Source: Flavobacteriaceae bacterium MAR_2010_72
GTDB lineage: Bacteria; Bacteroidota; Bacteroidia; Flavobacteriales; Flavobacteriaceae
Assembly (NCBI GenBank): GCA_003550275.1
Contig: QXCW01000002.1
Coordinates: 682,001-746,000 of the forward strand
DNA: 64,000 bases
Direction of reading: 5' to 3'
Positions within the stretch are counted from its first letter, which is position 1, and the number at the start of each line of letters is the position of its first letter. Below are positions 1 through 64,000 of this stretch, in pieces. Below the pieces are notes generated by a model. The model saw only the letters and a list, made by a program, of their open reading frames with translations, searched no databases and was not told where the DNA came from. A program made the position numbers and the translations under genes.

Positions 1-109
1 TTATGTTTTAAAGTTATTTTGAAGGGAAATTTACCATATTAGACAGCCTGCTTATATATGGTTTTTATTAATTTTTAGTCTATCACTACCTTAAACAACC
101 ACCATTGCT

Positions 110-117
110 TATTTTTG
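110..117 (+). promoter_or_regulatory. Bacteroidetes-type -7 box before the first gene
   Basis: TATTTTTG matches the TAnnTTTG -7 consensus of the Bacteroidota primary sigma factor. It ends only 4 bases before the ATG at 122, so transcription would begin at about the start codon (leaderless). No clear -33 TTG is seen about 19 bases upstream, so this is a partial promoter match. Confidence 0.4.
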
Positions 118-121
118 TATC

Positions 122-499
122 ATGAAAACCCCACTCACAACGCAAGAATTGCATAACCTAGCCATGAACCATGTTGGTAAAGAATTAGAGCAACGAGGTT
201 TTGAGTTTATTGCTGTTAATAGTAAATTAAAAAAGCATCCGCAATTTGTATGTATTGATAAAAACAAACAGTATTACTTTGTTATTGTTAGAGTGGTTAT
301 CTTACCTGAAAACCCCAATAACTATGATATGGTTTGGATGGAAGCCTTTAAAAAGCACGCCAGAACGCAAAATGCTAAAGTGTTATATGCAGGCGTAGGA
401 TTAGGGAATCCAGATGGGGAAGATTTACCTATTTATTTAAACGAAGACTATTTAATCGAGTATAACGGTATACAAGTAGTTGAAACGCATTTAAACTAA
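122..499 (+). CDS. Conserved hypothetical protein, often labelled NqrF, upstream of apbE
   Basis: A 125-residue soluble protein with no signal peptide and no membrane segment. From memory, Flavobacteriia homologues found beside apbE are often labelled Na+-translocating NADH-quinone reductase subunit F. That label is not supported here: there is no N-terminal membrane helix, no four-Cys plant-type 2Fe-2S motif (the only Cys is in FVCIDKN) and no FAD/NADH-binding reductase domain, and true NqrF is about 400 residues. Its stop codon abuts the ATG of apbE, so the two genes are almost certainly co-transcribed. The mixed alpha/beta pattern with a central strand (YYFVIVRVVIL) would suit a small nuclease-like or accessory fold, but no function can be assigned. 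Confidence 0.8.
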   Translation: MKTPLTTQELHNLAMNHVGKELEQRGFEFIAVNSKLKKHPQFVCIDKNKQYYFVIVRVVILPENPNNYDMVWMEAFKKHARTQNAKVLYAGVGLGNPDGEDLPIYLNEDYLIEYNGIQVVETHLN

Positions 500-1483
500 A
501 TGAAAACTAATATTTTTTTATTGTGTGGCTTTATGGTCGTCATGTCATGTCAAACAACTAAAAACACCAAAATTTCTGGACCTGTTTTTGGAACCTCTTA
601 TGGGATTACGTATTATTCTGAAACCATAAAAATTAAACGAACTAAACTAGATAGTCTATTTCATATAATTAACAATTCACTTTCAACTTATAAAGAGGAT
701 TCCTATATTTCTAAAATCAACCGAAATCAGCCTATCAAGGTAGATGATCATTTTATTACGGTTTTTAACACCGCCAGAGAAGTATATGATGCGACTGATG
801 GTGCATTTGACCCAACTATTGGAGCGGTTGTTAATGCATGGAATTTTGGCCCAAAAGGCAAGATCACCGGCTTAGATGATCTTAAGGTAGATAGTTTAAT
901 GTTGTCTGTAGGTTTTGATAAAATTAGGCTTGAAAATAATGTTGTAATAAAAGAGAACCCAGCCACTTTTATTGATTTTAATGCCATTGCAAAAGGGTAT
1001 GGGGTAGATGTTGTGGCTCGTTATCTAGAAGCTTTAGGAATTGAGAATTACATTGTTGAAATTGGTGGTGAAATCAGATGCAAGGGGATAAATATTGAAA
1101 CTCAAAACCCGTGGCGCGTAGGTGTAGAAAAGCCAAATTTTGATGGGACTCAATCACTCATAAAGGCGATTTATTTACATGATGAAGCGATGGCTACTTC
1201 TGGTACGTATAGAAAATTTAGTATTGACGAAGACGGGAATCGCTATTCTCATATCATTGACACGGAAACAGGCTATCCTAGTAAAACCAATTTACTGAGT
1301 ATTTCTATTATTACAGATAATTGTATGATTGCCGATGCCTATGCAACAGCATTTAAATCTATGGGTATCGAAAAAGTAAAAACCTTTTTGGAATCACACC
1401 CTGAACTTAAAGTGTTCCTGATTTTTGAAAATGAACAAAAAGAACTGGAGACGCTTAATCTTAATGGATTCCCTGAAGACTAA
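500..1483 (+). CDS. apbE: FAD:protein FMN transferase (ApbE), lipoprotein
   Basis: A 327-residue ApbE-family flavin transferase, which moves FMN from FAD onto Thr/Ser of target proteins such as NqrB/NqrC or RnfG/RnfD on the outer face of the inner membrane. The N-terminus is a lipoprotein signal (hydrophobic stretch, then VVMSC with Cys17). Family signatures are in order: FDPTIGAVVNAWNFGP, IDFNAIAKGYGVD, IVEIGGEIRCKG, ATSGTYRKF, HIIDTETGYPS and the Mg/FAD-binding NCMIADAYATAF. Length is normal. It starts directly at the stop of the preceding gene and converges with a minus-strand methyltransferase whose stop is adjacent. No flavinylation target is encoded in this window. Confidence 0.95.
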   Translation: MKTNIFLLCGFMVVMSCQTTKNTKISGPVFGTSYGITYYSETIKIKRTKLDSLFHIINNSLSTYKEDSYISKINRNQPIKVDDHFITVFNTAREVYDATDGAFDPTIGAVVNAWNFGPKGKITGLDDLKVDSLMLSVGFDKIRLENNVVIKENPATFIDFNAIAKGYGVDVVARYLEALGIENYIVEIGGEIRCKGINIETQNPWRVGVEKPNFDGTQSLIKAIYLHDEAMATSGTYRKFSIDEDGNRYSHIIDTETGYPSKTNLLSISIITDNCMIADAYATAFKSMGIEKVKTFLESHPELKVFLIFENEQKELETLNLNGFPED

Positions 1484-2248
1484 TTACTTATAAACCACTG
1501 GGATAATTTCGCCTTTCGCCAAGCAAAACCGAGCGATATCCTCATCAGAGAATTTAGACGTATAGTTTACTTCTTCAACCTTAAAACCTATTGAACGAAG
1601 TTTATCAAAATAGTCTTGGCCGTAAACCCTAACGTGATCATACTGCCCAAAGAGTTTAGCGCGCTCTTTCTTATCGGTTATAGTATTATCTTCAAAAGTT
1701 TTTTCCCGAGCCAAATCTTGAGGAATTTGAAAAATGCCCCAACCATTAGGTTTCATCACTCGATATAATTCTTGCATAGCCTTGGTGTCATCTGGGATGT
1801 GTTCTAAAACATGGTTGCAGAGTATGACATCAAAAGTAGTGTCATCAAACGGAAGTTTGCAAATGTCTGCCTTCACATCGGCCAATGGCGAGTTTAAATC
1901 TGTAGTAATATACTCTAAGTTTTTCAAATTTTTGAAACGCTTATAAAAGGCCTGTTCAGGTGCAAAGTGTAACACTTTTAAGTTTTCTGAGAAAAAGCCA
2001 GTTTCATTTTTTAGGTACAACCACAGAAGTCTGTGACGTTCTAAACTCAAGGTTGATGGAGACAAGGCATTATTGCGCTGTGTTCCATAACCATAAGGCA
2101 AAAAGGTGATAAAACTCTTGCCGTCAATAGGATCTGTATAGGCTTTACCTTTTAAAAGAAAGGCTAAAAACGGGCGTACAGTATAACTCAACCTGATCAA
2201 GAAAGGTCTTGGGAAAAAGTTAAGAAAAAATCTGAATAAATGTTTCAA
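1484..2248 (-). CDS. Class I SAM-dependent methyltransferase
   Basis: A Methyltransf_11-type enzyme. Motif I is the variant VLHFAPE, followed by the acidic strand EYITTDLNSP, then DICKLPFDDTTFDVILCNHVLEH, which is the classic motif II/III region, and a post-motif MKPNGWGIFQIP. The substrate is unknown; a polycyclic N-terminal basic/hydrophobic segment (HLFRFFLNFFPRPF) may contact membrane. I place the start at TTG 2248, seven bases after the upstream cupin stop. An earlier TTG at 2293 would add 15 residues and overlap the cupin gene by 38 bases. Gene order map-cupin-methyltransferase, with tiny gaps, suggests one transcript. Confidence 0.85.
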   Translation of the reverse strand: MKHLFRFFLNFFPRPFLIRLSYTVRPFLAFLLKGKAYTDPIDGKSFITFLPYGYGTQRNNALSPSTLSLERHRLLWLYLKNETGFFSENLKVLHFAPEQAFYKRFKNLKNLEYITTDLNSPLADVKADICKLPFDDTTFDVILCNHVLEHIPDDTKAMQELYRVMKPNGWGIFQIPQDLAREKTFEDNTITDKKERAKLFGQYDHVRVYGQDYFDKLRSIGFKVEEVNYTSKFSDEDIARFCLAKGEIIPVVYK

Positions 2249-2255
2249 GTATAGT

Positions 2256-2573
2256 TTACTTATAATCTTCTCTAACCGGGCTAAATATATCAACTACTTT
2301 ACAGTTGGTCAAAGCTCGCGCACTATGAACCACATTTGACGGAATTAGAGTGATAACGCCTGGTTTTAAAACTTGTGTCACGCCACCAATCGTCATTTCC
2401 AATTGACCTTCAGTGATTTGTGTGGTTTGCTCATGAATATGTGAATGCGCGGGTAAAATAGCACCCTCTTCGATATCTACAAAACCTATTGTCGTAGATT
2501 CGGTATGAAAATAGCGTCCCTTAATGCCTTTTGCAAGTTCGCGCTGTTCTATTTCAGAAATTACTTTTTGCAT
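2256..2573 (-). CDS. Small cupin-domain protein
   Basis: A 105-residue single-domain cupin. The first cupin motif is PAHSHIHEQTTQITEGQLEM, giving metal-ligand candidates His, His and Glu (here Gln-rich), and the second is IPSNVVHSARAL with the fourth His. Such stand-alone cupins bind a divalent metal; many are of unknown substrate and some are dioxygenases or isomerases. It starts one base after the stop of map and is followed closely by a methyltransferase, so it is likely co-expressed with both. No signal peptide. The specific reaction cannot be read from the sequence. Confidence 0.88.
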   Translation of the reverse strand: MQKVISEIEQRELAKGIKGRYFHTESTTIGFVDIEEGAILPAHSHIHEQTTQITEGQLEMTIGGVTQVLKPGVITLIPSNVVHSARALTNCKVVDIFSPVREDYK

Positions 2574-2574
2574 A

Positions 2575-3393
2575 TTATAATACTAATTGTTGTTGCCTGA
2601 ATTCATGTTCTTCATCACTTTCAATGCCTAATGCTTCATAAATGTAGGCAAAGGTTGAAAGCAATTCAGGTTTACCATTTACTAAAGCCACATCATGTTC
2701 AAAATGCGCACTTGGCTTGTTATCTAGAGTTGTGATGGTCCAACCATCATTATGTTGCTTAATACGGTGGGTGCCCATGTTAATCATCGGTTCAATAGCC
2801 ACGACTTGTCCTTCAACAAATTTTTTGCCACGACCACGTTTGCCATAATTTGGCATTTCTGGATCTTCGTGCATTTTCCGACCAAGGCCATGACCAACCA
2901 ATTCGCGCACAACGCCATAACCATGATCTTCACAATACTTTTGTATCGCGTAACCCACATCGCCAACACGGTTGCCAAATTTAAATTCTCTTATCCCTAC
3001 ATACAATGATGCCTTGGTGACCTCTAAAAGTTTTTGCGTTTCAGGAGCAATGTCACCTACAGCAAAGGTATACGCATGGTCGCCATAGAAGCCGTTTTTT
3101 AGAGCGCCACAGTCTATAGAGATAATGTCCCCTTCTTTAAGTGGTTTGTCTGTTGGAAATCCGTGAACCACCTGTTCATTGGGGCTCATACATAAGGTGT
3201 TCGGAAAGTCATAAAGCCCTAAAAACCCTGGAACAGCGCCTTCAGACCTAATAAAATCTTCTGCAATTTTATCCAGTTGCAAAGTGGTAACTCCTGGTTT
3301 TACTTCTTTGGCTAAAATGCCCAATGTTTTTGAAACAATTAGAGCGCTTTCACGCATCAACTCAATTTCCTCTTTCGTCTTTACTTCAATCAT
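2575..3393 (-). CDS. map: Type I methionine aminopeptidase
   Basis: A 272-residue MetAP that removes the initiator Met from nascent proteins in the cytoplasm. All five metal ligands are visible: Asp in ISIDCGAL, Asp in GDHAYTF, His in GHGLGRKMHED, Glu in IEPMINMG and Glu in FEHDVALV. The substrate-binding His of YGDHAY is present. It lacks the N-terminal zinc-finger extension of the eukaryotic enzyme and carries a short C-terminal tail after the last ligand. It is the first gene of a run that continues into the cupin and the methyltransferase. Confidence 0.97.
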   Translation of the reverse strand: MIEVKTKEEIELMRESALIVSKTLGILAKEVKPGVTTLQLDKIAEDFIRSEGAVPGFLGLYDFPNTLCMSPNEQVVHGFPTDKPLKEGDIISIDCGALKNGFYGDHAYTFAVGDIAPETQKLLEVTKASLYVGIREFKFGNRVGDVGYAIQKYCEDHGYGVVRELVGHGLGRKMHEDPEMPNYGKRGRGKKFVEGQVVAIEPMINMGTHRIKQHNDGWTITTLDNKPSAHFEHDVALVNGKPELLSTFAYIYEALGIESDEEHEFRQQQLVL

Positions 3394-3435
3394 TATAAGA
3401 AAAATATGGGCAAAGATACTTAAAATTAAAATTGG

Positions 3436-3846
3436 TTACTTTCTCAAAAACGAAAAGAACCCTTTTTTTGGTTTTCCTTTTATATGCGGTTTTTCTTTGG
3501 TAATCATTTGGTAGATTTCGCCCCAACCTAGCACACCACCAATATTGCGGTCATCAATGAATAGATCGGCATAAATTTTTCGGCTTTTGTTGGTGTCAAA
3601 ATCTTCTTCAGGATAGCTTTTGTTCACTGCATAAAATTGAATGCCATTGTTTTCACAAAATGCTACCGCTTCGTCTAATTTAGAGCCAGAACGGTAAGTC
3701 CATAAAATGAGACGATGACCGTCGTTTTGCAATCGTTTTAAAGTTTCGAACGCAAATATCCTTGGCTTTCCAATTTTTGGGTATGCATCATCGACAATTG
3801 TACCATCAAAATCGATTGCTATGATAAGTTTATTTTGAAAATTCAT
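3436..3846 (-). CDS. HAD-superfamily hydrolase, small soluble type
   Basis: A 136-residue HAD-fold protein. Motif I is IIAIDFDGTIVD with the nucleophile and general acid Asp, motif II is LILWTYRSG, and the C-terminal acidic motif is DLFIDDRNIGG. There is no cap domain, so it probably acts on a phosphorylated macromolecule or small exposed substrate. It resembles the BT0820-type HAD proteins of Bacteroidetes. The C-terminus is Lys-rich (KGKPKKGFFSFLRK). It is followed after 42 bases by map in the same direction. Confidence 0.88.
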   Translation of the reverse strand: MNFQNKLIIAIDFDGTIVDDAYPKIGKPRIFAFETLKRLQNDGHRLILWTYRSGSKLDEAVAFCENNGIQFYAVNKSYPEEDFDTNKSRKIYADLFIDDRNIGGVLGWGEIYQMITKEKPHIKGKPKKGFFSFLRK

Positions 3847-3897
3847 TCAGAATGAGTTTCCTCAAAAATACAATAATTTATAAATTCCAAAGAATTC

Positions 3898-5415
3898 TTA
3901 AACCAAAGCCTTTTGGGTCATGGATTTAGGCTGTTCAACTCCCATCAACTTAAGAATAGTTGGTGCTATATCGCCTAAAATACCATCCTTAATAGTTGTT
4001 TTTTCCTTATCTATTAAAATAATTGGGACTGGATTGGTCGTATGCGCCGTATTAGGTGTTCCATCGGGGTTGATCATGGTTTCGCAATTGCCGTGGTCAG
4101 CAATTAAAATCGTGGTGTAGTTATGCTCCAAAGCGGTAGTTACCACATCTTTTACACAGGTATCAACCGCTTCGCAGGCTTTTATGGCCGCTTCCATAAC
4201 TCCAGTATGACCTACCATGTCGCCATTGGCAAAATTAAGACAAACAAAATCAACGTCTTCCTTTTCAAGTTCAGGAATCAAGGCATCACGTAATTCGTAA
4301 GCGCTCATTTCAGGCTTCAAATCATAGGTTGCTACTTTAGGCGAATTTCTCAAAATACGTGTTTCTCCATGAAAAGGGGTTTCTCTTCCACCAGAAAAGA
4401 AAAAGGTAACATGCGGGTACTTTTCAGTTTCGGCAATACGAATTTGTTTCTTACCATTTTGTTCAAGCACCTCACCCAAGGTTTCGGTTAAATTATCTTT
4501 TTCAAAAACGACTTTGATGCCTTTAAAGGACTCATCGTAATTGGTCAAGGTTACATAATAGAGATCGAGCTTATGCATGTTCTGTTCATGAAAATCGGTC
4601 TGCGTTAAGGCTTCAGTAAGCTGACGCCCTCTGTCGGTTCGGAAATTGAAGAACACAACTACATCTCCATCCTTAATGGTTGCTATTGGATTTTCATTGT
4701 CGTCAACCATTACAATAGGTTCAATGAACTCGTCAGTAATATTTTGGTTGTAACTATTTTGAATAGATTCAGTAGAGTTTTTTGATGGATTTCCAAGGCC
4801 ATTAACTAAAGCATCATAGGCCAATTTTACGCGTTCCCATCGCTTATCTCTATCCATGGCATAATATCGCCCTGTAATTGATGCCAATTTGGTATTGGTG
4901 TTTTTAATATGAGATTCTAATGAGGTAATAAAACCAAAACCAGATTTTGGATCTACATCACGTCCATCGGTAAATGCATGAATGAATGACTCTTTAACTC
5001 CAGAAGCTTTGGCAGCATCAACTAACCCAAATAAATGATCAATATGAGAGTGCACGCCACCATCACTAAGTAGACCTAAAAAATGAACCGGTTTGTTGTT
5101 GGTTTTAGCATAATTGAAGGCTTCTATCAAAACAGATTCTTTTGCAAGCGTATTGTTTTTTACTGCTAAATTTATTTTTACAAGATCTTGATAAACGATT
5201 CTCCCGGCACCCAAGTTCATGTGGCCAACCTCACTATTTCCCATTTGCCCTTCTGGTAAGCCTACATGCAATCCATCGGTTCTTAAATTGGCGTTAGAGT
5301 AGTTTTGGTAGAGCGAATCTATAAAAGGTGTATAAGCATTATCTATTGCCGAAACTTTTGGGTCTGGAGATTTCCCCCAACCATCAAGAATCATTAAGAT
5401 GACTTTCTTGTTCAT
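3898..5415 (-). CDS. gpmI: 2,3-bisphosphoglycerate-independent phosphoglycerate mutase
   Basis: A 505-residue two-domain iPGM interconverting 3- and 2-phosphoglycerate with two Mn ions. The phosphatase-domain metal ligand Asp11 sits in MILDGWG and the phospho-accepting Ser61 in MGNSEVGHMNLGAGR. Further signatures are HSHIDHLFGL, FTDGRDVDP, RYYAMDRDKRW, FFNFRTDRGRQ and the second metal site NGDMVGHTG...DHGNCE. Full length for the family. It stands alone, with about 50 bases before the HAD gene and a 150-base upstream region without an obvious promoter match. Confidence 0.98.
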   Translation of the reverse strand: MNKKVILMILDGWGKSPDPKVSAIDNAYTPFIDSLYQNYSNANLRTDGLHVGLPEGQMGNSEVGHMNLGAGRIVYQDLVKINLAVKNNTLAKESVLIEAFNYAKTNNKPVHFLGLLSDGGVHSHIDHLFGLVDAAKASGVKESFIHAFTDGRDVDPKSGFGFITSLESHIKNTNTKLASITGRYYAMDRDKRWERVKLAYDALVNGLGNPSKNSTESIQNSYNQNITDEFIEPIVMVDDNENPIATIKDGDVVVFFNFRTDRGRQLTEALTQTDFHEQNMHKLDLYYVTLTNYDESFKGIKVVFEKDNLTETLGEVLEQNGKKQIRIAETEKYPHVTFFFSGGRETPFHGETRILRNSPKVATYDLKPEMSAYELRDALIPELEKEDVDFVCLNFANGDMVGHTGVMEAAIKACEAVDTCVKDVVTTALEHNYTTILIADHGNCETMINPDGTPNTAHTTNPVPIILIDKEKTTIKDGILGDIAPTILKLMGVEQPKSMTQKALV

Positions 5416-5566
5416 ATGTTCATTGAATTTTCAAAACTCAAAGATAAAGGTTCTTAATCTAAACCCTCAATAATTAGATGGTGAAATGTAATTGAGCACC
5501 AATTTTTAATGGTTTAGATTAGAAAGTAGGAATAAATTAAAAGATGTTGAAAAAAGCGCACAGCGA

Positions 5567-6337
5567 TTAACCTGCTTTTTTGTATTTGGCAATAGCCTCT
5601 TTAATTTTTTGTATTCTATTGTCTGGATCTGGATGTGTACTTTGGAATTCTGGGACGCGATTTGAGCCCGCAGCAGCTTTTAAAATCCGCATAACAGCAA
5701 TCATTTCTTCAGGATCATAACCAGCGTCAATCATAAATTTAACACCTAAATCGTCACTTTCTAATTCGTCACCTTGTCCGTTGGTGAGTAAGGTTTGGTA
5801 GCCATAACTGCTCACAACATTGCCCATATCGGCACCAACGGCAGCACCAGTTGATAAGGTCTGCCAATATTCAGTTTCTGCAATTCGTTCAGCCGAGTGG
5901 CGACCAAGTACATGACCAATTTCATGACCTAAAACTCCAGCAAGTTGATCTTCATTTTCTAACTTTGAAAATAGGGCATAAGTGATAAAAATTTGACCTC
6001 CGGGTAATGCAAAAGCATTAATGGTATTGGCATCAGAAAGTAAATGAAATTCGTAATTATAAGGTGTCTGATCGGCAATACTCGATTTTACCAAAAGGTT
6101 TCCAACCTCGTCTACTAACGCTTGAAATTCATCATTAGGATAAAGTCCACCATACTGCTCCGTGAGTTGTGGCGCACTTTGCAGACCAATAGCTATTTCC
6201 TGGTCAGATGACATGTTAATGGCTTGTTCTCTTCCAGTATAGGGGTTGACTTCTGTACTACTGCATCGCTTTACGACAGCAAACAGTACAATAGCAGCAC
6301 CAATTAACAACCTAATCTTGAAATTTCTACTCCTCAT
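5567..6337 (-). CDS. M48-family zinc metallopeptidase
   Basis: A 256-residue secreted or membrane-anchored M48 peptidase of the YcaL/LoiP-BepA type. An N-terminal membrane segment (LIGAAIVLFAVV, residues 11-22) is followed by a Cys that could be lipidated, although the lipobox is poor. The zinc site is HEIGH at residues 138-142 with the third ligand in ELESD (E191xxxD195). Such enzymes degrade misfolded envelope proteins. No TPR domain follows, unlike BepA. It is divergently arranged with a GNAT gene. Confidence 0.92.
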   Translation of the reverse strand: MRSRNFKIRLLIGAAIVLFAVVKRCSSTEVNPYTGREQAINMSSDQEIAIGLQSAPQLTEQYGGLYPNDEFQALVDEVGNLLVKSSIADQTPYNYEFHLLSDANTINAFALPGGQIFITYALFSKLENEDQLAGVLGHEIGHVLGRHSAERIAETEYWQTLSTGAAVGADMGNVVSSYGYQTLLTNGQGDELESDDLGVKFMIDAGYDPEEMIAVMRILKAAAGSNRVPEFQSTHPDPDNRIQKIKEAIAKYKKAG

Positions 6338-6438
6338 GGACTTTAGCTGAATTATTAACTGGAAAGTTACAAACTTCCGTTTTATTTTTAGAAATAGATT
6401 TAATTAAATTAATTTTAACCAGTTTAAAATTGCGATTA

Positions 6439-6864
6439 ATGTCTTTTTCATTTAAAATTATTGATGCTTCGGAGATTAATTCCATAATTCCTTTAGTTCA
6501 GAAGCTTACGAACCATAAATTTTCTGATGCCTTATTGCAAGAGCGTTTCGCTGAAATGGTTACACAGAATTACGAATGTGCTGGAGTGTACGATGGTGAT
6601 ACCTTAATTGGCATTTCAGGAATGTGGTATTGCACACGTCATTATGCTGGAAAAAGTATGGAGATTGACCATGTTTTTATTGATGATGCCTACAGAAATA
6701 AAGGTTTAGGAAAGCAATTTTTTAAATGGATGTATGACTATGTTAAAGCTAAAGGTTATGCTTCGGTTGAGCTGAATACCTATGTTCAAAATTATCCTTC
6801 ACATAAATTTTACTACAATGAAGGTTTTGAAATTTTAGGATACCATTTCTTTAAAACCCTTTAA
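6439..6864 (+). CDS. GNAT-family N-acetyltransferase
   Basis: A 141-residue GNAT. The acetyl-CoA loop is HVFIDDAYRNKGLGKQF (motif A, R/QxxGxG/A variant), followed by KGYASVELNTYV and the terminal Tyr-rich strand KFYYNEGFEILGYHFF. The ATG at 6439 gives a natural start (MSFSFKIIDASE); an in-frame TTG nine bases earlier is unlikely. The substrate is unknown. It converges on pepE, whose stop codon is directly adjacent at 6865. Confidence 0.88.
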   Translation: MSFSFKIIDASEINSIIPLVQKLTNHKFSDALLQERFAEMVTQNYECAGVYDGDTLIGISGMWYCTRHYAGKSMEIDHVFIDDAYRNKGLGKQFFKWMYDYVKAKGYASVELNTYVQNYPSHKFYYNEGFEILGYHFFKTL

Positions 6865-7572
6865 CTACTTTAATTGATTAAGCTCTGTCCCTGGTTCAAC
6901 TTCAAAAGCAGCTTTTTCGTGTTCAAAAATGCGGGCTTTTAAATTTCCTTTTAAAGTAATGGAGTCACCTTTAACATCTAACCAACTTCCTTCTCTTAAG
7001 CCAACAACGGGTTGGGTGTTGAATTTGTGAAATTCCTTTATGCGTGTCTCACGAGTTTCTCCCATATGTTTACTCGAGGCAACTGGATCTAAATAATGCG
7101 GATTGATATTAAAGGGAACCAATCCTAAAGTACGAAAACTTGGAGGGTAAACAATCGGCATATCATTGGTAGTGCCAATGGTTAGGCCACAAATATTACT
7201 GCCTGCGCTAGTACCTAAATAAGGAACGCCATTTAGAACAGCTTCCCTAATAGGCTCAATAAGTTGGTTTTTATATAATTGATTCACCAATACAAAAGTG
7301 TTGCCACCACCGATAAAAATACCCTTGGCTTGTTTTACAGCTTCTACGGGGTTGGCACATTCATGAATTCCCAATACGTTTTTTCCTATTGATGTAAAAG
7401 CTGTTTTTGCATTTTCAGTATATTGGTCATGGGTGATTCCGCTGGGTCTGGCGTAAGGCACAAATAGGATGGTATCGGCAGCCTTAAATAGAAGTTTCAA
7501 TTCTTCTAAAAGGTATTCTAAATAACCACTTCCGTGAAGTGTAGATGTACTGGCAATACAAATATGTTTCAT
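6865..7572 (-). CDS. pepE: Dipeptidase E (aspartyl dipeptidase, S51)
   Basis: A 235-residue S51 serine peptidase that cleaves dipeptides with N-terminal Asp. The triad corresponds to the E. coli enzyme with a two-residue shift: Ser122 in GTSAGSN, Asp137 in TTNDMPI and His159 in NINPHYLD. The glycine-rich IFIGGGNTF loop is present. No signal peptide, so cytoplasmic. It is a single gene on the minus strand. Confidence 0.96.
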   Translation of the reverse strand: MKHICIASTSTLHGSGYLEYLLEELKLLFKAADTILFVPYARPSGITHDQYTENAKTAFTSIGKNVLGIHECANPVEAVKQAKGIFIGGGNTFVLVNQLYKNQLIEPIREAVLNGVPYLGTSAGSNICGLTIGTTNDMPIVYPPSFRTLGLVPFNINPHYLDPVASSKHMGETRETRIKEFHKFNTQPVVGLREGSWLDVKGDSITLKGNLKARIFEHEKAAFEVEPGTELNQLK

Positions 7573-7685
7573 ACTTAAAGTATTTGTTGTAAATTTAAGT
7601 AAACCTTGTATTTAACAAAAGTTTATAGCAGGTTTTCAAAATTGTTAGTCCTATAAACCCGTAATTTGAAGTCAACCCAATTAGT

Positions 7686-8498
7686 ATGAAAAACGTTTTA
7701 CTCTTTTCTTTATTTTTATTCATAGCCTTTCCTGTATTATCACAAACCTTTCAGCGAATAGAAGTTAAAGGAAAAATTGTGGTAGATAGCAGTGATGTTG
7801 AAGGTGTAACTATTTATAATACTTCTTCTAATAAAGGAACTTTTGCCAATGAAAAAGGAGAGTTTACCATCGCCGTCATGTTGAATGACCGTGTAGAGTT
7901 TCATGCACTACAATTTAAAGATTTTACAATCACTATTGATCAACGAATTATAGATTCGAGACAGATGACTGTTTTTCTAATTGAGAAATTGAATCGGTTG
8001 GATGAAGTGATTATTTTACCAAAAGGATTAAGTGGCAATCTCGAATTGGATATTGATAATGTGAAAACCGTAAATGTTGACATGAATGCACTGTACTTTG
8101 GTATTATGAATAGTGACGAATATGATTTTACTGATGATTACCGATCACAGATTGAAAACATAGCCATGCACTCACAAGGCCAGACTATTGTTGATGGTCT
8201 TAATGTTGTAAATCTAGTTGGGGTTTTGCTTAAGCCTTTGTTTAAATCTAATAAGAAGGAAAAGAAAACTAATGTCGTACCAGAGATTCCTGTAAGCAAG
8301 TTACAATCGCGTTATGATGTGGAGTTTTTAAGTTCGAATTTTGGAATACCCAAGGATCGCGTTAATGATTTTGTGGGTTATGTTGAAAGTGGCGGAATGG
8401 ATTACAGTTTGTTGGAGGAAGGAAAAGAATTGCTATTTTTAGAGTATTTGAACACCAAGAGCCAGCAATTTTTAAAGGTACAGGTTGAAAAAGATTAA
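7686..8498 (+). CDS. Secreted carboxypeptidase-regulatory-like protein, first of a pair
   Basis: A 270-residue exported protein with a signal peptide ending near LSQ (residue 20). Residues about 22-105 form a CarboxypepD_reg-like beta-sandwich (VKGKIVVDSSDVEGVTIYNT, then GTFANEKGEFTI). The rest has no recognisable domain. It lacks a TonB plug or barrel, so it is not a receptor. The adjacent gene encodes a similar protein, and the two overlap by 14 bases, so they are translated from one message. Such small proteins are common and uncharacterised in Flavobacteriaceae. Confidence 0.82.
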   Translation: MKNVLLFSLFLFIAFPVLSQTFQRIEVKGKIVVDSSDVEGVTIYNTSSNKGTFANEKGEFTIAVMLNDRVEFHALQFKDFTITIDQRIIDSRQMTVFLIEKLNRLDEVIILPKGLSGNLELDIDNVKTVNVDMNALYFGIMNSDEYDFTDDYRSQIENIAMHSQGQTIVDGLNVVNLVGVLLKPLFKSNKKEKKTNVVPEIPVSKLQSRYDVEFLSSNFGIPKDRVNDFVGYVESGGMDYSLLEEGKELLFLEYLNTKSQQFLKVQVEKD

Positions 8499-9285
8499 TT
8501 TCTTCACATATATTGTCATCATAATATTTTTAGCAGGTTCGCTATCGGCACAAGAGGTCATTATCGAAGGTCGTGTCATAGCTGACGATGAGGTTGAAGG
8601 TATTCATATCATTAATAAAACGGCAGGCAAATTTTCAATCACCAACCAACACGGAGCGTTTATTATTCCCGGTAAACTAAACGATACGATTATAATTTCA
8701 GGGATTAAATATTTGCGTGAAGAGGTTATTGTCAATGCCCAGATCTATAACTCTAAAACTCTTGAAATTCCTCTTACAGAAAATATCAATCAGTTAAATG
8801 AAGTCATCGTTGGTAGAGTTCTAACAGGGGATTTAAGGTCTGATATTGAAAATGCCAACATTAAAAGCGAGATCAATTTTTATGATGTCGGCATTCCAGG
8901 ATACACGGGCAAATTAAAAACCCAGAGCGAACGCCGCTTATTTGAGGCCGATAATGGTAAGTTTTTTGTGTTTTACGGAATTGGTTTTGCCATTAATGTC
9001 CATAAAATATTGAACAGAATTTCAGGTCGAACAAAACAACTCAAAATCCATGTGCGATTAGAAACATTAGATGCGTGTATGTATAGAGCCAAATCGGAAT
9101 TTGCTGAAACTATTTTTGGCGATTTGGATATTGAAGAACATTTAAAAATGGATTTTTTCTATTATGCATCCGAAGACCCACAATTTATGTCATTGTGTAA
9201 TCGGGATAATACAATGGAGATGTATGAGTTTTTAATTGGGAAGCTCGTTAACTATAATGAGAACCAAAATGAGGTTGAAGATTAG
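8485..9285 (+). CDS. Secreted carboxypeptidase-regulatory-like protein, second of a pair
   Basis: A 266-residue exported protein with a signal peptide (hydrophobic VIIIFLAGSLSAQ). The same N-terminal CarboxypepD_reg-like layout as its upstream neighbour is visible: IEGRVIADDEVEGIHIIN, KFSITNQHGAF, and the shared LTENINQLNEVIV boundary. The start is TTG at 8485, inside the upstream gene's end; the signal peptide begins right there, so this start is well supported. C-terminal half unknown. A tandem duplication followed by divergence is the simplest origin. Confidence 0.8.
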   Translation: MKKINFFTYIVIIIFLAGSLSAQEVIIEGRVIADDEVEGIHIINKTAGKFSITNQHGAFIIPGKLNDTIIISGIKYLREEVIVNAQIYNSKTLEIPLTENINQLNEVIVGRVLTGDLRSDIENANIKSEINFYDVGIPGYTGKLKTQSERRLFEADNGKFFVFYGIGFAINVHKILNRISGRTKQLKIHVRLETLDACMYRAKSEFAETIFGDLDIEEHLKMDFFYYASEDPQFMSLCNRDNTMEMYEFLIGKLVNYNENQNEVED

Positions 9286-9336
9286 CCATATAAAAATATT
9301 TACGAGACGATCAAGGTATCTAATCTTTCAACTTAT

Positions 9337-9344
9337 TATATTTG
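9337..9344 (+). promoter_or_regulatory. -7 box immediately before tatA
   Basis: TATATTTG fits TAnnTTTG exactly and is separated by 4 bases from the GTG start of the TatA-family gene, as in the first gene of the window. This points to a leaderless or near-leaderless transcript. No convincing -33 TTG is seen. Confidence 0.4.
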
Positions 9345-9348
9345 CATT

Positions 9349-9636
9349 GTGATACAAGAAGCAACGTTTTTATTTATAGGCACAACCGAAGTCATGTTCA
9401 TCCTTTTTATAGTGGTCATGGTTTTTGGTGCCGACAAAATTCCTGAAATAGCCAGAGGTCTTGGTAAAGGTATGCGTATGCTTAAAAATGCCTCAAATGA
9501 AATTAAAACTGAAATTACCAAAAGTGCAGAAAAACAAGGTATAGATTCTGATGTCACAAAAAATATCACTCAAGAGATTAAAAAGGTAAAGGAGGATCTT
9601 GAAGATTTTACGGGCTCTGTAAAACGAAACCTCTAG
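9349..9636 (+). CDS. tatA: Sec-independent (Tat) translocase subunit TatA/E family
   Basis: A 95-residue TatA-type protein: a short periplasmic N-terminus, one membrane helix (VMFILFIVVMVFGADKIP), the conserved FG hinge and an amphipathic helix (EIARGLGKGMRMLKNAS) followed by a charged cytoplasmic tail. It would oligomerise to form the Tat pore for folded, twin-arginine proteins. The start is GTG at 9349; the first ATG lies at the membrane helix itself and would delete its N-terminus. TatC is not in this window. Confidence 0.92.
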   Translation: MIQEATFLFIGTTEVMFILFIVVMVFGADKIPEIARGLGKGMRMLKNASNEIKTEITKSAEKQGIDSDVTKNITQEIKKVKEDLEDFTGSVKRNL

Positions 9637-9637
9637 T

Positions 9638-10279
9638 TTATTTTTTCCTTGAAATTGTTAATCCATCCCTAATAGGTAACATTACCGTTTCAACCCGAAC
9701 ATCATTTTTTAACAGAGCGTTGTATGCAATTAGGCCTTTGGTGTCAACATCATCTGGTTTAATAGATTCAAGGACTTTACCACTCCATAAGACGTTATCA
9801 GACAAAATAACACCCCCAACATTAAGCTTGTCGATAATCAATTCAAAGTAATTGCAATAGTTTTCTTTATCAGCATCAATAAACACTAAATCAAAGTTCA
9901 TATTCAGTTTTGGTACAATCTCTAAAGCATCTCCAACATACTGGTGTATCTGTTTTCCATAAGATGAAAGATCAAAATATTTGCGTTGGAAATCATAAAG
10001 CTCCTCATTGATATCAATAGTGTGCAATTCACCTTCAAGTCGAATGCCTTCGGCTAAACATAAGGCTGAATAGCCCGTATACGTGCCAATTTCTAAAATA
10101 GTTTTTGGCTGAATTAATTTTGAAATCATACTTAAAACCCGACCTTGATAATGGCCACTTAACATACGCGGTTGAAGTATCTTCTGGTGGGTTTCTCGAT
10201 TTAACTTTTGAAGTAATTTAGGTTCGTCTTCAGAATGTTTTATAATGTAGTCGTCTAGATCTTCGGATATAAAATGCAT
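9638..10279 (-). CDS. O-methyltransferase family 3 (catechol-type)
   Basis: A 213-residue class I methyltransferase of the catechol/caffeoyl-CoA O-methyltransferase family. Motifs seen: ILEIGTYTGYSALCLAE (SAM loop), HTIDINEELYDFQRKYF, FDLVFIDADKENYCNYFE (metal-binding Asp and Asn) and GGVILSDNVLWSGKV (DN metal ligands). It needs a divalent metal and a vicinal hydroxyl acceptor in characterised relatives. It starts four bases after the stop of the ACMS decarboxylase gene, so it is the last gene of the kynurenine operon, which makes a catechol- or o-aminophenol-type kynurenine product a possible substrate (inference). It converges on tatA with a one-base gap. Confidence 0.92.
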   Translation of the reverse strand: MHFISEDLDDYIIKHSEDEPKLLQKLNRETHQKILQPRMLSGHYQGRVLSMISKLIQPKTILEIGTYTGYSALCLAEGIRLEGELHTIDINEELYDFQRKYFDLSSYGKQIHQYVGDALEIVPKLNMNFDLVFIDADKENYCNYFELIIDKLNVGGVILSDNVLWSGKVLESIKPDDVDTKGLIAYNALLKNDVRVETVMLPIRDGLTISRKK

Positions 10280-10283
10280 GACA

Positions 10284-11372
10284 TTAATTGTTAAGAATTC
10301 TGCTTATTAATTTTTGTTTAGCATCTTCATCTTCACCACAAAGCCATTGTATCACATTGTCTTGCCAAATAGCATCGTATTCATCTTGATCGATGAGGTT
10401 TCGTTCCATGGCCAAATCTAGAATTTTACCTGGATAGGAGGATTGTTTGGCACTTTCCATCTCGCCTAATGGATATGGGTCATCCAAGCCCATAATGACT
10501 TGCTTTGGAGTTTGATTTTTTATTAATAACTGCAATGATCCAGTATCATGTACCAAAGTGTCAAAAAAGATGTTCTTATGCCCAACAGCTTTTCTCGGAT
10601 GATGCTTACCCTCAAATAAATCTGGTCGCCCATCAAAACCCTGGATACGTCGTCCTAAATTAATTTGCGCCAATTGTCCGCCATGAGCAAAACAAGTACG
10701 CATATTTGGAAATTTTTCTTGATAACCGTTCAAGGTTAAAAAGTGGTAAGCGTCAGCACATTGTGCCAACATCCAGATGAGATGAAATCGCCAAGAAGTA
10801 TTTTCAAGTTTTATAAATTTTTCACCGTCGTATGGATGTATTTCTACTGCCAGATTATATTTACTTGCGAGCTCAAAAATAGGCTCATTTTCTTCATCAA
10901 AAATACATCGCCAAGTACCAATAGTATCCATATAATGTGTTGGAAGACAAAGTAATTGCATTCCATGTTCTTCAACACAGCGTTCAATTTCCCAGCAGGC
11001 ACTTCGTATAAAGCCTGGATGTACCACAAAACCACAGGTGAATTTACTTGGGTTTTCATGCTGAATTCGAGCATTAAAGTCATTTTGAAAACGTAATGCT
11101 TTTTTCATTTCTTCAACACGAAGACCATTACCATATAATTGCGACAGATTTAAAACTACAGCATGATCAATCTTGTTGCGTTCCATCCATTCCAACTTTT
11201 CATGTAAAAAGAAACTAGAATCCGTCACTGGTCTGCTCCAATCTTTTTGAAGCATAAATTTGCGGTCCTTATCCACCCAAAAAATCCCTTTTTCTCTCAT
11301 AAAATCGGGTATTTCTTCGGGATAGGGAAGAAGATGCGAGTGGCCGTTAATGCGTAGTTTGCGTTTTTCCAT
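10284..11372 (-). CDS. 2-amino-3-carboxymuconate-6-semialdehyde decarboxylase (ACMSD)
   Basis: An amidohydrolase-superfamily zinc decarboxylase that turns ACMS, the ring-opening product of 3-hydroxyanthranilate, into 2-aminomuconate semialdehyde. Metal ligands are visible as the HxH of INGHSHLLP, a later His in VEIHPYDGE, His in CFAHGGQ and Asp in VIMGLDDPYPLGE. Length about 363 residues, slightly longer than typical ACMSD (about 335). I prefer ATG 11372; an upstream in-frame ATG at 11387 lies in a small palindrome. Neighbours (the dioxygenase upstream, the semialdehyde dehydrogenase further up) settle the assignment. Confidence 0.9.
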   Translation of the reverse strand: MEKRKLRINGHSHLLPYPEEIPDFMREKGIFWVDKDRKFMLQKDWSRPVTDSSFFLHEKLEWMERNKIDHAVVLNLSQLYGNGLRVEEMKKALRFQNDFNARIQHENPSKFTCGFVVHPGFIRSACWEIERCVEEHGMQLLCLPTHYMDTIGTWRCIFDEENEPIFELASKYNLAVEIHPYDGEKFIKLENTSWRFHLIWMLAQCADAYHFLTLNGYQEKFPNMRTCFAHGGQLAQINLGRRIQGFDGRPDLFEGKHHPRKAVGHKNIFFDTLVHDTGSLQLLIKNQTPKQVIMGLDDPYPLGEMESAKQSSYPGKILDLAMERNLIDQDEYDAIWQDNVIQWLCGEDEDAKQKLISRILNN

Positions 11373-11450
11373 GTTCACTTTCCACATGAGTGGACATTTT
11401 TTTTAATATTATTCTTGCTTTAGTATTAAGGTTTCTATTTTCAAAAGGAA

Positions 11451-11984
11451 TTAGTCAATTTGAACCTTTTTTGGTGGTTGCATAACCGCTCCACAGTTTG
11501 GACAACTACGTTTGGCGGTATCGCTGTAATAGTTATCAAATATTTTTGGCATATCAGTCTCTATGTTTTTTACTGAAAAATCTTCCTCATAAAGTTTTGT
11601 TGTACAACTTTCGCAAAACCAAAGCAGAGCATCCTTCATGCCTTTTGGGCGTTTATACTCAATAACGAGGCCTACCGTGTTAGCACCACGTTGCGGTGAG
11701 TGCGGTACTTTAGGAGGTAATAAATAAATATAACCTTCTTTGATATGAACATCTTTAGGCGTGCCGTTATCTATGATTTTTAAAACGATATCCCCTTCAA
11801 TTTGATAGAAAAATTCTGGGGTTTCATTATAATGGTAATCTTTCCGGCTGTTGGGGCCGCCAACAACCATAACAATAAAGTCACCATCTTTCCAGACAAC
11901 CTTATTGCCAACTGGTGGTTTTAAAAGGTGTCGGTTTTCCTCTATCCAATCTTTAAAATTTAGGGGTGAAACTAGATTACTCAT
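11451..11984 (-). CDS. 3-hydroxyanthranilate 3,4-dioxygenase
   Basis: A 177-residue bacterial-type HAAO cupin, opening the 3-hydroxyanthranilate ring to ACMS. The iron ligands fall at His51, Glu57 and His95, the same numbering as the Cupriavidus metallidurans enzyme, with substrate-binding Arg47 and Arg99 also conserved. The C-terminal rubredoxin-like metal site is complete: FCESC (Cys124, Cys127) and CPNC (Cys161, Cys164). It sits between the SDR and ACMSD genes in the operon, 34 and 63 bases from them. Confidence 0.97.
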   Translation of the reverse strand: MSNLVSPLNFKDWIEENRHLLKPPVGNKVVWKDGDFIVMVVGGPNSRKDYHYNETPEFFYQIEGDIVLKIIDNGTPKDVHIKEGYIYLLPPKVPHSPQRGANTVGLVIEYKRPKGMKDALLWFCESCTTKLYEEDFSVKNIETDMPKIFDNYYSDTAKRSCPNCGAVMQPPKKVQID

Positions 11985-12018
11985 GATTTTATTGTTTTAA
12001 ATAAATTCTGTTATAAAG

Positions 12019-12801
12019 TTACAAAGATTTTGTGCGTCCACCATCAACAGGGACATTAATTCCGTTGACATAACTTGCAGCTACACTCGCTAAAAAAGTG
12101 ATGACATTGGCAGTCTCTTCAGGCTGGGCAAAGCGCTTGGCAGGTGCATAACCTTTCATGATTTCTGCCATAGCTTCAAAGGTCGTCCCTTCTTTTTCAG
12201 CTTTTACTTTTATGATTTCATTAAGGCGTTCGGTTTCAGTAAAACCTGGAAGTACATTGTTTACAGTTATTCCGAATGCTCCAACTTCAATAGAAAGGGT
12301 TTTGCTCCAATTGCCAACTGCCCCTCTTATGGTATTGCTTACTCCAAGTCCAGGAATTGGTTCTTTGACAGAAGTGGAAATGATATTAATGATTCTTCCA
12401 AACCCTTCTGCTTTCATAAATGGGATTACAGTTTGTGCCAAAACATGATTGCATTTTAAATGCTGGGTAAAGGTGCTTTCAAACTGTTCTAATGACGCAT
12501 TTAAAATTTCACCGCTTCTTGGGCCACCAGTATTATTGATCAATATATGGAAGCCATGTTGTTTTTCTATAAAATCGGATACCCTTTGTTGTAATTCTTT
12601 TGGGTTTGAAAAATCGGCAACAATATAGCTGTGATTTCGATGCGAGGGTAATTCAGCCAAAACCTGTTTTAACTTGTCTTCATTACGTGCCACTAAAGTG
12701 ACATTAACGCCTTCTTCGGCCAAAGCTAATGCTGTTGCTTTTCCTATTCCTGCTGTACTTCCGCAAACTAATGCGTTTTTGTTGTTTAAGTTTAAGTTCA
12801 T
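12019..12801 (-). CDS. Atypical SDR-family protein lacking the Tyr-x3-Lys site
   Basis: A Rossmann-fold SDR. The cofactor motif is GSTAGIG (residues 14-20 from this start) and the NNAG motif is the variant NNTGGP. The catalytic Ser is followed not by YxxxK but by SNTIR at the equivalent place, so both the general acid Tyr and the Lys are replaced (Ser and Arg). This matches a known divergent group of beta-ketoacyl-reductase-like SDRs. It lies inside the kynurenine operon between the dehydrogenase and dioxygenase genes. No step of the textbook pathway needs an SDR, so its role is open. ATG 12801 is preferred; ATG 12807 touches a palindromic repeat. Confidence 0.88.
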   Translation of the reverse strand: MNLNLNNKNALVCGSTAGIGKATALALAEEGVNVTLVARNEDKLKQVLAELPSHRNHSYIVADFSNPKELQQRVSDFIEKQHGFHILINNTGGPRSGEILNASLEQFESTFTQHLKCNHVLAQTVIPFMKAEGFGRIINIISTSVKEPIPGLGVSNTIRGAVGNWSKTLSIEVGAFGITVNNVLPGFTETERLNEIIKVKAEKEGTTFEAMAEIMKGYAPAKRFAQPEETANVITFLASVAASYVNGINVPVDGGRTKSL

Positions 12802-12807
12802 ACTCAT

Positions 12808-12825
12808 TTCCCACGAAAGTGGGAA
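12808..12825. repeat. Intergenic palindrome (7-bp arms)
   Basis: TTCCCAC-GAAA-GTGGGAA forms a perfect 7-bp stem with a 4-base loop just upstream of the SDR start. It lacks a T-run on either side, so it is not a standard terminator. A similarly built palindrome (7-bp arms, 4-base loop) lies next to purH at 45375-45392. From memory such elements recur in intergenic DNA of Flavobacteriia. Confidence 0.6.
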
Positions 12826-12854
12826 TCTTTTTAAGGTTAATTCAATTTCAATTG

Positions 12855-12880
12855 AGATGCTGAAACAAGTTCAGCATGAC
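12855..12880. repeat. Second intergenic inverted repeat, GCTGAA/TTCAGC type
   Basis: The stretch contains GCTGAAACAAGTTCAGC, an inverted repeat whose reverse complement reads like the widespread Bacteroidota intergenic sequence with TGCTGAACTTGTTTCAGCA. It sits 30 bases from the other palindrome in the only sizeable gap between the dehydrogenase and SDR genes. It could be a mobile palindromic unit or mRNA-processing hairpin. Confidence 0.55.
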
Positions 12881-12889
12881 AAATAGTAT

Positions 12890-14329
12890 TCAATACTTAA
12901 TACACACATTCTTCGCTTCGGTAAAGAATCGAAGTGCTTCAAAACCACCTTCCCGACCAACTCCAGAAGCTTTGACACCTCCAAAAGGGGTTCGTAAATC
13001 ACGCATCATCCACGTATTCACCCAAACGATTCCGGATTGCAATTGGTTGCTTATTCGCATGGTGCGTTTTAGATCATTTGTCCAAAGGGTCGCTGATAAG
13101 CCGTATTTCACTTTATTGGCCATTTGAAGGACTTCATCTTCACTTGAAAAGGGCATAATCGTCACAACAGGTCCGAAAATTTCTTCTTGGTTAACGCGAC
13201 ATTCATCAGTTGGAACTTCAATAACTGTTGGCTCTAAATAATAACCATTTTCATAGCCTTTAACGGTTACTTTTTTTCCGCCGCAGAGGATTTTTCCACT
13301 TTCCTTTTTTGCAATGTTGATGTACTCAATTACTTTTTTAAGATGTGGTTTTGACACCAAAGCACCAATATCGGTGGAGTTCTCTGAAGGATGACCAACT
13401 TTCAATTCTTTTACTTTGTTGACAAAATCTTTTTTGAATTTCTCATAAATGGAAGCTTCTACAAAAACACGACTTCCACATAAACAAATTTGCCCTTGAT
13501 TAGCAAATGATGAGCGCACCGTTGTATCCAACATATCATCATAATCGCAATCGGCAAAAACGATATTAGGATTTTTGCCACCCAATTCCAAGGATAATTT
13601 TTTGAACATTGGTGCAGCAGTTTTTGCAATATGGGCTCCTGTGGCGGTGCCTCCTGTAAACGAAATCGCTTTAATATCGGGATGTTCAATAATGGCTTGT
13701 CCGGTGGTGGTTCCCAATCCATGTACAATATTCAATACGCCTTTTGGTAAACCTGCCTGTGTGCAAATATCTCCTAATAAATAAGCGGTCATGGGTGTGA
13801 CTTCACTGGGTTTGGCCACCACACAATTTCCAGCCGCAATTGCTGGAGCTACTTTCCAGGTAAAGAGATAGAGTGGAAGGTTCCAAGGGGAAATACAGCC
13901 AACCACACCAATAGGTTGACGCAAGGTATAATTAATGGCGTCTTGCCCAACGCTCTCATGACTTTCACTGGCGAATTGTGTAATGGCATTTCCAAAAAAA
14001 CGAAAGTTGCTAGCAGCTCTAGGGATATCAACCTCTTTAGCTAAAGAAACAGGTTTACCATTGTCTTTGCTTTCGGCTTCAGCAAAGCTTTGTAAGTTGG
14101 CTTCCAATAGTTCTGAAATCTTGATTAAGATTCTACTACGTTCTTCCAATGTGGTTTGAGACCAACTTGGAAACGCCGATTTGGCAGCAATATAAGCGTT
14201 GTCTACATCATCTTTGGATGAGTTTGGTATTTGTCCATAAATTTCACCGTTGGCAGGACAATAATTGTCTATCCATTCTTTGGAAATAGGTTTTAGGTAT
14301 TTACCGTTGATGTAGTTTTTAATCTTCAT
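12890..14329 (-). CDS. 2-aminomuconic semialdehyde dehydrogenase (ALDH family)
   Basis: A 479-residue NAD-dependent aldehyde dehydrogenase. The catalytic Cys282 is in NQGQICLCG, the general base Glu248 in SLELGGKNPN, the oxyanion Asn149 in CISPWNLPLY and the NAD-binding ISFTGGTATG. Closest functional match by context is oxidation of 2-aminomuconate semialdehyde to 2-aminomuconate, the step between ACMSD and the RidA-type deaminase encoded next door. Related ALDHs oxidise 2-hydroxymuconic or betaine aldehydes, so the substrate is inferred from the operon. Confidence 0.92.
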   Translation of the reverse strand: MKIKNYINGKYLKPISKEWIDNYCPANGEIYGQIPNSSKDDVDNAYIAAKSAFPSWSQTTLEERSRILIKISELLEANLQSFAEAESKDNGKPVSLAKEVDIPRAASNFRFFGNAITQFASESHESVGQDAINYTLRQPIGVVGCISPWNLPLYLFTWKVAPAIAAGNCVVAKPSEVTPMTAYLLGDICTQAGLPKGVLNIVHGLGTTTGQAIIEHPDIKAISFTGGTATGAHIAKTAAPMFKKLSLELGGKNPNIVFADCDYDDMLDTTVRSSFANQGQICLCGSRVFVEASIYEKFKKDFVNKVKELKVGHPSENSTDIGALVSKPHLKKVIEYINIAKKESGKILCGGKKVTVKGYENGYYLEPTVIEVPTDECRVNQEEIFGPVVTIMPFSSEDEVLQMANKVKYGLSATLWTNDLKRTMRISNQLQSGIVWVNTWMMRDLRTPFGGVKASGVGREGGFEALRFFTEAKNVCIKY

Positions 14330-14395
14330 TTTATTTATAGATAATAGAAAAAAGAGAATAGAATATAGACTTTTAGGGTCTTGAATCTAACATCT

Positions 14396-14806
14396 TTATT
14401 CTTTATTCTTATAAGCCATCACCTTAATTTCCACTACCAAGTCTGGATGCGGTAATTGATGAACTGCAACTGTGGTTCGTGTTGGCCCTGTTTCTTTATC
14501 AAAAAATTCTGCATAGGCTTTATTGTATGCTGCAAAGTCGTTCATATTCACCAAAAATGAGGTCACATCCACAACATCTTTTAGTGTAGCACCTTCTTTG
14601 GCTAGGTTCTTTTCAATATTTAACAACACTTCTCGTGTTTGTACTTCTATGTTCAGTCGTTTGGTACCCATCTCGTCAATGATATCAACCCCTGCAATGG
14701 TGTTGTCAGCTCGACGGGAACTGGTACCAGATACAAAAATAAAATCGCCCACGCGTTTAGTATGTGGATAGGCACCTCTAGGTGTTACTGTTTTTTCTTC
14801 ACTCAT
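14396..14806 (-). CDS. RidA-family protein, probable 2-aminomuconate deaminase
   Basis: A 136-residue RidA/YjgF/UK114 trimer-type protein. The family Arg that holds the carboxylate of imine or enamine substrates is in [13 protein letters not shown] and the C-terminal [11 protein letters not shown] is typical. Generic RidA proteins hydrolyse reactive enamines. Placement three bases after the KMO stop and before the semialdehyde dehydrogenase indicates the specialised job of hydrolysing 2-aminomuconate to 4-oxalocrotonate plus ammonia (NbaF-like), an inference from context. Confidence 0.9.
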
Positions 14807-14809
14807 AAT

Positions 14810-16216
14810 CTAGTGTTTAAAATTCTTTGCTACGTGGTCGTCCTCCAAAATTGCTTCTGTGGCTGTTTTTACTTTTTCTAAATTGACTTTCAAATCATCA
14901 TTTAGGTCAAGCTCCTTATCAGCCAACAGATTTAAAATGGCCTTGTCTTGCGCACGACCTCGTAGCATTGCTTCTCGGTAACCAATAGCTTCATTAAAGG
15001 TGACCAACGAATATTTAGAGGAATATTCATCTGGAAATTGCTTTTCAAAAGCCATCTCTAAATTACGTTTTTCCCTGAACATAGCATTGTTAACATGACC
15101 TTTCATTTCATGGAAATTATCGATGGCCAAATCTGCAATGGCATCGGTGTCCTTTTTTCGGTTTTTTTCATAGACTTTAAAAATGGTTTCCCAATCTTTA
15201 TGACCTTCATCCAGAACCTTGTCGAACTCTACTACATCTTCAAAGGAAGCATTCATCCCTTGACCATAAAAAGGCACAATGGCATGGGCTGCATCACCCA
15301 TTAATAAGGTATTGCCTTTGTAATGCCAGGGTGAGCATTTTACGGTTCCCAATGGTGAGGTTGGATTTTCGAAGAAGTCATCAATCAAATTTGGCATCAA
15401 ATCGAGAGCATCTTTGAAGTATTTTGAAAAGAATTCCAAAACACGGTCTTTGGTTGTTAGGTTGTTAAAGTTGTATTCGCCTTCATCAAAACTTAAAAAC
15501 AGCGTCACGGTAAAACTACCATCCAAATTAGGCAAGGCAATCAACATAAAGCTGTCACGTCCCCAAATATGCAAGGCGTTCTTATAGGTTTTGTACCCGC
15601 CATTTTCACTTGGCAAAATGCTTAATTCTTTATAGCCATGCGTAAGCCAATCCTGTGAAAAACTGAAGAGAAATTTTTTGCTCAGAAAATAACTTTTTCT
15701 CATCACAGAACCTGCGCCATCGGTAGCGATAATCACATCGGCATCTTCTACAAACTCATCTTTACTTTGATAGTCTTGAAACAAAGCCGTTGTTTTTTCA
15801 AAATCAACCGATTTACACTTTTTGTTGAAATGAATGGTAACGTTTTTATGTTTTTCGGCTTCATCCAACAGCAAAGCATTCAATTGACCACGTGAAATGG
15901 AGTTGATGTACTCATGCGCTCGTCCGCTGTAAGGCGCCATTGTGGTGTTGCCTTCTAAATCATGAAGCATGCGTCCATTCATTGGAATGCATAAAGTTTT
16001 AACTTTATCTTCAATACCAACCAGCTTCATGGCTTTATTGCCCCTGTCGGAAAATGCTAAATTTATGGATCGACCAGCACTGATATCAGTCGTTCGCAAA
16101 TCGGGACGCATTTCGTAAACGGTCACGTTATAACCTCGTTGCCCTAAGCGTAAGGCAAGTAGGCTACCGCAAAGTCCTGCGCCAATGATGAGTATGTTTT
16201 GTTGTTTAGTAAGCAT
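14810..16216 (-). CDS. kmo: Kynurenine 3-monooxygenase
   Basis: A 468-residue class A flavin monooxygenase hydroxylating L-kynurenine with NADPH and O2. FAD motifs: IIGAGLCGS (residues 11-18), the DG-type ATDGAGSVMR, and GDAAHAIVPFYGQGMN. The substrate-binding region SINLAFSDRG is kept, with the Arg and Tyr positions of the family. The C-terminal segment is hydrophobic only weakly, so the protein is soluble as in other bacterial KMOs. Its start overlaps the end of kynU by 11 bases, evidence of translational coupling. Confidence 0.96.
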   Translation of the reverse strand: MLTKQQNILIIGAGLCGSLLALRLGQRGYNVTVYEMRPDLRTTDISAGRSINLAFSDRGNKAMKLVGIEDKVKTLCIPMNGRMLHDLEGNTTMAPYSGRAHEYINSISRGQLNALLLDEAEKHKNVTIHFNKKCKSVDFEKTTALFQDYQSKDEFVEDADVIIATDGAGSVMRKSYFLSKKFLFSFSQDWLTHGYKELSILPSENGGYKTYKNALHIWGRDSFMLIALPNLDGSFTVTLFLSFDEGEYNFNNLTTKDRVLEFFSKYFKDALDLMPNLIDDFFENPTSPLGTVKCSPWHYKGNTLLMGDAAHAIVPFYGQGMNASFEDVVEFDKVLDEGHKDWETIFKVYEKNRKKDTDAIADLAIDNFHEMKGHVNNAMFREKRNLEMAFEKQFPDEYSSKYSLVTFNEAIGYREAMLRGRAQDKAILNLLADKELDLNDDLKVNLEKVKTATEAILEDDHVAKNFKH

Positions 16217-17480
16217 TTAACACAGATTTCAAACGTTCGACCAAAGTATAGACATCTTTAAACGAGTTATATAAAGGTACAGGTGCACAACGAATCACGT
16301 CAGGCTCGCGCCAATCACTAATAATGCCTGCTTCGGTTAACTTATGATGTAAGCTTTTATCAGCATTTTTCACTTGTATAGATAATTGACAGCCACGCTC
16401 TTTTGGGTTTGAAGGCGTAATGATTTTTATGTCTTTATGATTCAATTCATTAATCAGAAACTCAAAGTAGCCAGTTAGCTTTTTAGATTTCTCGGTTAGT
16501 TTTTTCATGCCAACTTCGGCAAAAATATCCAAAGAAGCTCTAATCGCAGCTAATGACAAAATTGGCGGATTTGAAAGTTGCCATCCTTCTGCTCCAGGAA
16601 TTACATCAAACTCCTGACGCATATTAAAACGGGTTTGCTTGTTATGGCTCCACCAACCCGTAAATCGGTTAAGGGTTTTATCGTAGGCATGACGTTCATG
16701 AACAAATGCACCAGCCAAACTTCCTGGCCCGGAATTTAAGTATTTATAGGTACACCAAACGGCAAAATCTGCCCCAGAATCATGTAGATTGAGTTGTACA
16801 TTTCCTGCTCCATGGGCACAGTCAAAACCCACTACACATCCATTTTTGTGGCCAAGTTCAGTAATTCGTTTTAAATCAAAATACTGACCGGTGTAATAAT
16901 TAACACCACCGATCATGACCAAGGCAATTTCATCGCCTTGTTGTTCCATAATGGCTTCTAAATCTTCATAGCGTACCAGTTCTTCACCTTGGCGTGCCTT
17001 CCAAAGTATTAAGCCTACTTTGTCATCAAAACCATGATGGCGAAGTTGTGATTCTACAGCGTATTTATCACTTGGAAATGCATCAGCTTCGATTACTATT
17101 TTATATCGCTTCGCGGTAGGTTTATAAAAGGACACCATCATTAAATGGAGATTGGCAGTGAGTGTGTTCATGACAACCACTTCAATAGGGTTGGCACCTA
17201 CAATTTCGGCCATACTATTGGTTAAAAACTCATGATAAGGCATCCAAGGATGCTTTGCTGCGGTATGGCCTTCAACACCTAGATTTGCCCAGTCTTCAAG
17301 CTCTTGGTTGATGTAAGCCTTGGTTTGTTTGGGTTGAAGTCCAAGGGAATTCCCTGTCATATAAATGAGATCAAGTCCATTCTTGTCTTTTGGAATATGA
17401 AAACGATTTCTATAAGAAGCTAATTCGTCATTTTGGTCTTGTTCATTAGCGTATTGAAGACCTAATTTATAGTGAGACAA
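16206..17480 (-). CDS. kynU: Kynureninase
   Basis: A PLP enzyme that cleaves 3-hydroxykynurenine to 3-hydroxyanthranilate and alanine. The PLP-Lys is in WCTYKYLNSGPG, the cofactor Asp in GFDCAHGAGN, and the substrate loop in LTANLHLMM. There is no ATG near the N-terminus. Two TTG codons at 17507 and 17504 overlap or touch a TATTTTTG -7 box (17512-17505), which would put the transcript start downstream of them. I therefore prefer TTG 17480 (SHYKLGLQYA), which also fits where family members begin. It is the first gene of the operon. Confidence 0.95.
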   Translation of the reverse strand: MSHYKLGLQYANEQDQNDELASYRNRFHIPKDKNGLDLIYMTGNSLGLQPKQTKAYINQELEDWANLGVEGHTAAKHPWMPYHEFLTNSMAEIVGANPIEVVVMNTLTANLHLMMVSFYKPTAKRYKIVIEADAFPSDKYAVESQLRHHGFDDKVGLILWKARQGEELVRYEDLEAIMEQQGDEIALVMIGGVNYYTGQYFDLKRITELGHKNGCVVGFDCAHGAGNVQLNLHDSGADFAVWCTYKYLNSGPGSLAGAFVHERHAYDKTLNRFTGWWSHNKQTRFNMRQEFDVIPGAEGWQLSNPPILSLAAIRASLDIFAEVGMKKLTEKSKKLTGYFEFLINELNHKDIKIITPSNPKERGCQLSIQVKNADKSLHHKLTEAGIISDWREPDVIRCAPVPLYNSFKDVYTLVERLKSVLNAY

Positions 17481-17504
17481 GGTGAGTGATTTTTCGGTTT
17501 CCAA

Positions 17505-17512
17505 CAAAAATA
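17505..17512 (-). promoter_or_regulatory. -7 box of the kynurenine operon
   Basis: On the minus strand TATTTTTG matches TAnnTTTG and lies at the head of the seven- to eight-gene kynurenine operon. The predicted transcript start is about 17500, giving a leader of roughly 15-20 bases before TTG 17480. A -33 TTG is not obvious. Confidence 0.45.
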
Positions 17513-17595
17513 AGAATTATAACCATAGGAAGGAAGCACCGAAAGAGAGATAATTTTTAGGCAGATTTTTGTACCTTTAAATAAAAGTCATAACC

Positions 17596-18015
17596 ATGAG
17601 CAAAGAAAAAGAATATAGTAACGGAGACGTTACCGTGGTTTGGAAACCAGAAGTGTGTATTCATTCGGCTATCTGTGCCAAGGGCTTGCCAAACGTATTT
17701 CAACCCAAAGAGCAACCTTGGATAAAGATTGATGCTGCTTCAACTCAAGCAATCGTTGACCAAGTTAAGGCATGTCCATCAGGAGCGTTGAGTTATTATA
17801 TGAATAACAAAGAAGATAAATCTTCCGAAACTTTAGAAACTAAAGTTGAGGTGATGCACAATGGTCCGCTACTGGTTTATGGTACATTAAAGGTTACGCA
17901 TAAAGATGGAGGTACCGAGGTTAAAAATAAAACGACTGCTTTTTGTAGATGTGGCGCCTCCAATAACAAACCCTATTGTGACGGAACGCATGTAAAAAAC
18001 AACTTTAACGGATAA
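17596..18015 (+). CDS. Fusion of YjdI-type Fe-S domain and CDGSH iron-sulfur domain
   Basis: A 139-residue protein joining two small Fe-S modules. Residues about 10-68 are a Fer4_19/YjdI-like domain with three Cys (Cys21, Cys27, Cys60 in KACPSGAL). Residues about 95-139 are a CDGSH domain with the 3Cys-1His 2Fe-2S signature CRCGASNNKPYCDGTH (Cys117, Cys119, Cys128, His132). The two are joined by a charged linker. Likely a cytosolic redox or cluster-transfer protein. It is divergently placed from kynU, so it may share that control region. Confidence 0.92.
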   Translation: MSKEKEYSNGDVTVVWKPEVCIHSAICAKGLPNVFQPKEQPWIKIDAASTQAIVDQVKACPSGALSYYMNNKEDKSSETLETKVEVMHNGPLLVYGTLKVTHKDGGTEVKNKTTAFCRCGASNNKPYCDGTHVKNNFNG

Positions 18016-18039
18016 AAAAAGCCCCTTAAATAAAGGGCT
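18013..18039 (-). terminator. Rho-independent terminator of the lipoprotein gene
   Basis: Read on the minus strand, the hairpin AGCCC...GGGCT (18039-18020) is followed by a run of T (18019-18013). It ends the transcript of the minus-strand lipoprotein gene that stops at 18117 and overlaps the stop codon of the facing Fe-S gene. Confidence 0.75.
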
Positions 18040-18116
18040 AGAGGATTTATATTGACGCTTATTGCGGGAAATTTATACTTTATATACGTTTCCCAACTTG
18101 CTTTTGGATGTTTTTC

Positions 18117-18800
18117 CTAATGATTTGTTTTGGTTTTGACCTTCACGTTTGTGAAATAGAGCTTCCAATTACCTTCCTGTTTTTTATGGTCTAAAGCCAA
18201 AACCAATCCTTCAAAAGTTTGATAATTTTCCCATGTAGAAATAAGTGATGGTTCAGGATTGTTTGCTTTCCTAAACACCCATTCCTTTATTAAATAGTCA
18301 TCGCTAAAATAAAAATCATAGGCGTCACCAGGTGTATAGCCGCCTTCGTTTGGATAGGTAATAGTAATTTTATTCATTTCTACGGCACTGATAGGTGCAG
18401 TGGCTTTTGTTGCTTCTGAAATTGTAGCACTTGTATCCCAGATTAATTGGTAAGGCGCCAAAAACCAATACTTATCATTGATAAAGCCACGATCTGATTT
18501 CAAAGCCAGACTGTCCATGGACTTTCTGTTGTAAAATAACGTGTCAGAAGATGTTATTAGAGTGACATCATTGCTCTTTGGATGCCAAGACCAGGTGCGT
18601 TCAAAGTGACTACTATCGCGATCTACATTGAAGGTGAAATCAATTTGGGACACATTTTTCCAATGTTCAAATCCGTGAGCATTTGCTATTTTTTGAGCAA
18701 TTGTGAGTTCTTTTTCGGATTCGGTAGGTGTAGCCTTGTTGTTTTCTTTACACGAAATAATCACAAGCAAAAGGGATAAGAGTAAGGCGATTTGTTTCAT
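18117..18800 (-). CDS. Hypothetical lipoprotein
   Basis: A 227-residue lipoprotein: signal MKQIALLLSLLLVIISC with the lipidated Cys17, then a Lys/Glu/Thr-rich linker. The body has repeated beta-strand patterns (FTFNVDRDSSHFERTWSWHP, NKITITYPNEGG, AYDFYFSDDYLIKEWVF) resembling LolA/outer-membrane lipoprotein carrier-like folds, and is conserved among Flavobacteriia as a family of unknown function (from memory). It faces the Fe-S/CDGSH gene and ends in a clear terminator. No function assigned. Confidence 0.8.
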   Translation of the reverse strand: MKQIALLLSLLLVIISCKENNKATPTESEKELTIAQKIANAHGFEHWKNVSQIDFTFNVDRDSSHFERTWSWHPKSNDVTLITSSDTLFYNRKSMDSLALKSDRGFINDKYWFLAPYQLIWDTSATISEATKATAPISAVEMNKITITYPNEGGYTPGDAYDFYFSDDYLIKEWVFRKANNPEPSLISTWENYQTFEGLVLALDHKKQEGNWKLYFTNVKVKTKTNH

Positions 18801-18849
18801 AAGTTTTTTTTCAAAGGTATAAAAGGAAATCCATATTATGAATTTAGTC

Positions 18850-18857
18850 TATTTTTG
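18850..18857 (+). promoter_or_regulatory. -7 box upstream of the MFS gene
   Basis: TATTTTTG matches TAnnTTTG and ends 16 bases before the ATG at 18874, giving a leader of about 10 bases. The -33 element is not clear. Confidence 0.4.
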
Positions 18858-18873
18858 ACCTTTTGTTTATTAA

Positions 18874-20022
18874 ATGAATGCATTAAGATTAATTGTTAGT
18901 CAAGGACAATATTTTGCTCCAGCCTTGGTATTTGCTAGTTTGAATATAGTTTTCGGAACTTGGGCAATCTACATTCCTGCCATAAAATCGCACTTACAAA
19001 TTGATGAAGGTGAATTAGGTACGGCCATTTTTTTTATGGCGTTAGGGACATTGCTTTTGATCTCTTTAGCTCCAAGGTTAATTAACCATTTGGGTGTAGG
19101 TCGGGCTACTGGATTTGGGATAGTATGCTTTTTGTTTTCGTTTATTCTTCCTTTTAGTGCCGATCATTATATTTGGTTTTGTACAGGAATGTTTCTTGTC
19201 GGTGCTTGTGCTGGATTTACAGATGTTGCCATGAACACTTTAGTGAGTGAGATTGAAAAGCGGGATAACATTCATATGATGTCTGCAAATCATGGATTTT
19301 TTAGTCTTGGCGGATTTTTCGGTGCCGGTATTGGTGGTTTGTTTTTAACAAAGGAAGTTTTACCAATTCAACATTTACTGGTTGTTATCGCGGTTTTGCT
19401 TGTGGTTAATTTAGTATTTATAGGAAAGTATTTCAAAGTGTCATCTGAAAAATTAGCACCCCAAACCATTAATATAAAATTGATCAGACCTATTTTGCTT
19501 ATAGGCATTATAGCTTTCTTTATTATGGGGACAGAAGGCGCAATTGTTGATTGGAGCGCTTTATATTTAGAAAAAATCTCTGAAGCAAAGCTTTCATGGT
19601 TGGGTCTAGGCTATACCATTTTTTCTGCTACTATGGCGATTGGACGTTTTATAGGAGATGCCATCAGTTCACGTTTTGGATCTAAACGATTGATCTTAAT
19701 GGGAGTTTTTATTGCTATAATTGGATTTATTGCTATTCTTCTTGTTGAGCCAATACTAGTACTTATTGGGTTTGGCTTAGTTGGTATTGGGCTTTCGGTT
19801 GTTATTCCTGAAATATTTAGACTTGCAGGAAAAGCTGAAAACATAGATGCTGCACTCGCAATTTCTCTTGTTTCGGGTATAGGCTTCATGGGCTTTTTAG
19901 TAGGACCTGTTCTCTTGGGCTTTTTGGCTGAACTATCGAGCCTGAAATTGAGTTTTGTTACACTATTAGCTTTTGTTGTAATGTCCTTTTTATCCGCTTT
20001 AACCCTGAAAAATAAAACCTAA
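18874..20022 (+). CDS. MFS transporter
   Basis: A 382-residue, about 12-helix major facilitator. It resembles the YbjJ/fucose-permease-like group: helix 1 SLNIVFGTWAIYIPAIKSHL, MFS motif-A-like segment GVGRATGFGIV, and the central MGTEGAIVDWSALYL at the second half. Substrate unknown; relatives include sugar permeases and putative effluxers. Its last four bases overlap the convergent msrA stop. Confidence 0.9.
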   Translation: MNALRLIVSQGQYFAPALVFASLNIVFGTWAIYIPAIKSHLQIDEGELGTAIFFMALGTLLLISLAPRLINHLGVGRATGFGIVCFLFSFILPFSADHYIWFCTGMFLVGACAGFTDVAMNTLVSEIEKRDNIHMMSANHGFFSLGGFFGAGIGGLFLTKEVLPIQHLLVVIAVLLVVNLVFIGKYFKVSSEKLAPQTINIKLIRPILLIGIIAFFIMGTEGAIVDWSALYLEKISEAKLSWLGLGYTIFSATMAIGRFIGDAISSRFGSKRLILMGVFIAIIGFIAILLVEPILVLIGFGLVGIGLSVVIPEIFRLAGKAENIDAALAISLVSGIGFMGFLVGPVLLGFLAELSSLKLSFVTLLAFVVMSFLSALTLKNKT

Positions 20023-20675
20023 TGGTTGTTTTTTAATACTTCAGGCATTTTTTCCTTGAAGCGGTTTAACCTAGGAATAGAAACAGCTTGTATATATCTG
20101 CTTTCGGGATTTAGCCGCTCATAATTTTGATGATACGCTTCGGCGACCCAAAACTTTTCAAAAGGATAAACTTCAGCTGCAATTTTGGCATTCAATTGTT
20201 TGGCCAACGCTTCTTTTTTATTTAAAATGATTTGTTTTTGAATTTCATTTTGGTAAAATATAATTGAACGGTATTGTGAGCCTCTATCGGGACCTTGCCC
20301 ATTTACCTGTGTAGGGTTTTGAGAGGCAAAGTAAACATCTACTAAAGTTGCAAAACTTACTACATTCGGGTCATAAATAACCTCAACAGCTTCTGCATGC
20401 CCTGTTCTGCCTGTATTACTTGACTCGTAAGTTGGGTTTTTGGTGTGCCCGCCCGAATAGCCATTAATAACTTCTTCAACACCTTTTACACTTTCGTAAA
20501 TGGCCTCTACGCACCAGAAGCATCCACTTGCAAAATAGGCTTTGGCCTTACCATTTTGAATTGGAACTTCTACAGGCTTTGTATCACTAACAGCACTTTT
20601 GTTTTTATTGTTTTGGGCAGAGTTTTGACAGCTAAAAAAAAGCGAAATAATAATTAGAACTATTGGTTTTTTCAT
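20019..20675 (-). CDS. msrA: Peptide-methionine (S)-S-oxide reductase, exported lipoprotein form
   Basis: A 218-residue MsrA reducing S-sulfoxide of methionine. The catalytic Cys is in ASGCFWCVEAIYE, followed by the family GYSGGHTKNPTYE and HAEAVEVIYDP. The N-terminus (MKKPIVLIIISLFFSCQNS) is a lipoprotein signal, so the enzyme acts in the envelope rather than the cytoplasm. No MsrB domain is fused, and no msrB is next to it. Confidence 0.96.
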   Translation of the reverse strand: MKKPIVLIIISLFFSCQNSAQNNKNKSAVSDTKPVEVPIQNGKAKAYFASGCFWCVEAIYESVKGVEEVINGYSGGHTKNPTYESSNTGRTGHAEAVEVIYDPNVVSFATLVDVYFASQNPTQVNGQGPDRGSQYRSIIFYQNEIQKQIILNKKEALAKQLNAKIAAEVYPFEKFWVAEAYHQNYERLNPESRYIQAVSIPRLNRFKEKMPEVLKNNH

Positions 20676-20746
20676 TTTAAAAGAATTTTTACTGTAGTCG
20701 AATAAAGTTATAAAACCTTAAGAGAAGATGAAAAAAGTAACCAAAT

Positions 20747-20773
20747 AAAAAAGACCTTCAATTTTGAAGGCCT
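20747..20773 (-). terminator. Terminator after the coiled-coil protein gene
   Basis: On the minus strand GGCCTTCAA-AA-TTGAAGGTC forms a 9-bp stem (one G-T pair) followed by six T. It lies 26 bases after the stop at 20799. Confidence 0.8.
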
Positions 20774-20798
20774 CAATTTTTATAAGAATCACTAAACG

Positions 20799-21581
20799 TT
20801 AATTAAGTTTAGCGAATAATTTTTGCATTTTTTCTTTTTGCTCTTCAGCTAGGGCAGCATCCACTAAAATACGACCGCTATGTTCATCTGTGATAACTTT
20901 TTTACGTGACGCAATCTCAACCTGAACTTGTGGCGGAATTGTAAAGAACGAACCTCCTGAAGCTCCTCTTTCAATAGGAACAACAGCCAAACCATTTTTT
21001 ACATTATTTCTAATTCTACGGTAAGCTTCAACCAATCTTTTGTCAATTTGTTCTTGGTACTCTTCAGATTTTTTGATCAAAGCAAGTTCTTCTTTTTCAG
21101 TTTCAGCTAAAATAGCATCAAGCTCACTACGTTTATGTTTAAGATGTGTTTGACGATCTTTTAAACGATCTTTAGTTTCTGAAATAATTTCTTTTTTCTG
21201 CTCTATTTGTACTTTGAATTCCTTAATGTGTTTTTCAGCAAGTTGAATTTCCAACTCCTGAAACTCTATTTCTTTAGTTAATGAGTTGTATTCTCTGTTA
21301 TTTCTAACATTTTTTTGTTGTTCACTGTATTTTTTGATAAGCGCTTTTGCTTCCTCAATTAGGTTCTTTTTAGCAGAAATTTCACCATCAATCAATTCTA
21401 AATTTGCATTTAGTTTCTCCAATCTTGTGTTTAAACCTTCTACTTCATCTTCTAGGTCTTGCACCTCTAACGGAAGTTCCCCTCTAACGTTTCTAATTTC
21501 GTCAACTCTCGAATCGATTAATTGTAAATCGTATAATGCTCGTAATCGATCTTCAACTGAAACTTCAACTTTTTTTGCCAT
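20799..21581 (-). CDS. Coiled-coil protein of the C4 zinc-ribbon family, ribbon without Cys
   Basis: A 260-residue protein, mostly a long coiled coil (residues about 10-185, heptads such as LEDEVEGLNTRLEKLNANLE). Relatives (COG1579) end in a four-Cys zinc ribbon of the form CxxC...CxxC. Here the ribbon framework is still readable (RGASGGSFFTIPPQVQVEI then TDEHSGRILVD), but every Cys is replaced and the whole protein has none. It is translated with the Nif3-like gene just upstream (gap two bases). Function unknown; an RNA- or cell-envelope-associated scaffolding role is only a guess. Confidence 0.88.
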   Translation of the reverse strand: MAKKVEVSVEDRLRALYDLQLIDSRVDEIRNVRGELPLEVQDLEDEVEGLNTRLEKLNANLELIDGEISAKKNLIEEAKALIKKYSEQQKNVRNNREYNSLTKEIEFQELEIQLAEKHIKEFKVQIEQKKEIISETKDRLKDRQTHLKHKRSELDAILAETEKEELALIKKSEEYQEQIDKRLVEAYRRIRNNVKNGLAVVPIERGASGGSFFTIPPQVQVEIASRKKVITDEHSGRILVDAALAEEQKEKMQKLFAKLN

Positions 21582-21583
21582 AA

Positions 21584-22678
21584 TTATAAATACTTTACCG
21601 GATTTGTATTTGTCGTTGATAAAACGACTGCAAAATTAGTAATTTTTTTTGATAGATAGCGAGCTAAAAAGTTTTTTGTGAACTGTTCACTTTCATAATG
21701 TCCAATATCGGCTAAAATTATTTGATCCTCGGCACTAAAAAAGTCGTGATATTTTAAGTCGGAAGTGATGAAAACATCTGCATTTGCTGACTTTGCAGCC
21801 GAAATGGCAAAACTACCAGAGCCTCCTAGAACAGCAATTTTATGAACTGTTTTTTTTGTGATTTTGGAGTGCTTTATAACGGAAACCTTCATTTTTGACT
21901 TTACAAATTCAAGAAATTCCAAGGTATTTGTCTTTTTTTCGAGTTCACCGATCATACCCATGCCAATAGTTTGGTTATAATTATCTAATGTAGTCACCTC
22001 AAAAGCAACTTCCTCATACGGGTGATTTGAAAATAGAGCTTGTAAGATTTGAGATTCTAAATGTTTGTGAAATGTTACGCCAATTTGTGTTTCATCTTCA
22101 TGCTGAATTTGTCCCTTTTTGCCTATGGTTGGATTTGAATTCTCATTTCCGCGATAGGTACCTATGCCATCGGTATTGAAGCTACAATGGTCATAATTAC
22201 CAATAGTGCCTGCTCCAGCAGTAAATAATGCCTTTCTTAATTTGTCTGCGCTGTACTGCGGAACATAAGTGGTAAGCTTTTTAATTGTCCCTTTTTTTGG
22301 AAGGAGAATTTGCTTATTTTTCAAGTGTAATGTGTTGAAAATAATATCATTAACACCTTGCAACGCATTATCCAATGCCGTATGAATGGCATAAATATTT
22401 ATATCGTGTTTAATAGCTTTTATTACTGTGCGTTCAATGTAGGATGAACCGTTGAGCTTTTTCAACCCTTTAAAAATAATGGGATGAAAGCTAATAATTA
22501 AGTTGCATTTTTTTTTAATGGCTTCATCAACAACAGCCTCAATGGTGTCTAGTGTTACAAGAATTCCATTTACCTTGTTGTTCTTGTTGCCGACCAAAAG
22601 CCCAACATTGTCAAAATCTTCGGCGTAGCTTAATGGCGCCAATTCCTCAAGGTAAGCTATCACATCTTGAACAATCAT
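21584..22678 (-). CDS. Nif3-like dinuclear metal centre protein (DUF34)
   Basis: A 364-residue member of the YbgI/Nif3 family. Metal ligands: His65 (FHPIIF), His99 and Asp103 (AIHTALDN), and near the C-terminus His and Glu in ADIGHYESEQ. A central insertion (about residues 125-230, with YDHCSFNTDGIGTY) is the PII-like middle domain of the longer Nif3 forms. Often annotated GTP cyclohydrolase type 1 family, but the activity is unproven. It is in one transcript with the coiled-coil gene and divergent from lpxK. Confidence 0.94.
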   Translation of the reverse strand: MIVQDVIAYLEELAPLSYAEDFDNVGLLVGNKNNKVNGILVTLDTIEAVVDEAIKKKCNLIISFHPIIFKGLKKLNGSSYIERTVIKAIKHDINIYAIHTALDNALQGVNDIIFNTLHLKNKQILLPKKGTIKKLTTYVPQYSADKLRKALFTAGAGTIGNYDHCSFNTDGIGTYRGNENSNPTIGKKGQIQHEDETQIGVTFHKHLESQILQALFSNHPYEEVAFEVTTLDNYNQTIGMGMIGELEKKTNTLEFLEFVKSKMKVSVIKHSKITKKTVHKIAVLGGSGSFAISAAKSANADVFITSDLKYHDFFSAEDQIILADIGHYESEQFTKNFLARYLSKKITNFAVVLSTTNTNPVKYL

Positions 22679-22728
22679 ATTCTTTGTTTTTGGTTTGAAA
22701 CAAATATAAATATTATATTTTCGTTGTT

Positions 22729-23739
22729 GTGAAGATACTCCGAAAAATACTTATCCCTATTGTTCCACTTTATTATAGTGTGACATGGTTGCGAAATATG
22801 TTATACGATTTAGGCATTAAGCCATCCAAGTCGTATGCTGTACCTGTGATTTGTGTTGGTAATTTAAGTGTTGGTGGTACAGGGAAAACACCCATGATTG
22901 AATATTTGATTAGGTTGTTACAAAGTGAATATAAAGTAGCAACCTTAAGTCGAGGGTATAAGCGCAAAAGTAAAGGATTTGTTTTAGCAAACGCATCTTC
23001 AATAGCTTCTGATATTGGTGATGAACCTTTCCAATTCCATAGAAAGTTTAAAAATATACAAGTAGGGGTCGATACAAATCGTTGTCATGGTATAGAAACC
23101 TTATTGGAGCAGCAGCAACCCCCGAACTTAATTCTCTTGGATGATGCCTTTCAGCATAGAAAAGTGAATGCTGGACTTAATATTTTACTTACTCCTTACG
23201 GTGATTTATTTGTTAATGATATGGTTTTGCCTGCTGGTAATTTACGGGAACCCAAATCGGGAGCAGAACGAGCCGATATTATTGTAGTTACAAAATGCCC
23301 TGATGATATTTCGGCATCTAAAAAGCAAGAGATTCTAGACTCCCTGAAGCTTTTAAAGCATCAAAAAGTGTTTTTTAGCTCGGTTGTGTATTCAGATTCT
23401 GTAAAAAATGATGAGGACGATTTTTTGTTGACTGATTTAAAAGGAAAACATTTTACATTGGTTACAGGAATTGCAAACCCTAAACCTCTTGAATTGTATT
23501 TAAAAAGAAACCATTTAGATTTTGAACATTTGCAGTTTAAAGATCATCATGAGTTTTCTGAAAAAGATATTCAACTATTAGAAACCAAGGGACTTATTGT
23601 AACTACTGAAAAAGATTTTGTGAGATTAGAAACCAATTTAAGTAAATCAAATAAATTGTATTATTTACCAATTGAAGTAGAAATTGATAATGCTCAAGAA
23701 TTTAACAAGTGCATTACCGACTTTATATCTGGTTTTTGA
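22729..23739 (+). CDS. lpxK: Tetraacyldisaccharide 4'-kinase
   Basis: A 336-residue LpxK, phosphorylating the 4' position of the lipid A disaccharide precursor at the inner membrane. An N-terminal hydrophobic, membrane-associating helix (ILIPIVPLYYSVTWL) precedes the P-loop VGGTGKTP (residues 48-55). DDAFQHR and LLDDAFQH-type acidic motif for catalysis is present, as is VLPAGNLREP. The start is GTG at 22729, seven bases after a TATATTTT box that resembles a -7 element. The gene overlaps the end of the sensor kinase gene by 17 bases. Confidence 0.96.
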   Translation: MKILRKILIPIVPLYYSVTWLRNMLYDLGIKPSKSYAVPVICVGNLSVGGTGKTPMIEYLIRLLQSEYKVATLSRGYKRKSKGFVLANASSIASDIGDEPFQFHRKFKNIQVGVDTNRCHGIETLLEQQQPPNLILLDDAFQHRKVNAGLNILLTPYGDLFVNDMVLPAGNLREPKSGAERADIIVVTKCPDDISASKKQEILDSLKLLKHQKVFFSSVVYSDSVKNDEDDFLLTDLKGKHFTLVTGIANPKPLELYLKRNHLDFEHLQFKDHHEFSEKDIQLLETKGLIVTTEKDFVRLETNLSKSNKLYYLPIEVEIDNAQEFNKCITDFISGF

Positions 23740-25969
23740 TAAATGGAGAAGGCGCAACCGTATTGGTTAATGCTTGAAATAATTTCTTTTCAAAATCTTC
23801 CTGTTTAAAAGGTTTGGATATGATATCATTAAATCCAGCCTCATCAAATTCATGCATTTTATCTTCAAGGGTTACGGCAGTAAGTGCAAATATGGTGAGC
23901 TCCTTATTAAAAGTTCTAATAAGTTTAGTGGCCTCCAATCCACTAATTCCTGGCATATGGATATCCATTAAAACTACACTATAGTTGTTTTCTCTTACGT
24001 ATTCAACCGCATCTTCGCCGTTGTCTACTACATCACACTCAAGATTCATCTTGTTTAGAATCTTTTTGGTGATCATCTGGTTGATTTTATTGTCTTCAAC
24101 CACCAAAATTTTAATGTTACTTAAGTCCAATTGATTAATGTTTTTAGAATAGTTTTCTTTTTTAACAACAACTTCAGGTTTTTCTGAATATTCTAGAGGT
24201 ATCTCAAAAGTGAAGGTAGAACCTTTTCCTAATTCGCTTTTTAAATAAATTTTCCCTTTCAATATCTCTATTAATCCCTTTACAATAGATAGTCCGAGAC
24301 CGGTTCCACCATATTTTCTATTAATTTGAATAGAGCCTTGTGAGAAGCTTTCGAACATGTGTTCTTGTTTCTCTTTAGTGATACCAATACCATTGTCTTC
24401 AATTTCAAATTTTATGGTATAGGTGTTATTTTTAGAATTGATTTTTGATACCCTTACCCAAATATCTCCATCTTTGGTGAATTTAATGGCATTACCTATA
24501 AGGTTAATTAGTATTTGTGAAATTTTAAGCTGATCGGCAATATAATGTTCTGGTAAATCTTTCTCATAAGAATAGTGCATTTTGATGTTATTATCTGATG
24601 CAGAATTGCTCAATGCAGAAATAACATTTTCCACTTTAGTCTTTAAATTGAAGGCTTCAGGGTCAAGTTCAACTTTATTTGCCTCAATTTTATTGATCTG
24701 TAAAATATCATTTATAAAGGTTAGTAAATAATCTCCTGAAAATTTTAAAGATTTTAAATGAGGTATTTGATCTGGTTTTGGGTTTTCATCCAAAAGCATA
24801 TTGGTTAAACCTGTAACGGCATATAAGGGTGTTCGTAGCTCATGGGTTACGGTTGATAAAAAGTTGGCTTTTGTTTTTGAGGCCAGTTCAGCTTTTTCTT
24901 TTGCAATGACCAATTCATCATTCTTTTTATGAAGCATGTTGTTGGTCTTTAACCTAATGTTATTGTTTTTATAAAGTGAAAGGGTCAATAATGATAAAAT
25001 GGTGATGAGAGCAATACTTAAAATTGTTGTAATTTTTGTAAGGCTGTTCTCTGCTTCTTGTTCTTCAATTTTTGTTTTAAGTTCTTGATAATTATCGTTA
25101 TTGTATTTATTTAAATACTGTGCTCTTTTCTCGGGAGATAGGTTTTCTCTCTTGATGTTAAGTAAGGAATCGGACAATGTGATATGCTTTCGCAGATAGT
25201 CATTAGCCAACTGAAAGTTTTCGGTTTTTTGATAAATATCGCTTAAAGTCAAATAGCTTTCGTTTACATTTTCAGTAAGGTTATTTGTTTTAGCAATTTC
25301 CAAGCCTTCTTTAGCCATAGAAAGCGCCATTTCGGTATTATTTAAGTGGTGCATTACTTTACCGGAATTTATTAACGCACTGCTTAAAATTCTAGGTTGG
25401 TTATACTGTTTTGATAAAAGGATAGTTTTTTCAAGAGAAGTTTTAGCCGTTTTGTAATCATTGATTTTGATATAAACTTTAGCTTCGTTAAGGCAAACTT
25501 CAGGAATAAATTCTTCTAAATTTTCCTCCTCAAATTTAGTTTTCGCTGAGTTAAAATAATCTAAAGCCGTTTGATATTCTTTCTTACTTGCATAAATAAT
25601 TCCACTAATATTGTAAGTAATGGCTAGATTTCCGTAATCGTTAATTTCGCGCTGTATTCCTGCGGCTCTGGTAAGTGAAACGATGGCATTATCAGTTTCT
25701 TCAACAATGAATTGTAGATTGGCAATCTTTGCATAAATAATGCCTTGTTCTACCTTGTCGTCAATTTGAATTGCAATTTCAAGAGCTTTTTCAAGATTGT
25801 CTTTGGCATTAAAGTAATTACCTCGATCCATGTCAAAACTGGCCTGAGTAATCTGGTTTTCTATACGCATTTTAAGTAAGTCTACGTCCTCTTCTCCACC
25901 ATTTTGGGCAGATAAAGCAATAGAAAATCCTAATATAAAAGCAACAATGTAATACTTAATTTGGGACAT
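23723..25969 (-). CDS. TPR-sensing hybrid histidine kinase
   Basis: A 748-residue hybrid sensor kinase. Order: signal peptide (to residue 21), periplasmic TPR array (about 35-290), one membrane helix (312-334), coiled coil, HisKA with His376 in TVTHELRTP, HATPase_c with N-box Asn493 (IGNAIKFT), DNGIGI (525-530) and GGTGLGLS (554-561), and a receiver domain with phospho-acceptor Asp669 (LMDIHMPG). No HTH output domain is present, so the output must go through a separate partner. It is last in the run lipA-gap-kinase, 30 bases after gap. Confidence 0.96.
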   Translation of the reverse strand: MSQIKYYIVAFILGFSIALSAQNGGEEDVDLLKMRIENQITQASFDMDRGNYFNAKDNLEKALEIAIQIDDKVEQGIIYAKIANLQFIVEETDNAIVSLTRAAGIQREINDYGNLAITYNISGIIYASKKEYQTALDYFNSAKTKFEEENLEEFIPEVCLNEAKVYIKINDYKTAKTSLEKTILLSKQYNQPRILSSALINSGKVMHHLNNTEMALSMAKEGLEIAKTNNLTENVNESYLTLSDIYQKTENFQLANDYLRKHITLSDSLLNIKRENLSPEKRAQYLNKYNNDNYQELKTKIEEQEAENSLTKITTILSIALITILSLLTLSLYKNNNIRLKTNNMLHKKNDELVIAKEKAELASKTKANFLSTVTHELRTPLYAVTGLTNMLLDENPKPDQIPHLKSLKFSGDYLLTFINDILQINKIEANKVELDPEAFNLKTKVENVISALSNSASDNNIKMHYSYEKDLPEHYIADQLKISQILINLIGNAIKFTKDGDIWVRVSKINSKNNTYTIKFEIEDNGIGITKEKQEHMFESFSQGSIQINRKYGGTGLGLSIVKGLIEILKGKIYLKSELGKGSTFTFEIPLEYSEKPEVVVKKENYSKNINQLDLSNIKILVVEDNKINQMITKKILNKMNLECDVVDNGEDAVEYVRENNYSVVLMDIHMPGISGLEATKLIRTFNKELTIFALTAVTLEDKMHEFDEAGFNDIISKPFKQEDFEKKLFQALTNTVAPSPFIKNQI

Positions 25970-25999
25970 ATTGAGGCCACTTTATTTGGACAAATATAA

Positions 26000-27016
26000 T
26001 TATTTATTCGATAAAAGTGGTGATTTATCCGATAAATTGCAAATTATTTCTAAAATTCTTGTAGAATAACCAGTTTCATTGTCGTACCAACCTACTATTT
26101 TTACCATGTTTCCAATAACCGAAGTCATTAAAGCATCAAAAATGCAAGAATGAGTATTTCCTACAATATCAATAGATACTATTGGGTCTTCAGTATATTC
26201 CAAAATTCCTGTTAAATAGGTTTGTGATGCTTCTTTAAATGCATTATTAATATCTTGAATAGACACAGTCTTGCTAACATTAAACGTGATATCGGTTAAC
26301 GAGCCATTAGGTACAGGGACCCGAATTCCACAACCGCCAATAACATCAGAAAGTTTTGGAAATATTTTTGTCAAGGCCTTGGCAGCTCCAGTGGTTGTAG
26401 GTACAATAGACTGTCCAGCAGCTCTCGCACGACGCAAATCTTTGTGAGGTTGATCATGTAGACTTTGATCAGTGGTATATGAATGTACAGTTGTAATGTA
26501 AGCCTGTTCAACTCCACAAAGCTGATCAATAACCGCAATCATTGGAGCCGCATTATTCGTGGTACATGAGGCATTAGAAACAATGGTTTCTTCGCCGGTT
26601 AATAAATGGTCATTGACGCCTAAAACAATGGTTTGTATGGAATCATCAATAGAAGGAACAGATAAAATGACATGTTTGGCTCCATTATTTAAATGATACT
26701 GTAAATCCGTTTTTGTTTTGAATTTTCCTGAAGATTCAAGTACAAAATCTACTTGATTCGCCTTCCAATTAATGTTTTTAGGATGATTTTCATTATGTAG
26801 AGGGATGTTTAGACCATCTACTATAATATGGTTGTTGTCGTGTTCTATACGGTGTTTAATTATACCATGAATACTATCATATTTTAATAAATGCGCTAGC
26901 GTTTTAGCATCGGCAATATCGTTTATAGCGACAACTTGCATGTCTGGTCTTTCAAGAATAAGCCTAAATACACGTCTGCCTATTCTTCCGAAGCCATTAA
27001 TAGCAACCCTTATCAT
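26000..27016 (-). CDS. gap: Glyceraldehyde-3-phosphate dehydrogenase
   Basis: A 338-residue type I GAPDH. Catalytic Cys151 is in SNASCTTNNAAP, His178 in TTVHSYT, NAD-binding GFGRIGR (8-14) and Asp33 in INDIAD favours NAD over NADP. The phosphate-site region GQSIVPTTTGAA is slightly unlike the common AAVNIIPTSTGAA, so this may be a second, divergent GAPDH rather than the main glycolytic one. Its ATG overlaps the stop of lipA by one base. Cannot tell from the window whether another gap gene exists. Confidence 0.95.
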   Translation of the reverse strand: MIRVAINGFGRIGRRVFRLILERPDMQVVAINDIADAKTLAHLLKYDSIHGIIKHRIEHDNNHIIVDGLNIPLHNENHPKNINWKANQVDFVLESSGKFKTKTDLQYHLNNGAKHVILSVPSIDDSIQTIVLGVNDHLLTGEETIVSNASCTTNNAAPMIAVIDQLCGVEQAYITTVHSYTTDQSLHDQPHKDLRRARAAGQSIVPTTTGAAKALTKIFPKLSDVIGGCGIRVPVPNGSLTDITFNVSKTVSIQDINNAFKEASQTYLTGILEYTEDPIVSIDIVGNTHSCIFDALMTSVIGNMVKIVGWYDNETGYSTRILEIICNLSDKSPLLSNK

Positions 27017-27894
27017 TAATTAATATGTTTTTGTGCTTTGTATGAAGATCTTACCAAAGCACTGCTTTCTACATGACGAAAACCTAAATCCAGTCCAATT
27101 TGCTTATATTCTTCAAACTGATCTGGTGTAATAAATTGTTTGACTGGTAAGTGTTTTTTACTTGGTTGTAAATATTGACCAATGGTGACCACGTCAACGT
27201 CATGCGCTTTTAAGTCGTGAAGCGTTTCAATCACTTCTCCACGAGTTTCTCCCAAACCTAACATAATACCCGACTTGGTACGTCGTTGTCCTTGCGATTT
27301 TAAATACTTTAAAACGCCCATGCTACGATCATACTTGGCTTGTATTCTAACTTCGCGTGTAAGTCGACGTACGGTTTCGATATTATGGGAGACAACTTCT
27401 GGTGCGACATTAATAATTCGGTCAACATGATGTTCAACACCTTGAAAGTCAGGAATAAGCGTCTCAAGCGTCGTTTCGGGATTCATTCGGCGAACGGCTT
27501 TAACAGTTTCGGCCCACATAATGCTTCCCATATCCTTTAAATCATCCCTGTCAACACTCGTTAATACAGCATGTTTAATATTCATTATTTTAATTGACCG
27601 TGCTACTTTTTCGGGTTCATCCCAATCTACTGTTTCTGGTCTACCCGTTTTAACACCGCAAAAACCACAGGATCTTGTACAGATATTCCCAAGAATCATA
27701 AAAGTAGCCGTGCCTTCTCCCCAACATTCACCCATATTCGGGCAGCTTCCGGAAGTACAAATAGTATTTAGTTTGTATTTATCTACGAGTCCTCTTAATT
27801 CGGTATATTTTTTACCGGTAGGCAATTTTACGCGAAGCCATTTAGGTTTAGCTTGTCGTTCTGGTAAGATATTTGATACTGTTTCTGAATTCAT
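27016..27894 (-). CDS. lipA: Lipoyl synthase
   Basis: A radical-SAM enzyme inserting two sulfurs into octanoyl groups of E2 and GcvH. The radical-SAM cluster motif is CTRSCGFC (CxxxCxxC) and the auxiliary cluster motif is [12 protein letters not shown]. The C-terminal [11 protein letters not shown] carries the conserved Arg-Ser-Ser-Tyr signature. ATG 27894 gives 292 residues, the usual flavobacterial length; an upstream in-frame TTG at 27918 is less likely. Confidence 0.97.
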
Positions 27895-27946
27895 TTCGGT
27901 TGAAATTTTCAAACGCAAAGATACAAAGTATAATTGTAAAATGATG

Positions 27947-29161
27947 TTATAATGTACTTAGATACCAAACACTGAATCCTATTAAAAACAGAATCCCCAA
28001 CCAGCTTAATATATGCATGACTGTTGAAGGTTGCCACTCTTTTGGTGTATGCTTACTGCTCATTAATCTGTAATTAATTATGGCATAAAATGGTGCGGTT
28101 AAGAACGATAAAACGGTGGCGATTTGAATGAGTAAACCCATTTCTGAAGCCAAAAAGAAGAAAATAATAATGGTTCCTATAATGAGGATAAGAATCCAAA
28201 ATAAGTATCCTCTTTTTAACAGATCTCCAAATAATAAAGATGTTGTTTTTTCCATAGCTCTCGGTGATGCATCCAAAGTTGTAAGGGTTGTACTGAACAT
28301 CGTGGTGAATGCAGCAATCCCTATTATGAAATACGCCCAATTACCTAAACTTTGCGTGTACATACTAATGAGTTGATCTGCAAATTCACCAGCTTTTGCA
28401 CTAAATGTTGCACCACTTTGAAACATGACCAAAGCCCCAAGTGCTATAAACCCTAATCCGAGTACAATAGTGGCTATATATCCAATATTAAAGTCAAGTA
28501 GTGAGGATTTTGTGTTGAAATCGTTTTCGGTTTTCTGTTTTTCAATAGCCCAAAGCGAATGCCATACCGAAATGTCTAATGGAGCAGGCATCCACCCCAT
28601 AAAGGCAATTAGAAAACCAATTTCAAGTGTGTTTTTGGGTAAAATCTGGGTAAAATCAGCAACGTGGTTGTTCTTTGTAGCTGCTAATATCACGGCGATT
28701 ATAGTACTTACAGTCAAAGTTATGATGATCACTTTCATGAGTTTATCCAGAAGGTTATATCGTCCTTTAATAAGAATAAAAAAGCAAATGATTAAAATAA
28801 TGAATGTCCATGTTTGGACCGAAACCATATTGCCAAATAACGAGGATGCTAAACCTGCAGTTACTATTGTTACCGCTGTTTGAATACTAAACATGGTCGC
28901 AAAAGTTAAAATGAAGTAGGCAATTAAGATGCCTTTTCCCAGTTTTTTATAACCATCTAACAGTGTTTCTCCAGTCGCCATGGCATAACGAGGTCCAAAC
29001 TGAAAAAAAGGATATTTGAAAAGATTGACTAAAATCAAGGCCCAAACCAATCCGAACCCAAAATCGGCTCCAGCCCTAGTAGATTGTACCAAATGTGAAA
29101 CGCCAATTGCAGCACCAGCAAAAAGTAACCCAGGTCCTAATTTTTTGAGATTAATCGGCAT
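27947..29161 (-). CDS. Divergent Nramp-family metal transporter
   Basis: A 404-residue, about 11-helix Nramp-family protein, with the family layout [11 protein letters not shown]...[12 protein letters not shown] in TM1. The metal-binding motifs are not canonical: TM1 has GVSH (residues 20-23) where Nramp has DPGN, and TM6 has WMPAPLD (190-196) where Nramp has an MPHN-type motif. Both key coordinating sets are therefore lost, so Mn/Fe transport is doubtful. It overlaps the sigma gene by one base and is followed by lipA after 28 bases. Confidence 0.88.
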
Positions 29162-29709
29162 TATTTTTTCTTAATAATTTCAGCTAATAGTTTTTTTGCT
29201 CTCAACAGTTTCACCTTTACATTGTTCATAGGTTCGTTAAGCTGCTCTGAAATTTCCTGGTAACTCAACTCTTGAAAATACCTCAAGTTTATAACTTCTT
29301 GATAATGAGGCTTCAGTTTTTTAATATCTCTAAGTAATTTGGCGAGGTTTTGTTGGGTAATGATGTTATCTTCTGGTGATGGTGATTCATCCATGATTTG
29401 GTGGTAATCATCATTGTTATTTGTATTTACAGTATTTGAAACAGATGATTTTCGTTTGCGAACCAAATCAATATGCAAATTTTTTGAAATGGCAATTAAC
29501 CAAGTTTTAAATTCGTAATCTGGATTGTAAGTGTGGATTTTGTCAAATGCTTTAGAAAAGGTTTGAATGGTAATGTCTTCAGCATCGTTTTCATTCTCTG
29601 TTCGTTTTAGTTGAAAGCCATAAATATCATTCCAAAATGTGTCCAACAAAAAGTTGAATGCTATTTGTTCATTTTTTTTAGCTTTTTCAATGGCTGTTTT
29701 TACTTCCAA
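29161..29709 (-). CDS. ECF-type RNA polymerase sigma factor
   Basis: A 182-residue sigma-70-family protein with region 2 (NDAEDITIQTFSKAFDKIHTY, NPDYEFKTWLIAISKN) and region 4 (LKPHYQEVINLRYFQELSYQEISEQLNEPMNNVKVKL, the HTH). No anti-sigma factor is next to it. It overlaps the glycosyltransferase gene by 10 bases and the Nramp-like gene by one base, so it is co-transcribed with both. Confidence 0.92.
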   Translation of the reverse strand: MEVKTAIEKAKKNEQIAFNFLLDTFWNDIYGFQLKRTENENDAEDITIQTFSKAFDKIHTYNPDYEFKTWLIAISKNLHIDLVRKRKSSVSNTVNTNNNDDYHQIMDESPSPEDNIITQQNLAKLLRDIKKLKPHYQEVINLRYFQELSYQEISEQLNEPMNNVKVKLLRAKKLLAEIIKKK

Positions 29710-30815
29710 TGCAATGACCTTGATAGGATATTTTTTATAAATATAAAGAATTGTATACTAATAATGACGACTTCTAAAAAAGGAAAATACGGAATTAAAT
29801 CAGATTCTTTTAATTTTTTTGAACTCAATCCAAGGCTTATATTAGCTGAAATGAAGCGCAATAGAACTAGGGCGACAACTAACTCCCAAAACGAAGAAAC
29901 TATAAGTAGGAAAGGGAATAATATCCAAAATAAGAGTTGACTGAAATAGAAAATACCAAGTAGTAATTTGTGTTTTAGTTTGTAATATTTAGCTGTGCTA
30001 ATGTGTCTTCGCTTTTGAAGTATCCAATCCTTGAAGGTTTGTTTTGGAATTGATTCTGTAAAACTGTTTGGAGTTACACAAATTGAGGTATTGTTTTTAG
30101 TTGCAATCTGGTTTACAAAAAGGTCGTCATCACCTGATCTTAAATGCATATGATTCATGAATCCGTTGGCATTAAAAAAAAGTTCCTTTCGGTAGGCCAA
30201 ATTTCTTCCAACCCCCATATAAGTTAAACCCATTTGGGCATATGAAAAATATTGTGTTGCTGTCAACAGTGTTTCAAATCGAATGAGTTTATTAAGAAAT
30301 GAATTTTTAATCTTCTTATAGGAGCCATAGCCTAGAACTATTGACTTTGAAGTAGAAAAATGACTACTCATGTCGCGTATCCAATATTTTGACAGCGGTT
30401 CACAATCAGCATCCGTGAACAATAAAAAATTATGGGTGGCGGCTTTTATACCCAGTGTCAGTGCATATTTTTTGTTTCCCCAAAACGCTTCAATATTTTT
30501 GACATTAACAATTTTTATGTTATCATGAAGTGCTTTGAAACGTTCCATCACCTTAAGTGTTTTGTCTGTAGAACCATCATTGATGAGGACTATTTCAAAA
30601 CTATGGTATTCTTGAGCAATGACTGATGGCAGAAAGCGTTTTAAATTCTTTGCCTCGTTTTTGGCACAAATAATTACCGAAATGGAAATGTTTTTGGTTG
30701 CGTTGCGTTTTTTTTCTTTATAAAAAGAAAACTTACCAAAAATTAATAAATAAAAGATAATTTGGATGCTAACAACAATAACAAAGGTGTAAAGCAGAAC
30801 ATCAACAATAAGCAT
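29700..30815 (-). CDS. Membrane glycosyltransferase family 2
   Basis: A 371-residue GT2 enzyme with an N-terminal membrane helix (TFVIVVSIQIIFYLLIF) and a cytosolic GT-A domain: VIICAKNEAKNLKRFLPS, VLINDGSTDKT, FTDADCEPL (the DxD metal site) and QKRRHIS (QxxRW-like acceptor motif). Two or three C-terminal helices follow (about 290-370). The product is unknown. It lies between the small Cys-rich membrane protein gene and the sigma gene. Confidence 0.92.
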   Translation of the reverse strand: MLIVDVLLYTFVIVVSIQIIFYLLIFGKFSFYKEKKRNATKNISISVIICAKNEAKNLKRFLPSVIAQEYHSFEIVLINDGSTDKTLKVMERFKALHDNIKIVNVKNIEAFWGNKKYALTLGIKAATHNFLLFTDADCEPLSKYWIRDMSSHFSTSKSIVLGYGSYKKIKNSFLNKLIRFETLLTATQYFSYAQMGLTYMGVGRNLAYRKELFFNANGFMNHMHLRSGDDDLFVNQIATKNNTSICVTPNSFTESIPKQTFKDWILQKRRHISTAKYYKLKHKLLLGIFYFSQLLFWILFPFLLIVSSFWELVVALVLLRFISANISLGLSSKKLKESDLIPYFPFLEVVIISIQFFIFIKNILSRSLHWK

Positions 30816-30821
30816 TTACCG

Positions 30822-31025
30822 TTAAGAGTGTTGAGGTTCGTTACAATTTTCAAATTGATCTGGAGTCTTGCCACAAAAGCCACAAGCTTCGCCATCTTGA
30901 TTAAGCATAGGGTTTTGGCTTGCACAAGTGCCTGCAAATTTACCATCCTTTTTTGCCCAAAGTTTAATGGCAATTCCTGCAATGCCCAAACCTAGAAGGA
31001 TTAAAGTAATTAATAGAAGTTTCAT
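30822..31025 (-). CDS. Small Cys-rich membrane protein
   Basis: A 67-residue protein with one N-terminal membrane helix (residues 2-22) and a short tail holding four Cys (34, 48, 51, 61) around GEACGFCGKTP. The CxxC plus flanking Cys would suit metal or cluster binding, or thiol exchange. It is adjacent to the GT2 gene, six bases upstream of it, and begins the run leading to lipA, gap and the kinase. I recognise the family as common in Flavobacteriia but know of no function. Confidence 0.78.
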   Translation of the reverse strand: MKLLLITLILLGLGIAGIAIKLWAKKDGKFAGTCASQNPMLNQDGEACGFCGKTPDQFENCNEPQHS

Positions 31026-31088
31026 TAATAAAATATTTGTGCAAAGATACGGTTTTTCGAATAATTTTACTTTTAGAATTGTTACAAT

Positions 31089-31121
31089 AAAAAAACCACC
31101 TAAACTGTTTAGGTGGTTTTT
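31089..31121. terminator. Strong bidirectional terminator
   Basis: Perfect 13-bp stem AAAACCACCTAAA / TTTAGGTGGTTTT with a CTG loop, T-runs on both strands. On the minus strand it ends the sigma/anti-sigma operon, whose last stop is at 31144. Confidence 0.85.
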
Positions 31122-31143
31122 ATTCTATTGCCTTTTTTAATTT

Positions 31144-31971
31144 CTATTGATTGCTCTTTAAGGATATTTCAGCTACTTCGTTTTCGGCTGTTGCCCTGTT
31201 TGATATACTGTTTTTTGGCTCAATAGTAATACTTAATCCTAAAGCATCCTCCATATATGGTATGGATTGTAACTTTTTGCTCGAAGCATCCAATATACCT
31301 AGATTGACCATTTTGTCCTGTAATTCGGCCCAAATTTGGTACGTTTGGTTTTCAGGAAGTTGAGGTAATTCTACAACATCAATCATAGAGGTTTTATCCA
31401 CAGCATTAATATAAGCCACTGTTTTAAGGTTTTTGGCCCTAGCATTACCTCTTAATACATATTTCTCGGTTTCTGGATTATTCAGTTTCATAAACTGTCT
31501 CATCACATCGTCAAGTTTGCTATTGTTCTTTTCAATATCACTTCTTAAGTCAAAAATTTCTTCAACAACAACTTGATTTTCCCTTACAAGATCTTTATTA
31601 TATTGAAATAACATAAAAGCGGTAACTGCAAAAATAATAGCTGCAGCACTGGCTGCAATACTATACCATGGTGTTCTTGATCTTTGTTGCGGCAGTTGGA
31701 TAACCTGCTTTTTTTCTGAAGGAGCTATTTGTTCTTCTATGGAATTTAAAATGTCGTCTAAAATAAATTTTGGAGCTTCAATGGCATTTGCTTTAGCCAT
31801 GATTTCTAAATTCGTCTGAAGTGAATTATATTCTGCTTCAACTTCAGGATAACAAGAAATAAAATGTTCTACTTCTAAATTTTCATTAGGAGTTGTGGAG
31901 CCTATAACATATTTCTCGAGTAGGCCCGATTGTAAAAAGATATGTAGTTTTTGTTCCATTGTAATCAACAT
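31144..31971 (-). CDS. RskA-type anti-sigma factor
   Basis: A 275-residue membrane protein. The cytosolic N-terminal part (about 1-75; a helical anti-sigma domain without obvious zinc ligands) is followed by a membrane helix (WYSIAASAAAIIFAVTAFML, about 101-120) and an extracytoplasmic RskA-like domain (NQTYQIWAELQDKMVNLGIL, SITIEPKN). It abuts the ECF sigma gene and would sequester that sigma until the signal triggers release. Confidence 0.9.
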   Translation of the reverse strand: MLITMEQKLHIFLQSGLLEKYVIGSTTPNENLEVEHFISCYPEVEAEYNSLQTNLEIMAKANAIEAPKFILDDILNSIEEQIAPSEKKQVIQLPQQRSRTPWYSIAASAAAIIFAVTAFMLFQYNKDLVRENQVVVEEIFDLRSDIEKNNSKLDDVMRQFMKLNNPETEKYVLRGNARAKNLKTVAYINAVDKTSMIDVVELPQLPENQTYQIWAELQDKMVNLGILDASSKKLQSIPYMEDALGLSITIEPKNSISNRATAENEVAEISLKSNQ

Positions 31972-32502
31972 TTAATGGTGATAAACTTTTTTAAGTTCTC
32001 TCAACCCGATTTTTAATCTGGACTTTATTGTACCAAGCGGTATATCTAGCTCTTCGCTCGCTTCCTGTTGTGTCATACCCTCAAAAAAAAGAGCTTTTAA
32101 CACAATTTGGTATTTATCGTCCAACCGTCCAACATGATCTCTTAAATCTAAAACATCCTGATTTAAGTTTGATGTTGGTAGAATATATACGTTTGATTTT
32201 TCAATTTGGACTTCTTTCTCAAACCTATTATTGAAACTTCGCAATTTATCTATGGCAGTATTTTTTGCAATTCTATAGAGCCAAGTAAATAGTTTTGCTT
32301 TTTTTGAATCGTATTTTTTTGAATTTTTCCAAACCTTCACAAAGGTTTCTTGAAGTGCATCTTGCGCCAATTCTTCATTTTTGGTCACTTGTAAAATAAC
32401 ACCGTACAATGAATCTGCATAATTTTCATAAAGCAGATTAAGTGCCCTCTTGTCAGCTTTTTCAAGAAGCCGAACAATATTTTGTTCTAAAGACGTGCTC
32501 AA
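31972..32502 (-). CDS. ECF sigma factor (SigK-like)
   Basis: A 176-residue ECF sigma factor: region 2 (LYENYADSLYGVILQVTKNEELAQDALQ, FVKVWKN) and region 4 (LDDKYQIVLKALFFEGMTQQEASEELDIPLGTIKSRL). The start is TTG at 32502; no Met lies near the N-terminus. It is directly followed by its anti-sigma gene. The 190-base region upstream would hold its promoter, possibly autoregulated. Confidence 0.94.
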   Translation of the reverse strand: MSTSLEQNIVRLLEKADKRALNLLYENYADSLYGVILQVTKNEELAQDALQETFVKVWKNSKKYDSKKAKLFTWLYRIAKNTAIDKLRSFNNRFEKEVQIEKSNVYILPTSNLNQDVLDLRDHVGRLDDKYQIVLKALFFEGMTQQEASEELDIPLGTIKSRLKIGLRELKKVYHH

Positions 32503-32696
32503 AAGTTTAAAGTTTAGTTTTTAACAACGTAAATACACTAGAATAAATTACAAGCTCTATTAAATTGTTTAAATAGTTAGGATGGTAAAATTACTAATAA
32601 ATTGTCAATTTTAAATTTCACTAGGTCGTTTTAAACACTATTTAAAGGTGGATTTTCTTTGATATAAGAAGAAATTGAAACTAAAAACCAGCAAAG

Positions 32697-33710
32697 CTAA
32701 ATGATATTAACTTCGGTTTCTATAGAAATATTGAAAATTTTAAATACTGTTTTTTGAATTAGTCTCGCCAATTGAAGTATATCTTGACCAGTTGCTCCAC
32801 CATAATTTACAAGCACTAATGCTTGATCTTTATGAACGCCGTAATTGCCCAAGGTTTTACCTTTAAAACCAGCTTGCTCAATTAACCAACCAGCTGGAAC
32901 CTTGATTTCGGTTGAAGAAACTTCATAACTTGGAATAGTAGGAAACTGTGCTTTTAATACTTCAAATTGTGTTTTACTAATTACGGGGTTTTTAAAAAAA
33001 CTGCCACTGTTACCTATGTCTTTAGGATCGGGTAATTTGCTTTGTCGAATGGCGATAACTGCTTTGGAAATATCCTGAATGGTTGGTTGAGCAATATTAT
33101 ACTCTTGAAGCTGATTAGCTATGGCACCGTAGCCGGTACTCAATTTATGATTTGATGATGTAAGCTTTAGGGTAACGCTAGTAATTATGAGAGTATCTTT
33201 TAACTTCTGTTTAAAAATAGACTCTCTATAGTCAAACTCACAATCAGCTTTATTAAAGGTTCTTATTGAGCGGTTTTTTAAGTCAATGGCTTCACACGAA
33301 ACAAAAACATCTTTAAGCTCAACACCATAAGCTCCAATATTTTGAATTGGAGCACTACCAACATTACCAGGTATTAGCGATAGGTTTTCTATGCCTCCAA
33401 AATTATTTTTCAAACACCAAAGGACGAATTCATGCCAATTTTCACCTGCATAAGCTTTAACAATGACATGCTCCCTGCTTTGCGAAACAACTTCAATGCC
33501 TTTTAAGTCAATTAGGATTACTAATGCATCAATATCTTTGGTAAGTAGCATGTTGCTTCCGCCACCTAAAATGAATTTATTAGGGTAAGCACTCGAACTT
33601 AAAACCTCTTGTAAATCCTGCAAAGATTTGGCCGACACAAAATGTTTGGCTTTCACATCAATACCGAAAGTGTTGTATGATTTTAAAGATATGTTTTGTT
33701 GAATATGCAT
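32697..33710 (-). CDS. murB: UDP-N-acetylenolpyruvoylglucosamine reductase
   Basis: A 337-residue MurB, making UDP-MurNAc for peptidoglycan. FAD-binding signatures: KFILGGGSNMLL, SLIPGNVGSAPIQNIGAYG, and DCEFDYRES. The Ser proton donor is in GNSGSFFKNPV and the catalytic Glu is near the C-terminus (TEV). It overlaps the aminotransferase stop by one base and so is likely co-transcribed with it. Confidence 0.97.
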   Translation of the reverse strand: MHIQQNISLKSYNTFGIDVKAKHFVSAKSLQDLQEVLSSSAYPNKFILGGGSNMLLTKDIDALVILIDLKGIEVVSQSREHVIVKAYAGENWHEFVLWCLKNNFGGIENLSLIPGNVGSAPIQNIGAYGVELKDVFVSCEAIDLKNRSIRTFNKADCEFDYRESIFKQKLKDTLIITSVTLKLTSSNHKLSTGYGAIANQLQEYNIAQPTIQDISKAVIAIRQSKLPDPKDIGNSGSFFKNPVISKTQFEVLKAQFPTIPSYEVSSTEIKVPAGWLIEQAGFKGKTLGNYGVHKDQALVLVNYGGATGQDILQLARLIQKTVFKIFNISIETEVNII

Positions 33711-34900
33711 TAATCTTTATAGACTTTTAATGCTTCTTTTAAAATGGCAACTGATTTTTTAAGACTTTCCTTGTTTAGGACATAGGCAATCCTTATTTGA
33801 TTGAGACCAACACCCGGAGTGGAGTAAAATCCTGCGGCCGGAGCGACCATTATGGTTTCACCGTTAATATCAAATTTTTCAAGTAGCCATTGTGCAAAAT
33901 TATCAGCATTTTTTATGGGCAGTTCTGCGATACAATAAAAAGCGCCATTAGGTTTTGCAACCTTTAAACCTTCAATTTTCTCAAGTTCAGAAATGAGGAT
34001 ATTTCTTCTTATAACGTATTCGTCAATAACTTCATCAAAATAACTTTGAGGTGTGTCTAAAGCAGCTTCACTGGCTATTTGTGCTAAAGTAGGAGGGCTT
34101 AATCGGGCTTGGGCAAACTTTAAAGCGGTTTTTATAAATTCTTTATTTCTTGACACCAAATAGCCAATTCTAGCGCCACACATGCTATAGCGTTTAGACA
34201 CCGAATCAATCATTATAGCATGATCCTTTAAGCTTTCTTCCTGCATGATAGAGTAAAACTCCTTTCCATCGTATACAAATTCCCTATAAACTTCATCAGC
34301 AATGAGGAACAAATCATGCTTTATAACAATTTTTGCAAGTTTTTGTATTTCTTCTTTGGAATATAAATAGCCCGTTGGGTTACCTGGATTGCAAATTAAA
34401 ATGGCCTTGGTTTTTGGGGTAATTAATTTTTCAAATTCTTCAATTGGAGGTAAGGCAAAATTGTTTTCAATTTTAGAGATAACAGGAACCACGTTTACAC
34501 CTGATGCGGTTGAAAACCCGTTGTAATTTGCATAAAATGGTTCTGGAATTATAATTTCATCATCAGTATCCATGATACTGCCAAAAGCAAAAAGCAAGGC
34601 TTCACTACCTCCAGTGGTTACTATAATTTCGTTATGCGATACTTCAATATTGTTTTTTTGATAATACCCAGCAATTTTTTTTCTATAATCCTCTGATCCT
34701 TCAGAGCGTGAATACGCCAAAATATCCAATGAGTGTACTTTTACAGCATCAAGAGCTACTTCTGGTGTTTTTATATCAGGCTGTCCAATATTTAAATGAT
34801 AAACAATTTTGCCTTGTTTATAAGCAGCTTCTGCGTAGGGTACTAATTTTCGTATTGGAGATTCGGGCATTTGCAGCCCTTTTTTGGAAATTTTTGGCAT
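33710..34900 (-). CDS. PLP-dependent aminotransferase class I/II
   Basis: A fold-type I aminotransferase, aspartate-aminotransferase-like. Motifs: YHLNIGQPDIKTPE, TTGGSEALLFAFGSI, ICNPGNPTGYLYS, ADEVYREFVYDG, and the PLP Lys in DSVSKRYSMCGARIGY. The C-terminal Arg that binds the substrate carboxylate is in NQIRIAYV. ATG 34900 (MPKISKKGLQ) is preferred over an in-frame Met 21 bases upstream. Substrate unknown; Flavobacteriaceae homologues are often labelled aspartate or branched-chain transaminase. Confidence 0.93.
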   Translation of the reverse strand: MPKISKKGLQMPESPIRKLVPYAEAAYKQGKIVYHLNIGQPDIKTPEVALDAVKVHSLDILAYSRSEGSEDYRKKIAGYYQKNNIEVSHNEIIVTTGGSEALLFAFGSIMDTDDEIIIPEPFYANYNGFSTASGVNVVPVISKIENNFALPPIEEFEKLITPKTKAILICNPGNPTGYLYSKEEIQKLAKIVIKHDLFLIADEVYREFVYDGKEFYSIMQEESLKDHAIMIDSVSKRYSMCGARIGYLVSRNKEFIKTALKFAQARLSPPTLAQIASEAALDTPQSYFDEVIDEYVIRRNILISELEKIEGLKVAKPNGAFYCIAELPIKNADNFAQWLLEKFDINGETIMVAPAAGFYSTPGVGLNQIRIAYVLNKESLKKSVAILKEALKVYKD

Positions 34901-35015
34901 TACATGAAATTTATCAGGCAAAGTTCCGAAAATTATCTTAAAGTTTATTTAAAAAATACAGTCAAAAAATTTAGTTGTACCAAAGATTTGTAAATTGTTG
35001 TAACACTTGATTTTT

Positions 35016-36344
35016 ATGATAAAGAGGATACTTCTTATTTTAATTGCTGCGACTTGTAGTTTTAATGGCTATAGTCAAAGCAAATTTAGTTTACCTCGTG
35101 CTAATAGTGATAAGATTAGATTCCAACTTATTGATAATTTAATTATAATTCCTGTTGAGGTTAACGGTGTCGAACTTTCATTTCTTGTAGACTCTGGAGT
35201 AAGTAAACCTATATTATTTAATATTACCAATACCGATTCATTGCAAATAAATCAAGTAGAAACCATTTATTTAAGGGGGCTTGGTGGAGGAGAGCCTATT
35301 GAAGCCATTAAGTCTAGAAAGAACTTTTTTAAGGTAGGAAAGGCCATTAGCATTAATCAGGACATTTACGTCGTGTTTGATGATTTGATAAACTTCACGC
35401 CTAGGTTAGGCGTTCCTGTACATGGAATTATTGGGTTTGATCTTTTTAAGGATTTTGTTGTTGAAATAAATTATAAATCAAAATACTTAAAGCTTCATAG
35501 ACCTGAAACTTATGAATATAAATATTGTAGAAAATGCGAATCTTTTAACCTTTCATTTTATAATAATAAACCCTACCTAGACGGCGAGGTTATTTTAGAT
35601 ACATCAAAAATACCTGTAAAACTTCTTATTGATACGGGTAGTAGTGATGCGCTTTGGCTTTTTGAAGATGTCAAATTGGGTTTGAGTTCAGACCATAATA
35701 AATATTTCATTGATTTTTTGGGCAAAGGTTTAAGTGGAAATGTCTACGGAAAACGATCAAGAGTTAGTTCGTTCAATTTAAAAAGCTTTGTTTTTAAGAA
35801 GGTAAATGTGGCATTTCCAGACTCTACCTCAATTAGTTATGCGCGAAAGCATCAAGAGCGTAATGGTAGTATTGCTGGAGAATTGTTGAAGCGGTTTAAT
35901 ATTATTATGGATTATAGAAGTGCCAGAATAACCCTTAAAAAAAATGGAAATTTTAAAAATGCGTTTCATTATAATATGAGTGGAATTGTTCTCGAACAGG
36001 ATGGTGTTAGGGTAGTTAGAGAGAAATATAATAAAAAGTCATATGATAATTATGGCAGATCCAATGAAGACAACACCGTGATTAATTTAGTAGAAATATT
36101 TCGCTATAATTTAAAGCCAGCCTATAGAATTGTTGAATTGCGAAAAGATTCTCCTGCAGCCTTATCAGGTATGATGGTTGATGATGTTATAATTTCAATA
36201 AACAACAGAGAAGTACACACGTTGTCGTTACAAGAGGTCAATCATTTTTTTAGGGCTGGTGAAGGAAAACGATTAAAGGTTAAAGTAGAACGTGATTTTA
36301 TTCCCTATACATTTCAATTCACATTGGAAGATCCTCTAAAATAA
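35016..36344 (+). CDS. Secreted aspartyl protease-like protein with C-terminal PDZ domain
   Basis: An exported protein: signal peptide (LILIAATCSFNGYSQS), then two retropepsin-like halves, each with an active-site triplet, DSG at residues 59-61 (FLVDSGVSKPI) and DTG at 206-208 (LLIDTGSSDALW). Residues about 355-440 are a PDZ domain (RKDSPAALSGMMVDDVIISINNREV). The second half has paired Cys in CRKC. A bilobed, two-motif layout in one chain resembles pepsin-like enzymes. An upstream TTG at 35007 is rejected because it precedes the signal peptide by only three residues. Confidence 0.88.
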   Translation: MIKRILLILIAATCSFNGYSQSKFSLPRANSDKIRFQLIDNLIIIPVEVNGVELSFLVDSGVSKPILFNITNTDSLQINQVETIYLRGLGGGEPIEAIKSRKNFFKVGKAISINQDIYVVFDDLINFTPRLGVPVHGIIGFDLFKDFVVEINYKSKYLKLHRPETYEYKYCRKCESFNLSFYNNKPYLDGEVILDTSKIPVKLLIDTGSSDALWLFEDVKLGLSSDHNKYFIDFLGKGLSGNVYGKRSRVSSFNLKSFVFKKVNVAFPDSTSISYARKHQERNGSIAGELLKRFNIIMDYRSARITLKKNGNFKNAFHYNMSGIVLEQDGVRVVREKYNKKSYDNYGRSNEDNTVINLVEIFRYNLKPAYRIVELRKDSPAALSGMMVDDVIISINNREVHTLSLQEVNHFFRAGEGKRLKVKVERDFIPYTFQFTLEDPLK

Positions 36345-36370
36345 AAAAGCCTCGCTATCAGGAGGCTTTT
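36344..36370. terminator. Bidirectional terminator between convergent genes
   Basis: GCCTC / GAGGC stem (36349-36353 with 36362-36366) with an 8-base loop, flanked by A-runs before and T-runs after, so it works for the protease on the plus strand and the DUF1573 gene on the minus strand. Confidence 0.8.
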
Positions 36371-36392
36371 TTATAGGTTTTAAAGTTAATTT

Positions 36393-36821
36393 TTACTGTT
36401 CAATGACGCTTTTGCCTTTCTTTTCCAATACGCTTGAGTTATTTGAATCGACAACTAGTCCCTTTATTTTTAAAGCTACTGTTGGTGTATCTGCATTAGA
36501 AATAACAGTAATGGTTTTTCTAATCGGATTAACTCTATTCGTGTCATATTTAACTTCAATTTGTCCAGTTTCACCAGGCATAATAGGAGCTTCAGGTTTT
36601 TTAGGAACTGTGCATCCGCAAGTTGATTTAACACTCGATATAATTAAAGGTGCGTTTCCTGTGTTTGTAAATTCAAAAACACGAACGCCATCGGATCCTT
36701 TTTCAATGGTACCATAATCAATGGTATCTGTTTTAAACTCGATTTTTGCAACTTTTTCTTGAGCAAACGCTCCAAGACTTAAGAAGCCTACGAATAACAT
36801 TATCATTACATTTTTCATCAC
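36393..36821 (-). CDS. DUF1573-domain secreted protein
   Basis: A 142-residue protein with a signal peptide (MFVGFLSLGAFAQ) and one DUF1573 (Ig-like, ASH-type) domain: DTIDYGTIEKGSDGVRVFEF, TNTGNAPLIISSVKSTCGCTVPKK, GQIEVKYDTNRVNPIRKTI. The CGC pair could form a disulfide or bind metal. A small envelope protein of unknown role; the C-terminus is Lys-rich. Confidence 0.9.
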   Translation of the reverse strand: MMKNVMIMLFVGFLSLGAFAQEKVAKIEFKTDTIDYGTIEKGSDGVRVFEFTNTGNAPLIISSVKSTCGCTVPKKPEAPIMPGETGQIEVKYDTNRVNPIRKTITVISNADTPTVALKIKGLVVDSNNSSVLEKKGKSVIEQ

Positions 36822-36966
36822 TTTAATTTTAAATTGATATAATCAAAACTACTTACTTTTTGGCTTTTCACAAAATTAATTAGACGTATAACCATTTTCA
36901 CAACATAATATATACGCTTTCTACGTATTATTTGGTTTAATAATTTCGCAAAAAAAGAAATATAAG

Positions 36967-36974
36967 TACTTTTG
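36967..36974 (+). promoter_or_regulatory. -7 box of valS
   Basis: TACTTTTG fits TAnnTTTG. Predicted transcript start is about 36980, so an in-frame TTG at 36972 lies inside the box and the ATG at 37005 is the likely start. A near-match TTTC lies about 19 bases upstream as a weak -33 element. Confidence 0.55.
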
Positions 36975-37004
36975 TCAGTCATTATACAAAAACAATACCA
37001 AAGC

Positions 37005-39635
37005 ATGCAAATTCCGGCAAAATATGTAGCATCTAATGTAGAAAACAAGTGGTATGGCTATTGGATGGAAAACAAGTATTTTCATTCCAAACCAGACCAC
37101 AGAGAGCCCTATACTATAGTGATACCGCCACCAAATGTAACTGGAGTTTTGCACATGGGGCATATGCTCAATAATACAATTCAAGATGTATTGATAAGGA
37201 GAGCGCGTTTACAAGGAAAAAATGCGTGTTGGGTTCCTGGTACAGATCATGCATCTATTGCTACCGAAGCTAAAGTTGTGGCTAAACTGAAAGAACAGGG
37301 TATTGAGAAAAATGACTTGTCGCGAGATAAGTTTTTAAAACATGCCTGGGAATGGACGCATCAATATGGTGGTGTTATTCTAGAACAATTAAAAAGACTA
37401 GGCTGTTCATGTGATTGGGATCGTACCAAATTCACTATGGATGATGATATGAGTGAAGCCGTAATTAAAGTTTTTGTGGATTTATATAATAAAGGATTTA
37501 TTTATCGTGGTTATCGAATGGTCAATTGGGATCCTGAAGCCAAAACAACCTTATCTGACGAGGAAGTTATTCATGTTGAACGCACAGATAAACTTTATTA
37601 TGTAAAGTATAAAATTGAAGGAGAAAACGGATTTGTAACCATTGCAACAACACGACCTGAAACTATATTGGGAGATACAGCGGTTTGTGTGAATCCAAAC
37701 GATGAGCGATTTACAAATCTTGTCGGTAAAAATGTAATTGTGCCCATTTGTAATAGAGTAGTACCAATAATTGCTGATGATTATGTAGACGTTGAGTTTG
37801 GTACTGGATGTTTGAAGATTACCCCAGCGCATGATGTTAATGACAAAGAAATAGGGGATAGGCATCAATTGGACGTAGTGGATATCCTTAATGAAGATGC
37901 TACTTTAAATAGTTATGGTCTGCATCATCAAGGAAAATCAAGAGAAGTCGCTCGAAAGGATGTAGCCAAAGAACTTTACGATTTAGGGATATTGGTAAAA
38001 ATCGAAGACCTCACCCATAAAGTTGGAACCAGTGAACGCACCAAAGCGGTTATCGAACCCCGACTTTCCGATCAATGGTTTTTAAGTATGGAAAAACTAT
38101 CCAAACCTGCTCTTAAAGCTGTTTTGGAAGATGAAGAAATTAAGCTGTTCCCAAAACGCTTTAATAATACCTATCGCCATTGGATGGAAAATATCAGGGA
38201 TTGGAATATCTCACGCCAATTGCGCTGGGGACAGCAAATTCCTGCCTATTATTATGGAGATGGTAAAGAAGACTTTGTCGTGGCAGAGTCTCTCGAAGAG
38301 GCAGTGAAATTGGCACAAGATAAAACCAATAATCCCAAGTTAAAATCCTCTGATCTCCTTCAGGAAACCGATGTTGTCGATACATGGTTTTCGTCGTGGT
38401 TATGGCCTATAAGTGTTTTTGACGGAATTAGAAACCCTAACAATGAAGAAGTCAACTATTACTATCCAACGAACGACCTAGTTACTGGGCCCGATATTTT
38501 GTTCTTTTGGGTTGCAAGAATGATCATTGCAGGCTATGAATATAAAGGAGAAAAACCTTTTAGTAATGTTTACCTTACCGGTTTGGTTCGTGATAAGCAA
38601 CGCCGAAAAATGAGCAAGTCACTGGGTAATTCTCCTGATGCTTTGAAACTCATTGATGATTATGGTGCCGATGGCGTTCGTGTTGGTCTGTTATTGAGTT
38701 CTGCCGCTGGAAACGATTTAATGTTTGATGAAGATCTTTGCCAACAGGGTAAAGGTTTTGCTAATAAAATATGGAATGCTTTTCGACTTATAAAAGGTTG
38801 GGAAGTTGCCGATATAAGTCAACCAGAATCTTCAAGGGTAGCTATTGATTGGTACCAATCCAAATTTCAAAGTACTTTAGCTGAAATTGAAGATCATTAT
38901 AGCAAGTTTAGGTTATCTGATGCCCTGATGTCCATGTATAAATTAGTTTGGGACGATTTTGCATCGTGGTTATTGGAAATCGTTAAGCCTGCTTATCAGC
39001 AACCAATAGACAGCAAAACTTATAATGATATCATTACAATTCTTGAGAATAATCTAAAAATTCTTCATCCATTTATGCCTTTTCTTACCGAAGAGATTTG
39101 GCAGCATATTTCAGAACGAACTCCAGAACAAGCACTTATAGTTGCCCAATATCCTTCAATTGAATCCTTTGATGAACAATTGATTTCCGATTTTGAAATG
39201 GTTAAGGATGTTGTTTCTGGAATTAGAAATATTAGGAAAGAAAAGAATATTTCATTTAAGGAAACTATTGAATTTTCAGTTTTAAATAATGAGGGTCTTG
39301 CATCGTCATTTGATGAAGTAATTATGAAACTCGGTAATATTTCTAAAATGGAAACAGTTTCTGATGCTGTTGAAGGGGCTTTAACGTTTAGGGTTCAGTC
39401 TAATGAATACTTTATTCCTATTTCAGGTGCGATAAATGTTGAAGAAGAAATTAAGAAAATTACAGAAGAGTTAAATTATACTGAAGGGTTTCTAAAATCG
39501 GTTAGAGGAAAACTATCTAACGAGCGTTTTGTTAATAATGCACCAGCTCAAGTCATTGAAATGGAACGCAAAAAAGAAGCTGATGCATTGTCCAAAATTG
39601 AAACCCTTAAATCGAGTTTGGCTAGTTTGAAATAA
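37005..39635 (+). CDS. valS: Valyl-tRNA synthetase
   Basis: A class Ia synthetase of about 876 residues. HIGH-type motif VTGVLHMGHM and KMSKS motif RRKMSKSLGNS bracket the Rossmann core; the CP1 editing domain carries TTRPETILGDTA, and the C-terminus has a Lys/Glu-rich coiled coil (EEIKKITEELNYTEGF) that clamps tRNA-Val. The ATG 37005 is used because a TACTTTTG -7 box covers the upstream TTG. It converges on rodA. Confidence 0.98.
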   Translation: MQIPAKYVASNVENKWYGYWMENKYFHSKPDHREPYTIVIPPPNVTGVLHMGHMLNNTIQDVLIRRARLQGKNACWVPGTDHASIATEAKVVAKLKEQGIEKNDLSRDKFLKHAWEWTHQYGGVILEQLKRLGCSCDWDRTKFTMDDDMSEAVIKVFVDLYNKGFIYRGYRMVNWDPEAKTTLSDEEVIHVERTDKLYYVKYKIEGENGFVTIATTRPETILGDTAVCVNPNDERFTNLVGKNVIVPICNRVVPIIADDYVDVEFGTGCLKITPAHDVNDKEIGDRHQLDVVDILNEDATLNSYGLHHQGKSREVARKDVAKELYDLGILVKIEDLTHKVGTSERTKAVIEPRLSDQWFLSMEKLSKPALKAVLEDEEIKLFPKRFNNTYRHWMENIRDWNISRQLRWGQQIPAYYYGDGKEDFVVAESLEEAVKLAQDKTNNPKLKSSDLLQETDVVDTWFSSWLWPISVFDGIRNPNNEEVNYYYPTNDLVTGPDILFFWVARMIIAGYEYKGEKPFSNVYLTGLVRDKQRRKMSKSLGNSPDALKLIDDYGADGVRVGLLLSSAAGNDLMFDEDLCQQGKGFANKIWNAFRLIKGWEVADISQPESSRVAIDWYQSKFQSTLAEIEDHYSKFRLSDALMSMYKLVWDDFASWLLEIVKPAYQQPIDSKTYNDIITILENNLKILHPFMPFLTEEIWQHISERTPEQALIVAQYPSIESFDEQLISDFEMVKDVVSGIRNIRKEKNISFKETIEFSVLNNEGLASSFDEVIMKLGNISKMETVSDAVEGALTFRVQSNEYFIPISGAINVEEEIKKITEELNYTEGFLKSVRGKLSNERFVNNAPAQVIEMERKKEADALSKIETLKSSLASLK

Positions 39636-39669
39636 ACTTTGTTTAAGAATTCTTAATTGGAGATAGGCA

Positions 39670-40950
39670 TCACCAATCATTCACCTTGTTGGCATCGAGT
39701 TTTACAAAAATGAAGAGTAAAATTGTAAAGCCCCACAAGCTGGATCCGCCATAGCTAAAGAAGGGAAGTGGTATTCCTACAGTCGGAATCAAACCCATTA
39801 CCATCCCTGTATTGATCATAAAATGGATAAATAAAATTGAGGCCACACAGTAGCCATAAACACGACTGAAATGGCTTTTCTGGGCTTCGGCTAAATAAAG
39901 TATTCTAATGAGTAGTGCAATGAATAATATGACTACTAACGCACTACCTATAAATCCCCATTCCTCACCAACAGTACTAAAAATGTAATCGGTATCCTGT
40001 TCTGGTACAAACTTTCCAGTAGTTCGAGTGCCTTCCAAAAACCCTTTTCCTGTTAATCCTCCTGAGCTGATAGCCTTTTCAGATTCGTTAAGGTTGTAAA
40101 GAATGGTTTTCTTCATTTCGGCCAATTTTTGCGGATCACTTTCCAACCGTAACCATAAGCTAATTCGATCTTTTTGATGTGCTTTTAAGATATTTTCATA
40201 AAACAATTTCACACCAAATGAAAACCCTATGCAAAGTAATAAAATAGTAATGGGCTGAATAATTAAAGGGCGTCGTTTCTTTTTTAAAATATAAAAACCA
40301 AAGATTATAATTGCGGAAAGTCCAACGGCCGATAAAACCCCAAATTTTAGAGTGACCACTGAAAGTATAATTACAATGGCAGCCAATATTAAATAAACCT
40401 GTTGTAGCCCTTCTCTATAAAATACAAAGAAAAACGCCGCATAAACTATAGTGCTTCCAGCATCATTTTGCAGTAAAATTAAAATAGCGGGGATAGAGAT
40501 AAGCAGAATGGTTTTGAGTTGGTCTTGGAGTGATTTCATATTAGTTTGAATATCACTTATGTGCTTTGCAACGGCTAGAGAGGTGGCAAATTTAGCAAAC
40601 TCACTGGGCTGTAGTGTCATGCTCCCTATCGCATACCAAGATGTTGCCCCATTGATGTTTTTACCGAATATAAATAAGCCTAAAAGTGATATTATCGAAA
40701 CTATGTAAATCACACTGGAAAACCGTTCATAAAATTTAGCCTCAATGGATAAAATTATGACTATTAATACCAAGGTGAGTAATATGAATATTAGCTGTTT
40801 TCCATAGCGTTGACTCAAATCAAAATAGCTGAACATTTCGCCAGTATGTGATGCCGATATGATATTGAACCATCCAAAACCCACTAGCAATATAAATAGT
40901 GCAATTGTGATCCAATCAAATTTAAGGCTTCTTTGGTTTTCTTTGAACAT
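39670..40950 (-). CDS. rodA: Rod-shape peptidoglycan glycosyltransferase RodA
   Basis: A 426-residue SEDS-family protein with about 10 membrane helices. Typical pieces are NGATSWYAIGSMTLQPSEFAKF, QNDAGSTIVYA (catalytic Asp), and the C-terminal LIPTVGIPLPFFSYGGSS. It polymerises glycan strands with its PBP2 partner MrdA, encoded just upstream with a one-base overlap. Last gene of the mre-mrd operon. Confidence 0.96.
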   Translation of the reverse strand: MFKENQRSLKFDWITIALFILLVGFGWFNIISASHTGEMFSYFDLSQRYGKQLIFILLTLVLIVIILSIEAKFYERFSSVIYIVSIISLLGLFIFGKNINGATSWYAIGSMTLQPSEFAKFATSLAVAKHISDIQTNMKSLQDQLKTILLISIPAILILLQNDAGSTIVYAAFFFVFYREGLQQVYLILAAIVIILSVVTLKFGVLSAVGLSAIIIFGFYILKKKRRPLIIQPITILLLCIGFSFGVKLFYENILKAHQKDRISLWLRLESDPQKLAEMKKTILYNLNESEKAISSGGLTGKGFLEGTRTTGKFVPEQDTDYIFSTVGEEWGFIGSALVVILFIALLIRILYLAEAQKSHFSRVYGYCVASILFIHFMINTGMVMGLIPTVGIPLPFFSYGGSSLWGFTILLFIFVKLDANKVNDW

Positions 40951-42887
40951 TATTGATTACGTTCGTTTTGGTTTTTGCCACTAGTGTCTTCTTTAGGCCT
41001 ATCGAAATCTACAACTTGCAATGCGGTTTCACGATTAATTCCAAAAGGTTTTCCAGAATAAGGTTTGGCATATTCGTTTTCTAAACTATGTGATAAAATC
41101 CAAGTTTCCATATCTGTTCTGGTAATATAACCTTTTAAATATTTTTCAATCATTAAACTGGCCATTCGTCCTGCAAATCGACTACCCCAATAGCCGTTTT
41201 CAACAAATACGGCAATTGCTATTTTAGGGTCATCTTTAGGAGCAAAGGCTACAAAAATAGAATGATCGGTTAGCTGTGTTTTTACACCATCAATTTTCAC
41301 AAAATTTTCTGCGGTTCCAGTTTTACCACATATTTCAATATCTGGAATTCTTAAGGTTGAGGCCGTTCCTTCATTATAAACATCAAACATACCTTGAATG
41401 ACAGGATCAAAGTGCTCCTTATCAATTGTGGTATAGTTCCGCTTTTTATAAGCTGAAGGAATGGTGTCGCCTTCAATATTTTTGATAATATGAGGTGTGT
41501 AATAATAACCTCTGTTACCTATCGCTGCAGCCATATTTGCCAATTGAATTGGAGTGGCTTCAACTTCGCCTTGACCAATGGCGTTGGATACAATATAAGT
41601 TGAGCCCCATCGACCTTTTCCGTAGGCTCTATCGTAATAATCACCATTTGGGATTCGCCCTTGTCGTCCAACAAATAGATCGTTATTCAAAAAATTGCCT
41701 AACCCAAAACTTTTTGCATGTTCACTCCAAGTATTCATGCCTTTTGCAGGGTCTTTATATTTATCCACTATACGGCGATAAACATTCACAAAATAGGCAT
41801 TACAAGACTGGGCGATTCCATCATTCATACTCAAAGGACTTGAGTGATGGTGACAGCCTGTTAGCCTTCGGCTTCCTAAATAATAACCCATGCGACACGA
41901 AAACCGTTCTTGCGTTGTAACCACATTTTCCTGCAGACCAATTAATGCATTGATAACCTTAAACGGAGAGCCAGGAGGGTATTGCGCTAATAAACTTCGG
42001 TCATAAAGCGGTTTGGCTATAGTGTCGAAATGCATTTTTGAATAGTTCTTTGACCGATCACGACCAACCAATAAATTAGGATTGTAGCTCGGTCCAGAGA
42101 CCATTGCTAAAATTTCGCCTGTGCTTGGTTCTATAGCAATGATGCCTCCTCGCTTATTTTTCATTAAAAGTTCACCATATTCCTGTAGCTTGGCATCGAT
42201 TGTTATCGTAATATCTTTTCCAGGTTTTGGAAGCGTATCATAAATGCCATTTTTGAAGGGGCCGATATCTCGATTGAATCGATCTTTTTGAATGAATTTA
42301 ATACCTTTTTCGCCTCGTAGGATATCTTCATAAGAAGCCTCAACGCCCTGTTTTCCAATTAAATCGCCCATTTTGTAATAGGGATTTTTTTCAATAGTTG
42401 CTACACTAACTTCACCAATATCGCCTAAAACATTGGCGCCAATTGTAGTTTGATAGTCTCTTAATGTACGTTTTTGAATATAAAATCCTTGAAATTTGCG
42501 CATTTTCTCTTGTAGTTCGCCATAGTCTTCTTTGGAGAGTTGGGGTACAAATACCGAAGGTAATCGAGGAGAATACCGGTACGCTTTTTCGTAAATGGAC
42601 TTAAAATCGTCTTTGGTTATTTTAAGTAATTCACAAAACTCTAAAGTATCCAAAGGCTTTACCTCTCGTGGTATGACCATAACATCATACGAAGGCTGAT
42701 TAGCAACCAAAAGTTTGCCATTGCGGTCGTAAACATAACCACGTTTTGGGTAATCATAAACCTTTCTAATGGCATTGTCTTCATAAGGATCATAAGCACT
42801 TTGGTTATAAACCTGCAAATAAAACAATCGGCCAATAAAAATGATTCCTACACTAATTATTATTGAAAATAAAAGTAGTTTTCTCAT
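40950..42887 (-). CDS. mrdA: Penicillin-binding protein 2
   Basis: A 645-residue class B transpeptidase: an N-terminal membrane anchor (LLLFSIIISVGIIFIGRLF), a non-catalytic domain, then the catalytic domain with SxxK Ser307 (GSPFK), SxN Ser361 (SCN) and KTG Lys522 (CGKTGTAEN). A Cys331...Cys345-HHH cluster lies between SxxK and SxN and resembles the metal-binding insertion known in some PBP2 proteins. It overlaps mreD by 4 bases (ATGA) and rodA by one base. Confidence 0.96.
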   Translation of the reverse strand: MRKLLLFSIIISVGIIFIGRLFYLQVYNQSAYDPYEDNAIRKVYDYPKRGYVYDRNGKLLVANQPSYDVMVIPREVKPLDTLEFCELLKITKDDFKSIYEKAYRYSPRLPSVFVPQLSKEDYGELQEKMRKFQGFYIQKRTLRDYQTTIGANVLGDIGEVSVATIEKNPYYKMGDLIGKQGVEASYEDILRGEKGIKFIQKDRFNRDIGPFKNGIYDTLPKPGKDITITIDAKLQEYGELLMKNKRGGIIAIEPSTGEILAMVSGPSYNPNLLVGRDRSKNYSKMHFDTIAKPLYDRSLLAQYPPGSPFKVINALIGLQENVVTTQERFSCRMGYYLGSRRLTGCHHHSSPLSMNDGIAQSCNAYFVNVYRRIVDKYKDPAKGMNTWSEHAKSFGLGNFLNNDLFVGRQGRIPNGDYYDRAYGKGRWGSTYIVSNAIGQGEVEATPIQLANMAAAIGNRGYYYTPHIIKNIEGDTIPSAYKKRNYTTIDKEHFDPVIQGMFDVYNEGTASTLRIPDIEICGKTGTAENFVKIDGVKTQLTDHSIFVAFAPKDDPKIAIAVFVENGYWGSRFAGRMASLMIEKYLKGYITRTDMETWILSHSLENEYAKPYSGKPFGINRETALQVVDFDRPKEDTSGKNQNERNQ

Positions 42888-43390
42888 CGAGGCTTTTTAC
42901 TAAATAAAATAACGGTTATTAAACATAAAAGTATAGTAAAAATACTTGAAAATAACGTTTTTTGAAGGATCAAAATTATATTGGAAATGTTAAAAACTTC
43001 AAGTGAGAACATTATAAAGTGGTGAATTACAGTAAGTATAGAGAAATAAACAAACCGATTTCCAAATTCTGTTTGAGAAAATTTTATGGTTTGGTATTCA
43101 TATACCATTCCAAATGAAAACTTTAATATGGGAGGCCTAATAAAGGCTATAAAAACACTTGCACCTGCATGAACACCACCTGAATCGGTAAATAAGTCTA
43201 TACTTAATCCCATTAAAAAACTTAAAAAAACAAATAACGTCCTGTTGTTCTTTACAGGATAAAGAAGTATGAACAGTATATATAAATAAGGGTTGATGTA
43301 CCCTAAAAAATTGATATTGTTTAAAATTAAAACTTGAACAAGAACTAGGGCTAAAAACTCAAAAATGGTATTGATGGCAGTCCTATTCAT
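42884..43390 (-). CDS. mreD: Rod-shape-determining protein MreD
   Basis: A 168-residue integral membrane protein, about five helices, with the family features YINPYLYILFILLYP, FLMGLSIDLFTDSGGVHAGASVFIAFIRP. It belongs to the MreBCD elongasome. Sequence is weakly conserved, so the identity rests on helix pattern plus position between mreC and mrdA, with which it overlaps by 8 and 4 bases. Confidence 0.93.
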   Translation of the reverse strand: MNRTAINTIFEFLALVLVQVLILNNINFLGYINPYLYILFILLYPVKNNRTLFVFLSFLMGLSIDLFTDSGGVHAGASVFIAFIRPPILKFSFGMVYEYQTIKFSQTEFGNRFVYFSILTVIHHFIMFSLEVFNISNIILILQKTLFSSIFTILLCLITVILFSKKPR

Positions 43391-44204
43391 CTATTTGAGT
43401 TTGCAAGGATTTGATCTCATTGTAATCCTTGTTTTTTATGATATATACATGCCCAATATTGGTCATGTCATTAAACAACTTTACACTAACCGTATAGGTG
43501 TCTCCACTAGGATCTAATGTAAATGAATCAATACTACCAATTAATATGCCTTTAGGGAAAATGGAGGATTGCCCACCAGTTATAATTGTATCTCCAATTT
43601 GAACAGGAGCAAATTTTGAAACATCAATAAGCTGAACAAACTCTGGAGATTTAGCATTCCATGTCAATGACCCAATATGATCAGTTTCTTTTAGTTGCGC
43701 ATTAATCCTACTTTTTGTGTTCAAAATAGAAAGGACTCTTGCATAGTTGTTTGAAGTCTTATCAATAAGGCCTACAATTCCTTTTGAAGTTATAACTCCA
43801 AGATCCAGGTCAATGCTATCGTTTTGACCTTTGTCTATGGTGAGATAGTTTTTGCTCGCAGAATAGCTATTTTTTATGACTGTTGCTGTTGTGAACTCAA
43901 AATTAATATCAGTGGTACTATCGATAGTTGGTACTTCATTTTCAAATTGATCGGAGTTAAAAAGGATAGATTTGAGCCTGTTATTCTCCTCAATTAACAC
44001 CTCGTTTTGCTTTTTTAAATTAAAATATGCCCTGATGTTGCTAGTAGTATTGTAGATTCCTCCAGATAAAAAATTAGCCGAATTTATAAATTTACTTTTG
44101 TGATAAGAATGGGATTGAATGGTTAAACCCAACGAAACACAAAACAGCAACAAAAACAAAAGGAACGTTTTGTTTCGTATAACAAAGTTTATGATTTGCT
44201 GCAT
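43383..44204 (-). CDS. mreC: Rod-shape-determining protein MreC
   Basis: A 273-residue bitopic protein: N-terminal membrane helix (TFLLFLLLFCVSLGL), a coiled coil (LKKQNEVLIEENNRLKSIL) and the MreC beta domains (VTSKGIVGLIDKTSNNYARV, GDTIITGGQSSIFPKGI). It links MreB to PBP2 and RodA. Ten bases separate it from mreB. Confidence 0.95.
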   Translation of the reverse strand: MQQIINFVIRNKTFLLFLLLFCVSLGLTIQSHSYHKSKFINSANFLSGGIYNTTSNIRAYFNLKKQNEVLIEENNRLKSILFNSDQFENEVPTIDSTTDINFEFTTATVIKNSYSASKNYLTIDKGQNDSIDLDLGVITSKGIVGLIDKTSNNYARVLSILNTKSRINAQLKETDHIGSLTWNAKSPEFVQLIDVSKFAPVQIGDTIITGGQSSIFPKGILIGSIDSFTLDPSGDTYTVSVKLFNDMTNIGHVYIIKNKDYNEIKSLQTQIDE

Positions 44205-44213
44205 TTGAGTTTA

Positions 44214-45242
44214 TTATTTTATCAGAACACTTTTGTACTTTTGAAGGTTTTTAAGGGTAATCCCAGTACCTCTTACAACGGCTCTTAATGGGTCTTCTGC
44301 AATATAAACCGGCAAATCGGTTTTTTGAGATAATCGTTTGTCAAGTCCACGTAACATAGATCCTCCTCCTGCAAGGTAAATACCGGTATTGTAGATGTCG
44401 GCAGCAAGTTCAGGTGGGGTTTGGGACAAGGTTTCCATTACCGAATCTTCAACACGTAAGATAGATTTATCTAAAGCTTTTGCAATTTCTCTATACGAAA
44501 TCTGGACTTGTTTAGGTTTTCCCGTCAATAAATCTCGGCCTTGAACGCTCATATCATCTGGTGGTAGCTCCAATTCTTCAGTCGCTGCACCAATTTGAAT
44601 TTTTATTTTTTCAGCAGTTCTGTCACCTACATATAGGTTGTGTTGCGTACGCATATAATAAATAATGTCATTGGTGAAGACATCACCAGCGACTTTAACC
44701 GATTTATCACAAACGATACCTCCTAAAGCGATTACTGCAATTTCAGTAGTACCTCCTCCAATATCAACAATCATATTACCTTTTGGCTGCATTATGTCAA
44801 TACCAATACCAATAGCGGCTGCCATAGGCTCATGGATCAAATAAACTTCCTTACCATTCACGCGTTCACAGGACTCTTTAACAGCTCGCATTTCAACTTC
44901 TGTAATTCCAGATGGAATACAGACGACCATTCGCAAAGCAGGTGTAAACCATTTCTTTTTCAATGCTGGGATGTTTTTGATAAACAAATTGATCATTTGT
45001 TCACTGGCATCAAAATCGGCAATCACACCATCTTTTAATGGTCTAATGGTTTTAATATTTTCGTGGGTTTTACCCTGCATCATGCTGGCTTCTTTACCCA
45101 CGGCTATTATTTTTCCTGAAATTCGGTCTCTTGCAACTATTGAGGGACTATCGACCACAACTTTGTCGTTATGAATTATAAGTGTATTTGCTGTTCCTAA
45201 ATCTATGGCTATTTCTTCAGTTAAGAAATCAAAAAATCCCAT
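44214..45242 (-). CDS. mreB: Rod-shape-determining actin homologue MreB
   Basis: A 342-residue bacterial actin. Phosphate-1 loop IDLGTANTLI, phosphate-2 region IVDIGGGTTEIAVI, adenosine motif IYLAGGGSMLRG. The membrane-facing hydrophobic loop and N-terminal FDFLTEEIA amphipathic stretch suit membrane filaments. First gene of the mreBCD-mrdA-rodA operon; purH lies upstream after 150 bases containing a small palindrome. Confidence 0.97.
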   Translation of the reverse strand: MGFFDFLTEEIAIDLGTANTLIIHNDKVVVDSPSIVARDRISGKIIAVGKEASMMQGKTHENIKTIRPLKDGVIADFDASEQMINLFIKNIPALKKKWFTPALRMVVCIPSGITEVEMRAVKESCERVNGKEVYLIHEPMAAAIGIGIDIMQPKGNMIVDIGGGTTEIAVIALGGIVCDKSVKVAGDVFTNDIIYYMRTQHNLYVGDRTAEKIKIQIGAATEELELPPDDMSVQGRDLLTGKPKQVQISYREIAKALDKSILRVEDSVMETLSQTPPELAADIYNTGIYLAGGGSMLRGLDKRLSQKTDLPVYIAEDPLRAVVRGTGITLKNLQKYKSVLIK

Positions 45243-45374
45243 GTGCTGTTATTGATTATGTAGGTTGATATTAATTAGTGTTCTGATGTTGTTGTAAATG
45301 TAATAAAAGTTGCTAAATATATTCTATAATATAAGTAATCATATTTTTTTAGATAACAAGTTGTCTTAATGAGA

Positions 45375-45392
45375 TTTCCGCTAAGGCGGAAA
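45375..45392. repeat. Intergenic palindrome next to purH
   Basis: TTTCCGC-TAAG-GCGGAAA is a perfect 7-bp stem with a 4-base loop, two bases from the purH stop. No T-run follows on the minus strand. Same architecture as the palindrome before the SDR gene, different stem. Confidence 0.6.
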
Positions 45393-45394
45393 CG

Positions 45395-46927
45395 TTAATG
45401 CTTAAAATGCCGTGTACCTGTGAATACCATCGCCACACCATTGTCATTACAGTAATCAATGCTCAACTGGTCTTTAATAGAGCCTCCCGGCTGAATTACC
45501 GCAGTGAGGCCCGCGTTTTTTGCGATTTCCACACAGTCAGGGAACGGAAAAAATGCATCACTTGCCATTACCGCACCATTTAAATCAAAATTGAATGATT
45601 GTGCTTTGTGAATGGCTTGGTTAAGTGCATCCACTCGACTTGTCTGGCCAGTTCCACTCGCACACAATTGTTTGTCCTTTACTAAAACGATCGTATTTGA
45701 TTTGGTATGCTTACAAATTTTAGAAGCAAATATTAAATCTTCTAACTCGTTTTGTGATGGTTTATTGTTTGTGGTATATGATAAATGTTCAATAGCGTCA
45801 GTAATAGTATCACGATCTTGAACCAAAACACCATTCAAGCAAGTTCTTACTGTAGTTTGAGAAAGTTCAGCATCTTTTAAAATTAGAAGAATACGGTTTT
45901 TTTTTCCAGTCAAAATATCTAAAGCTTCTTTAGAAAATGATGGAGCAATAACCACTTCGCAAAACAACCCATGGATCTCTTCAGCAGTTGCTTTATCAAT
46001 TTTTGTATTACTAATTAAAATACCTCCAAAAGCAGAAACAGGATCACCTTCCAAAGCATCTACATAAGCTTGGTGGATAGACGGTCTTTGCGCAAAGCCA
46101 CAAGCATTATTGTGCTTTAAAATAGCAAAAGTTGGAGCTTCATTTTTAAATTCATTGATCAAATTAACAGCTGCGTCAACATCGAGTAGATTATTATAGC
46201 TTAATTCCTTGCCATGAAGCTTGGTAAACATCGCATCAAAATCACCAAAGAAAAACCCTTTTTGATGAGGATTTTCGCCATAACGCAATACTTGACCTTT
46301 AGTCTCACTAATTTTTAAGGATGCAATGTCGTGATTAGCATTAAAATAATTAAAGATTGCTGAATCATAATGTGAAGACACGTTAAAGGCTTTTGCTGCA
46401 AAATGTTTTCTGTCAGCCTCGGTAGTTTCACCGTTTTTAGTCTTCAAGAGCTCTAAAAACTCTGAATAGTCATCAACCGATGACACGCATATAACATCTG
46501 CATAATTTTTTGCGGCTGCTCTAATCAAAGAGATGCCTCCAATATCTATTTTTTCAATAATATCTTGATGACTTGCCCCTGAAGCCACAGTTTTTTCAAA
46601 AGGATACAAATCCACTACAACCAAGTCAATTTGTGGAATATCAAAATCTTTAAGTTCGGCAACATCACTTTCGTTATGCTGTCTATTTAGAATACCACCA
46701 AAAACTTTTGGGTGTAAGGTTTTTACTCGACCTCCTAAAATGGAAGGATATGAAGTCACATCTTCTACAGGAATAACAGGAATTCCTAAATCCTTAATAA
46801 ATTTTTCAGTACCTCCTGTGGAGTAAATAGTTACCTTTTGTTTGTGTAATTCTTTAACAATTGGCTCTAATCCGTCCTTACTAAAAACTGAAATTAATGC
46901 CGATGTAATGGTTTTTGTAGTATTCAT
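45395..46927 (-). CDS. purH: Bifunctional AICAR transformylase / IMP cyclohydrolase
   Basis: About 510 residues performing the last two steps of IMP synthesis. The N-terminal MGS-like IMP cyclohydrolase domain contains STGGTEKFIKDLGI, PSILGGRVKTLHPKVFGGIL; the C-terminal AICARFT domain contains LRYGENPHQKGFFF, KHNNACGFA (Lys-His pair), and SDAFFPFPDCVE...QPGGSIKD. ATG 46927 is preferred; the in-frame TTG at 46954 is part of the TACTTTTG -7 box. Confidence 0.98.
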   Translation of the reverse strand: MNTTKTITSALISVFSKDGLEPIVKELHKQKVTIYSTGGTEKFIKDLGIPVIPVEDVTSYPSILGGRVKTLHPKVFGGILNRQHNESDVAELKDFDIPQIDLVVVDLYPFEKTVASGASHQDIIEKIDIGGISLIRAAAKNYADVICVSSVDDYSEFLELLKTKNGETTEADRKHFAAKAFNVSSHYDSAIFNYFNANHDIASLKISETKGQVLRYGENPHQKGFFFGDFDAMFTKLHGKELSYNNLLDVDAAVNLINEFKNEAPTFAILKHNNACGFAQRPSIHQAYVDALEGDPVSAFGGILISNTKIDKATAEEIHGLFCEVVIAPSFSKEALDILTGKKNRILLILKDAELSQTTVRTCLNGVLVQDRDTITDAIEHLSYTTNNKPSQNELEDLIFASKICKHTKSNTIVLVKDKQLCASGTGQTSRVDALNQAIHKAQSFNFDLNGAVMASDAFFPFPDCVEIAKNAGLTAVIQPGGSIKDQLSIDYCNDNGVAMVFTGTRHFKH

Positions 46928-46951
46928 TTTGAGGTTGTGTGTATTAAAGCG

Positions 46952-46959
46952 CAAAAGTA
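46952..46959 (-). promoter_or_regulatory. -7 box of purH
   Basis: Minus-strand TACTTTTG matches TAnnTTTG and is identical to the valS box. The predicted leader to ATG 46927 is about 20 bases. Confidence 0.5.
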
Positions 46960-47072
46960 CATATTATCCTATAAAATTTGGGTTATTCAATGTGTGTTTA
47001 TTTAAGAATTTTGTAACAATTAAGTGTTACAAACGTCCTATCTTTAAATTTGTATAAAACTACTGTCTATTC

Positions 47073-48323
47073 ATGCTTGTTTACTTACGCCTTTTCAAAG
47101 AAAGCTTCTCGTTTGCTCTTAATGCCTTGCGAAATAATAAACTCCGAACATTTTTATCATTACTGGGCGTGACTATTGGTATTTTTTCGATTATTGCGGT
47201 ATTGGCTGCTGTAGATTCTTTAGACAGAAACATTCAAGAGAATTTGTCGGGTTTAGATAAGAACACTATTTATTTGACTAAATTTTCCTTTGGACCGACT
47301 AATGTTCCAAGATGGCAACGCGATAACTATCCCCAAACAGATTATAGCGATTATGAGTTTGTAAGTAGAAATGTACCTGATATCATGGCATGCGCCTATA
47401 CTATTTTTGGAGGTGGAGAAACCATTAGATATCAAGCGGAAACCGTGGCAGGAGTAAATGTTACCCCAATTACGAACGAAATTTATAATATTAATGAGTT
47501 TGTTGTTGAACGAGGTCGTTTTTATACAGAATCGGAATCTGCTTCAGGTGCACCTGTAATTGTTTTGGGGTATTCGTTGGCCGAAAATTTATTCGGAAAT
47601 TTAAACCCATTAGGTAAACAGGTTAGAGTGTACGGTAGAAAACTAACAGTTATTGGAATATTAAAAAAGTATGGGGTTGGTATTTTTGACTCTCCAGACG
47701 AACAGGCTTTTGTACCTGCAAATTTTGTTAGACGGTTTAGAAGTGGAGGTTCAGATGGTATTCCTGGTGCTATAATTATTAGACCAAATAAAGGCATTGA
47801 TATTGGAGCCTTTGAGCAAGTATTAAAACAAAAATTTAGAAATTATAGGGGCTTAAAGGCGGGTGAGCCCGACAATTTTTTTGTAAACAAACTTTCTGGT
47901 ATGACCGATGCTATTGATGGTATTATTGGTACAATGAACGCATTTGGATGGGTTATTAGCGGATTTTCATTGCTAGTTGGCGGTTTTGGAATTGCCAATA
48001 TCATGTTCGTTAGTGTTAAGGAACGTACCAACCTTATTGGAATCCAAAAGTCACTTGGGGCTAAAAACCGATTCATTTTATTACAGTTTTTGTTTGAAGC
48101 CATAGTTCTAGCAGTTATTGGTGGTTTGGTAGGTTTAGCTCTCGTAGGAATTACGACTATGATCGCTTCAAATTTCACTGGGGATTTTGAATTTGTACTG
48201 TCCTTTTGGAATATGCTTCTCGGTTTTGGTCTTTCAACCTTAATCGGATTGATTTCGGGTGTAATTCCAGCCATTTCAGCTTCAAAACTCGATCCCGTAG
48301 AAGCTATTAGAACAGGAATGTAA
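47073..48323 (+). CDS. ABC transporter permease, MacB/FtsX type
   Basis: A 416-residue permease: cytosolic N-terminus, membrane helix 1 (FLSLLGVTIGIFSIIAVLAAV), a large MacB_PCD periplasmic domain (about 45-270), then three C-terminal helices forming the FtsX domain (GWVISGFSLLVGGFGIANIMFVSVKERTNLIG, ending in SASKLDPVEAIRTG). Type VII ABC exporters move lipoproteins, peptides or drugs. No ATPase gene is adjacent. Confidence 0.94.
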   Translation: MLVYLRLFKESFSFALNALRNNKLRTFLSLLGVTIGIFSIIAVLAAVDSLDRNIQENLSGLDKNTIYLTKFSFGPTNVPRWQRDNYPQTDYSDYEFVSRNVPDIMACAYTIFGGGETIRYQAETVAGVNVTPITNEIYNINEFVVERGRFYTESESASGAPVIVLGYSLAENLFGNLNPLGKQVRVYGRKLTVIGILKKYGVGIFDSPDEQAFVPANFVRRFRSGGSDGIPGAIIIRPNKGIDIGAFEQVLKQKFRNYRGLKAGEPDNFFVNKLSGMTDAIDGIIGTMNAFGWVISGFSLLVGGFGIANIMFVSVKERTNLIGIQKSLGAKNRFILLQFLFEAIVLAVIGGLVGLALVGITTMIASNFTGDFEFVLSFWNMLLGFGLSTLIGLISGVIPAISASKLDPVEAIRTGM

Positions 48324-48328
48324 ATTTA

Positions 48329-48784
48329 TTAGAGTAGTTCAGCGACCTTTTTACAAACAAATTCTAAAAATCGTTCATCTTCTTCGCTAAACGGATCAGG
48401 AGTGTTTGAGTCAATATCAATTTGGCCAATGTTTTCACCATTAACAAAAATGGGAATCACAATTTCCGCCTTCACTGTAATACTGCAGGCAATGTAATTA
48501 TCTTGAGCTGATACATCAGGAACCACGAAATTTTGGTTACTTACCGCAACCTGACCACAGATGCCTTTTCCAAACGGAATAATAGTATGGTCTGTTGGTT
48601 CGCCCACATAAGGCCCTAATTTGAGCTCATTTTTATCACCGTTTTTGAAATAAAACCCAACCCAATTATAATGTGGTACATTTGCTTCTAAAAGTTGACA
48701 AATAGTCAATAATCGGTCGTAAACTGTAAGTTTGCTGTTAGATATAATTGATGTAACCTGTGGCTTTAAATGCTCAAATGTCAT
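48329..48784 (-). CDS. GAF-domain protein, probable free methionine-(R)-sulfoxide reductase
   Basis: A 151-residue single GAF domain. WVGFYF, LGPYVGEPTDHTIIPFGKGICG, VPDVSAQDNYIACS and AEIVIPIF match the fRMsr family, with the catalytic-site Cys in GKGICG and in NYIACS. It would reduce free Met-R-sulfoxide, complementing the MsrA encoded at about 20 kb. ATG 48784 is used; an earlier in-frame start at 48826 would add 14 non-homologous residues. Confidence 0.88.
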   Translation of the reverse strand: MTFEHLKPQVTSIISNSKLTVYDRLLTICQLLEANVPHYNWVGFYFKNGDKNELKLGPYVGEPTDHTIIPFGKGICGQVAVSNQNFVVPDVSAQDNYIACSITVKAEIVIPIFVNGENIGQIDIDSNTPDPFSEEDERFLEFVCKKVAELL

Positions 48785-48870
48785 TAGCTTAAAAATTTTT
48801 GGTAAAAGTATTAAAAAGGCCTGCAATCAATACATTCAATTTACATAAATTTAACCTCATTAATAGAAGT

Positions 48871-49422
48871 TTGAAAACCCTTTTAAAAACATATAAGTCG
48901 GTCATTAAATTTATACTTACGTTTCTTTTGGCGTATTTATTGTTGTCCATTGGCTATAAGTTTTATTTGGATTTGTCACAGGGTTCTAAATATTACCCTG
49001 ATTATTTAACCCAACTTGTTGCGAAACAGTCAAAACAACTCATCAATGTTATTGGGTATAGTGCAGACATCCAAAATCACCCCAACGAAGCATCTATTAA
49101 GCTCATTATTCATGGTAAATATGTAGCAAGAGTTGTTGAAGGTTGTAATTCTATTAGTGTAATTATTTTATTTGTCTCATTTATGTTGGCTTTTGCAGGC
49201 CGTGCAAAGCCAACGGCATTGTTCATTTTTGCGGGAAGTGTTTTAATCTATGCTGTCAACTTAATCCGGATCGTTATTCTATCCATTGGACTATATCACT
49301 ATCCGTGGCGGAGAGAAATACTTCATACAGTTATTTTTCCTTTAATTATTTATGGATTGGTATTTATATTATGGATGATTTGGGTTAATCGTTTTTCTAA
49401 ACTTAAAAAGGAACATGGGTAA
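48871..49422 (+). CDS. xrtF: Exosortase family protein XrtF
   Basis: An integral membrane cysteine protease-transpeptidase of about 183 residues and five to six helices. The catalytic Cys is in VVEGCNSIS, Arg in VNLIRIVILS and His in EILHTVIFP, the exosortase triad. Start set at TTG 48871 (KTLLKTYKSVIKF), because the 24 residues encoded upstream from TTG 48799 look unlike the family. The next gene, overlapping by 8 bases, is its conserved partner. Its sorting targets are not in this window. Confidence 0.92.
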   Translation: MKTLLKTYKSVIKFILTFLLAYLLLSIGYKFYLDLSQGSKYYPDYLTQLVAKQSKQLINVIGYSADIQNHPNEASIKLIIHGKYVARVVEGCNSISVIILFVSFMLAFAGRAKPTALFIFAGSVLIYAVNLIRIVILSIGLYHYPWRREILHTVIFPLIIYGLVFILWMIWVNRFSKLKKEHG

Positions 49423-49843
49423 TTGGATAAAGCACATATTGCTTTTGGGCTTATTCGGGCTTCTGATTTTAATCAGGGTTTTTGAAAACGAATTGTTCTA
49501 CGATCCTTATTTGTTATTTTTTAAAAATGACTATCTATATATGGATTTCCCACGACGAGAAATTTTAAAACTCACGATTTTCACAACGTTACGATATGTT
49601 TTAAATGCATTGATATCACTAGGAATTATCTATCTGGTTTTTAAGGATCGATCAATAGTCCAGTTTTCTTCAATTGTGTACCTTGTGGCTTATATCATCC
49701 TTATTTTAATATTTCTCTATTTTGTCATTAACCCCCGACAGGAAGATTATTATCTCTTTTTTAATTTTAGACGATTTTTGATTCAACCAGTGATACTCTT
49801 ACTTTTATTGCCAGCCTTTTACTATTATAAACTTAAAAAATGA
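49415..49843 (+). CDS. Exosortase F system-associated protein
   Basis: A 142-residue membrane protein with four helices (LLLGLFGLLILIRV, TTLRYVLNALISLGIIYLVF, IVYLVAYIILILIFLYFV, LIQPVILLLLLPAFYYY). It is the conserved neighbour of XrtF in Flavobacteriia (the exosortase F system-associated protein family; assignment from family knowledge and overlap with xrtF). Function unknown. Confidence 0.9.
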   Translation: MGNWIKHILLLGLFGLLILIRVFENELFYDPYLLFFKNDYLYMDFPRREILKLTIFTTLRYVLNALISLGIIYLVFKDRSIVQFSSIVYLVAYIILILIFLYFVINPRQEDYYLFFNFRRFLIQPVILLLLLPAFYYYKLKK

Positions 49844-49889
49844 TTTGCTAAGGCTATTATAAAAAGTGATCTTAACATGACTTTTTTCT

Positions 49890-49897
49890 TATTTTTA
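49890..49897 (+). promoter_or_regulatory. -7-like box before the HYC_CC_PP gene
   Basis: TATTTTTA (one mismatch to TAnnTTTG) ends 4 bases before GTG 49902, the same spacing as at the first gene and tatA. Confidence 0.3.
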
Positions 49898-49901
49898 CCA
49901 C

Positions 49902-50315
49902 GTGATAAAACAAGTTTTACATAACATATTTTCAGTTTCGCTAGCAACCTTAGTGCTATTGTCTACCATGTCATTTACCATTGATAAGCATTTCTGTGGT
50001 GACGTATTAGTGGACTCGGCTGTGTTTGTTGAAGCCAAAAAATGTGCAATGGAAGCGTATGAAATTGAACAAGCTTTAATCACCAAAAAGTATTGCTGTA
50101 AGGACGAATTAGAAGTTGTTAAAGGTCAGGATAAACTAAAAAGAACGTCTTTTGAAGACTTGAAGTTTGATCAACAAGTAGTCGTCACAACGTTTGCATA
50201 CAATTACAATCTTTTTTTTGAAAGTTTACCTAAACAAGTAATTCCTCACAAAGATTATTCCCCACCCAATTTGGTCATCGATATTCATGTGTTGGACCAA
50301 GTATTCATCATTTAA
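49902..50315 (+). CDS. HYC_CC_PP-family protein
   Basis: A 137-residue exported or membrane-anchored protein with an N-terminal hydrophobic segment (IFSVSLATLVLLSTMSF). The family is named from its motifs, all seen here: His30-x-Cys32 (HFCG), vicinal Cys65-Cys66 (YCCKDE) and Pro121-Pro122, plus Cys48. The Cys/His set suggests copper or other soft-metal binding. It precedes a TonB receptor and an HMA protein and starts with GTG. Confidence 0.88.
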   Translation: MIKQVLHNIFSVSLATLVLLSTMSFTIDKHFCGDVLVDSAVFVEAKKCAMEAYEIEQALITKKYCCKDELEVVKGQDKLKRTSFEDLKFDQQVVVTTFAYNYNLFFESLPKQVIPHKDYSPPNLVIDIHVLDQVFII

Positions 50316-50409
50316 TTTTTTATTGTTTTAAAGAACTTTTGTGTGTTTTCGATATAGTGTTGTTGAAATGCGCTGAAAACGAATATTAATTTATATTCAC
50401 ATTAAACAA

Positions 50410-52647
50410 ATGAAAAATTTAATATATATACTGTTTATACTTCCTGTACTTACATTTTCACAAGACAAAATTAGTGGAATGATTATGGAAGCAAATGAAA
50501 AAAATGAGCATATTGGATTAGCTGGAGCCAATGTGTTTTGGTTAAATACTTCGGTTGGAACCGTAACGGATGTTGATGGAAAGTTTACTATTGACTATAA
50601 AAAAGAATACCAGAAACTGGTCATTAGCTATGTTGGATTCAAAACCGATACTTTAACCATAAGCGAACCTAAAATCATTCATCATTGGTTGCAACCAACG
50701 AGTGATCTTGATGAGGTAACTATAAATTCCCGAAAACAATCCACTTCAAAATCCTATTTACAATCGGCAAATATTTTAACCGTGAGTAGTGATGAGCTTC
50801 TAAAAGCAGCCTGTTGTAATTTGTCAGAAAGTTTTGAAACAAATCCGTCGATCGATGTTAATTTTGCTGATGCCGTTTCAGGAACCCGGCAAATAAAAAT
50901 GTTGGGCTTAACGAGTCCTTACATTTTGATTACTTCTGAAAATATTCCTACAATTCGAGGCGCTTCACAAGCTTATGGCCTGAGTTTTACACCTGGAACT
51001 TGGGTAGAAAGTATCCAGATCACCAAAGGTGCAGGAAGCGTGGTGAATGGCTTTGAGAGTATTGCCGGACAGATCAATACCGAAATGGTCAAACCATCTA
51101 CAGACGCGAAACTTTTTGTGAATGCCTATGGAGACGGCAGTGGAAGATATGAGCTGAACACGCATTTAAATACCAATCTAGATGATAAATGGAGTACAGG
51201 TTTATATCTGCATGGAAATATCAGAGACAAAAAATTTGATATGAATGATGACTCCTTCCTAGATGCACCTTTACAAAAACAAATTAATTTCATGAATCGT
51301 TGGCAATATACAAATGCAGAAAAAGGATTTGTGAGCTTTATCAATTTCAGGTATTTAAATGATGAAAAACAAACTGGCCAAATGGCCTTTGATCCAGATA
51401 CTGATAAAGGGACTACTAATGCCTGGGGAAGTGAGATCGATACTGAACGCTTTGATATTTCGGTAAAAACTGGATTTGTTAATCCTGAAATTCCTTGGCG
51501 AAGTTTAGGTGTTCAGGCTGCCTTTAGCAGACATGAACAAGAATCGTATTTTGGATTAAATGAGTACGATATTTTACACAATAGCTTATACGCCAATGCA
51601 ATTTATAATTCTATCATTAGCGACTCTAGGCACAAGGTAAAAACAGGATTAAGTTATACTTACGATCACTACGATGAGTTTGTTGAAGCTTCGGAATTTG
51701 AGCGTACTGAAAATTCTGTTGGAGCATTTTTTGAGTACAATTTTGATAATTTAGAAAAACTGAACCTAACTGCAGGTATTCGAATAGATCGACATAATTT
51801 GTTAGGAACTTTTGTAACGCCGAGATTCCATGCACGGTATTCACCATGGGAAAAATCGGCTTTGCGATTTTCATTTGGCCGAGGAAAGCGAAGTGCCAAT
51901 ATCTTTGCTGAAAATCAATCCATTTTTTCAAGTTCTAGAAGTCTTAATATAGTGAGTTCTGGTGGAGAGATTTATGGATTGGATCCAGAAATAGCTTGGA
52001 ATTATGGCGTGTCGTTTTTACAAGGGTTTAATCTTTTTGGCAGAAAAGCCGACCTAACCTTTGATTTTTATAGAACTGATTTTCAAAATCAAGTAGTTGT
52101 TGATTATGAAAATCCGCTAGAAGTTAGTTTTTATAACCTCGAAGGCGATAGCTACGCTAATAGTTTACAGTTAGAGTTTAACTACAACGTATTTGAACGT
52201 TTTGATCTGCGTACAGCTTATAAGTTTTACGACGTGAAAACGCAATATAATTCAGGTAAGTTGGAAAAACCTTTAACGCCACGGCATCGCGTATTTGCAA
52301 ACGCGTCTTATGAAACTCAAGAAACAAAGAAAAAAGGATTATGGAAATTTGATATGACCTATAATTGGTTAGGTGAGCAGCGTTTTTCGTCAACGGCATC
52401 TAATCCAACCCAATATCAATTACCTGAATATTCGCCAACGGTTGCAACCTTAAATGCGCAAGTAACAAAAGTATTTTCTGATAAATTTGAAGTATATTTA
52501 GGTGGTGAAAACATTACCAATGTTAGTCAAAATAATCCAATTTTGAGTGCAAACGATCCTTTTGGAGCAAATTTTGACACCACTTTCGTATATGGTCCAA
52601 TTTTTGGAAGTATGTATTACGCAGGATTAAGATTTAAAATTAAATAA
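50410..52647 (+). CDS. TonB-dependent receptor, probable metal uptake
   Basis: A 745-residue outer-membrane receptor: signal peptide (to FSQ18), CarboxypepD_reg-like domain (about 20-95, GANVFWLNTSVGTVTDVDG), plug domain (about 105-230) and a 22-strand-type barrel ending in the aromatic YAGLRFKIK. The plug starts with a vicinal Cys pair, Cys135-Cys136 (LKAACCNLSE), unusual for iron-siderophore receptors. Between an HYC_CC_PP gene and an HMA gene, copper or a Cu-peptide is the best guess for its substrate (inference). Confidence 0.92.
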   Translation: MKNLIYILFILPVLTFSQDKISGMIMEANEKNEHIGLAGANVFWLNTSVGTVTDVDGKFTIDYKKEYQKLVISYVGFKTDTLTISEPKIIHHWLQPTSDLDEVTINSRKQSTSKSYLQSANILTVSSDELLKAACCNLSESFETNPSIDVNFADAVSGTRQIKMLGLTSPYILITSENIPTIRGASQAYGLSFTPGTWVESIQITKGAGSVVNGFESIAGQINTEMVKPSTDAKLFVNAYGDGSGRYELNTHLNTNLDDKWSTGLYLHGNIRDKKFDMNDDSFLDAPLQKQINFMNRWQYTNAEKGFVSFINFRYLNDEKQTGQMAFDPDTDKGTTNAWGSEIDTERFDISVKTGFVNPEIPWRSLGVQAAFSRHEQESYFGLNEYDILHNSLYANAIYNSIISDSRHKVKTGLSYTYDHYDEFVEASEFERTENSVGAFFEYNFDNLEKLNLTAGIRIDRHNLLGTFVTPRFHARYSPWEKSALRFSFGRGKRSANIFAENQSIFSSSRSLNIVSSGGEIYGLDPEIAWNYGVSFLQGFNLFGRKADLTFDFYRTDFQNQVVVDYENPLEVSFYNLEGDSYANSLQLEFNYNVFERFDLRTAYKFYDVKTQYNSGKLEKPLTPRHRVFANASYETQETKKKGLWKFDMTYNWLGEQRFSSTASNPTQYQLPEYSPTVATLNAQVTKVFSDKFEVYLGGENITNVSQNNPILSANDPFGANFDTTFVYGPIFGSMYYAGLRFKIK

Positions 52648-52659
52648 AGATATAAAGCA

Positions 52660-53013
52660 ATGAAAAAAATAGTATTATTAATAGCCATATTAACAACATC
52701 GTTTGTTTGGGCTCAAGACAAAAATGCAAAAGCGACTATAGAAGTTGACGGTATTTGTATGATGTGTAAAGTTAGAATTGAGAAGGCTAGCATCAAAACC
52801 AAAGGTGTTAAATCTGCCATATGGGATGTTGAAACCCATGAATTGAAACTGATTTTTGATGAAAGAAAAACCAATCTCAAAGCCATAAAGAAAAACATTG
52901 CCGCAGTTGGTCATGACACCAAAGATATTAAAGCCACAAAAGAGGCTTATGATAGTTTAGATCCTTGTTGTAAGTATAAGGATGAAGATGTGGTCAACGA
53001 TCATAAAAATTAA
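52660..53013 (+). CDS. Periplasmic heavy-metal-associated (HMA) domain protein
   Basis: A 117-residue exported protein with a signal peptide (IVLLIAILTTSFVWAQ) and one HMA domain of the copper-chaperone ferredoxin-like fold. The metal motif is GICMMC (Cys33, Cys36) in the first loop. A second pair, Cys103-Cys104 (DPCCKY), lies in the tail. It follows the TonB receptor by 12 bases and would receive metal in the periplasm. Confidence 0.93.
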   Translation: MKKIVLLIAILTTSFVWAQDKNAKATIEVDGICMMCKVRIEKASIKTKGVKSAIWDVETHELKLIFDERKTNLKAIKKNIAAVGHDTKDIKATKEAYDSLDPCCKYKDEDVVNDHKN

Positions 53014-53020
53014 TTACTAA

Positions 53021-53047
53021 AAAGCACCTTATCCAAGGTGCTTTTTT
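53021..53047 (+). terminator. Terminator of the copper locus
   Basis: GCACCTT / AAGGTGC stem (53024-53030 with 53035-53041), ATCC loop, six T following; eight bases after the HMA stop codon. Confidence 0.85.
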
Positions 53048-53184
53048 CGTTTTCTATACGGTTGATTTTGAGCTCTTGTTATGTAACCGTTAACAAAGTG
53101 GTCTGTTTTTGTTAATATATATCATCATCCAAATAGGATTTAAAAACATAAAAAGCTGTATTTTCGTTTTCCTAAATTTTATTT

Positions 53185-53958
53185 ATGACAGTGACGGAGT
53201 TCGAACCTATTATCGAAGTGATTGAAGAGGCTTATGAAGTGCCACATCTAAATGCGACCCGAAAAATTTCAGCATTACTACCTTACGACTATTATCAAAC
53301 CGAAAAGCGATATCCTGTTTTATATCTTCAAGACGGGCAAAACTTATTCAATCCATTGGCGCCTTATGGCGATTGGGCGATTGACAAGTCAATGGCAACC
53401 TTGTCTGAACAAGGCTTAAGCGATATCATTATTATTGCTATTGACCATGGAGAGAACGAACGAATCGTAGAATATCTACCTTATTATCATCCTCGTTTTG
53501 GTGAAGGAAAAGGGAATTTTTATATTCAGTTTATGATTGAAAAATTAATTCCTTACATTAATAATCAGTACCGTACCTTAACCGATTTTGAAAATACAGG
53601 AATTGGCGGAAGTTCAATGGGTGGTTTGATCAGTTTGCATGCGGGTCTGGCAAACCCAGGTGTGTTTGGAAAAATGATGATTTTTTCACCTAGTTTATGG
53701 ATTTCAAAAACTATTTTCAACCATACCAAGTCCTTTAAACCGCTACAGGAATCAAAAATTTATCTGTATGCAGGTGGACAGGAAAGTAAAGAGCATTTAC
53801 CCAACGCACAAAAGCTTGAGGCTATTATCAGGAAAAAAATGGTCAAAGGCCACAATATTGACTTTCATTTTTCAATAAATGAATTGGGCAACCATTCTGA
53901 AGTGCATTGGAGAGAAGAATTTCCAAAAGCCGTAAAATGGCTTTTTTTTAATAAATAA
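53185..53958 (+). CDS. Alpha/beta-hydrolase-fold esterase (EstA/D-like)
   Basis: A 257-residue esterase of the Esterase_phd/enterochelin-esterase-like type. The core is YPVLYLQDGQNLFNPL, the nucleophile Ser in GIGGSSMGGLIS, an acid site late (YLYAGGQES) and His in NELGNHSEVHW. No signal peptide, so cytoplasmic. It precedes an M17 aminopeptidase by 3 bases and an ATP-grasp gene, so it probably hydrolyses a ligase product or an ester intermediate of the same pathway (inference). Confidence 0.9.
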   Translation: MTVTEFEPIIEVIEEAYEVPHLNATRKISALLPYDYYQTEKRYPVLYLQDGQNLFNPLAPYGDWAIDKSMATLSEQGLSDIIIIAIDHGENERIVEYLPYYHPRFGEGKGNFYIQFMIEKLIPYINNQYRTLTDFENTGIGGSSMGGLISLHAGLANPGVFGKMMIFSPSLWISKTIFNHTKSFKPLQESKIYLYAGGQESKEHLPNAQKLEAIIRKKMVKGHNIDFHFSINELGNHSEVHWREEFPKAVKWLFFNK

Positions 53959-53961
53959 TTC

Positions 53962-55374
53962 ATGGTATTTAAGCATTCAAAGCAAATTGATAAAGACAAG
54001 GACCTTATCGTGCCTTGTCGTAAAGGAGATTTTAAGCAGTTAAAGGCGGTTTTTGGGATTGAAACTATTGATATGGAAGGTGATTTGTCCTCCTATCAAT
54101 TAGTGTATGGTCCATCTGGGAATAGGATGTATGTCTTGGGCTTGGGTGAAGAAAAGGATGCCAATAAAATTAATGAAGCGTTTAGGAAACTTTGTTTTGA
54201 CACTAAGAAAAATTGGAAGAGCCATATACAGGTCTATGCGGAAGAATTGAATGCAGAGGAAGTGAAAGCGGCTTCGGTAGGACTTGAACTAGCGACTTAT
54301 GAAATTGGTCAATTCAAATCCAAACAAGACAAGGCAAGCAAACTTTCTGTCACTTTTGTAAGTTCTAAATCGATTTCAGAAGCACTTAAAGAAGGGCAGT
54401 TTACGGGGGAAACCATTAACCGAATCAAAGCGTTGATTGATGCGCCCGCAAATCATAAAACACCTGAATTTTTAGGGCGTTGGGCTGAAGAGTCGGCGAA
54501 AAAATTTAACTATAAATGCACAGTATTACATCAAGACCAATTAAAAAAGCAAGGTTTTAAGGCCGTGCTTTCTGTGGGTCAGGGTAGTGCAAATCCACCA
54601 GTTGTTATTGTTACAGAATACATGGCTAACCCTGAAGGTAAGATCAATATAGGTCTGGTTGGTAAAGGAATTACCTTTGATACTGGAGGCTTATCTATAA
54701 AATCATCTACTAATTTACACTATATGAAAAGTGATATGGGTGGCGCAGCAGCAGTATTAGGTATTGTTGAATTGGTCGCCAAACTAAAACTTAAGGTGAA
54801 TATGGTTGGTGTTGTGGCTTCGGCAGAAAATGCTGTGGATAGTAACAGTTATCGTCCTGGTGATGTGATTGGTTCGTATTCGGGTAAGACTATTGAAATA
54901 ATTGATACAGATGCCGAAGGACGTTTGGTCCTTGCCGATGGTTTGAATTATATTATTAAACAGTTTCAGCCAGAACAGGTCATCGATATGGCTACTTTAA
55001 CCGGAAGTGTAGTGCAAACTTTAGGATATTCAGCAGCAGGGATGTTTACCAATAATCCTGAAATGGCCTCTCAAATGTCGTCTGTTGGTGCTAAAACCAA
55101 CGAGCGGGTTTGGCAATTGCCTTTATTTGATGATTTTGAGGCAGATCTGCATTCAGATATTGCAGATCTTCGCAACTTTAGCGGAAAACCTATTGCTGGT
55201 GCCATCACGGCTGCTAAATTTTTGGAAGCTTTCACAGAGAAACACGAAAACTGGATGCATTTGGACATTGCAGGCGTAGCGTTTGGAGATTCGCCGTATT
55301 CAAAAATGAAAAGTGCTTCAGGTTATGGTGTGCAATTACTTACTAATTATATCAAACAGATGACTTCAAATTAG
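53962..55374 (+). CDS. Leucyl aminopeptidase (M17)
   Basis: A 470-residue M17 peptidase. The C-terminal catalytic domain has KGITFDTGGLSIKSS, MKSDMGGAAAVLG and NTDAEGRL-type DTDAEGRLVLAD, covering Lys, three Asp and Glu that hold the two metal ions, plus the catalytic Arg. The N-terminal macrodomain-like half is less conserved. It is the middle gene of the esterase-peptidase-ATP-grasp run. It could be a housekeeping peptidase or a processing enzyme for the ligase product. Confidence 0.95.
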   Translation: MVFKHSKQIDKDKDLIVPCRKGDFKQLKAVFGIETIDMEGDLSSYQLVYGPSGNRMYVLGLGEEKDANKINEAFRKLCFDTKKNWKSHIQVYAEELNAEEVKAASVGLELATYEIGQFKSKQDKASKLSVTFVSSKSISEALKEGQFTGETINRIKALIDAPANHKTPEFLGRWAEESAKKFNYKCTVLHQDQLKKQGFKAVLSVGQGSANPPVVIVTEYMANPEGKINIGLVGKGITFDTGGLSIKSSTNLHYMKSDMGGAAAVLGIVELVAKLKLKVNMVGVVASAENAVDSNSYRPGDVIGSYSGKTIEIIDTDAEGRLVLADGLNYIIKQFQPEQVIDMATLTGSVVQTLGYSAAGMFTNNPEMASQMSSVGAKTNERVWQLPLFDDFEADLHSDIADLRNFSGKPIAGAITAAKFLEAFTEKHENWMHLDIAGVAFGDSPYSKMKSASGYGVQLLTNYIKQMTSN

Positions 55375-55446
55375 GGGTTTTATTTTGTATTTTTAGAGGA
55401 GTTTAAATAATCTATCAATAAACCAGATTAACTAATTCCTATAAAA

Positions 55447-56649
55447 ATGTCAAATCAGCCATTAAATTTTTTGTGTATTTCAACCTTTTATAAAGGCATC
55501 GATTTTCTTAAACGATGTAAAACTGAAGGGAATAAAGTCTATCTGCTTACCAAAAAAAACCTTGAACACGAAAATTGGCCTTGGGAATCAATTGATGATG
55601 TGTTTTATATCGAAAACTGGAATGAACAGGAGATTATCAAGGGTATCGCCTTCAAATATCGACACATAAAGTTTGATCGATTTGTAGCATTAGACGATTT
55701 CGATGTTGAAAATGTAGCCGCTTTACGCGAACATTTTCGAATGCCAGGAATGGGCTCAACCACCTCAAGATATTTTAGGGATAAATTGGCGATGCGTATG
55801 AAGGCTAAAGAGGAAGGGGTTAACGTACCAGAATTTACAGCTTTGTTTTATGATCATGATATCAATGCCTATGCAGATCGGGTGAGCCCGCCATGGTTGC
55901 TGAAACCACGGTCTGAAGCATCGGCTGCTGGAATAAAGAAAATTCATTCTAAAGATGAACTTTGGGAAATTGTAAATAATTTAGGCGACGAACGTGATAA
56001 TTATTTGGTTGAAAAATTTGCGCCTGGTGATGTCTTTCATGTGGATGGATTGAATGTTGATGGTAAAGTGGCATTTTCCCGTGTGAGTAAATATTTAGAC
56101 ACACCTTTTGAAGTAGCACATGGTGGCGGAATTTTTAGATCGGCAACCTGTGAGATAGGTTCAAAAGTTGAAAAAGCATTGACCAAAATGAATGCCCAAG
56201 TCATGAACGCCTTTGGAATGCAATTTGGTGCTTCGCATACCGAATTCATCCAATCTAAAGCGACAGGAGAACTCTTTTTTTTGGAAACCTCTTCTAGGGT
56301 TGGAGGGGCTAATTTAGCCGAAATGGTGCAATTCGCATCAGGCATCAATTTATGGAGTGAATGGGCAAAAATCGAATCAGATAATTTAAATAAAATAGCT
56401 TACGCATTACCAAAAGCTTCTGATAAATATGCCGGTATTGTGGTGTCCTTAAGCCGTTTTGAACACCCTGACACCTCTAGTTTTACGGATCCAGAAATTG
56501 TTTGGCGTATGAATAAGACTTGGCATATCGGGCTTATTGTCGTTTCTGAATCCAGTGAGCGCGTGTTACAACTATTGGATGCTTATACGCAACGTATCGC
56601 TAACGAATTTCATGCGAGTTCGCCAGCACCCGATAAATTGAGTAGGTGA
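55447..56649 (+). CDS. ATP-grasp family ligase
   Basis: A 400-residue ATP-grasp protein. Nucleotide-binding pieces are WLLKPRSEASAAGIKKI (Lys and the glycine-type loop), NYLVEKFAPGDVFHVDG, and the metal-binding LFFLETSSRVGGANL (Glu-x-Ser-x-Arg-x-Gly). The layout matches amino-acid ligases of the carnosine-synthase/BacD/PurK-like class, which join an acid to an amine via an acyl-phosphate. The substrate is not determinable. It is one of three ATP-grasp proteins within 8 kb, 72 bases from the aminopeptidase. Confidence 0.9.
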   Translation: MSNQPLNFLCISTFYKGIDFLKRCKTEGNKVYLLTKKNLEHENWPWESIDDVFYIENWNEQEIIKGIAFKYRHIKFDRFVALDDFDVENVAALREHFRMPGMGSTTSRYFRDKLAMRMKAKEEGVNVPEFTALFYDHDINAYADRVSPPWLLKPRSEASAAGIKKIHSKDELWEIVNNLGDERDNYLVEKFAPGDVFHVDGLNVDGKVAFSRVSKYLDTPFEVAHGGGIFRSATCEIGSKVEKALTKMNAQVMNAFGMQFGASHTEFIQSKATGELFFLETSSRVGGANLAEMVQFASGINLWSEWAKIESDNLNKIAYALPKASDKYAGIVVSLSRFEHPDTSSFTDPEIVWRMNKTWHIGLIVVSESSERVLQLLDAYTQRIANEFHASSPAPDKLSR

Positions 56650-56702
56650 AGTGTGGTTTAGCAGCCCATTATTAACGTCTTGATCACATGGGTACATTTT
56701 AT

Positions 56703-57230
56703 TTATAGCTTATTGTAATCAGTTTTTGATAATTTATACCAAATAGCATTGGTTATAATGTCATCGTAAGGCGCTTGTTTGTAGAAGGTCATGCCCACTT
56801 TCTCCATGACTCGAATTGAAGCCTCGTTTTCAGGCATAGCTATAGCTATTATTTCATCTAGTTTAAGCACATTGAAACCATGACCAATAATGGCTTTCGA
56901 GGCTTCTGTTGCAAAACCCTTACCCCAGAATTTCTTTTTTAATCGATAACCAATATCTACTTTGTCAAATTCAGGCAAATAGGCTAATCCAGCCCAACCA
57001 ATAAATTCGTTTGTGTCCTTTTCAATAGCTGCTAATCTTCCAAATCCATATTTTTTATAATCATGAAGTCTACTTTCAATCGACTGTTCTATGTCATGCA
57101 TATATTTCACCACAGGTTCACCAGTGTGCATTTGAACATCTGGATCCGAATGTAATTGAAACAATTCTTCTTTGTCAGCAAAGGTGATTTCTCTCAATAC
57201 TAATCTATCGGATTCAATCCAGGTTTTCAT
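56703..57230 (-). CDS. RimJ/RimL-type N-acetyltransferase
   Basis: A 175-residue GNAT: RLVLREITFADKEELFQLH at the start, FIGWAGLAYLPEFDKVDIGYRLKKKFWGKGFATEA with the acetyl-CoA loop (KKFWGKGFATEA), and NEASIRVMEKVGMTFY. Members acetylate protein N-termini, small amines or antibiotics. It sits between the two halves of the ligase locus and so might modify its product, or be unrelated. Confidence 0.88.
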   Translation of the reverse strand: MKTWIESDRLVLREITFADKEELFQLHSDPDVQMHTGEPVVKYMHDIEQSIESRLHDYKKYGFGRLAAIEKDTNEFIGWAGLAYLPEFDKVDIGYRLKKKFWGKGFATEASKAIIGHGFNVLKLDEIIAIAMPENEASIRVMEKVGMTFYKQAPYDDIITNAIWYKLSKTDYNKL

Positions 57231-57379
57231 TTATTCACACATTTGATATTTGACCTATGTTTTGTTTTTAGGGGAAATCAAGCCAAGTTAAAAGTAATGA
57301 TTTTTCTTTTAGCACTTAGTAAGTAGTGAGATGGGTGAAGTAATTGGCGTAGCAATTATAGCTGGTTCTACCCAAAATT

Positions 57380-57862
57380 TTATATTGGACTAAAATTTAC
57401 AAATTCCAACTTCAATTTATCAGCTATTCTTTGTGCTTCTAAATATGCATTATTTTCGTCATTAAAATCTGTAATTTTCAAACGATTTCTATGTGTCTTA
57501 TTTAACAGACATATTCTGTATATGTTTTTTCTTTCAGAGAATTGAACTCCAGTTCTACTATATCCATAACTCTTTTGATTTATCTTGAGTAATGAAATAA
57601 ATGTATAATCCTCTATTGTTTTCCAGTTTCCAATTTTTATAAAGAAAAGACCAACATAATATTTTATTTTACGTTGGTTAAAATCAACAATTGTTCCTTT
57701 TCGAGTAAATACTATTACAAGTCCAATTAATAAAATTGTAATTCCGATTTTCATTCTTGAGTCAAAAGTCACCAGAAGTATTAGTCCGCAAATAATAAGA
57801 GTTACACCAATAATTATAAACATCAGAGGAAAAATTCTATTCAATTTATAATCAATTTTCAT
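57380..57862 (-). CDS. Hypothetical two-helix membrane protein, PH-like tail
   Basis: A 160-residue protein: two N-terminal helices (PLMFIIIGVTLIICGLILLV and MKIGITILLIGLVIVF), then a beta-rich soluble part beginning RKGTIVDFNQRKIKYYVGLF, which resembles bacterial PH-like membrane proteins. Its sequence is more AT-rich than the flanking ligase genes. I do not recognise a specific family. Confidence 0.72.
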   Translation of the reverse strand: MKIDYKLNRIFPLMFIIIGVTLIICGLILLVTFDSRMKIGITILLIGLVIVFTRKGTIVDFNQRKIKYYVGLFFIKIGNWKTIEDYTFISLLKINQKSYGYSRTGVQFSERKNIYRICLLNKTHRNRLKITDFNDENNAYLEAQRIADKLKLEFVNFSPI

Positions 57863-57933
57863 TTTTTTTCAAATTGTGGCTAACGGTTTGTGTATGGTTT
57901 GTTCCATTACTTATTAATCAAAGTTGATAGAAA

Positions 57934-58440
57934 TCAATTTTTTAATTTTAAAAGATAATATGAGTTTATATTTCTTTCTTTTTTTGTTTTTCTAATGTGT
58001 TTTCCCATTTTTGAAAAATCCCAAATTATAGTAAACCACCCTGTAAAAATTGAAAAATAATTGAGGTGAGAATTTGTGGGAAAAAAAATTATAGCGTTGC
58101 ATTTTTTTACTTTCATAAAGTACAAAGGAGGGACAAAGAATGGAACTCTATTAATGGTTAAAACATCACTCCAATTGATTTCCTTTTCCAATTGTCCGTC
58201 AATTTTACACAAAATTTTATCATCGTTCATTTTCACCAAATAATAATTGGTTTTAGATTTTTTGTGTAAATAAATGAAAAGCGTATTTAAGATTAACAAA
58301 AGTATTATTGAGGGTTGAAAATTATTTTTTGCTATTGAAAAGTATACTAGAGCTAGGATACCTATTGGTATGAAAAAATATGATATTATTCCTAAAAATA
58401 ATTTACTAAATTCATAAGAGAATTTATCGCTTTCTATCAT
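57934..58440 (-). CDS. Hypothetical two-helix membrane protein
   Basis: A 168-residue protein with two helices (SKLFLGIISYFFIPIGILALVYF and SIILLLILNTLFIYL) then a strand-rich part (YYLVKMNDDKILCKIDGQLEKEINWSDVLTI) with a layout similar to its downstream neighbour, though the sequences do not align by eye. Both genes are AT-rich orphans between conserved genes. Function unknown. Confidence 0.7.
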   Translation of the reverse strand: MIESDKFSYEFSKLFLGIISYFFIPIGILALVYFSIAKNNFQPSIILLLILNTLFIYLHKKSKTNYYLVKMNDDKILCKIDGQLEKEINWSDVLTINRVPFFVPPLYFMKVKKCNAIIFFPTNSHLNYFSIFTGWFTIIWDFSKMGKHIRKTKKERNINSYYLLKLKN

Positions 58441-58573
58441 TTTCTATTGTTTGCCAATGTCTGGAATAACAAACTAGTTTGTTATTCCAATTATATAATT
58501 ACAAATCTAATCTTTTATTTAATTGTAGATGTACTTCGTTTAGTGTATCAAAATGTACGAGTACTGCAAAAGC

Positions 58574-59770
58574 TTAAATCTCAAAAAAACCCGTACTTCC
58601 ACCGACCCAAGTTTTATCCTTATTATATTTTACACCAATCATTTCGCCTTTGCTTAAGCGCATCAAATTACTTACAATTTGAGTGGTATTGGTGGTTTTG
58701 TTGTGGAGAAGCATCATACGTATTTCACATTTGGCAGGCTCATCCAAGGTGTCGATAATAGGGTGGTAGGCTACTTTTTCTTGTAATAAATAATTGGCTT
58801 TGTCATCTATGGCATCGATCATTTCTTGGGTGACATGAATTTCAACACCTGCACCTGCAAATGAATACAAGGGTTTTAAAACATAGTTTTCTAGATCATT
58901 TGGGATGGTTTTCAATTGATTGAGATAATAGGATTTTGGCACATAATCACCCTTTAATAAGGGCATAGTGTATTTACTGATCCTAAAAAACCAGTTGGGA
59001 TGTCCAATCCATTCGACATCAACCTCGTCTTGAAAATCAAATTCGCGTTTGAGATCATCACGCTGATTAAGCTCATCAAAAATGATACGGTTATAGATTT
59101 TTAAAACTTGAATTTCTTTTCCGTGGTCATCCAGATAAAACAATTGTTTTCCCTTTTTAATGAGCTTACTAATACACAGTACTTTTATACCCAGCATATC
59201 AGCGGTACAATAAAAATCAATGGCCGTGGCTTGTTTGTCAGGTTCAATTTCTAATAAGATAACCTGTTTAGGATATGAATCTCCAACAATTTCGGTACGT
59301 AAACGCTCTATAAATTCATCAGATGAAATCCCCAATGGATGAATGGACAAATGTTCAGGAATATTAAAATGCTTTTTATACATTTTTCCCAAAAGATCCT
59401 GATAGAAATATAACGAAGGAAAGCCTTGTAACTCAATTAATTTTGGGGTGGGTTCACCGTTATCGTCTAGGCAAATGCCAAAATCGAGTTGGATGAATTT
59501 TGAATGGTCATCTTCATTGGGAACTCTCATTTTGTCTTCAAAAAAAGCCCCTTCGGTTAAACTCTTGAAGTTAGGCTGATTGATGACCGCCATGATATCG
59601 TTACAAGCCTCAATTAAGCGATGCTTTAACTGATTTGGTATGAATATTGGGGTTTCGGCAATTTTAAATTTAGGAACATAGCCAAACTTTTGGTTAATGT
59701 CATCGAGAAATGCCTGATACTTATCTTCAGTAAAATTACTATTGAATGCTTGGCGATATTTTGGTATCAT
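58574..59770 (-). CDS. ATP-grasp-like ligase (glutathionylspermidine-synthase-type arrangement)
   Basis: A 398-residue protein with an ATP-grasp-type C-terminal half: VLKPLYSFAGAGVEIHVT (Lys plus glycine loop), NYLLQEKVAYHP and CEIRMMLLHNK. The N-terminal part ends KLIELQGFPSLYFYQ, an acidic motif in the position of the metal/ATP-grasp core, which suggests a permuted or preATP-grasp arrangement. It is co-transcribed with the amidotransferase (one-base gap). An ATP-dependent carboxylate-amine ligase acting on an unknown peptide-like substrate is the best call. Confidence 0.82.
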   Translation of the reverse strand: MIPKYRQAFNSNFTEDKYQAFLDDINQKFGYVPKFKIAETPIFIPNQLKHRLIEACNDIMAVINQPNFKSLTEGAFFEDKMRVPNEDDHSKFIQLDFGICLDDNGEPTPKLIELQGFPSLYFYQDLLGKMYKKHFNIPEHLSIHPLGISSDEFIERLRTEIVGDSYPKQVILLEIEPDKQATAIDFYCTADMLGIKVLCISKLIKKGKQLFYLDDHGKEIQVLKIYNRIIFDELNQRDDLKREFDFQDEVDVEWIGHPNWFFRISKYTMPLLKGDYVPKSYYLNQLKTIPNDLENYVLKPLYSFAGAGVEIHVTQEMIDAIDDKANYLLQEKVAYHPIIDTLDEPAKCEIRMMLLHNKTTNTTQIVSNLMRLSKGEMIGVKYNKDKTWVGGSTGFFEI

Positions 59771-59771
59771 C

Positions 59772-60599
59772 TCAATCTTGAGGGATTAATTGCTTTGACG
59801 TCTGTTCTATGGCCGAACGTATAAAGCGAGGTAGAATATGGGTATAAGTTTTAGTGATTTTGTCAGGATCTTCCATATGCTGCATCATGTCATTGTACTT
59901 TTTCTCACCAAAATTAGTAATCACTTTTTGTTTGTAAACGTCTTGTGAAAAATGGGCATACATGCCAACAGGATCGGCTTCTGGATGAAATTGCGTCCCA
60001 ACAAATTCATTTGAAAATCTAACCGCCATGATAGCTCTTTCGTATTCTACATGGGTACGTATTTTTTCAAGGCTCAAAATCGTAGCACCGTGTTCTTTAA
60101 ACACTTTTAATCGGGGCTGAATGAGCTGCCAATCACGGGAATCAACGGCGTAAAATGGATCGTCTAAACCTTCTAACAACACATCTTTAATTCCGGCTTT
60201 TGTTTTGTGAACCGGTAAAATACCAAACGAAGTACTCTTGCGAGGTTTCATTTCGCCTAACTGAAAATAATCACATACCACCTGAAACGAATAGCAAATA
60301 AAAAAAACGTATTTTTTTTGATACTCTGAAGTGGTATTGAAGTCCCAAAGTTGCTGAACGAGTTCTAAATAGGGCTGCCTCCAATCTTCCTGCTCTAATG
60401 GGCTGCCAGGGCCTCCACTTGAAATATAAATATCATAGGATGTGTCGGGTAAATCGTTTTTCGCCCTAACATCATAAACTTTGTAATCTAATTGTTTATC
60501 AAACATTTGAGCTATGTCAACAATACATCTCAACCCCTGATTGGGCTCGTTATTGTTCATATCCAAAATGGCCATTTTAATTTTATGCTGCATCTTCAA
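59772..60599 (-). CDS. Class I glutamine amidotransferase
   Basis: A 275-residue GATase1-fold protein. The nucleophile is Cys102 in FFICYSFQVV (the usual GxCxG is altered: I-C-Y-S), and the HxE pair is in GTQFHPEADP. An oxyanion-like SSGGPGSP (60-67) is present. The C-terminal 60 residues are extra. It is separate from any synthetase domain, so it presumably gives ammonia to, or acts as a gamma-glutamyl hydrolase for, the neighbouring ligases (inference). It is five bases after the YbdK-like gene. Confidence 0.9.
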   Translation of the reverse strand: MKMQHKIKMAILDMNNNEPNQGLRCIVDIAQMFDKQLDYKVYDVRAKNDLPDTSYDIYISSGGPGSPLEQEDWRQPYLELVQQLWDFNTTSEYQKKYVFFICYSFQVVCDYFQLGEMKPRKSTSFGILPVHKTKAGIKDVLLEGLDDPFYAVDSRDWQLIQPRLKVFKEHGATILSLEKIRTHVEYERAIMAVRFSNEFVGTQFHPEADPVGMYAHFSQDVYKQKVITNFGEKKYNDMMQHMEDPDKITKTYTHILPRFIRSAIEQTSKQLIPQD

Positions 60600-60604
60600 T
60601 TCAT

Positions 60605-61702
60605 CTATGTTGTTCCTAAAACGGTCTGTTCCATGATATAATCGACCACTTTAGTTAAATCTTTTGTTTCGTTGTAAACGGCTAGTTGCCTGTCGGCACC
60701 AGTACCATTTTTAAGCATGGTTCTAACATATTCTACTTCTTTTCTTGAGCCCAATTCATCGACAACATCGTCAATAAAATCAAGCAATTCTTCCATTAAT
60801 GCTCTGGTATCGACTTCACATTCTTTCCCAAAATCGATCATTTTTCCATCTAAACCATAACGGCTGGCGCGCCATTTATTTTCATTGATCAATGCGCGAT
60901 GGTAAACAATGAAATTTAAGTTTTGGGTCTTCAGTTTATAAAGCTTGACAACAAGGGCTTGTATCAATGCCGAAATACTAATGGTTTCATCAATGGTCAT
61001 AGGTACATCACAAATCCTAACTTCCAAAGTTGGAAAAAAGGGATGCACACGAATATCCCACCATATTTTTTTAGGGTTGTCGATACATTTGGTTTTCACT
61101 AACAGATTTACATAATTTTCATAATCGGTTAGGTTATCAAACACACCTGGAATTCCTGTTCGAGGAAATTTATCAAATACTTTAGACCGGAAGGATTTGA
61201 ACCCAGTATTTCGACCTTCCCAAAACGGTGAATTAGTTGATAAGGCATACAAATGGGGTAAAAAATAACGCATGGCATTGGTTAAATGAAGCGCCAATTG
61301 TTTATCTGCAATACCCACATGTACGTGAAGGCCAAATATTAAATTAGATCGAGCTGCATCTTGAAGTTCATTTACAATCTCATCATAGCGCGGATTGGGC
61401 GTGATCAGTTGTTTTTGCCATTCAGAAAAAGGATGTGTACCAGCGGCTCCAATTCTAAAACCCAAATCTTTTGAAATATCAGAAATTGACTTTCGTAAAT
61501 GGGTTATTTCTGTTCTCGCTTCGGTGATATCTTGACAAATATTGGTGCCCACCTCAACTACGGCTTGATGCATTTCTGCTTTAACCTGTTCATTCAAATG
61601 CTTTGCCGCTTCAATAACAATTTTTTGATCATGTGATACCAGTTCTCTGGTCACTGGGTCAATAACCTGATATTCTTCCTCTATACCTAGCGTGAACTTC
61701 AT
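60605..61702 (-). CDS. YbdK-type carboxylate-amine ligase (GCS2 family)
   Basis: A 365-residue glutamate-cysteine-ligase-2/COG2170 protein. Signatures: FTLGIEEEYQVID (metal site), GLHVHVGIADK, and HPFFPTLEVRICDVP. The E. coli YbdK homologue makes gamma-glutamylcysteine weakly, so the true amine acceptor here is uncertain. Gaps of 5 and 15 bases to its neighbours show it is one operon with the amidotransferase and ATP-grasp genes. Confidence 0.92.
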   Translation of the reverse strand: MKFTLGIEEEYQVIDPVTRELVSHDQKIVIEAAKHLNEQVKAEMHQAVVEVGTNICQDITEARTEITHLRKSISDISKDLGFRIGAAGTHPFSEWQKQLITPNPRYDEIVNELQDAARSNLIFGLHVHVGIADKQLALHLTNAMRYFLPHLYALSTNSPFWEGRNTGFKSFRSKVFDKFPRTGIPGVFDNLTDYENYVNLLVKTKCIDNPKKIWWDIRVHPFFPTLEVRICDVPMTIDETISISALIQALVVKLYKLKTQNLNFIVYHRALINENKWRASRYGLDGKMIDFGKECEVDTRALMEELLDFIDDVVDELGSRKEVEYVRTMLKNGTGADRQLAVYNETKDLTKVVDYIMEQTVLGTT

Positions 61703-61717
61703 ATGATTATAGCTTAT

Positions 61718-62677
61718 TTAAGCGGTGTTTTTTTTACCTGAAATTTGATCTTTCACGAAAGTTCCCCAGGTTAGGTTCATCTTGCCTTTTTTGTATTGCT
61801 TTGCTTTTTCAATGGCCATATTAGCGGCATTCTCCACAATCCAATCAAAATTTTCCTGTCCAACCGAATTCACATCAGCATCTGGTGCAGGGTTGCAGAA
61901 GTCAATAGCGTAGGGGATACCATCACGTACCGCAAATTCTACCGTATTAAAATCATATCCTAAAGCTTTGTTTAATCGAATACAGTATTTTTTTACGAGA
62001 TCTAATATTTCTTGTTTTACGGGCGGTCCATCAATGACATAGCGCAAATGGTGAGGATTTCGAGGTTCGTATTGCATGATATGCACTTTGTCGGTATTTA
62101 GCACATAACATCTAAAATATTCAGTAAAATTTATTTCCTCCTGAAGCATCATGACCAATTGTTCGGTCTCCCCATGTTTTTTCCAAAGATCATCAGGATT
62201 TTCAACACGATAGACACTTTTCCAGCCACCGCCATCATGAGGTTTCATATAAGCCGGAAAGCCTATGGTTTCGAACATTTGCTCCCAATTGAAGGGGAAT
62301 TTCATATTGCGAAATGAATTTTCGGTGGTGTCTGGCGGACGATGAGATGTTGGTAAAATGAAGGTTTTAGGAACTGGAACTCCAACTTTTTCGGCAAGCG
62401 CATTATTGAAAAACTTTTCATCGGCACTCCACCAAAACGGGTTGTTTATGACCGCAGTTCCAGAAATGGCCGCATTTTTTAAATAAGCTCTGTAAAAGGG
62501 AACATCTTGCGAAATCCTGTCAATAATTACAGCGTAATCTGTAGGTTTTGCTTGCTCCACGATATCAATGCTAACCGCTTCGGCTTTGATGTCCTTGATG
62601 CCTTTTTCGTTGACTCGATCTATAAATGCTTGTGGGAATGTGTTTTCTTGTCCGAATAGAATGCCTATTTTTTTCAT
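61718..62677 (-). CDS. RimK-like ATP-grasp ligase
   Basis: An ATP-grasp protein of about 319 residues: MKKIGILFGQENTFPQAF at the N-terminus, AYMKPHDGGGWKSVYRV (nucleotide-binding Lys and glycine loop), MMLQEEINFTEYFRCYVL and the metal motif NTVEFAVRDGIPYAIDFCNPAPD. ATG 62677 is preferred; an in-frame start at 62746 would overlap the esterase. This type forms peptide bonds with amino acids. It is the second ligase in the operon, after the esterase. Confidence 0.9.
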   Translation of the reverse strand: MKKIGILFGQENTFPQAFIDRVNEKGIKDIKAEAVSIDIVEQAKPTDYAVIIDRISQDVPFYRAYLKNAAISGTAVINNPFWWSADEKFFNNALAEKVGVPVPKTFILPTSHRPPDTTENSFRNMKFPFNWEQMFETIGFPAYMKPHDGGGWKSVYRVENPDDLWKKHGETEQLVMMLQEEINFTEYFRCYVLNTDKVHIMQYEPRNPHHLRYVIDGPPVKQEILDLVKKYCIRLNKALGYDFNTVEFAVRDGIPYAIDFCNPAPDADVNSVGQENFDWIVENAANMAIEKAKQYKKGKMNLTWGTFVKDQISGKKNTA

Positions 62678-62688
62678 AATATCTGTGG

Positions 62689-63402
62689 TTAGGAATTTGT
62701 TAGTTTTGATAAATAATGCGGAAACATTTGACGCCAAATAGGCCAATCATGTTCTGCCCATTTGCGTTCATCAAACCAAAATGGAATATTTTTTTCACTT
62801 AAAATTTTTGCGAGATCTTGGTTGGCCTTTAAACAGATATCCCATTCGCCAACACCAAGAATGATGTTCATTTTCCATAAATCGGGATGATTGGCTCCAG
62901 GAAGAAAATCAACGGGATTATTGAAAAACACATTGTCGTCATAATAGCCATCCAAAAATGACTTGATATCAAAAGAACCACTCAAACTGAACATGTGGCT
63001 TACTTTTTCAGGGTGTTTAAAAGCAAAATTGGCGGCATGGTAACCACCAAAACTTACGCCAGCCACGGCAACTTTTTGTTGACCTTTGTCATGACATATG
63101 GAACTGACTACTTCGTTTAAAATAAACTCATCATACCACATATGGTTTTTAACACGCTCTGCAGGATGGATATTTTTGTTATACCAACTTAATTCGTTAA
63201 TACTATCTGGACAATAAATTTGAACTAGGCCTTCGTCTAAAAACCATTTTGCAGACTCTATAAGTTTAAAATCCTTGCACTCGTAATAACGTCCCATCGT
63301 TGTGGGGAATAAAACAAGCGGGTAGCCCGCATGACCAAAAACAAGCATTTCGATGTGCTTGCTCAATGTTGGCGAATACCATTTGTGATATTGTTCTTTC
63401 AA
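62689..63402 (-). CDS. Esterase-fold protein (alpha/beta hydrolase)
   Basis: A 237-residue alpha/beta hydrolase of the putative-esterase family. The nucleophile Ser is in VAGVSFGGYHAANF, with MGRYYECKDF and SLSGSFDIKSFLDG typical of the group, and a late His in EHDWPIW. It is the first gene of the minus-strand ligase operon and matches in kind the esterase at the head of the facing block. Cytoplasmic. Confidence 0.9.
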   Translation of the reverse strand: MKEQYHKWYSPTLSKHIEMLVFGHAGYPLVLFPTTMGRYYECKDFKLIESAKWFLDEGLVQIYCPDSINELSWYNKNIHPAERVKNHMWYDEFILNEVVSSICHDKGQQKVAVAGVSFGGYHAANFAFKHPEKVSHMFSLSGSFDIKSFLDGYYDDNVFFNNPVDFLPGANHPDLWKMNIILGVGEWDICLKANQDLAKILSEKNIPFWFDERKWAEHDWPIWRQMFPHYLSKLTNS

Positions 63403-63529
63403 TTCTTTGAATTTGAATTAGTTATTTAATCTTTATGCTGTTAAAAAGCTTGCAAATGTATAAAAGCTTATCAATACTAATTATATTAATTTAAATAATA
63501 TTAAACTAATTATTAAGTATTTAACGCTC

Positions 63530-64000
63530 CTACAACAATATACCCTTTTTATTTAAGAAATCAAGCAATATATCACAACTTTCAATGCCTTTTTGGGTAG
63601 CTTTCAATTTCAATTCGAAGGCGCCTCGCATACTGATAATAATATTTTTCAAGAGTTTTTCGTCCTTAAAACCAAACTCTCCATTACTAAACTCATCAAA
63701 GTCAGTATTATGTATAAAATAAGGACCAACATGTTCTTTCTGAATATTTTCTAAACGGGCATAATCCTGCTGAATAATTTTGTAGGATGAGTAATGTTTT
63801 TCAATAGTGGTTTTTAATTCGAAATCATCAATTAGCTTAAAATCTCCAGAATTGATCAATGCTTTATAAGTGTTATCGTTAGGCGTGAAATTGGTTAATT
63901 GCATAAGATTGAAAATCTTGCTTACTGCCGTCATTTTATTCGAAGCGTTGGTATTGAGTAATGGTAAGACTTCTGTTGCGTTTTCAATTTTGTCCTCTAA
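63530..64000 (-). CDS. DUF6090-like protein, C-terminal part, cut by the window end
   Basis: The reading frame is open upstream of Met at 63934 to the window edge (residues LEDKIENATEVLPLLNTNAS in that stretch), so the gene begins outside the window. The visible part, about 155 residues, has helices (TYKALINSGDFKLI, LKTTIEKHYSSYKIIQQD) reminiscent of the DUF6090 membrane-protein family of Flavobacteriia. The membrane helix expected at the N-terminus is not visible. Family call is from pattern memory. Confidence 0.6.
   Translation of the reverse strand, partial: LEDKIENATEVLPLLNTNASNKMTAVSKIFNLMQLTNFTPNDNTYKALINSGDFKLIDDFELKTTIEKHYSSYKIIQQDYARLENIQKEHVGPYFIHNTDFDEFSNGEFGFKDEKLLKNIIISMRGAFELKLKATQKGIESCDILLDFLNKKGILL

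Follow-up and report, generated by a model that had tools for sequence, protein, structure and literature searches.

A putative copper-uptake locus of Bacteroidota headed by a candidate copper-sensing leader

Three consecutive genes in the window (the whole 64,000-nucleotide stretch of DNA analysed here) encode a small exported protein of the HYC_CC_PP family (hereafter HYC), a TonB-dependent receptor and an exported HMA-domain protein, each with an adjacent cysteine pair (CC). Do these pairs form one metal path through all three proteins, or does one of the genes serve another purpose? The first-pass annotation, which proposed a soft-metal relay, had placed the three pairs correctly in coordinates and residues, as sequence reading and an ORF scan confirmed, and the HFC motif of HYC and the CMMC motif of the HMA protein are present as it claimed (Table 1). 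Among the 60 non-overlapping window ORFs of at least 100 aa, CC occurs in these three neighbours only. Their number is ordinary, because about 1.9 in total would be expected from window composition; their clustering is not. In the flanks of 80 named related loci (L072–L151, the 80 best-ranked among 571 confirmed relatives), CC was found in 16 of 858 control ORFs, and in 8 of 680 inside conserved gene clusters.

Table 1. Features of the three-gene locus, in window positions.
Feature	Position	Strand	Basis or remark
HYC_CC_PP family small exported protein, 137 aa, GTG start	49902..50315	+	NF047658 match; proposed nascent-chain copper sensor/leader
HYC His30-Phe-Cys32 motif	49989..49997	+	Sequence; HxC in relatives
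HYC Cys65-Cys66	50094..50099	+	Sequence; CC in linked HYC matches
HYC Pro121-Pro122, then 15 residues to stop	50262..50267	+	Sequence
Predicted RNA hairpin	50314..50419	+	5' arm 50314-50328, 3' arm 50404-50419
TonB-dependent receptor, 745 aa	50410..52647	+	PF13715, PF07715, PF00593 over cut-off
Plug Cys135-Cys136, receptor's only cysteines	50812..50817	+	Sequence; CC in subfamily members read
Exported HMA-domain protein, 117 aa	52660..53013	+	PF00403; adjoins or fused with receptor in most relatives read
HMA CMMC motif (33-36)	52756..52767	+	Sequence
HMA tail Cys103-Cys104 (CCxY tail)	52966..52971	+	Invariant in alignment A4

The receptor comprises a CarboxypepD_reg-like N-terminal domain (residues 21-104), a plug (120-220) and a barrel (285-702), as delimited by Pfam. 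Relatives were found with a receptor query starting after the CC pair, and the pair was kept in 29/29, 78/78 and 58/60 readable members of three relative sets, the second being the L072–L151 set, in which two more loci are truncated. The two relatives lacking it are about 28% identical and belong to another subfamily. Conservation among homologous loci, on which the first-pass annotation had made its proposal depend, is thus borne out for the plug pair. Of the other receptors encoded in this genome, 14 had an alignable plug, and CC is absent from all of these plugs (judged by eye; 6 of the 20 stretches gave no plug). As the only cysteines of the window receptor are this adjacent pair, followed directly by NLSES, its plug has no CxxxM, methionine being absent four residues on. 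The AlphaFold model does not place the pair, since pLDDT is below 50 over residues 133-230. No related solved structure was found at 1e-5 in a single-sequence search; a receptor profile gave five matches at 0.01, namely N-terminal stretches of three SusC/RagA or TonB receptors and, for two colicin I receptors, a short stretch of barrel.

The HMA protein scores 28.3 bits against PF00403 (cut-off 24.8) and has four cysteines (33, 36, 103 and 104), the first two forming the CxxC. CopZ (32 bits, under cut-off) and MerP (TIGR02052, 34.1 bits, far under its cut-off of 92.55) are among its best NCBIfam matches. In related loci, HYC and HMA proteins were identified by custom profiles at low thresholds (15 and 36 bits), with gene starts set at the first ATG of each ORF and with flanks of only 1.5 kb for loci L043–L071. 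Across 170 loci, an HMA match lies downstream of the receptor in 122 (two of them more than 4 kb away), upstream in 19 and fused at the receptor N-terminus in 9; none was found in 20. Both CxxC and CC are present in 133 of 144 HMA matches by a crude position rule, the matches including two CopA-type ATPases. C103, C104 and Y106 are invariant in alignment A4 (33 rows: the window protein and 32 relatives). Rows of alignments A2 (33), A3 (41) and A4 (33), only part of those eligible, were chosen by requiring CCNLSE, HxC and CxxC, respectively, so the invariance of CC in A2, HxC in A3 and CxxC in A4 is not evidence. Since the CC pairs are conserved with the gene neighbourhood phylum-wide and HMA modules are fused to receptors, a hand-over from the plug pair to the HMA protein, of a soft metal that is most likely copper, appears plausible from sequence, and to that extent the relay first proposed stands.

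HYC fits less well into such a path. It matches NF047658 (HYC_CC_PP) at 122.8 bits (E 1.2e-35; curated cut-off 28 bits) and no Pfam family at E 0.01, hence not DUF2946; its cysteines are 32, 48, 65 and 66, which form neither CxxxC nor CXXC. HYC matches occur in 147 of the 170 loci, always upstream of the receptor on the same strand (147/147), and 146 of the 147 contain CC somewhere in the protein, while 129 of the 143 longer HYC proteins have HxC ahead of CC. Ten of the 147 are weak (17-29 bits), and none of nine checked reached the NF047658 cut-off. Of 178 HYC matches, 137 end in Ile, 93 have exactly 15 residues after PP, and 19 lack PP in their final 40 residues. In five loci of one group (f2), a different Cys-rich small protein with the C-terminus IWQPPK stands at the HYC position. 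A second HYC copy in the same genome heads a CusA-type efflux locus, whose genes include ACR_tran (CusA-type), OEP, HMA-MauE and CusB-type members as well as one for an HMA protein that shares the CC tail. The predicted structure of HYC has an N-terminal hydrophobic helix (residues 2-22) and no confident globular fold (pLDDT 71, pTM 0.38).

HYC and the receptor start are separated by 94 nt, across which a hairpin is predicted whose 5' arm begins in the HYC stop codon and whose 3' arm covers the receptor start codon. Its stability is modest (MFE -19.8 kcal/mol, z -1.84; reached by 8 of 200 shuffles). At the level of the group the pattern is pronounced: hairpins with at least six stop-to-start pairs were predicted in 122/163 stretches following HYC (70/91 with a receptor next, 52/72 with another gene) vs 52/269 control stretches (40/200 other gene pairs, folded out of 468; 9/58 receptor-HMA; 3/11 receptor-other), one locus (L002 and L033) being counted twice. 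With similar sequences collapsed, the figures are 68/98 and 37/201. Fisher P-values for these counts are set aside, because related genomes are not independent. The first base of the stop codon opens the 5' arm in 88 of the 122 stems, and in 107 the partner arm lies 3-14 nt ahead of the next start. Arms from the same hairpin pair better than swapped arms, and compensatory changes are seen in two of three alignments (A5 and A7), with consensus structures predicted from the same alignments; the third (A6, ten close loci) gave no useful covariation (1/12 pairs, covariation term +0.3). Structure beyond that of shuffles is present in control pairs too (mean z of -1.29 and -1.83, vs -2.98 and -2.83 for HYC). 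Such stems are rare where HYC precedes another gene in the phylum-wide set (4/15) and occur in 2/5 of the f2 leaders. An Rfam search of 46900-53300 returned nothing over gathering score, one match having E 0.93.

By analogy, HYC is built like the copper leaders CutF and CruR in its position, PP tail and hairpin. CutF of Rhodobacter capsulatus, as described in part of PMC9973294, is likewise small, exported and cysteine-containing; it stands first in a copper operon, with PP close to its C-terminus and a hairpin before the next start. The CutF-like lists published there include Bacteroidota members and downstream genes of TonB and CusA type. Set beside the filters of that source, HYC is shorter than 150 aa (137) and the next gene on the same strand lies within 1000 nt (94 nt), with PP at 121-122 of 137; a leader-to-start hairpin is present at group level, the window hairpin alone having the z noted above. 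HYC differs in lacking CxxxC and DUF2946, in the 15 residues after PP and in a hairpin that starts in the stop codon. Intergenic lengths are given in the available sections of PMC9973294, where no hairpin survey of Bacteroidota was found. In Bordetella pertussis, the copper-sensing upstream ORF CruR directly precedes the TonB-dependent copper receptor gene crtA (PMC9426467, PMC12914433, both seen as excerpts), although CruR has CXXC and RAPP and uses Rho termination (PMC9426467). PepSY_TM-type genes, not HMA genes, follow in more than 75% of crtA loci in the accessible part of PMC12914433. A search of the open-licence literature found no paper on the receptor family or on HYC_CC_PP.

On balance we lean, by a modest degree, towards reading the three genes as a copper-uptake operon of Bacteroidota in which HYC is a nascent-chain sensor leader for a receptor and a periplasmic HMA carrier. 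While HYC is synthesised and exported, copper would bind through its His/Cys residues (HxC, C48, CC), and this would alter how the ribosome behaves over the C-terminal stretch formed by PP and the 15 residues to the stop. The hairpin arising from the HYC stop codon would close at or beside the downstream gene's start; it would be opened by a ribosome stalled at the HYC 3' end, which would allow receptor translation. The receptor would then import copper, alone or as a complex, the plug pair serving as a metal ligand en route, and the exported HMA protein, with its CxxC and CC tail, would receive copper on the periplasmic side. One point against this reading is that the same hairpin stands ahead of uptake and efflux genes, so that copper would need to act with opposite sign at the two. 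A broader reading is considerably more tentative: HYC_CC_PP proteins might be termination-arrest copper sensors throughout Bacteroidota, their HxC/C/CC reading copper while the ribosome is held at the HYC stop codon, where the hairpin hiding the next start begins, so that one device would serve uptake and efflux with opposite sign in paralogues. If the proposal is true, copper uptake could be studied here in a genetically tractable system that has natural receptor-carrier fusions, and nascent-chain copper sensing would extend across Bacteroidota with a specific, testable RNA anatomy; passage of copper from plug cysteines to HMA and opposite switching of uptake and efflux by one leader design become questions to test.

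The part of the first proposal that fares poorly is HYC as a station. A membrane-anchored periplasmic Cu(I) chaperone acting in trans between receptor and HMA protein, with all three CC pairs passing copper, would suit the co-location of the genes, the four HYC cysteines conserved in relatives and the N-terminal helix of the model, yet it is unlikely given the constant upstream position, the position at the head of efflux genes, the recurrent C-terminal end (mostly Ile, often 15 residues after PP), a stop codon from which a hairpin extends to the next gene, and a model that is not confidently globular. The upstream position, the tail, the stop-anchored hairpin and the efflux locus make HYC better understood as a cis-acting copper-sensing leader, and probably not a relay station. 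The hairpin itself could instead be an intrinsic terminator or an RNA-stability element that separates HYC from downstream genes, unrelated to copper sensing. T runs follow some hairpins ahead of the start, control intergenic stretches are structured too and CruR acts by termination (PMC9426467, in excerpt), but the anchoring of most 5' arms at the first stop-codon base and of their partners just before the next start makes this explanation rather improbable.

Vicinal cysteines are able to form disulfides in the periplasm, and the plug pair could be structural or redox-active, as a vicinal disulfide or as a redox gate of the plug, in a receptor importing a metal complex or another ligand. The copper receptor CrtA has no conserved Cys as far as PMC12914433 is available, whereas CC is present in the window-receptor subfamily members read, and the pair is not placed by the receptor model. 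OprC of Pseudomonas aeruginosa, a TonB-dependent receptor, has a plug cysteine that binds copper, but within CxxxM-HxM (PMC8610252, in part), a motif for which a Bizionia receptor was likened to OprC (PMC11213822, in part) and whose CxxxM the window receptor lacks. Against a purely structural or redox role, which we regard as somewhat improbable, the window receptor has no cysteines but this pair, all subfamily members read keep it, and a CC tail recurs in the HMA partner, which is at times receptor-fused.

MerT carries a vicinal cysteine pair. The MerP-MerT-MerA system resembles the locus in its periplasmic HMA-type CxxC carrier and its vicinal pairs for a soft metal (for MerA, PMC3466566, in part), but it serves inner-membrane uptake for detoxification with no TonB receptor, and the window HMA protein falls far short of MerP. 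That MerP ranks beside CopZ, and that a vicinal pair is a signature of mercuric reductase (same source), would favour another soft metal (Zn, Ag, Hg or As) as substrate. We consider this improbable, and the least probable of the readings weighed, since HYC or the receptor has CPC ATPases, DUF326 and CusA-type genes as neighbours. P-type ATPases with CPC occur in 6 loci and DUF326 in 8, along with HMA-MauE and HMBD; we take CPC in ATPases and DUF326 to be copper markers, and together with the CusA-type neighbours they point to copper, as judged from gene content. Co-occurrence with heme-copper oxidases is a weak test, because PF00115 (COX1) is matched in 378 of 395 genomes. Three genomes lacking a COX1 match (G380, G489 and G493) keep the receptor, which is therefore not limited to serving these oxidases.

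Re-reading the window confirmed the cysteine pairs from which the first-pass annotation had proposed a three-protein metal relay. The first gene, HYC, strongly matches HYC_CC_PP (NF047658), a curated NCBIfam family in whose name HYC, CC and PP already appear; the receptor combines an N-terminal CarboxypepD_reg-like domain with a TonB-dependent plug and barrel, and the third gene encodes a small HMA-domain protein. Only these three of the window's 60 non-overlapping ORFs carry adjacent cysteines; about two pairs are expected somewhere in those ORFs from composition alone. The genome consists of two contigs, and the closest named relative of its receptor in the scan, in a named set of the best 80 of 571 relatives, is that of Aquaticitalea lipolytica (87% identity). 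Directly upstream of HYC lie genes for the exosortase XrtF and its associated membrane protein; among the 80 named loci, 57 and 58 have similar genes, judged from cluster representatives, upstream and in the same orientation.

Features discussed in the text
Feature	Location	Strand	Characteristics
XrtF (TIGR04128) and associated membrane protein (TIGR04127)	window 48865-49843		directly upstream of HYC
HYC	window 49902-50315	+	Cys65-Cys66
Receptor	window 50410-52647	+	plug Cys135-Cys136
HMA protein	window 52660-53013	+	CMMC (33-36), tail Cys103-Cys104
HMA protein of CusA-type efflux locus	L033:18349-18789		CxxC, GCCQY tail
Cys-rich small protein of family f2	L154:4612-5019; also L153, L157, L158, L159		HYC position; ends IWQPPK[IL][GA]
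Receptor relative in two pieces	G289:C2:78915-80712		in-frame TAA

Conservation across homologous loci, on which the relay proposal depended, was found for the plug pair. The query used to seek relatives was the receptor without the part up to and including the CC, which kept the pair from contributing to the matches. The pair is present in 29/29 loci of the first set, in 78/78 named Flavobacteriaceae-type loci that include this site (two others are truncated) and in 58 of the 60 phylum-wide loci, within KAACCNLSESFETNPS-like sequence and down to about 31% identity; the two phylum-wide loci without it, L209 and L210, show about 28% identity and fall in a different receptor subfamily. A further 20 stretches of the window's genome with other receptor matches were fetched; 14 had a plug that could be aligned on visual inspection, and all 14 lack the pair. 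By our own count of scan rows the subfamily occurs in about 105 of 395 Bacteroidota genomes, 88 of which were read, the window's included. One relative, split in two, may be a decayed copy. A CC pair occurs in 146 of 147 linked HYC matches, the CCxY tail of the HMA protein does not vary across 33 aligned sequences, and CxxC and CC occur together in 133/144 linked HMA ORFs by a crude rule.

Gene order was counted over 170 loci with a receptor match, including the two outgroup loci L209 and L210. A same-strand HYC match is present in 147 and lies upstream in every case; ten are weak (17–29 bits), and none of the nine of these that were checked reached the NF047658 cut-off of 28 bits. The HMA gene follows the receptor in 122 loci, at a distance of over 4 kb in two of them, precedes it in 19 and was not detected in 20; in the other nine the two are fused. 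The fused receptors have one or two copies of the HMA module, carrying CxxC and a CC tail, on the N-terminal side of the plug.

Three features of HYC are at odds with its proposed role as a relay protein: it heads varied cargo, its C-terminal end is conserved, and the stretch from its stop codon to the next start is predicted to fold. In the 72 copies without a receptor directly next, the following gene is similar to HMA-MauE (30), CusA (20, one locus counted twice), HMA (15), CopA (3) or none of these (4). The last residue is Ile in 137/178 HYC proteins, and PP is followed by 15 residues in 93/178 and by 12–16 in 149/178; in 19/178 the last 40 residues lack PP. In five loci of family f2 without a detected HYC, the position is taken by a Cys-rich small protein without detectable similarity, a single copy having been compared with Pfam and NCBIfam. 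Its PP falls among the final 15 residues, matching the published outline of CutF-like proteins (PMC9973294). The receptors of these five loci carry two N-terminal CC tails, or one in L157, and six pairs are reached in 2/5 of their leader hairpins.

The 5′ arm of the window hairpin starts in the HYC stop codon and its 3′ arm covers the receptor start codon (z −1.84; 8/200 shuffles as good); that of the efflux-linked HYC copy is stronger (z −3.45). For tandem genes 30–200 nt apart, base pairs were counted between the next-start region and the 14 nt beginning with the stop codon. At least six pairs occur in 70/91 HYC-receptor and 52/72 HYC-other stretches, against about 20% of their own shuffles, 40/200 other gene pairs, 9/58 receptor-HMA and 3/11 receptor-other stretches. 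With similar sequences collapsed, stems remain in 68/98 HYC versus 37/201 control stretches. Overall folding discriminates less well (mean z −2.98 and −2.83 versus −1.29 and −1.83 in controls), because the controls, too, fold more stably than shuffled sequences. Pairing begins at the first stop-codon base in 88/122 stems, and the partner of the first paired base lies 3–14 nt before the next start in 107/122; the window stem, which extends across the start codon, belongs to the less common type. A locus's own arms pair at −9.2 and −9.1 kcal/mol and arms swapped between loci at −4.7 and −5.0, a difference that is small in controls (−5.1 versus −4.6; receptor-HMA, −5.7 versus −4.4). Compensatory changes affect 8/27 pairs in the efflux alignment, where all five measures exceed 500 shuffles, 5/20 in the receptor alignment, where three of five exceed all shuffles and two do not, and only 1/12 among ten close loci, whose outer stem hardly varies. 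Stems occur in 31/41 and 22/29 stretches of the named set; phylum-wide, they occur in 13/21 HYC-receptor and only 4/15 HYC-other stretches.

This anatomy fits the way of working described for CutF of Rhodobacter, a nascent chain that senses periplasmic copper and opens a hairpin before the next gene (PMC9973294), and CruR of Bordetella, a copper-sensing upstream ORF of a copper receptor (PMC9426467). A ribosome held at HYC would open the hairpin, and since this begins at the stop codon, the hold would be needed at the very end of HYC and not at PP. According to the two papers, copper acts with opposite sign in CutF and CruR; with the same hairpin before uptake and efflux genes, either the sign of the copper effect would differ here too or one assignment is wrong. 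What the position, C-terminal end and hairpin of HYC leave of the relay is a possible hand-over from the plug CC to the CxxC and CC tail of the HMA protein, for which the HMA-receptor fusions are the best evidence. The locus could be a variant working like CutF, CruR and the copper receptors OprC and CrtA, yet distinct, because each of these has one or more defining features that the locus lacks. The CutF-like lists of PMC9973294 include Bacteroidota members and TonB-type neighbours, and the open-licence literature searched yielded no paper naming HYC_CC_PP or treating the receptor family. The invariant plug CC, the HMA-receptor fusion and the stop-codon-anchored hairpin appear to be new.

Copper is the best guess for the metal, judging from the neighbours of related loci (P-type ATPases with CPC at six, DUF326 proteins at eight, and HMA-MauE and HMBD proteins) and from the efflux genes headed by the second HYC copy of the genome: a CusA-type ACR_tran pump, OEP, HMA-MauE, an HMBD-containing adaptor of CusB type and an HMA protein that shares the CC tail of the window's. 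The HMA protein of the CusA-type locus L033, in the same genome, has CxxC and a tail like that of the window HMA protein. A tie to heme-copper oxidase is not strict, in a test of little power. Three genomes (G380, G489 and G493) have the receptor subfamily and no COX1 match, and copper there may therefore serve other enzymes.
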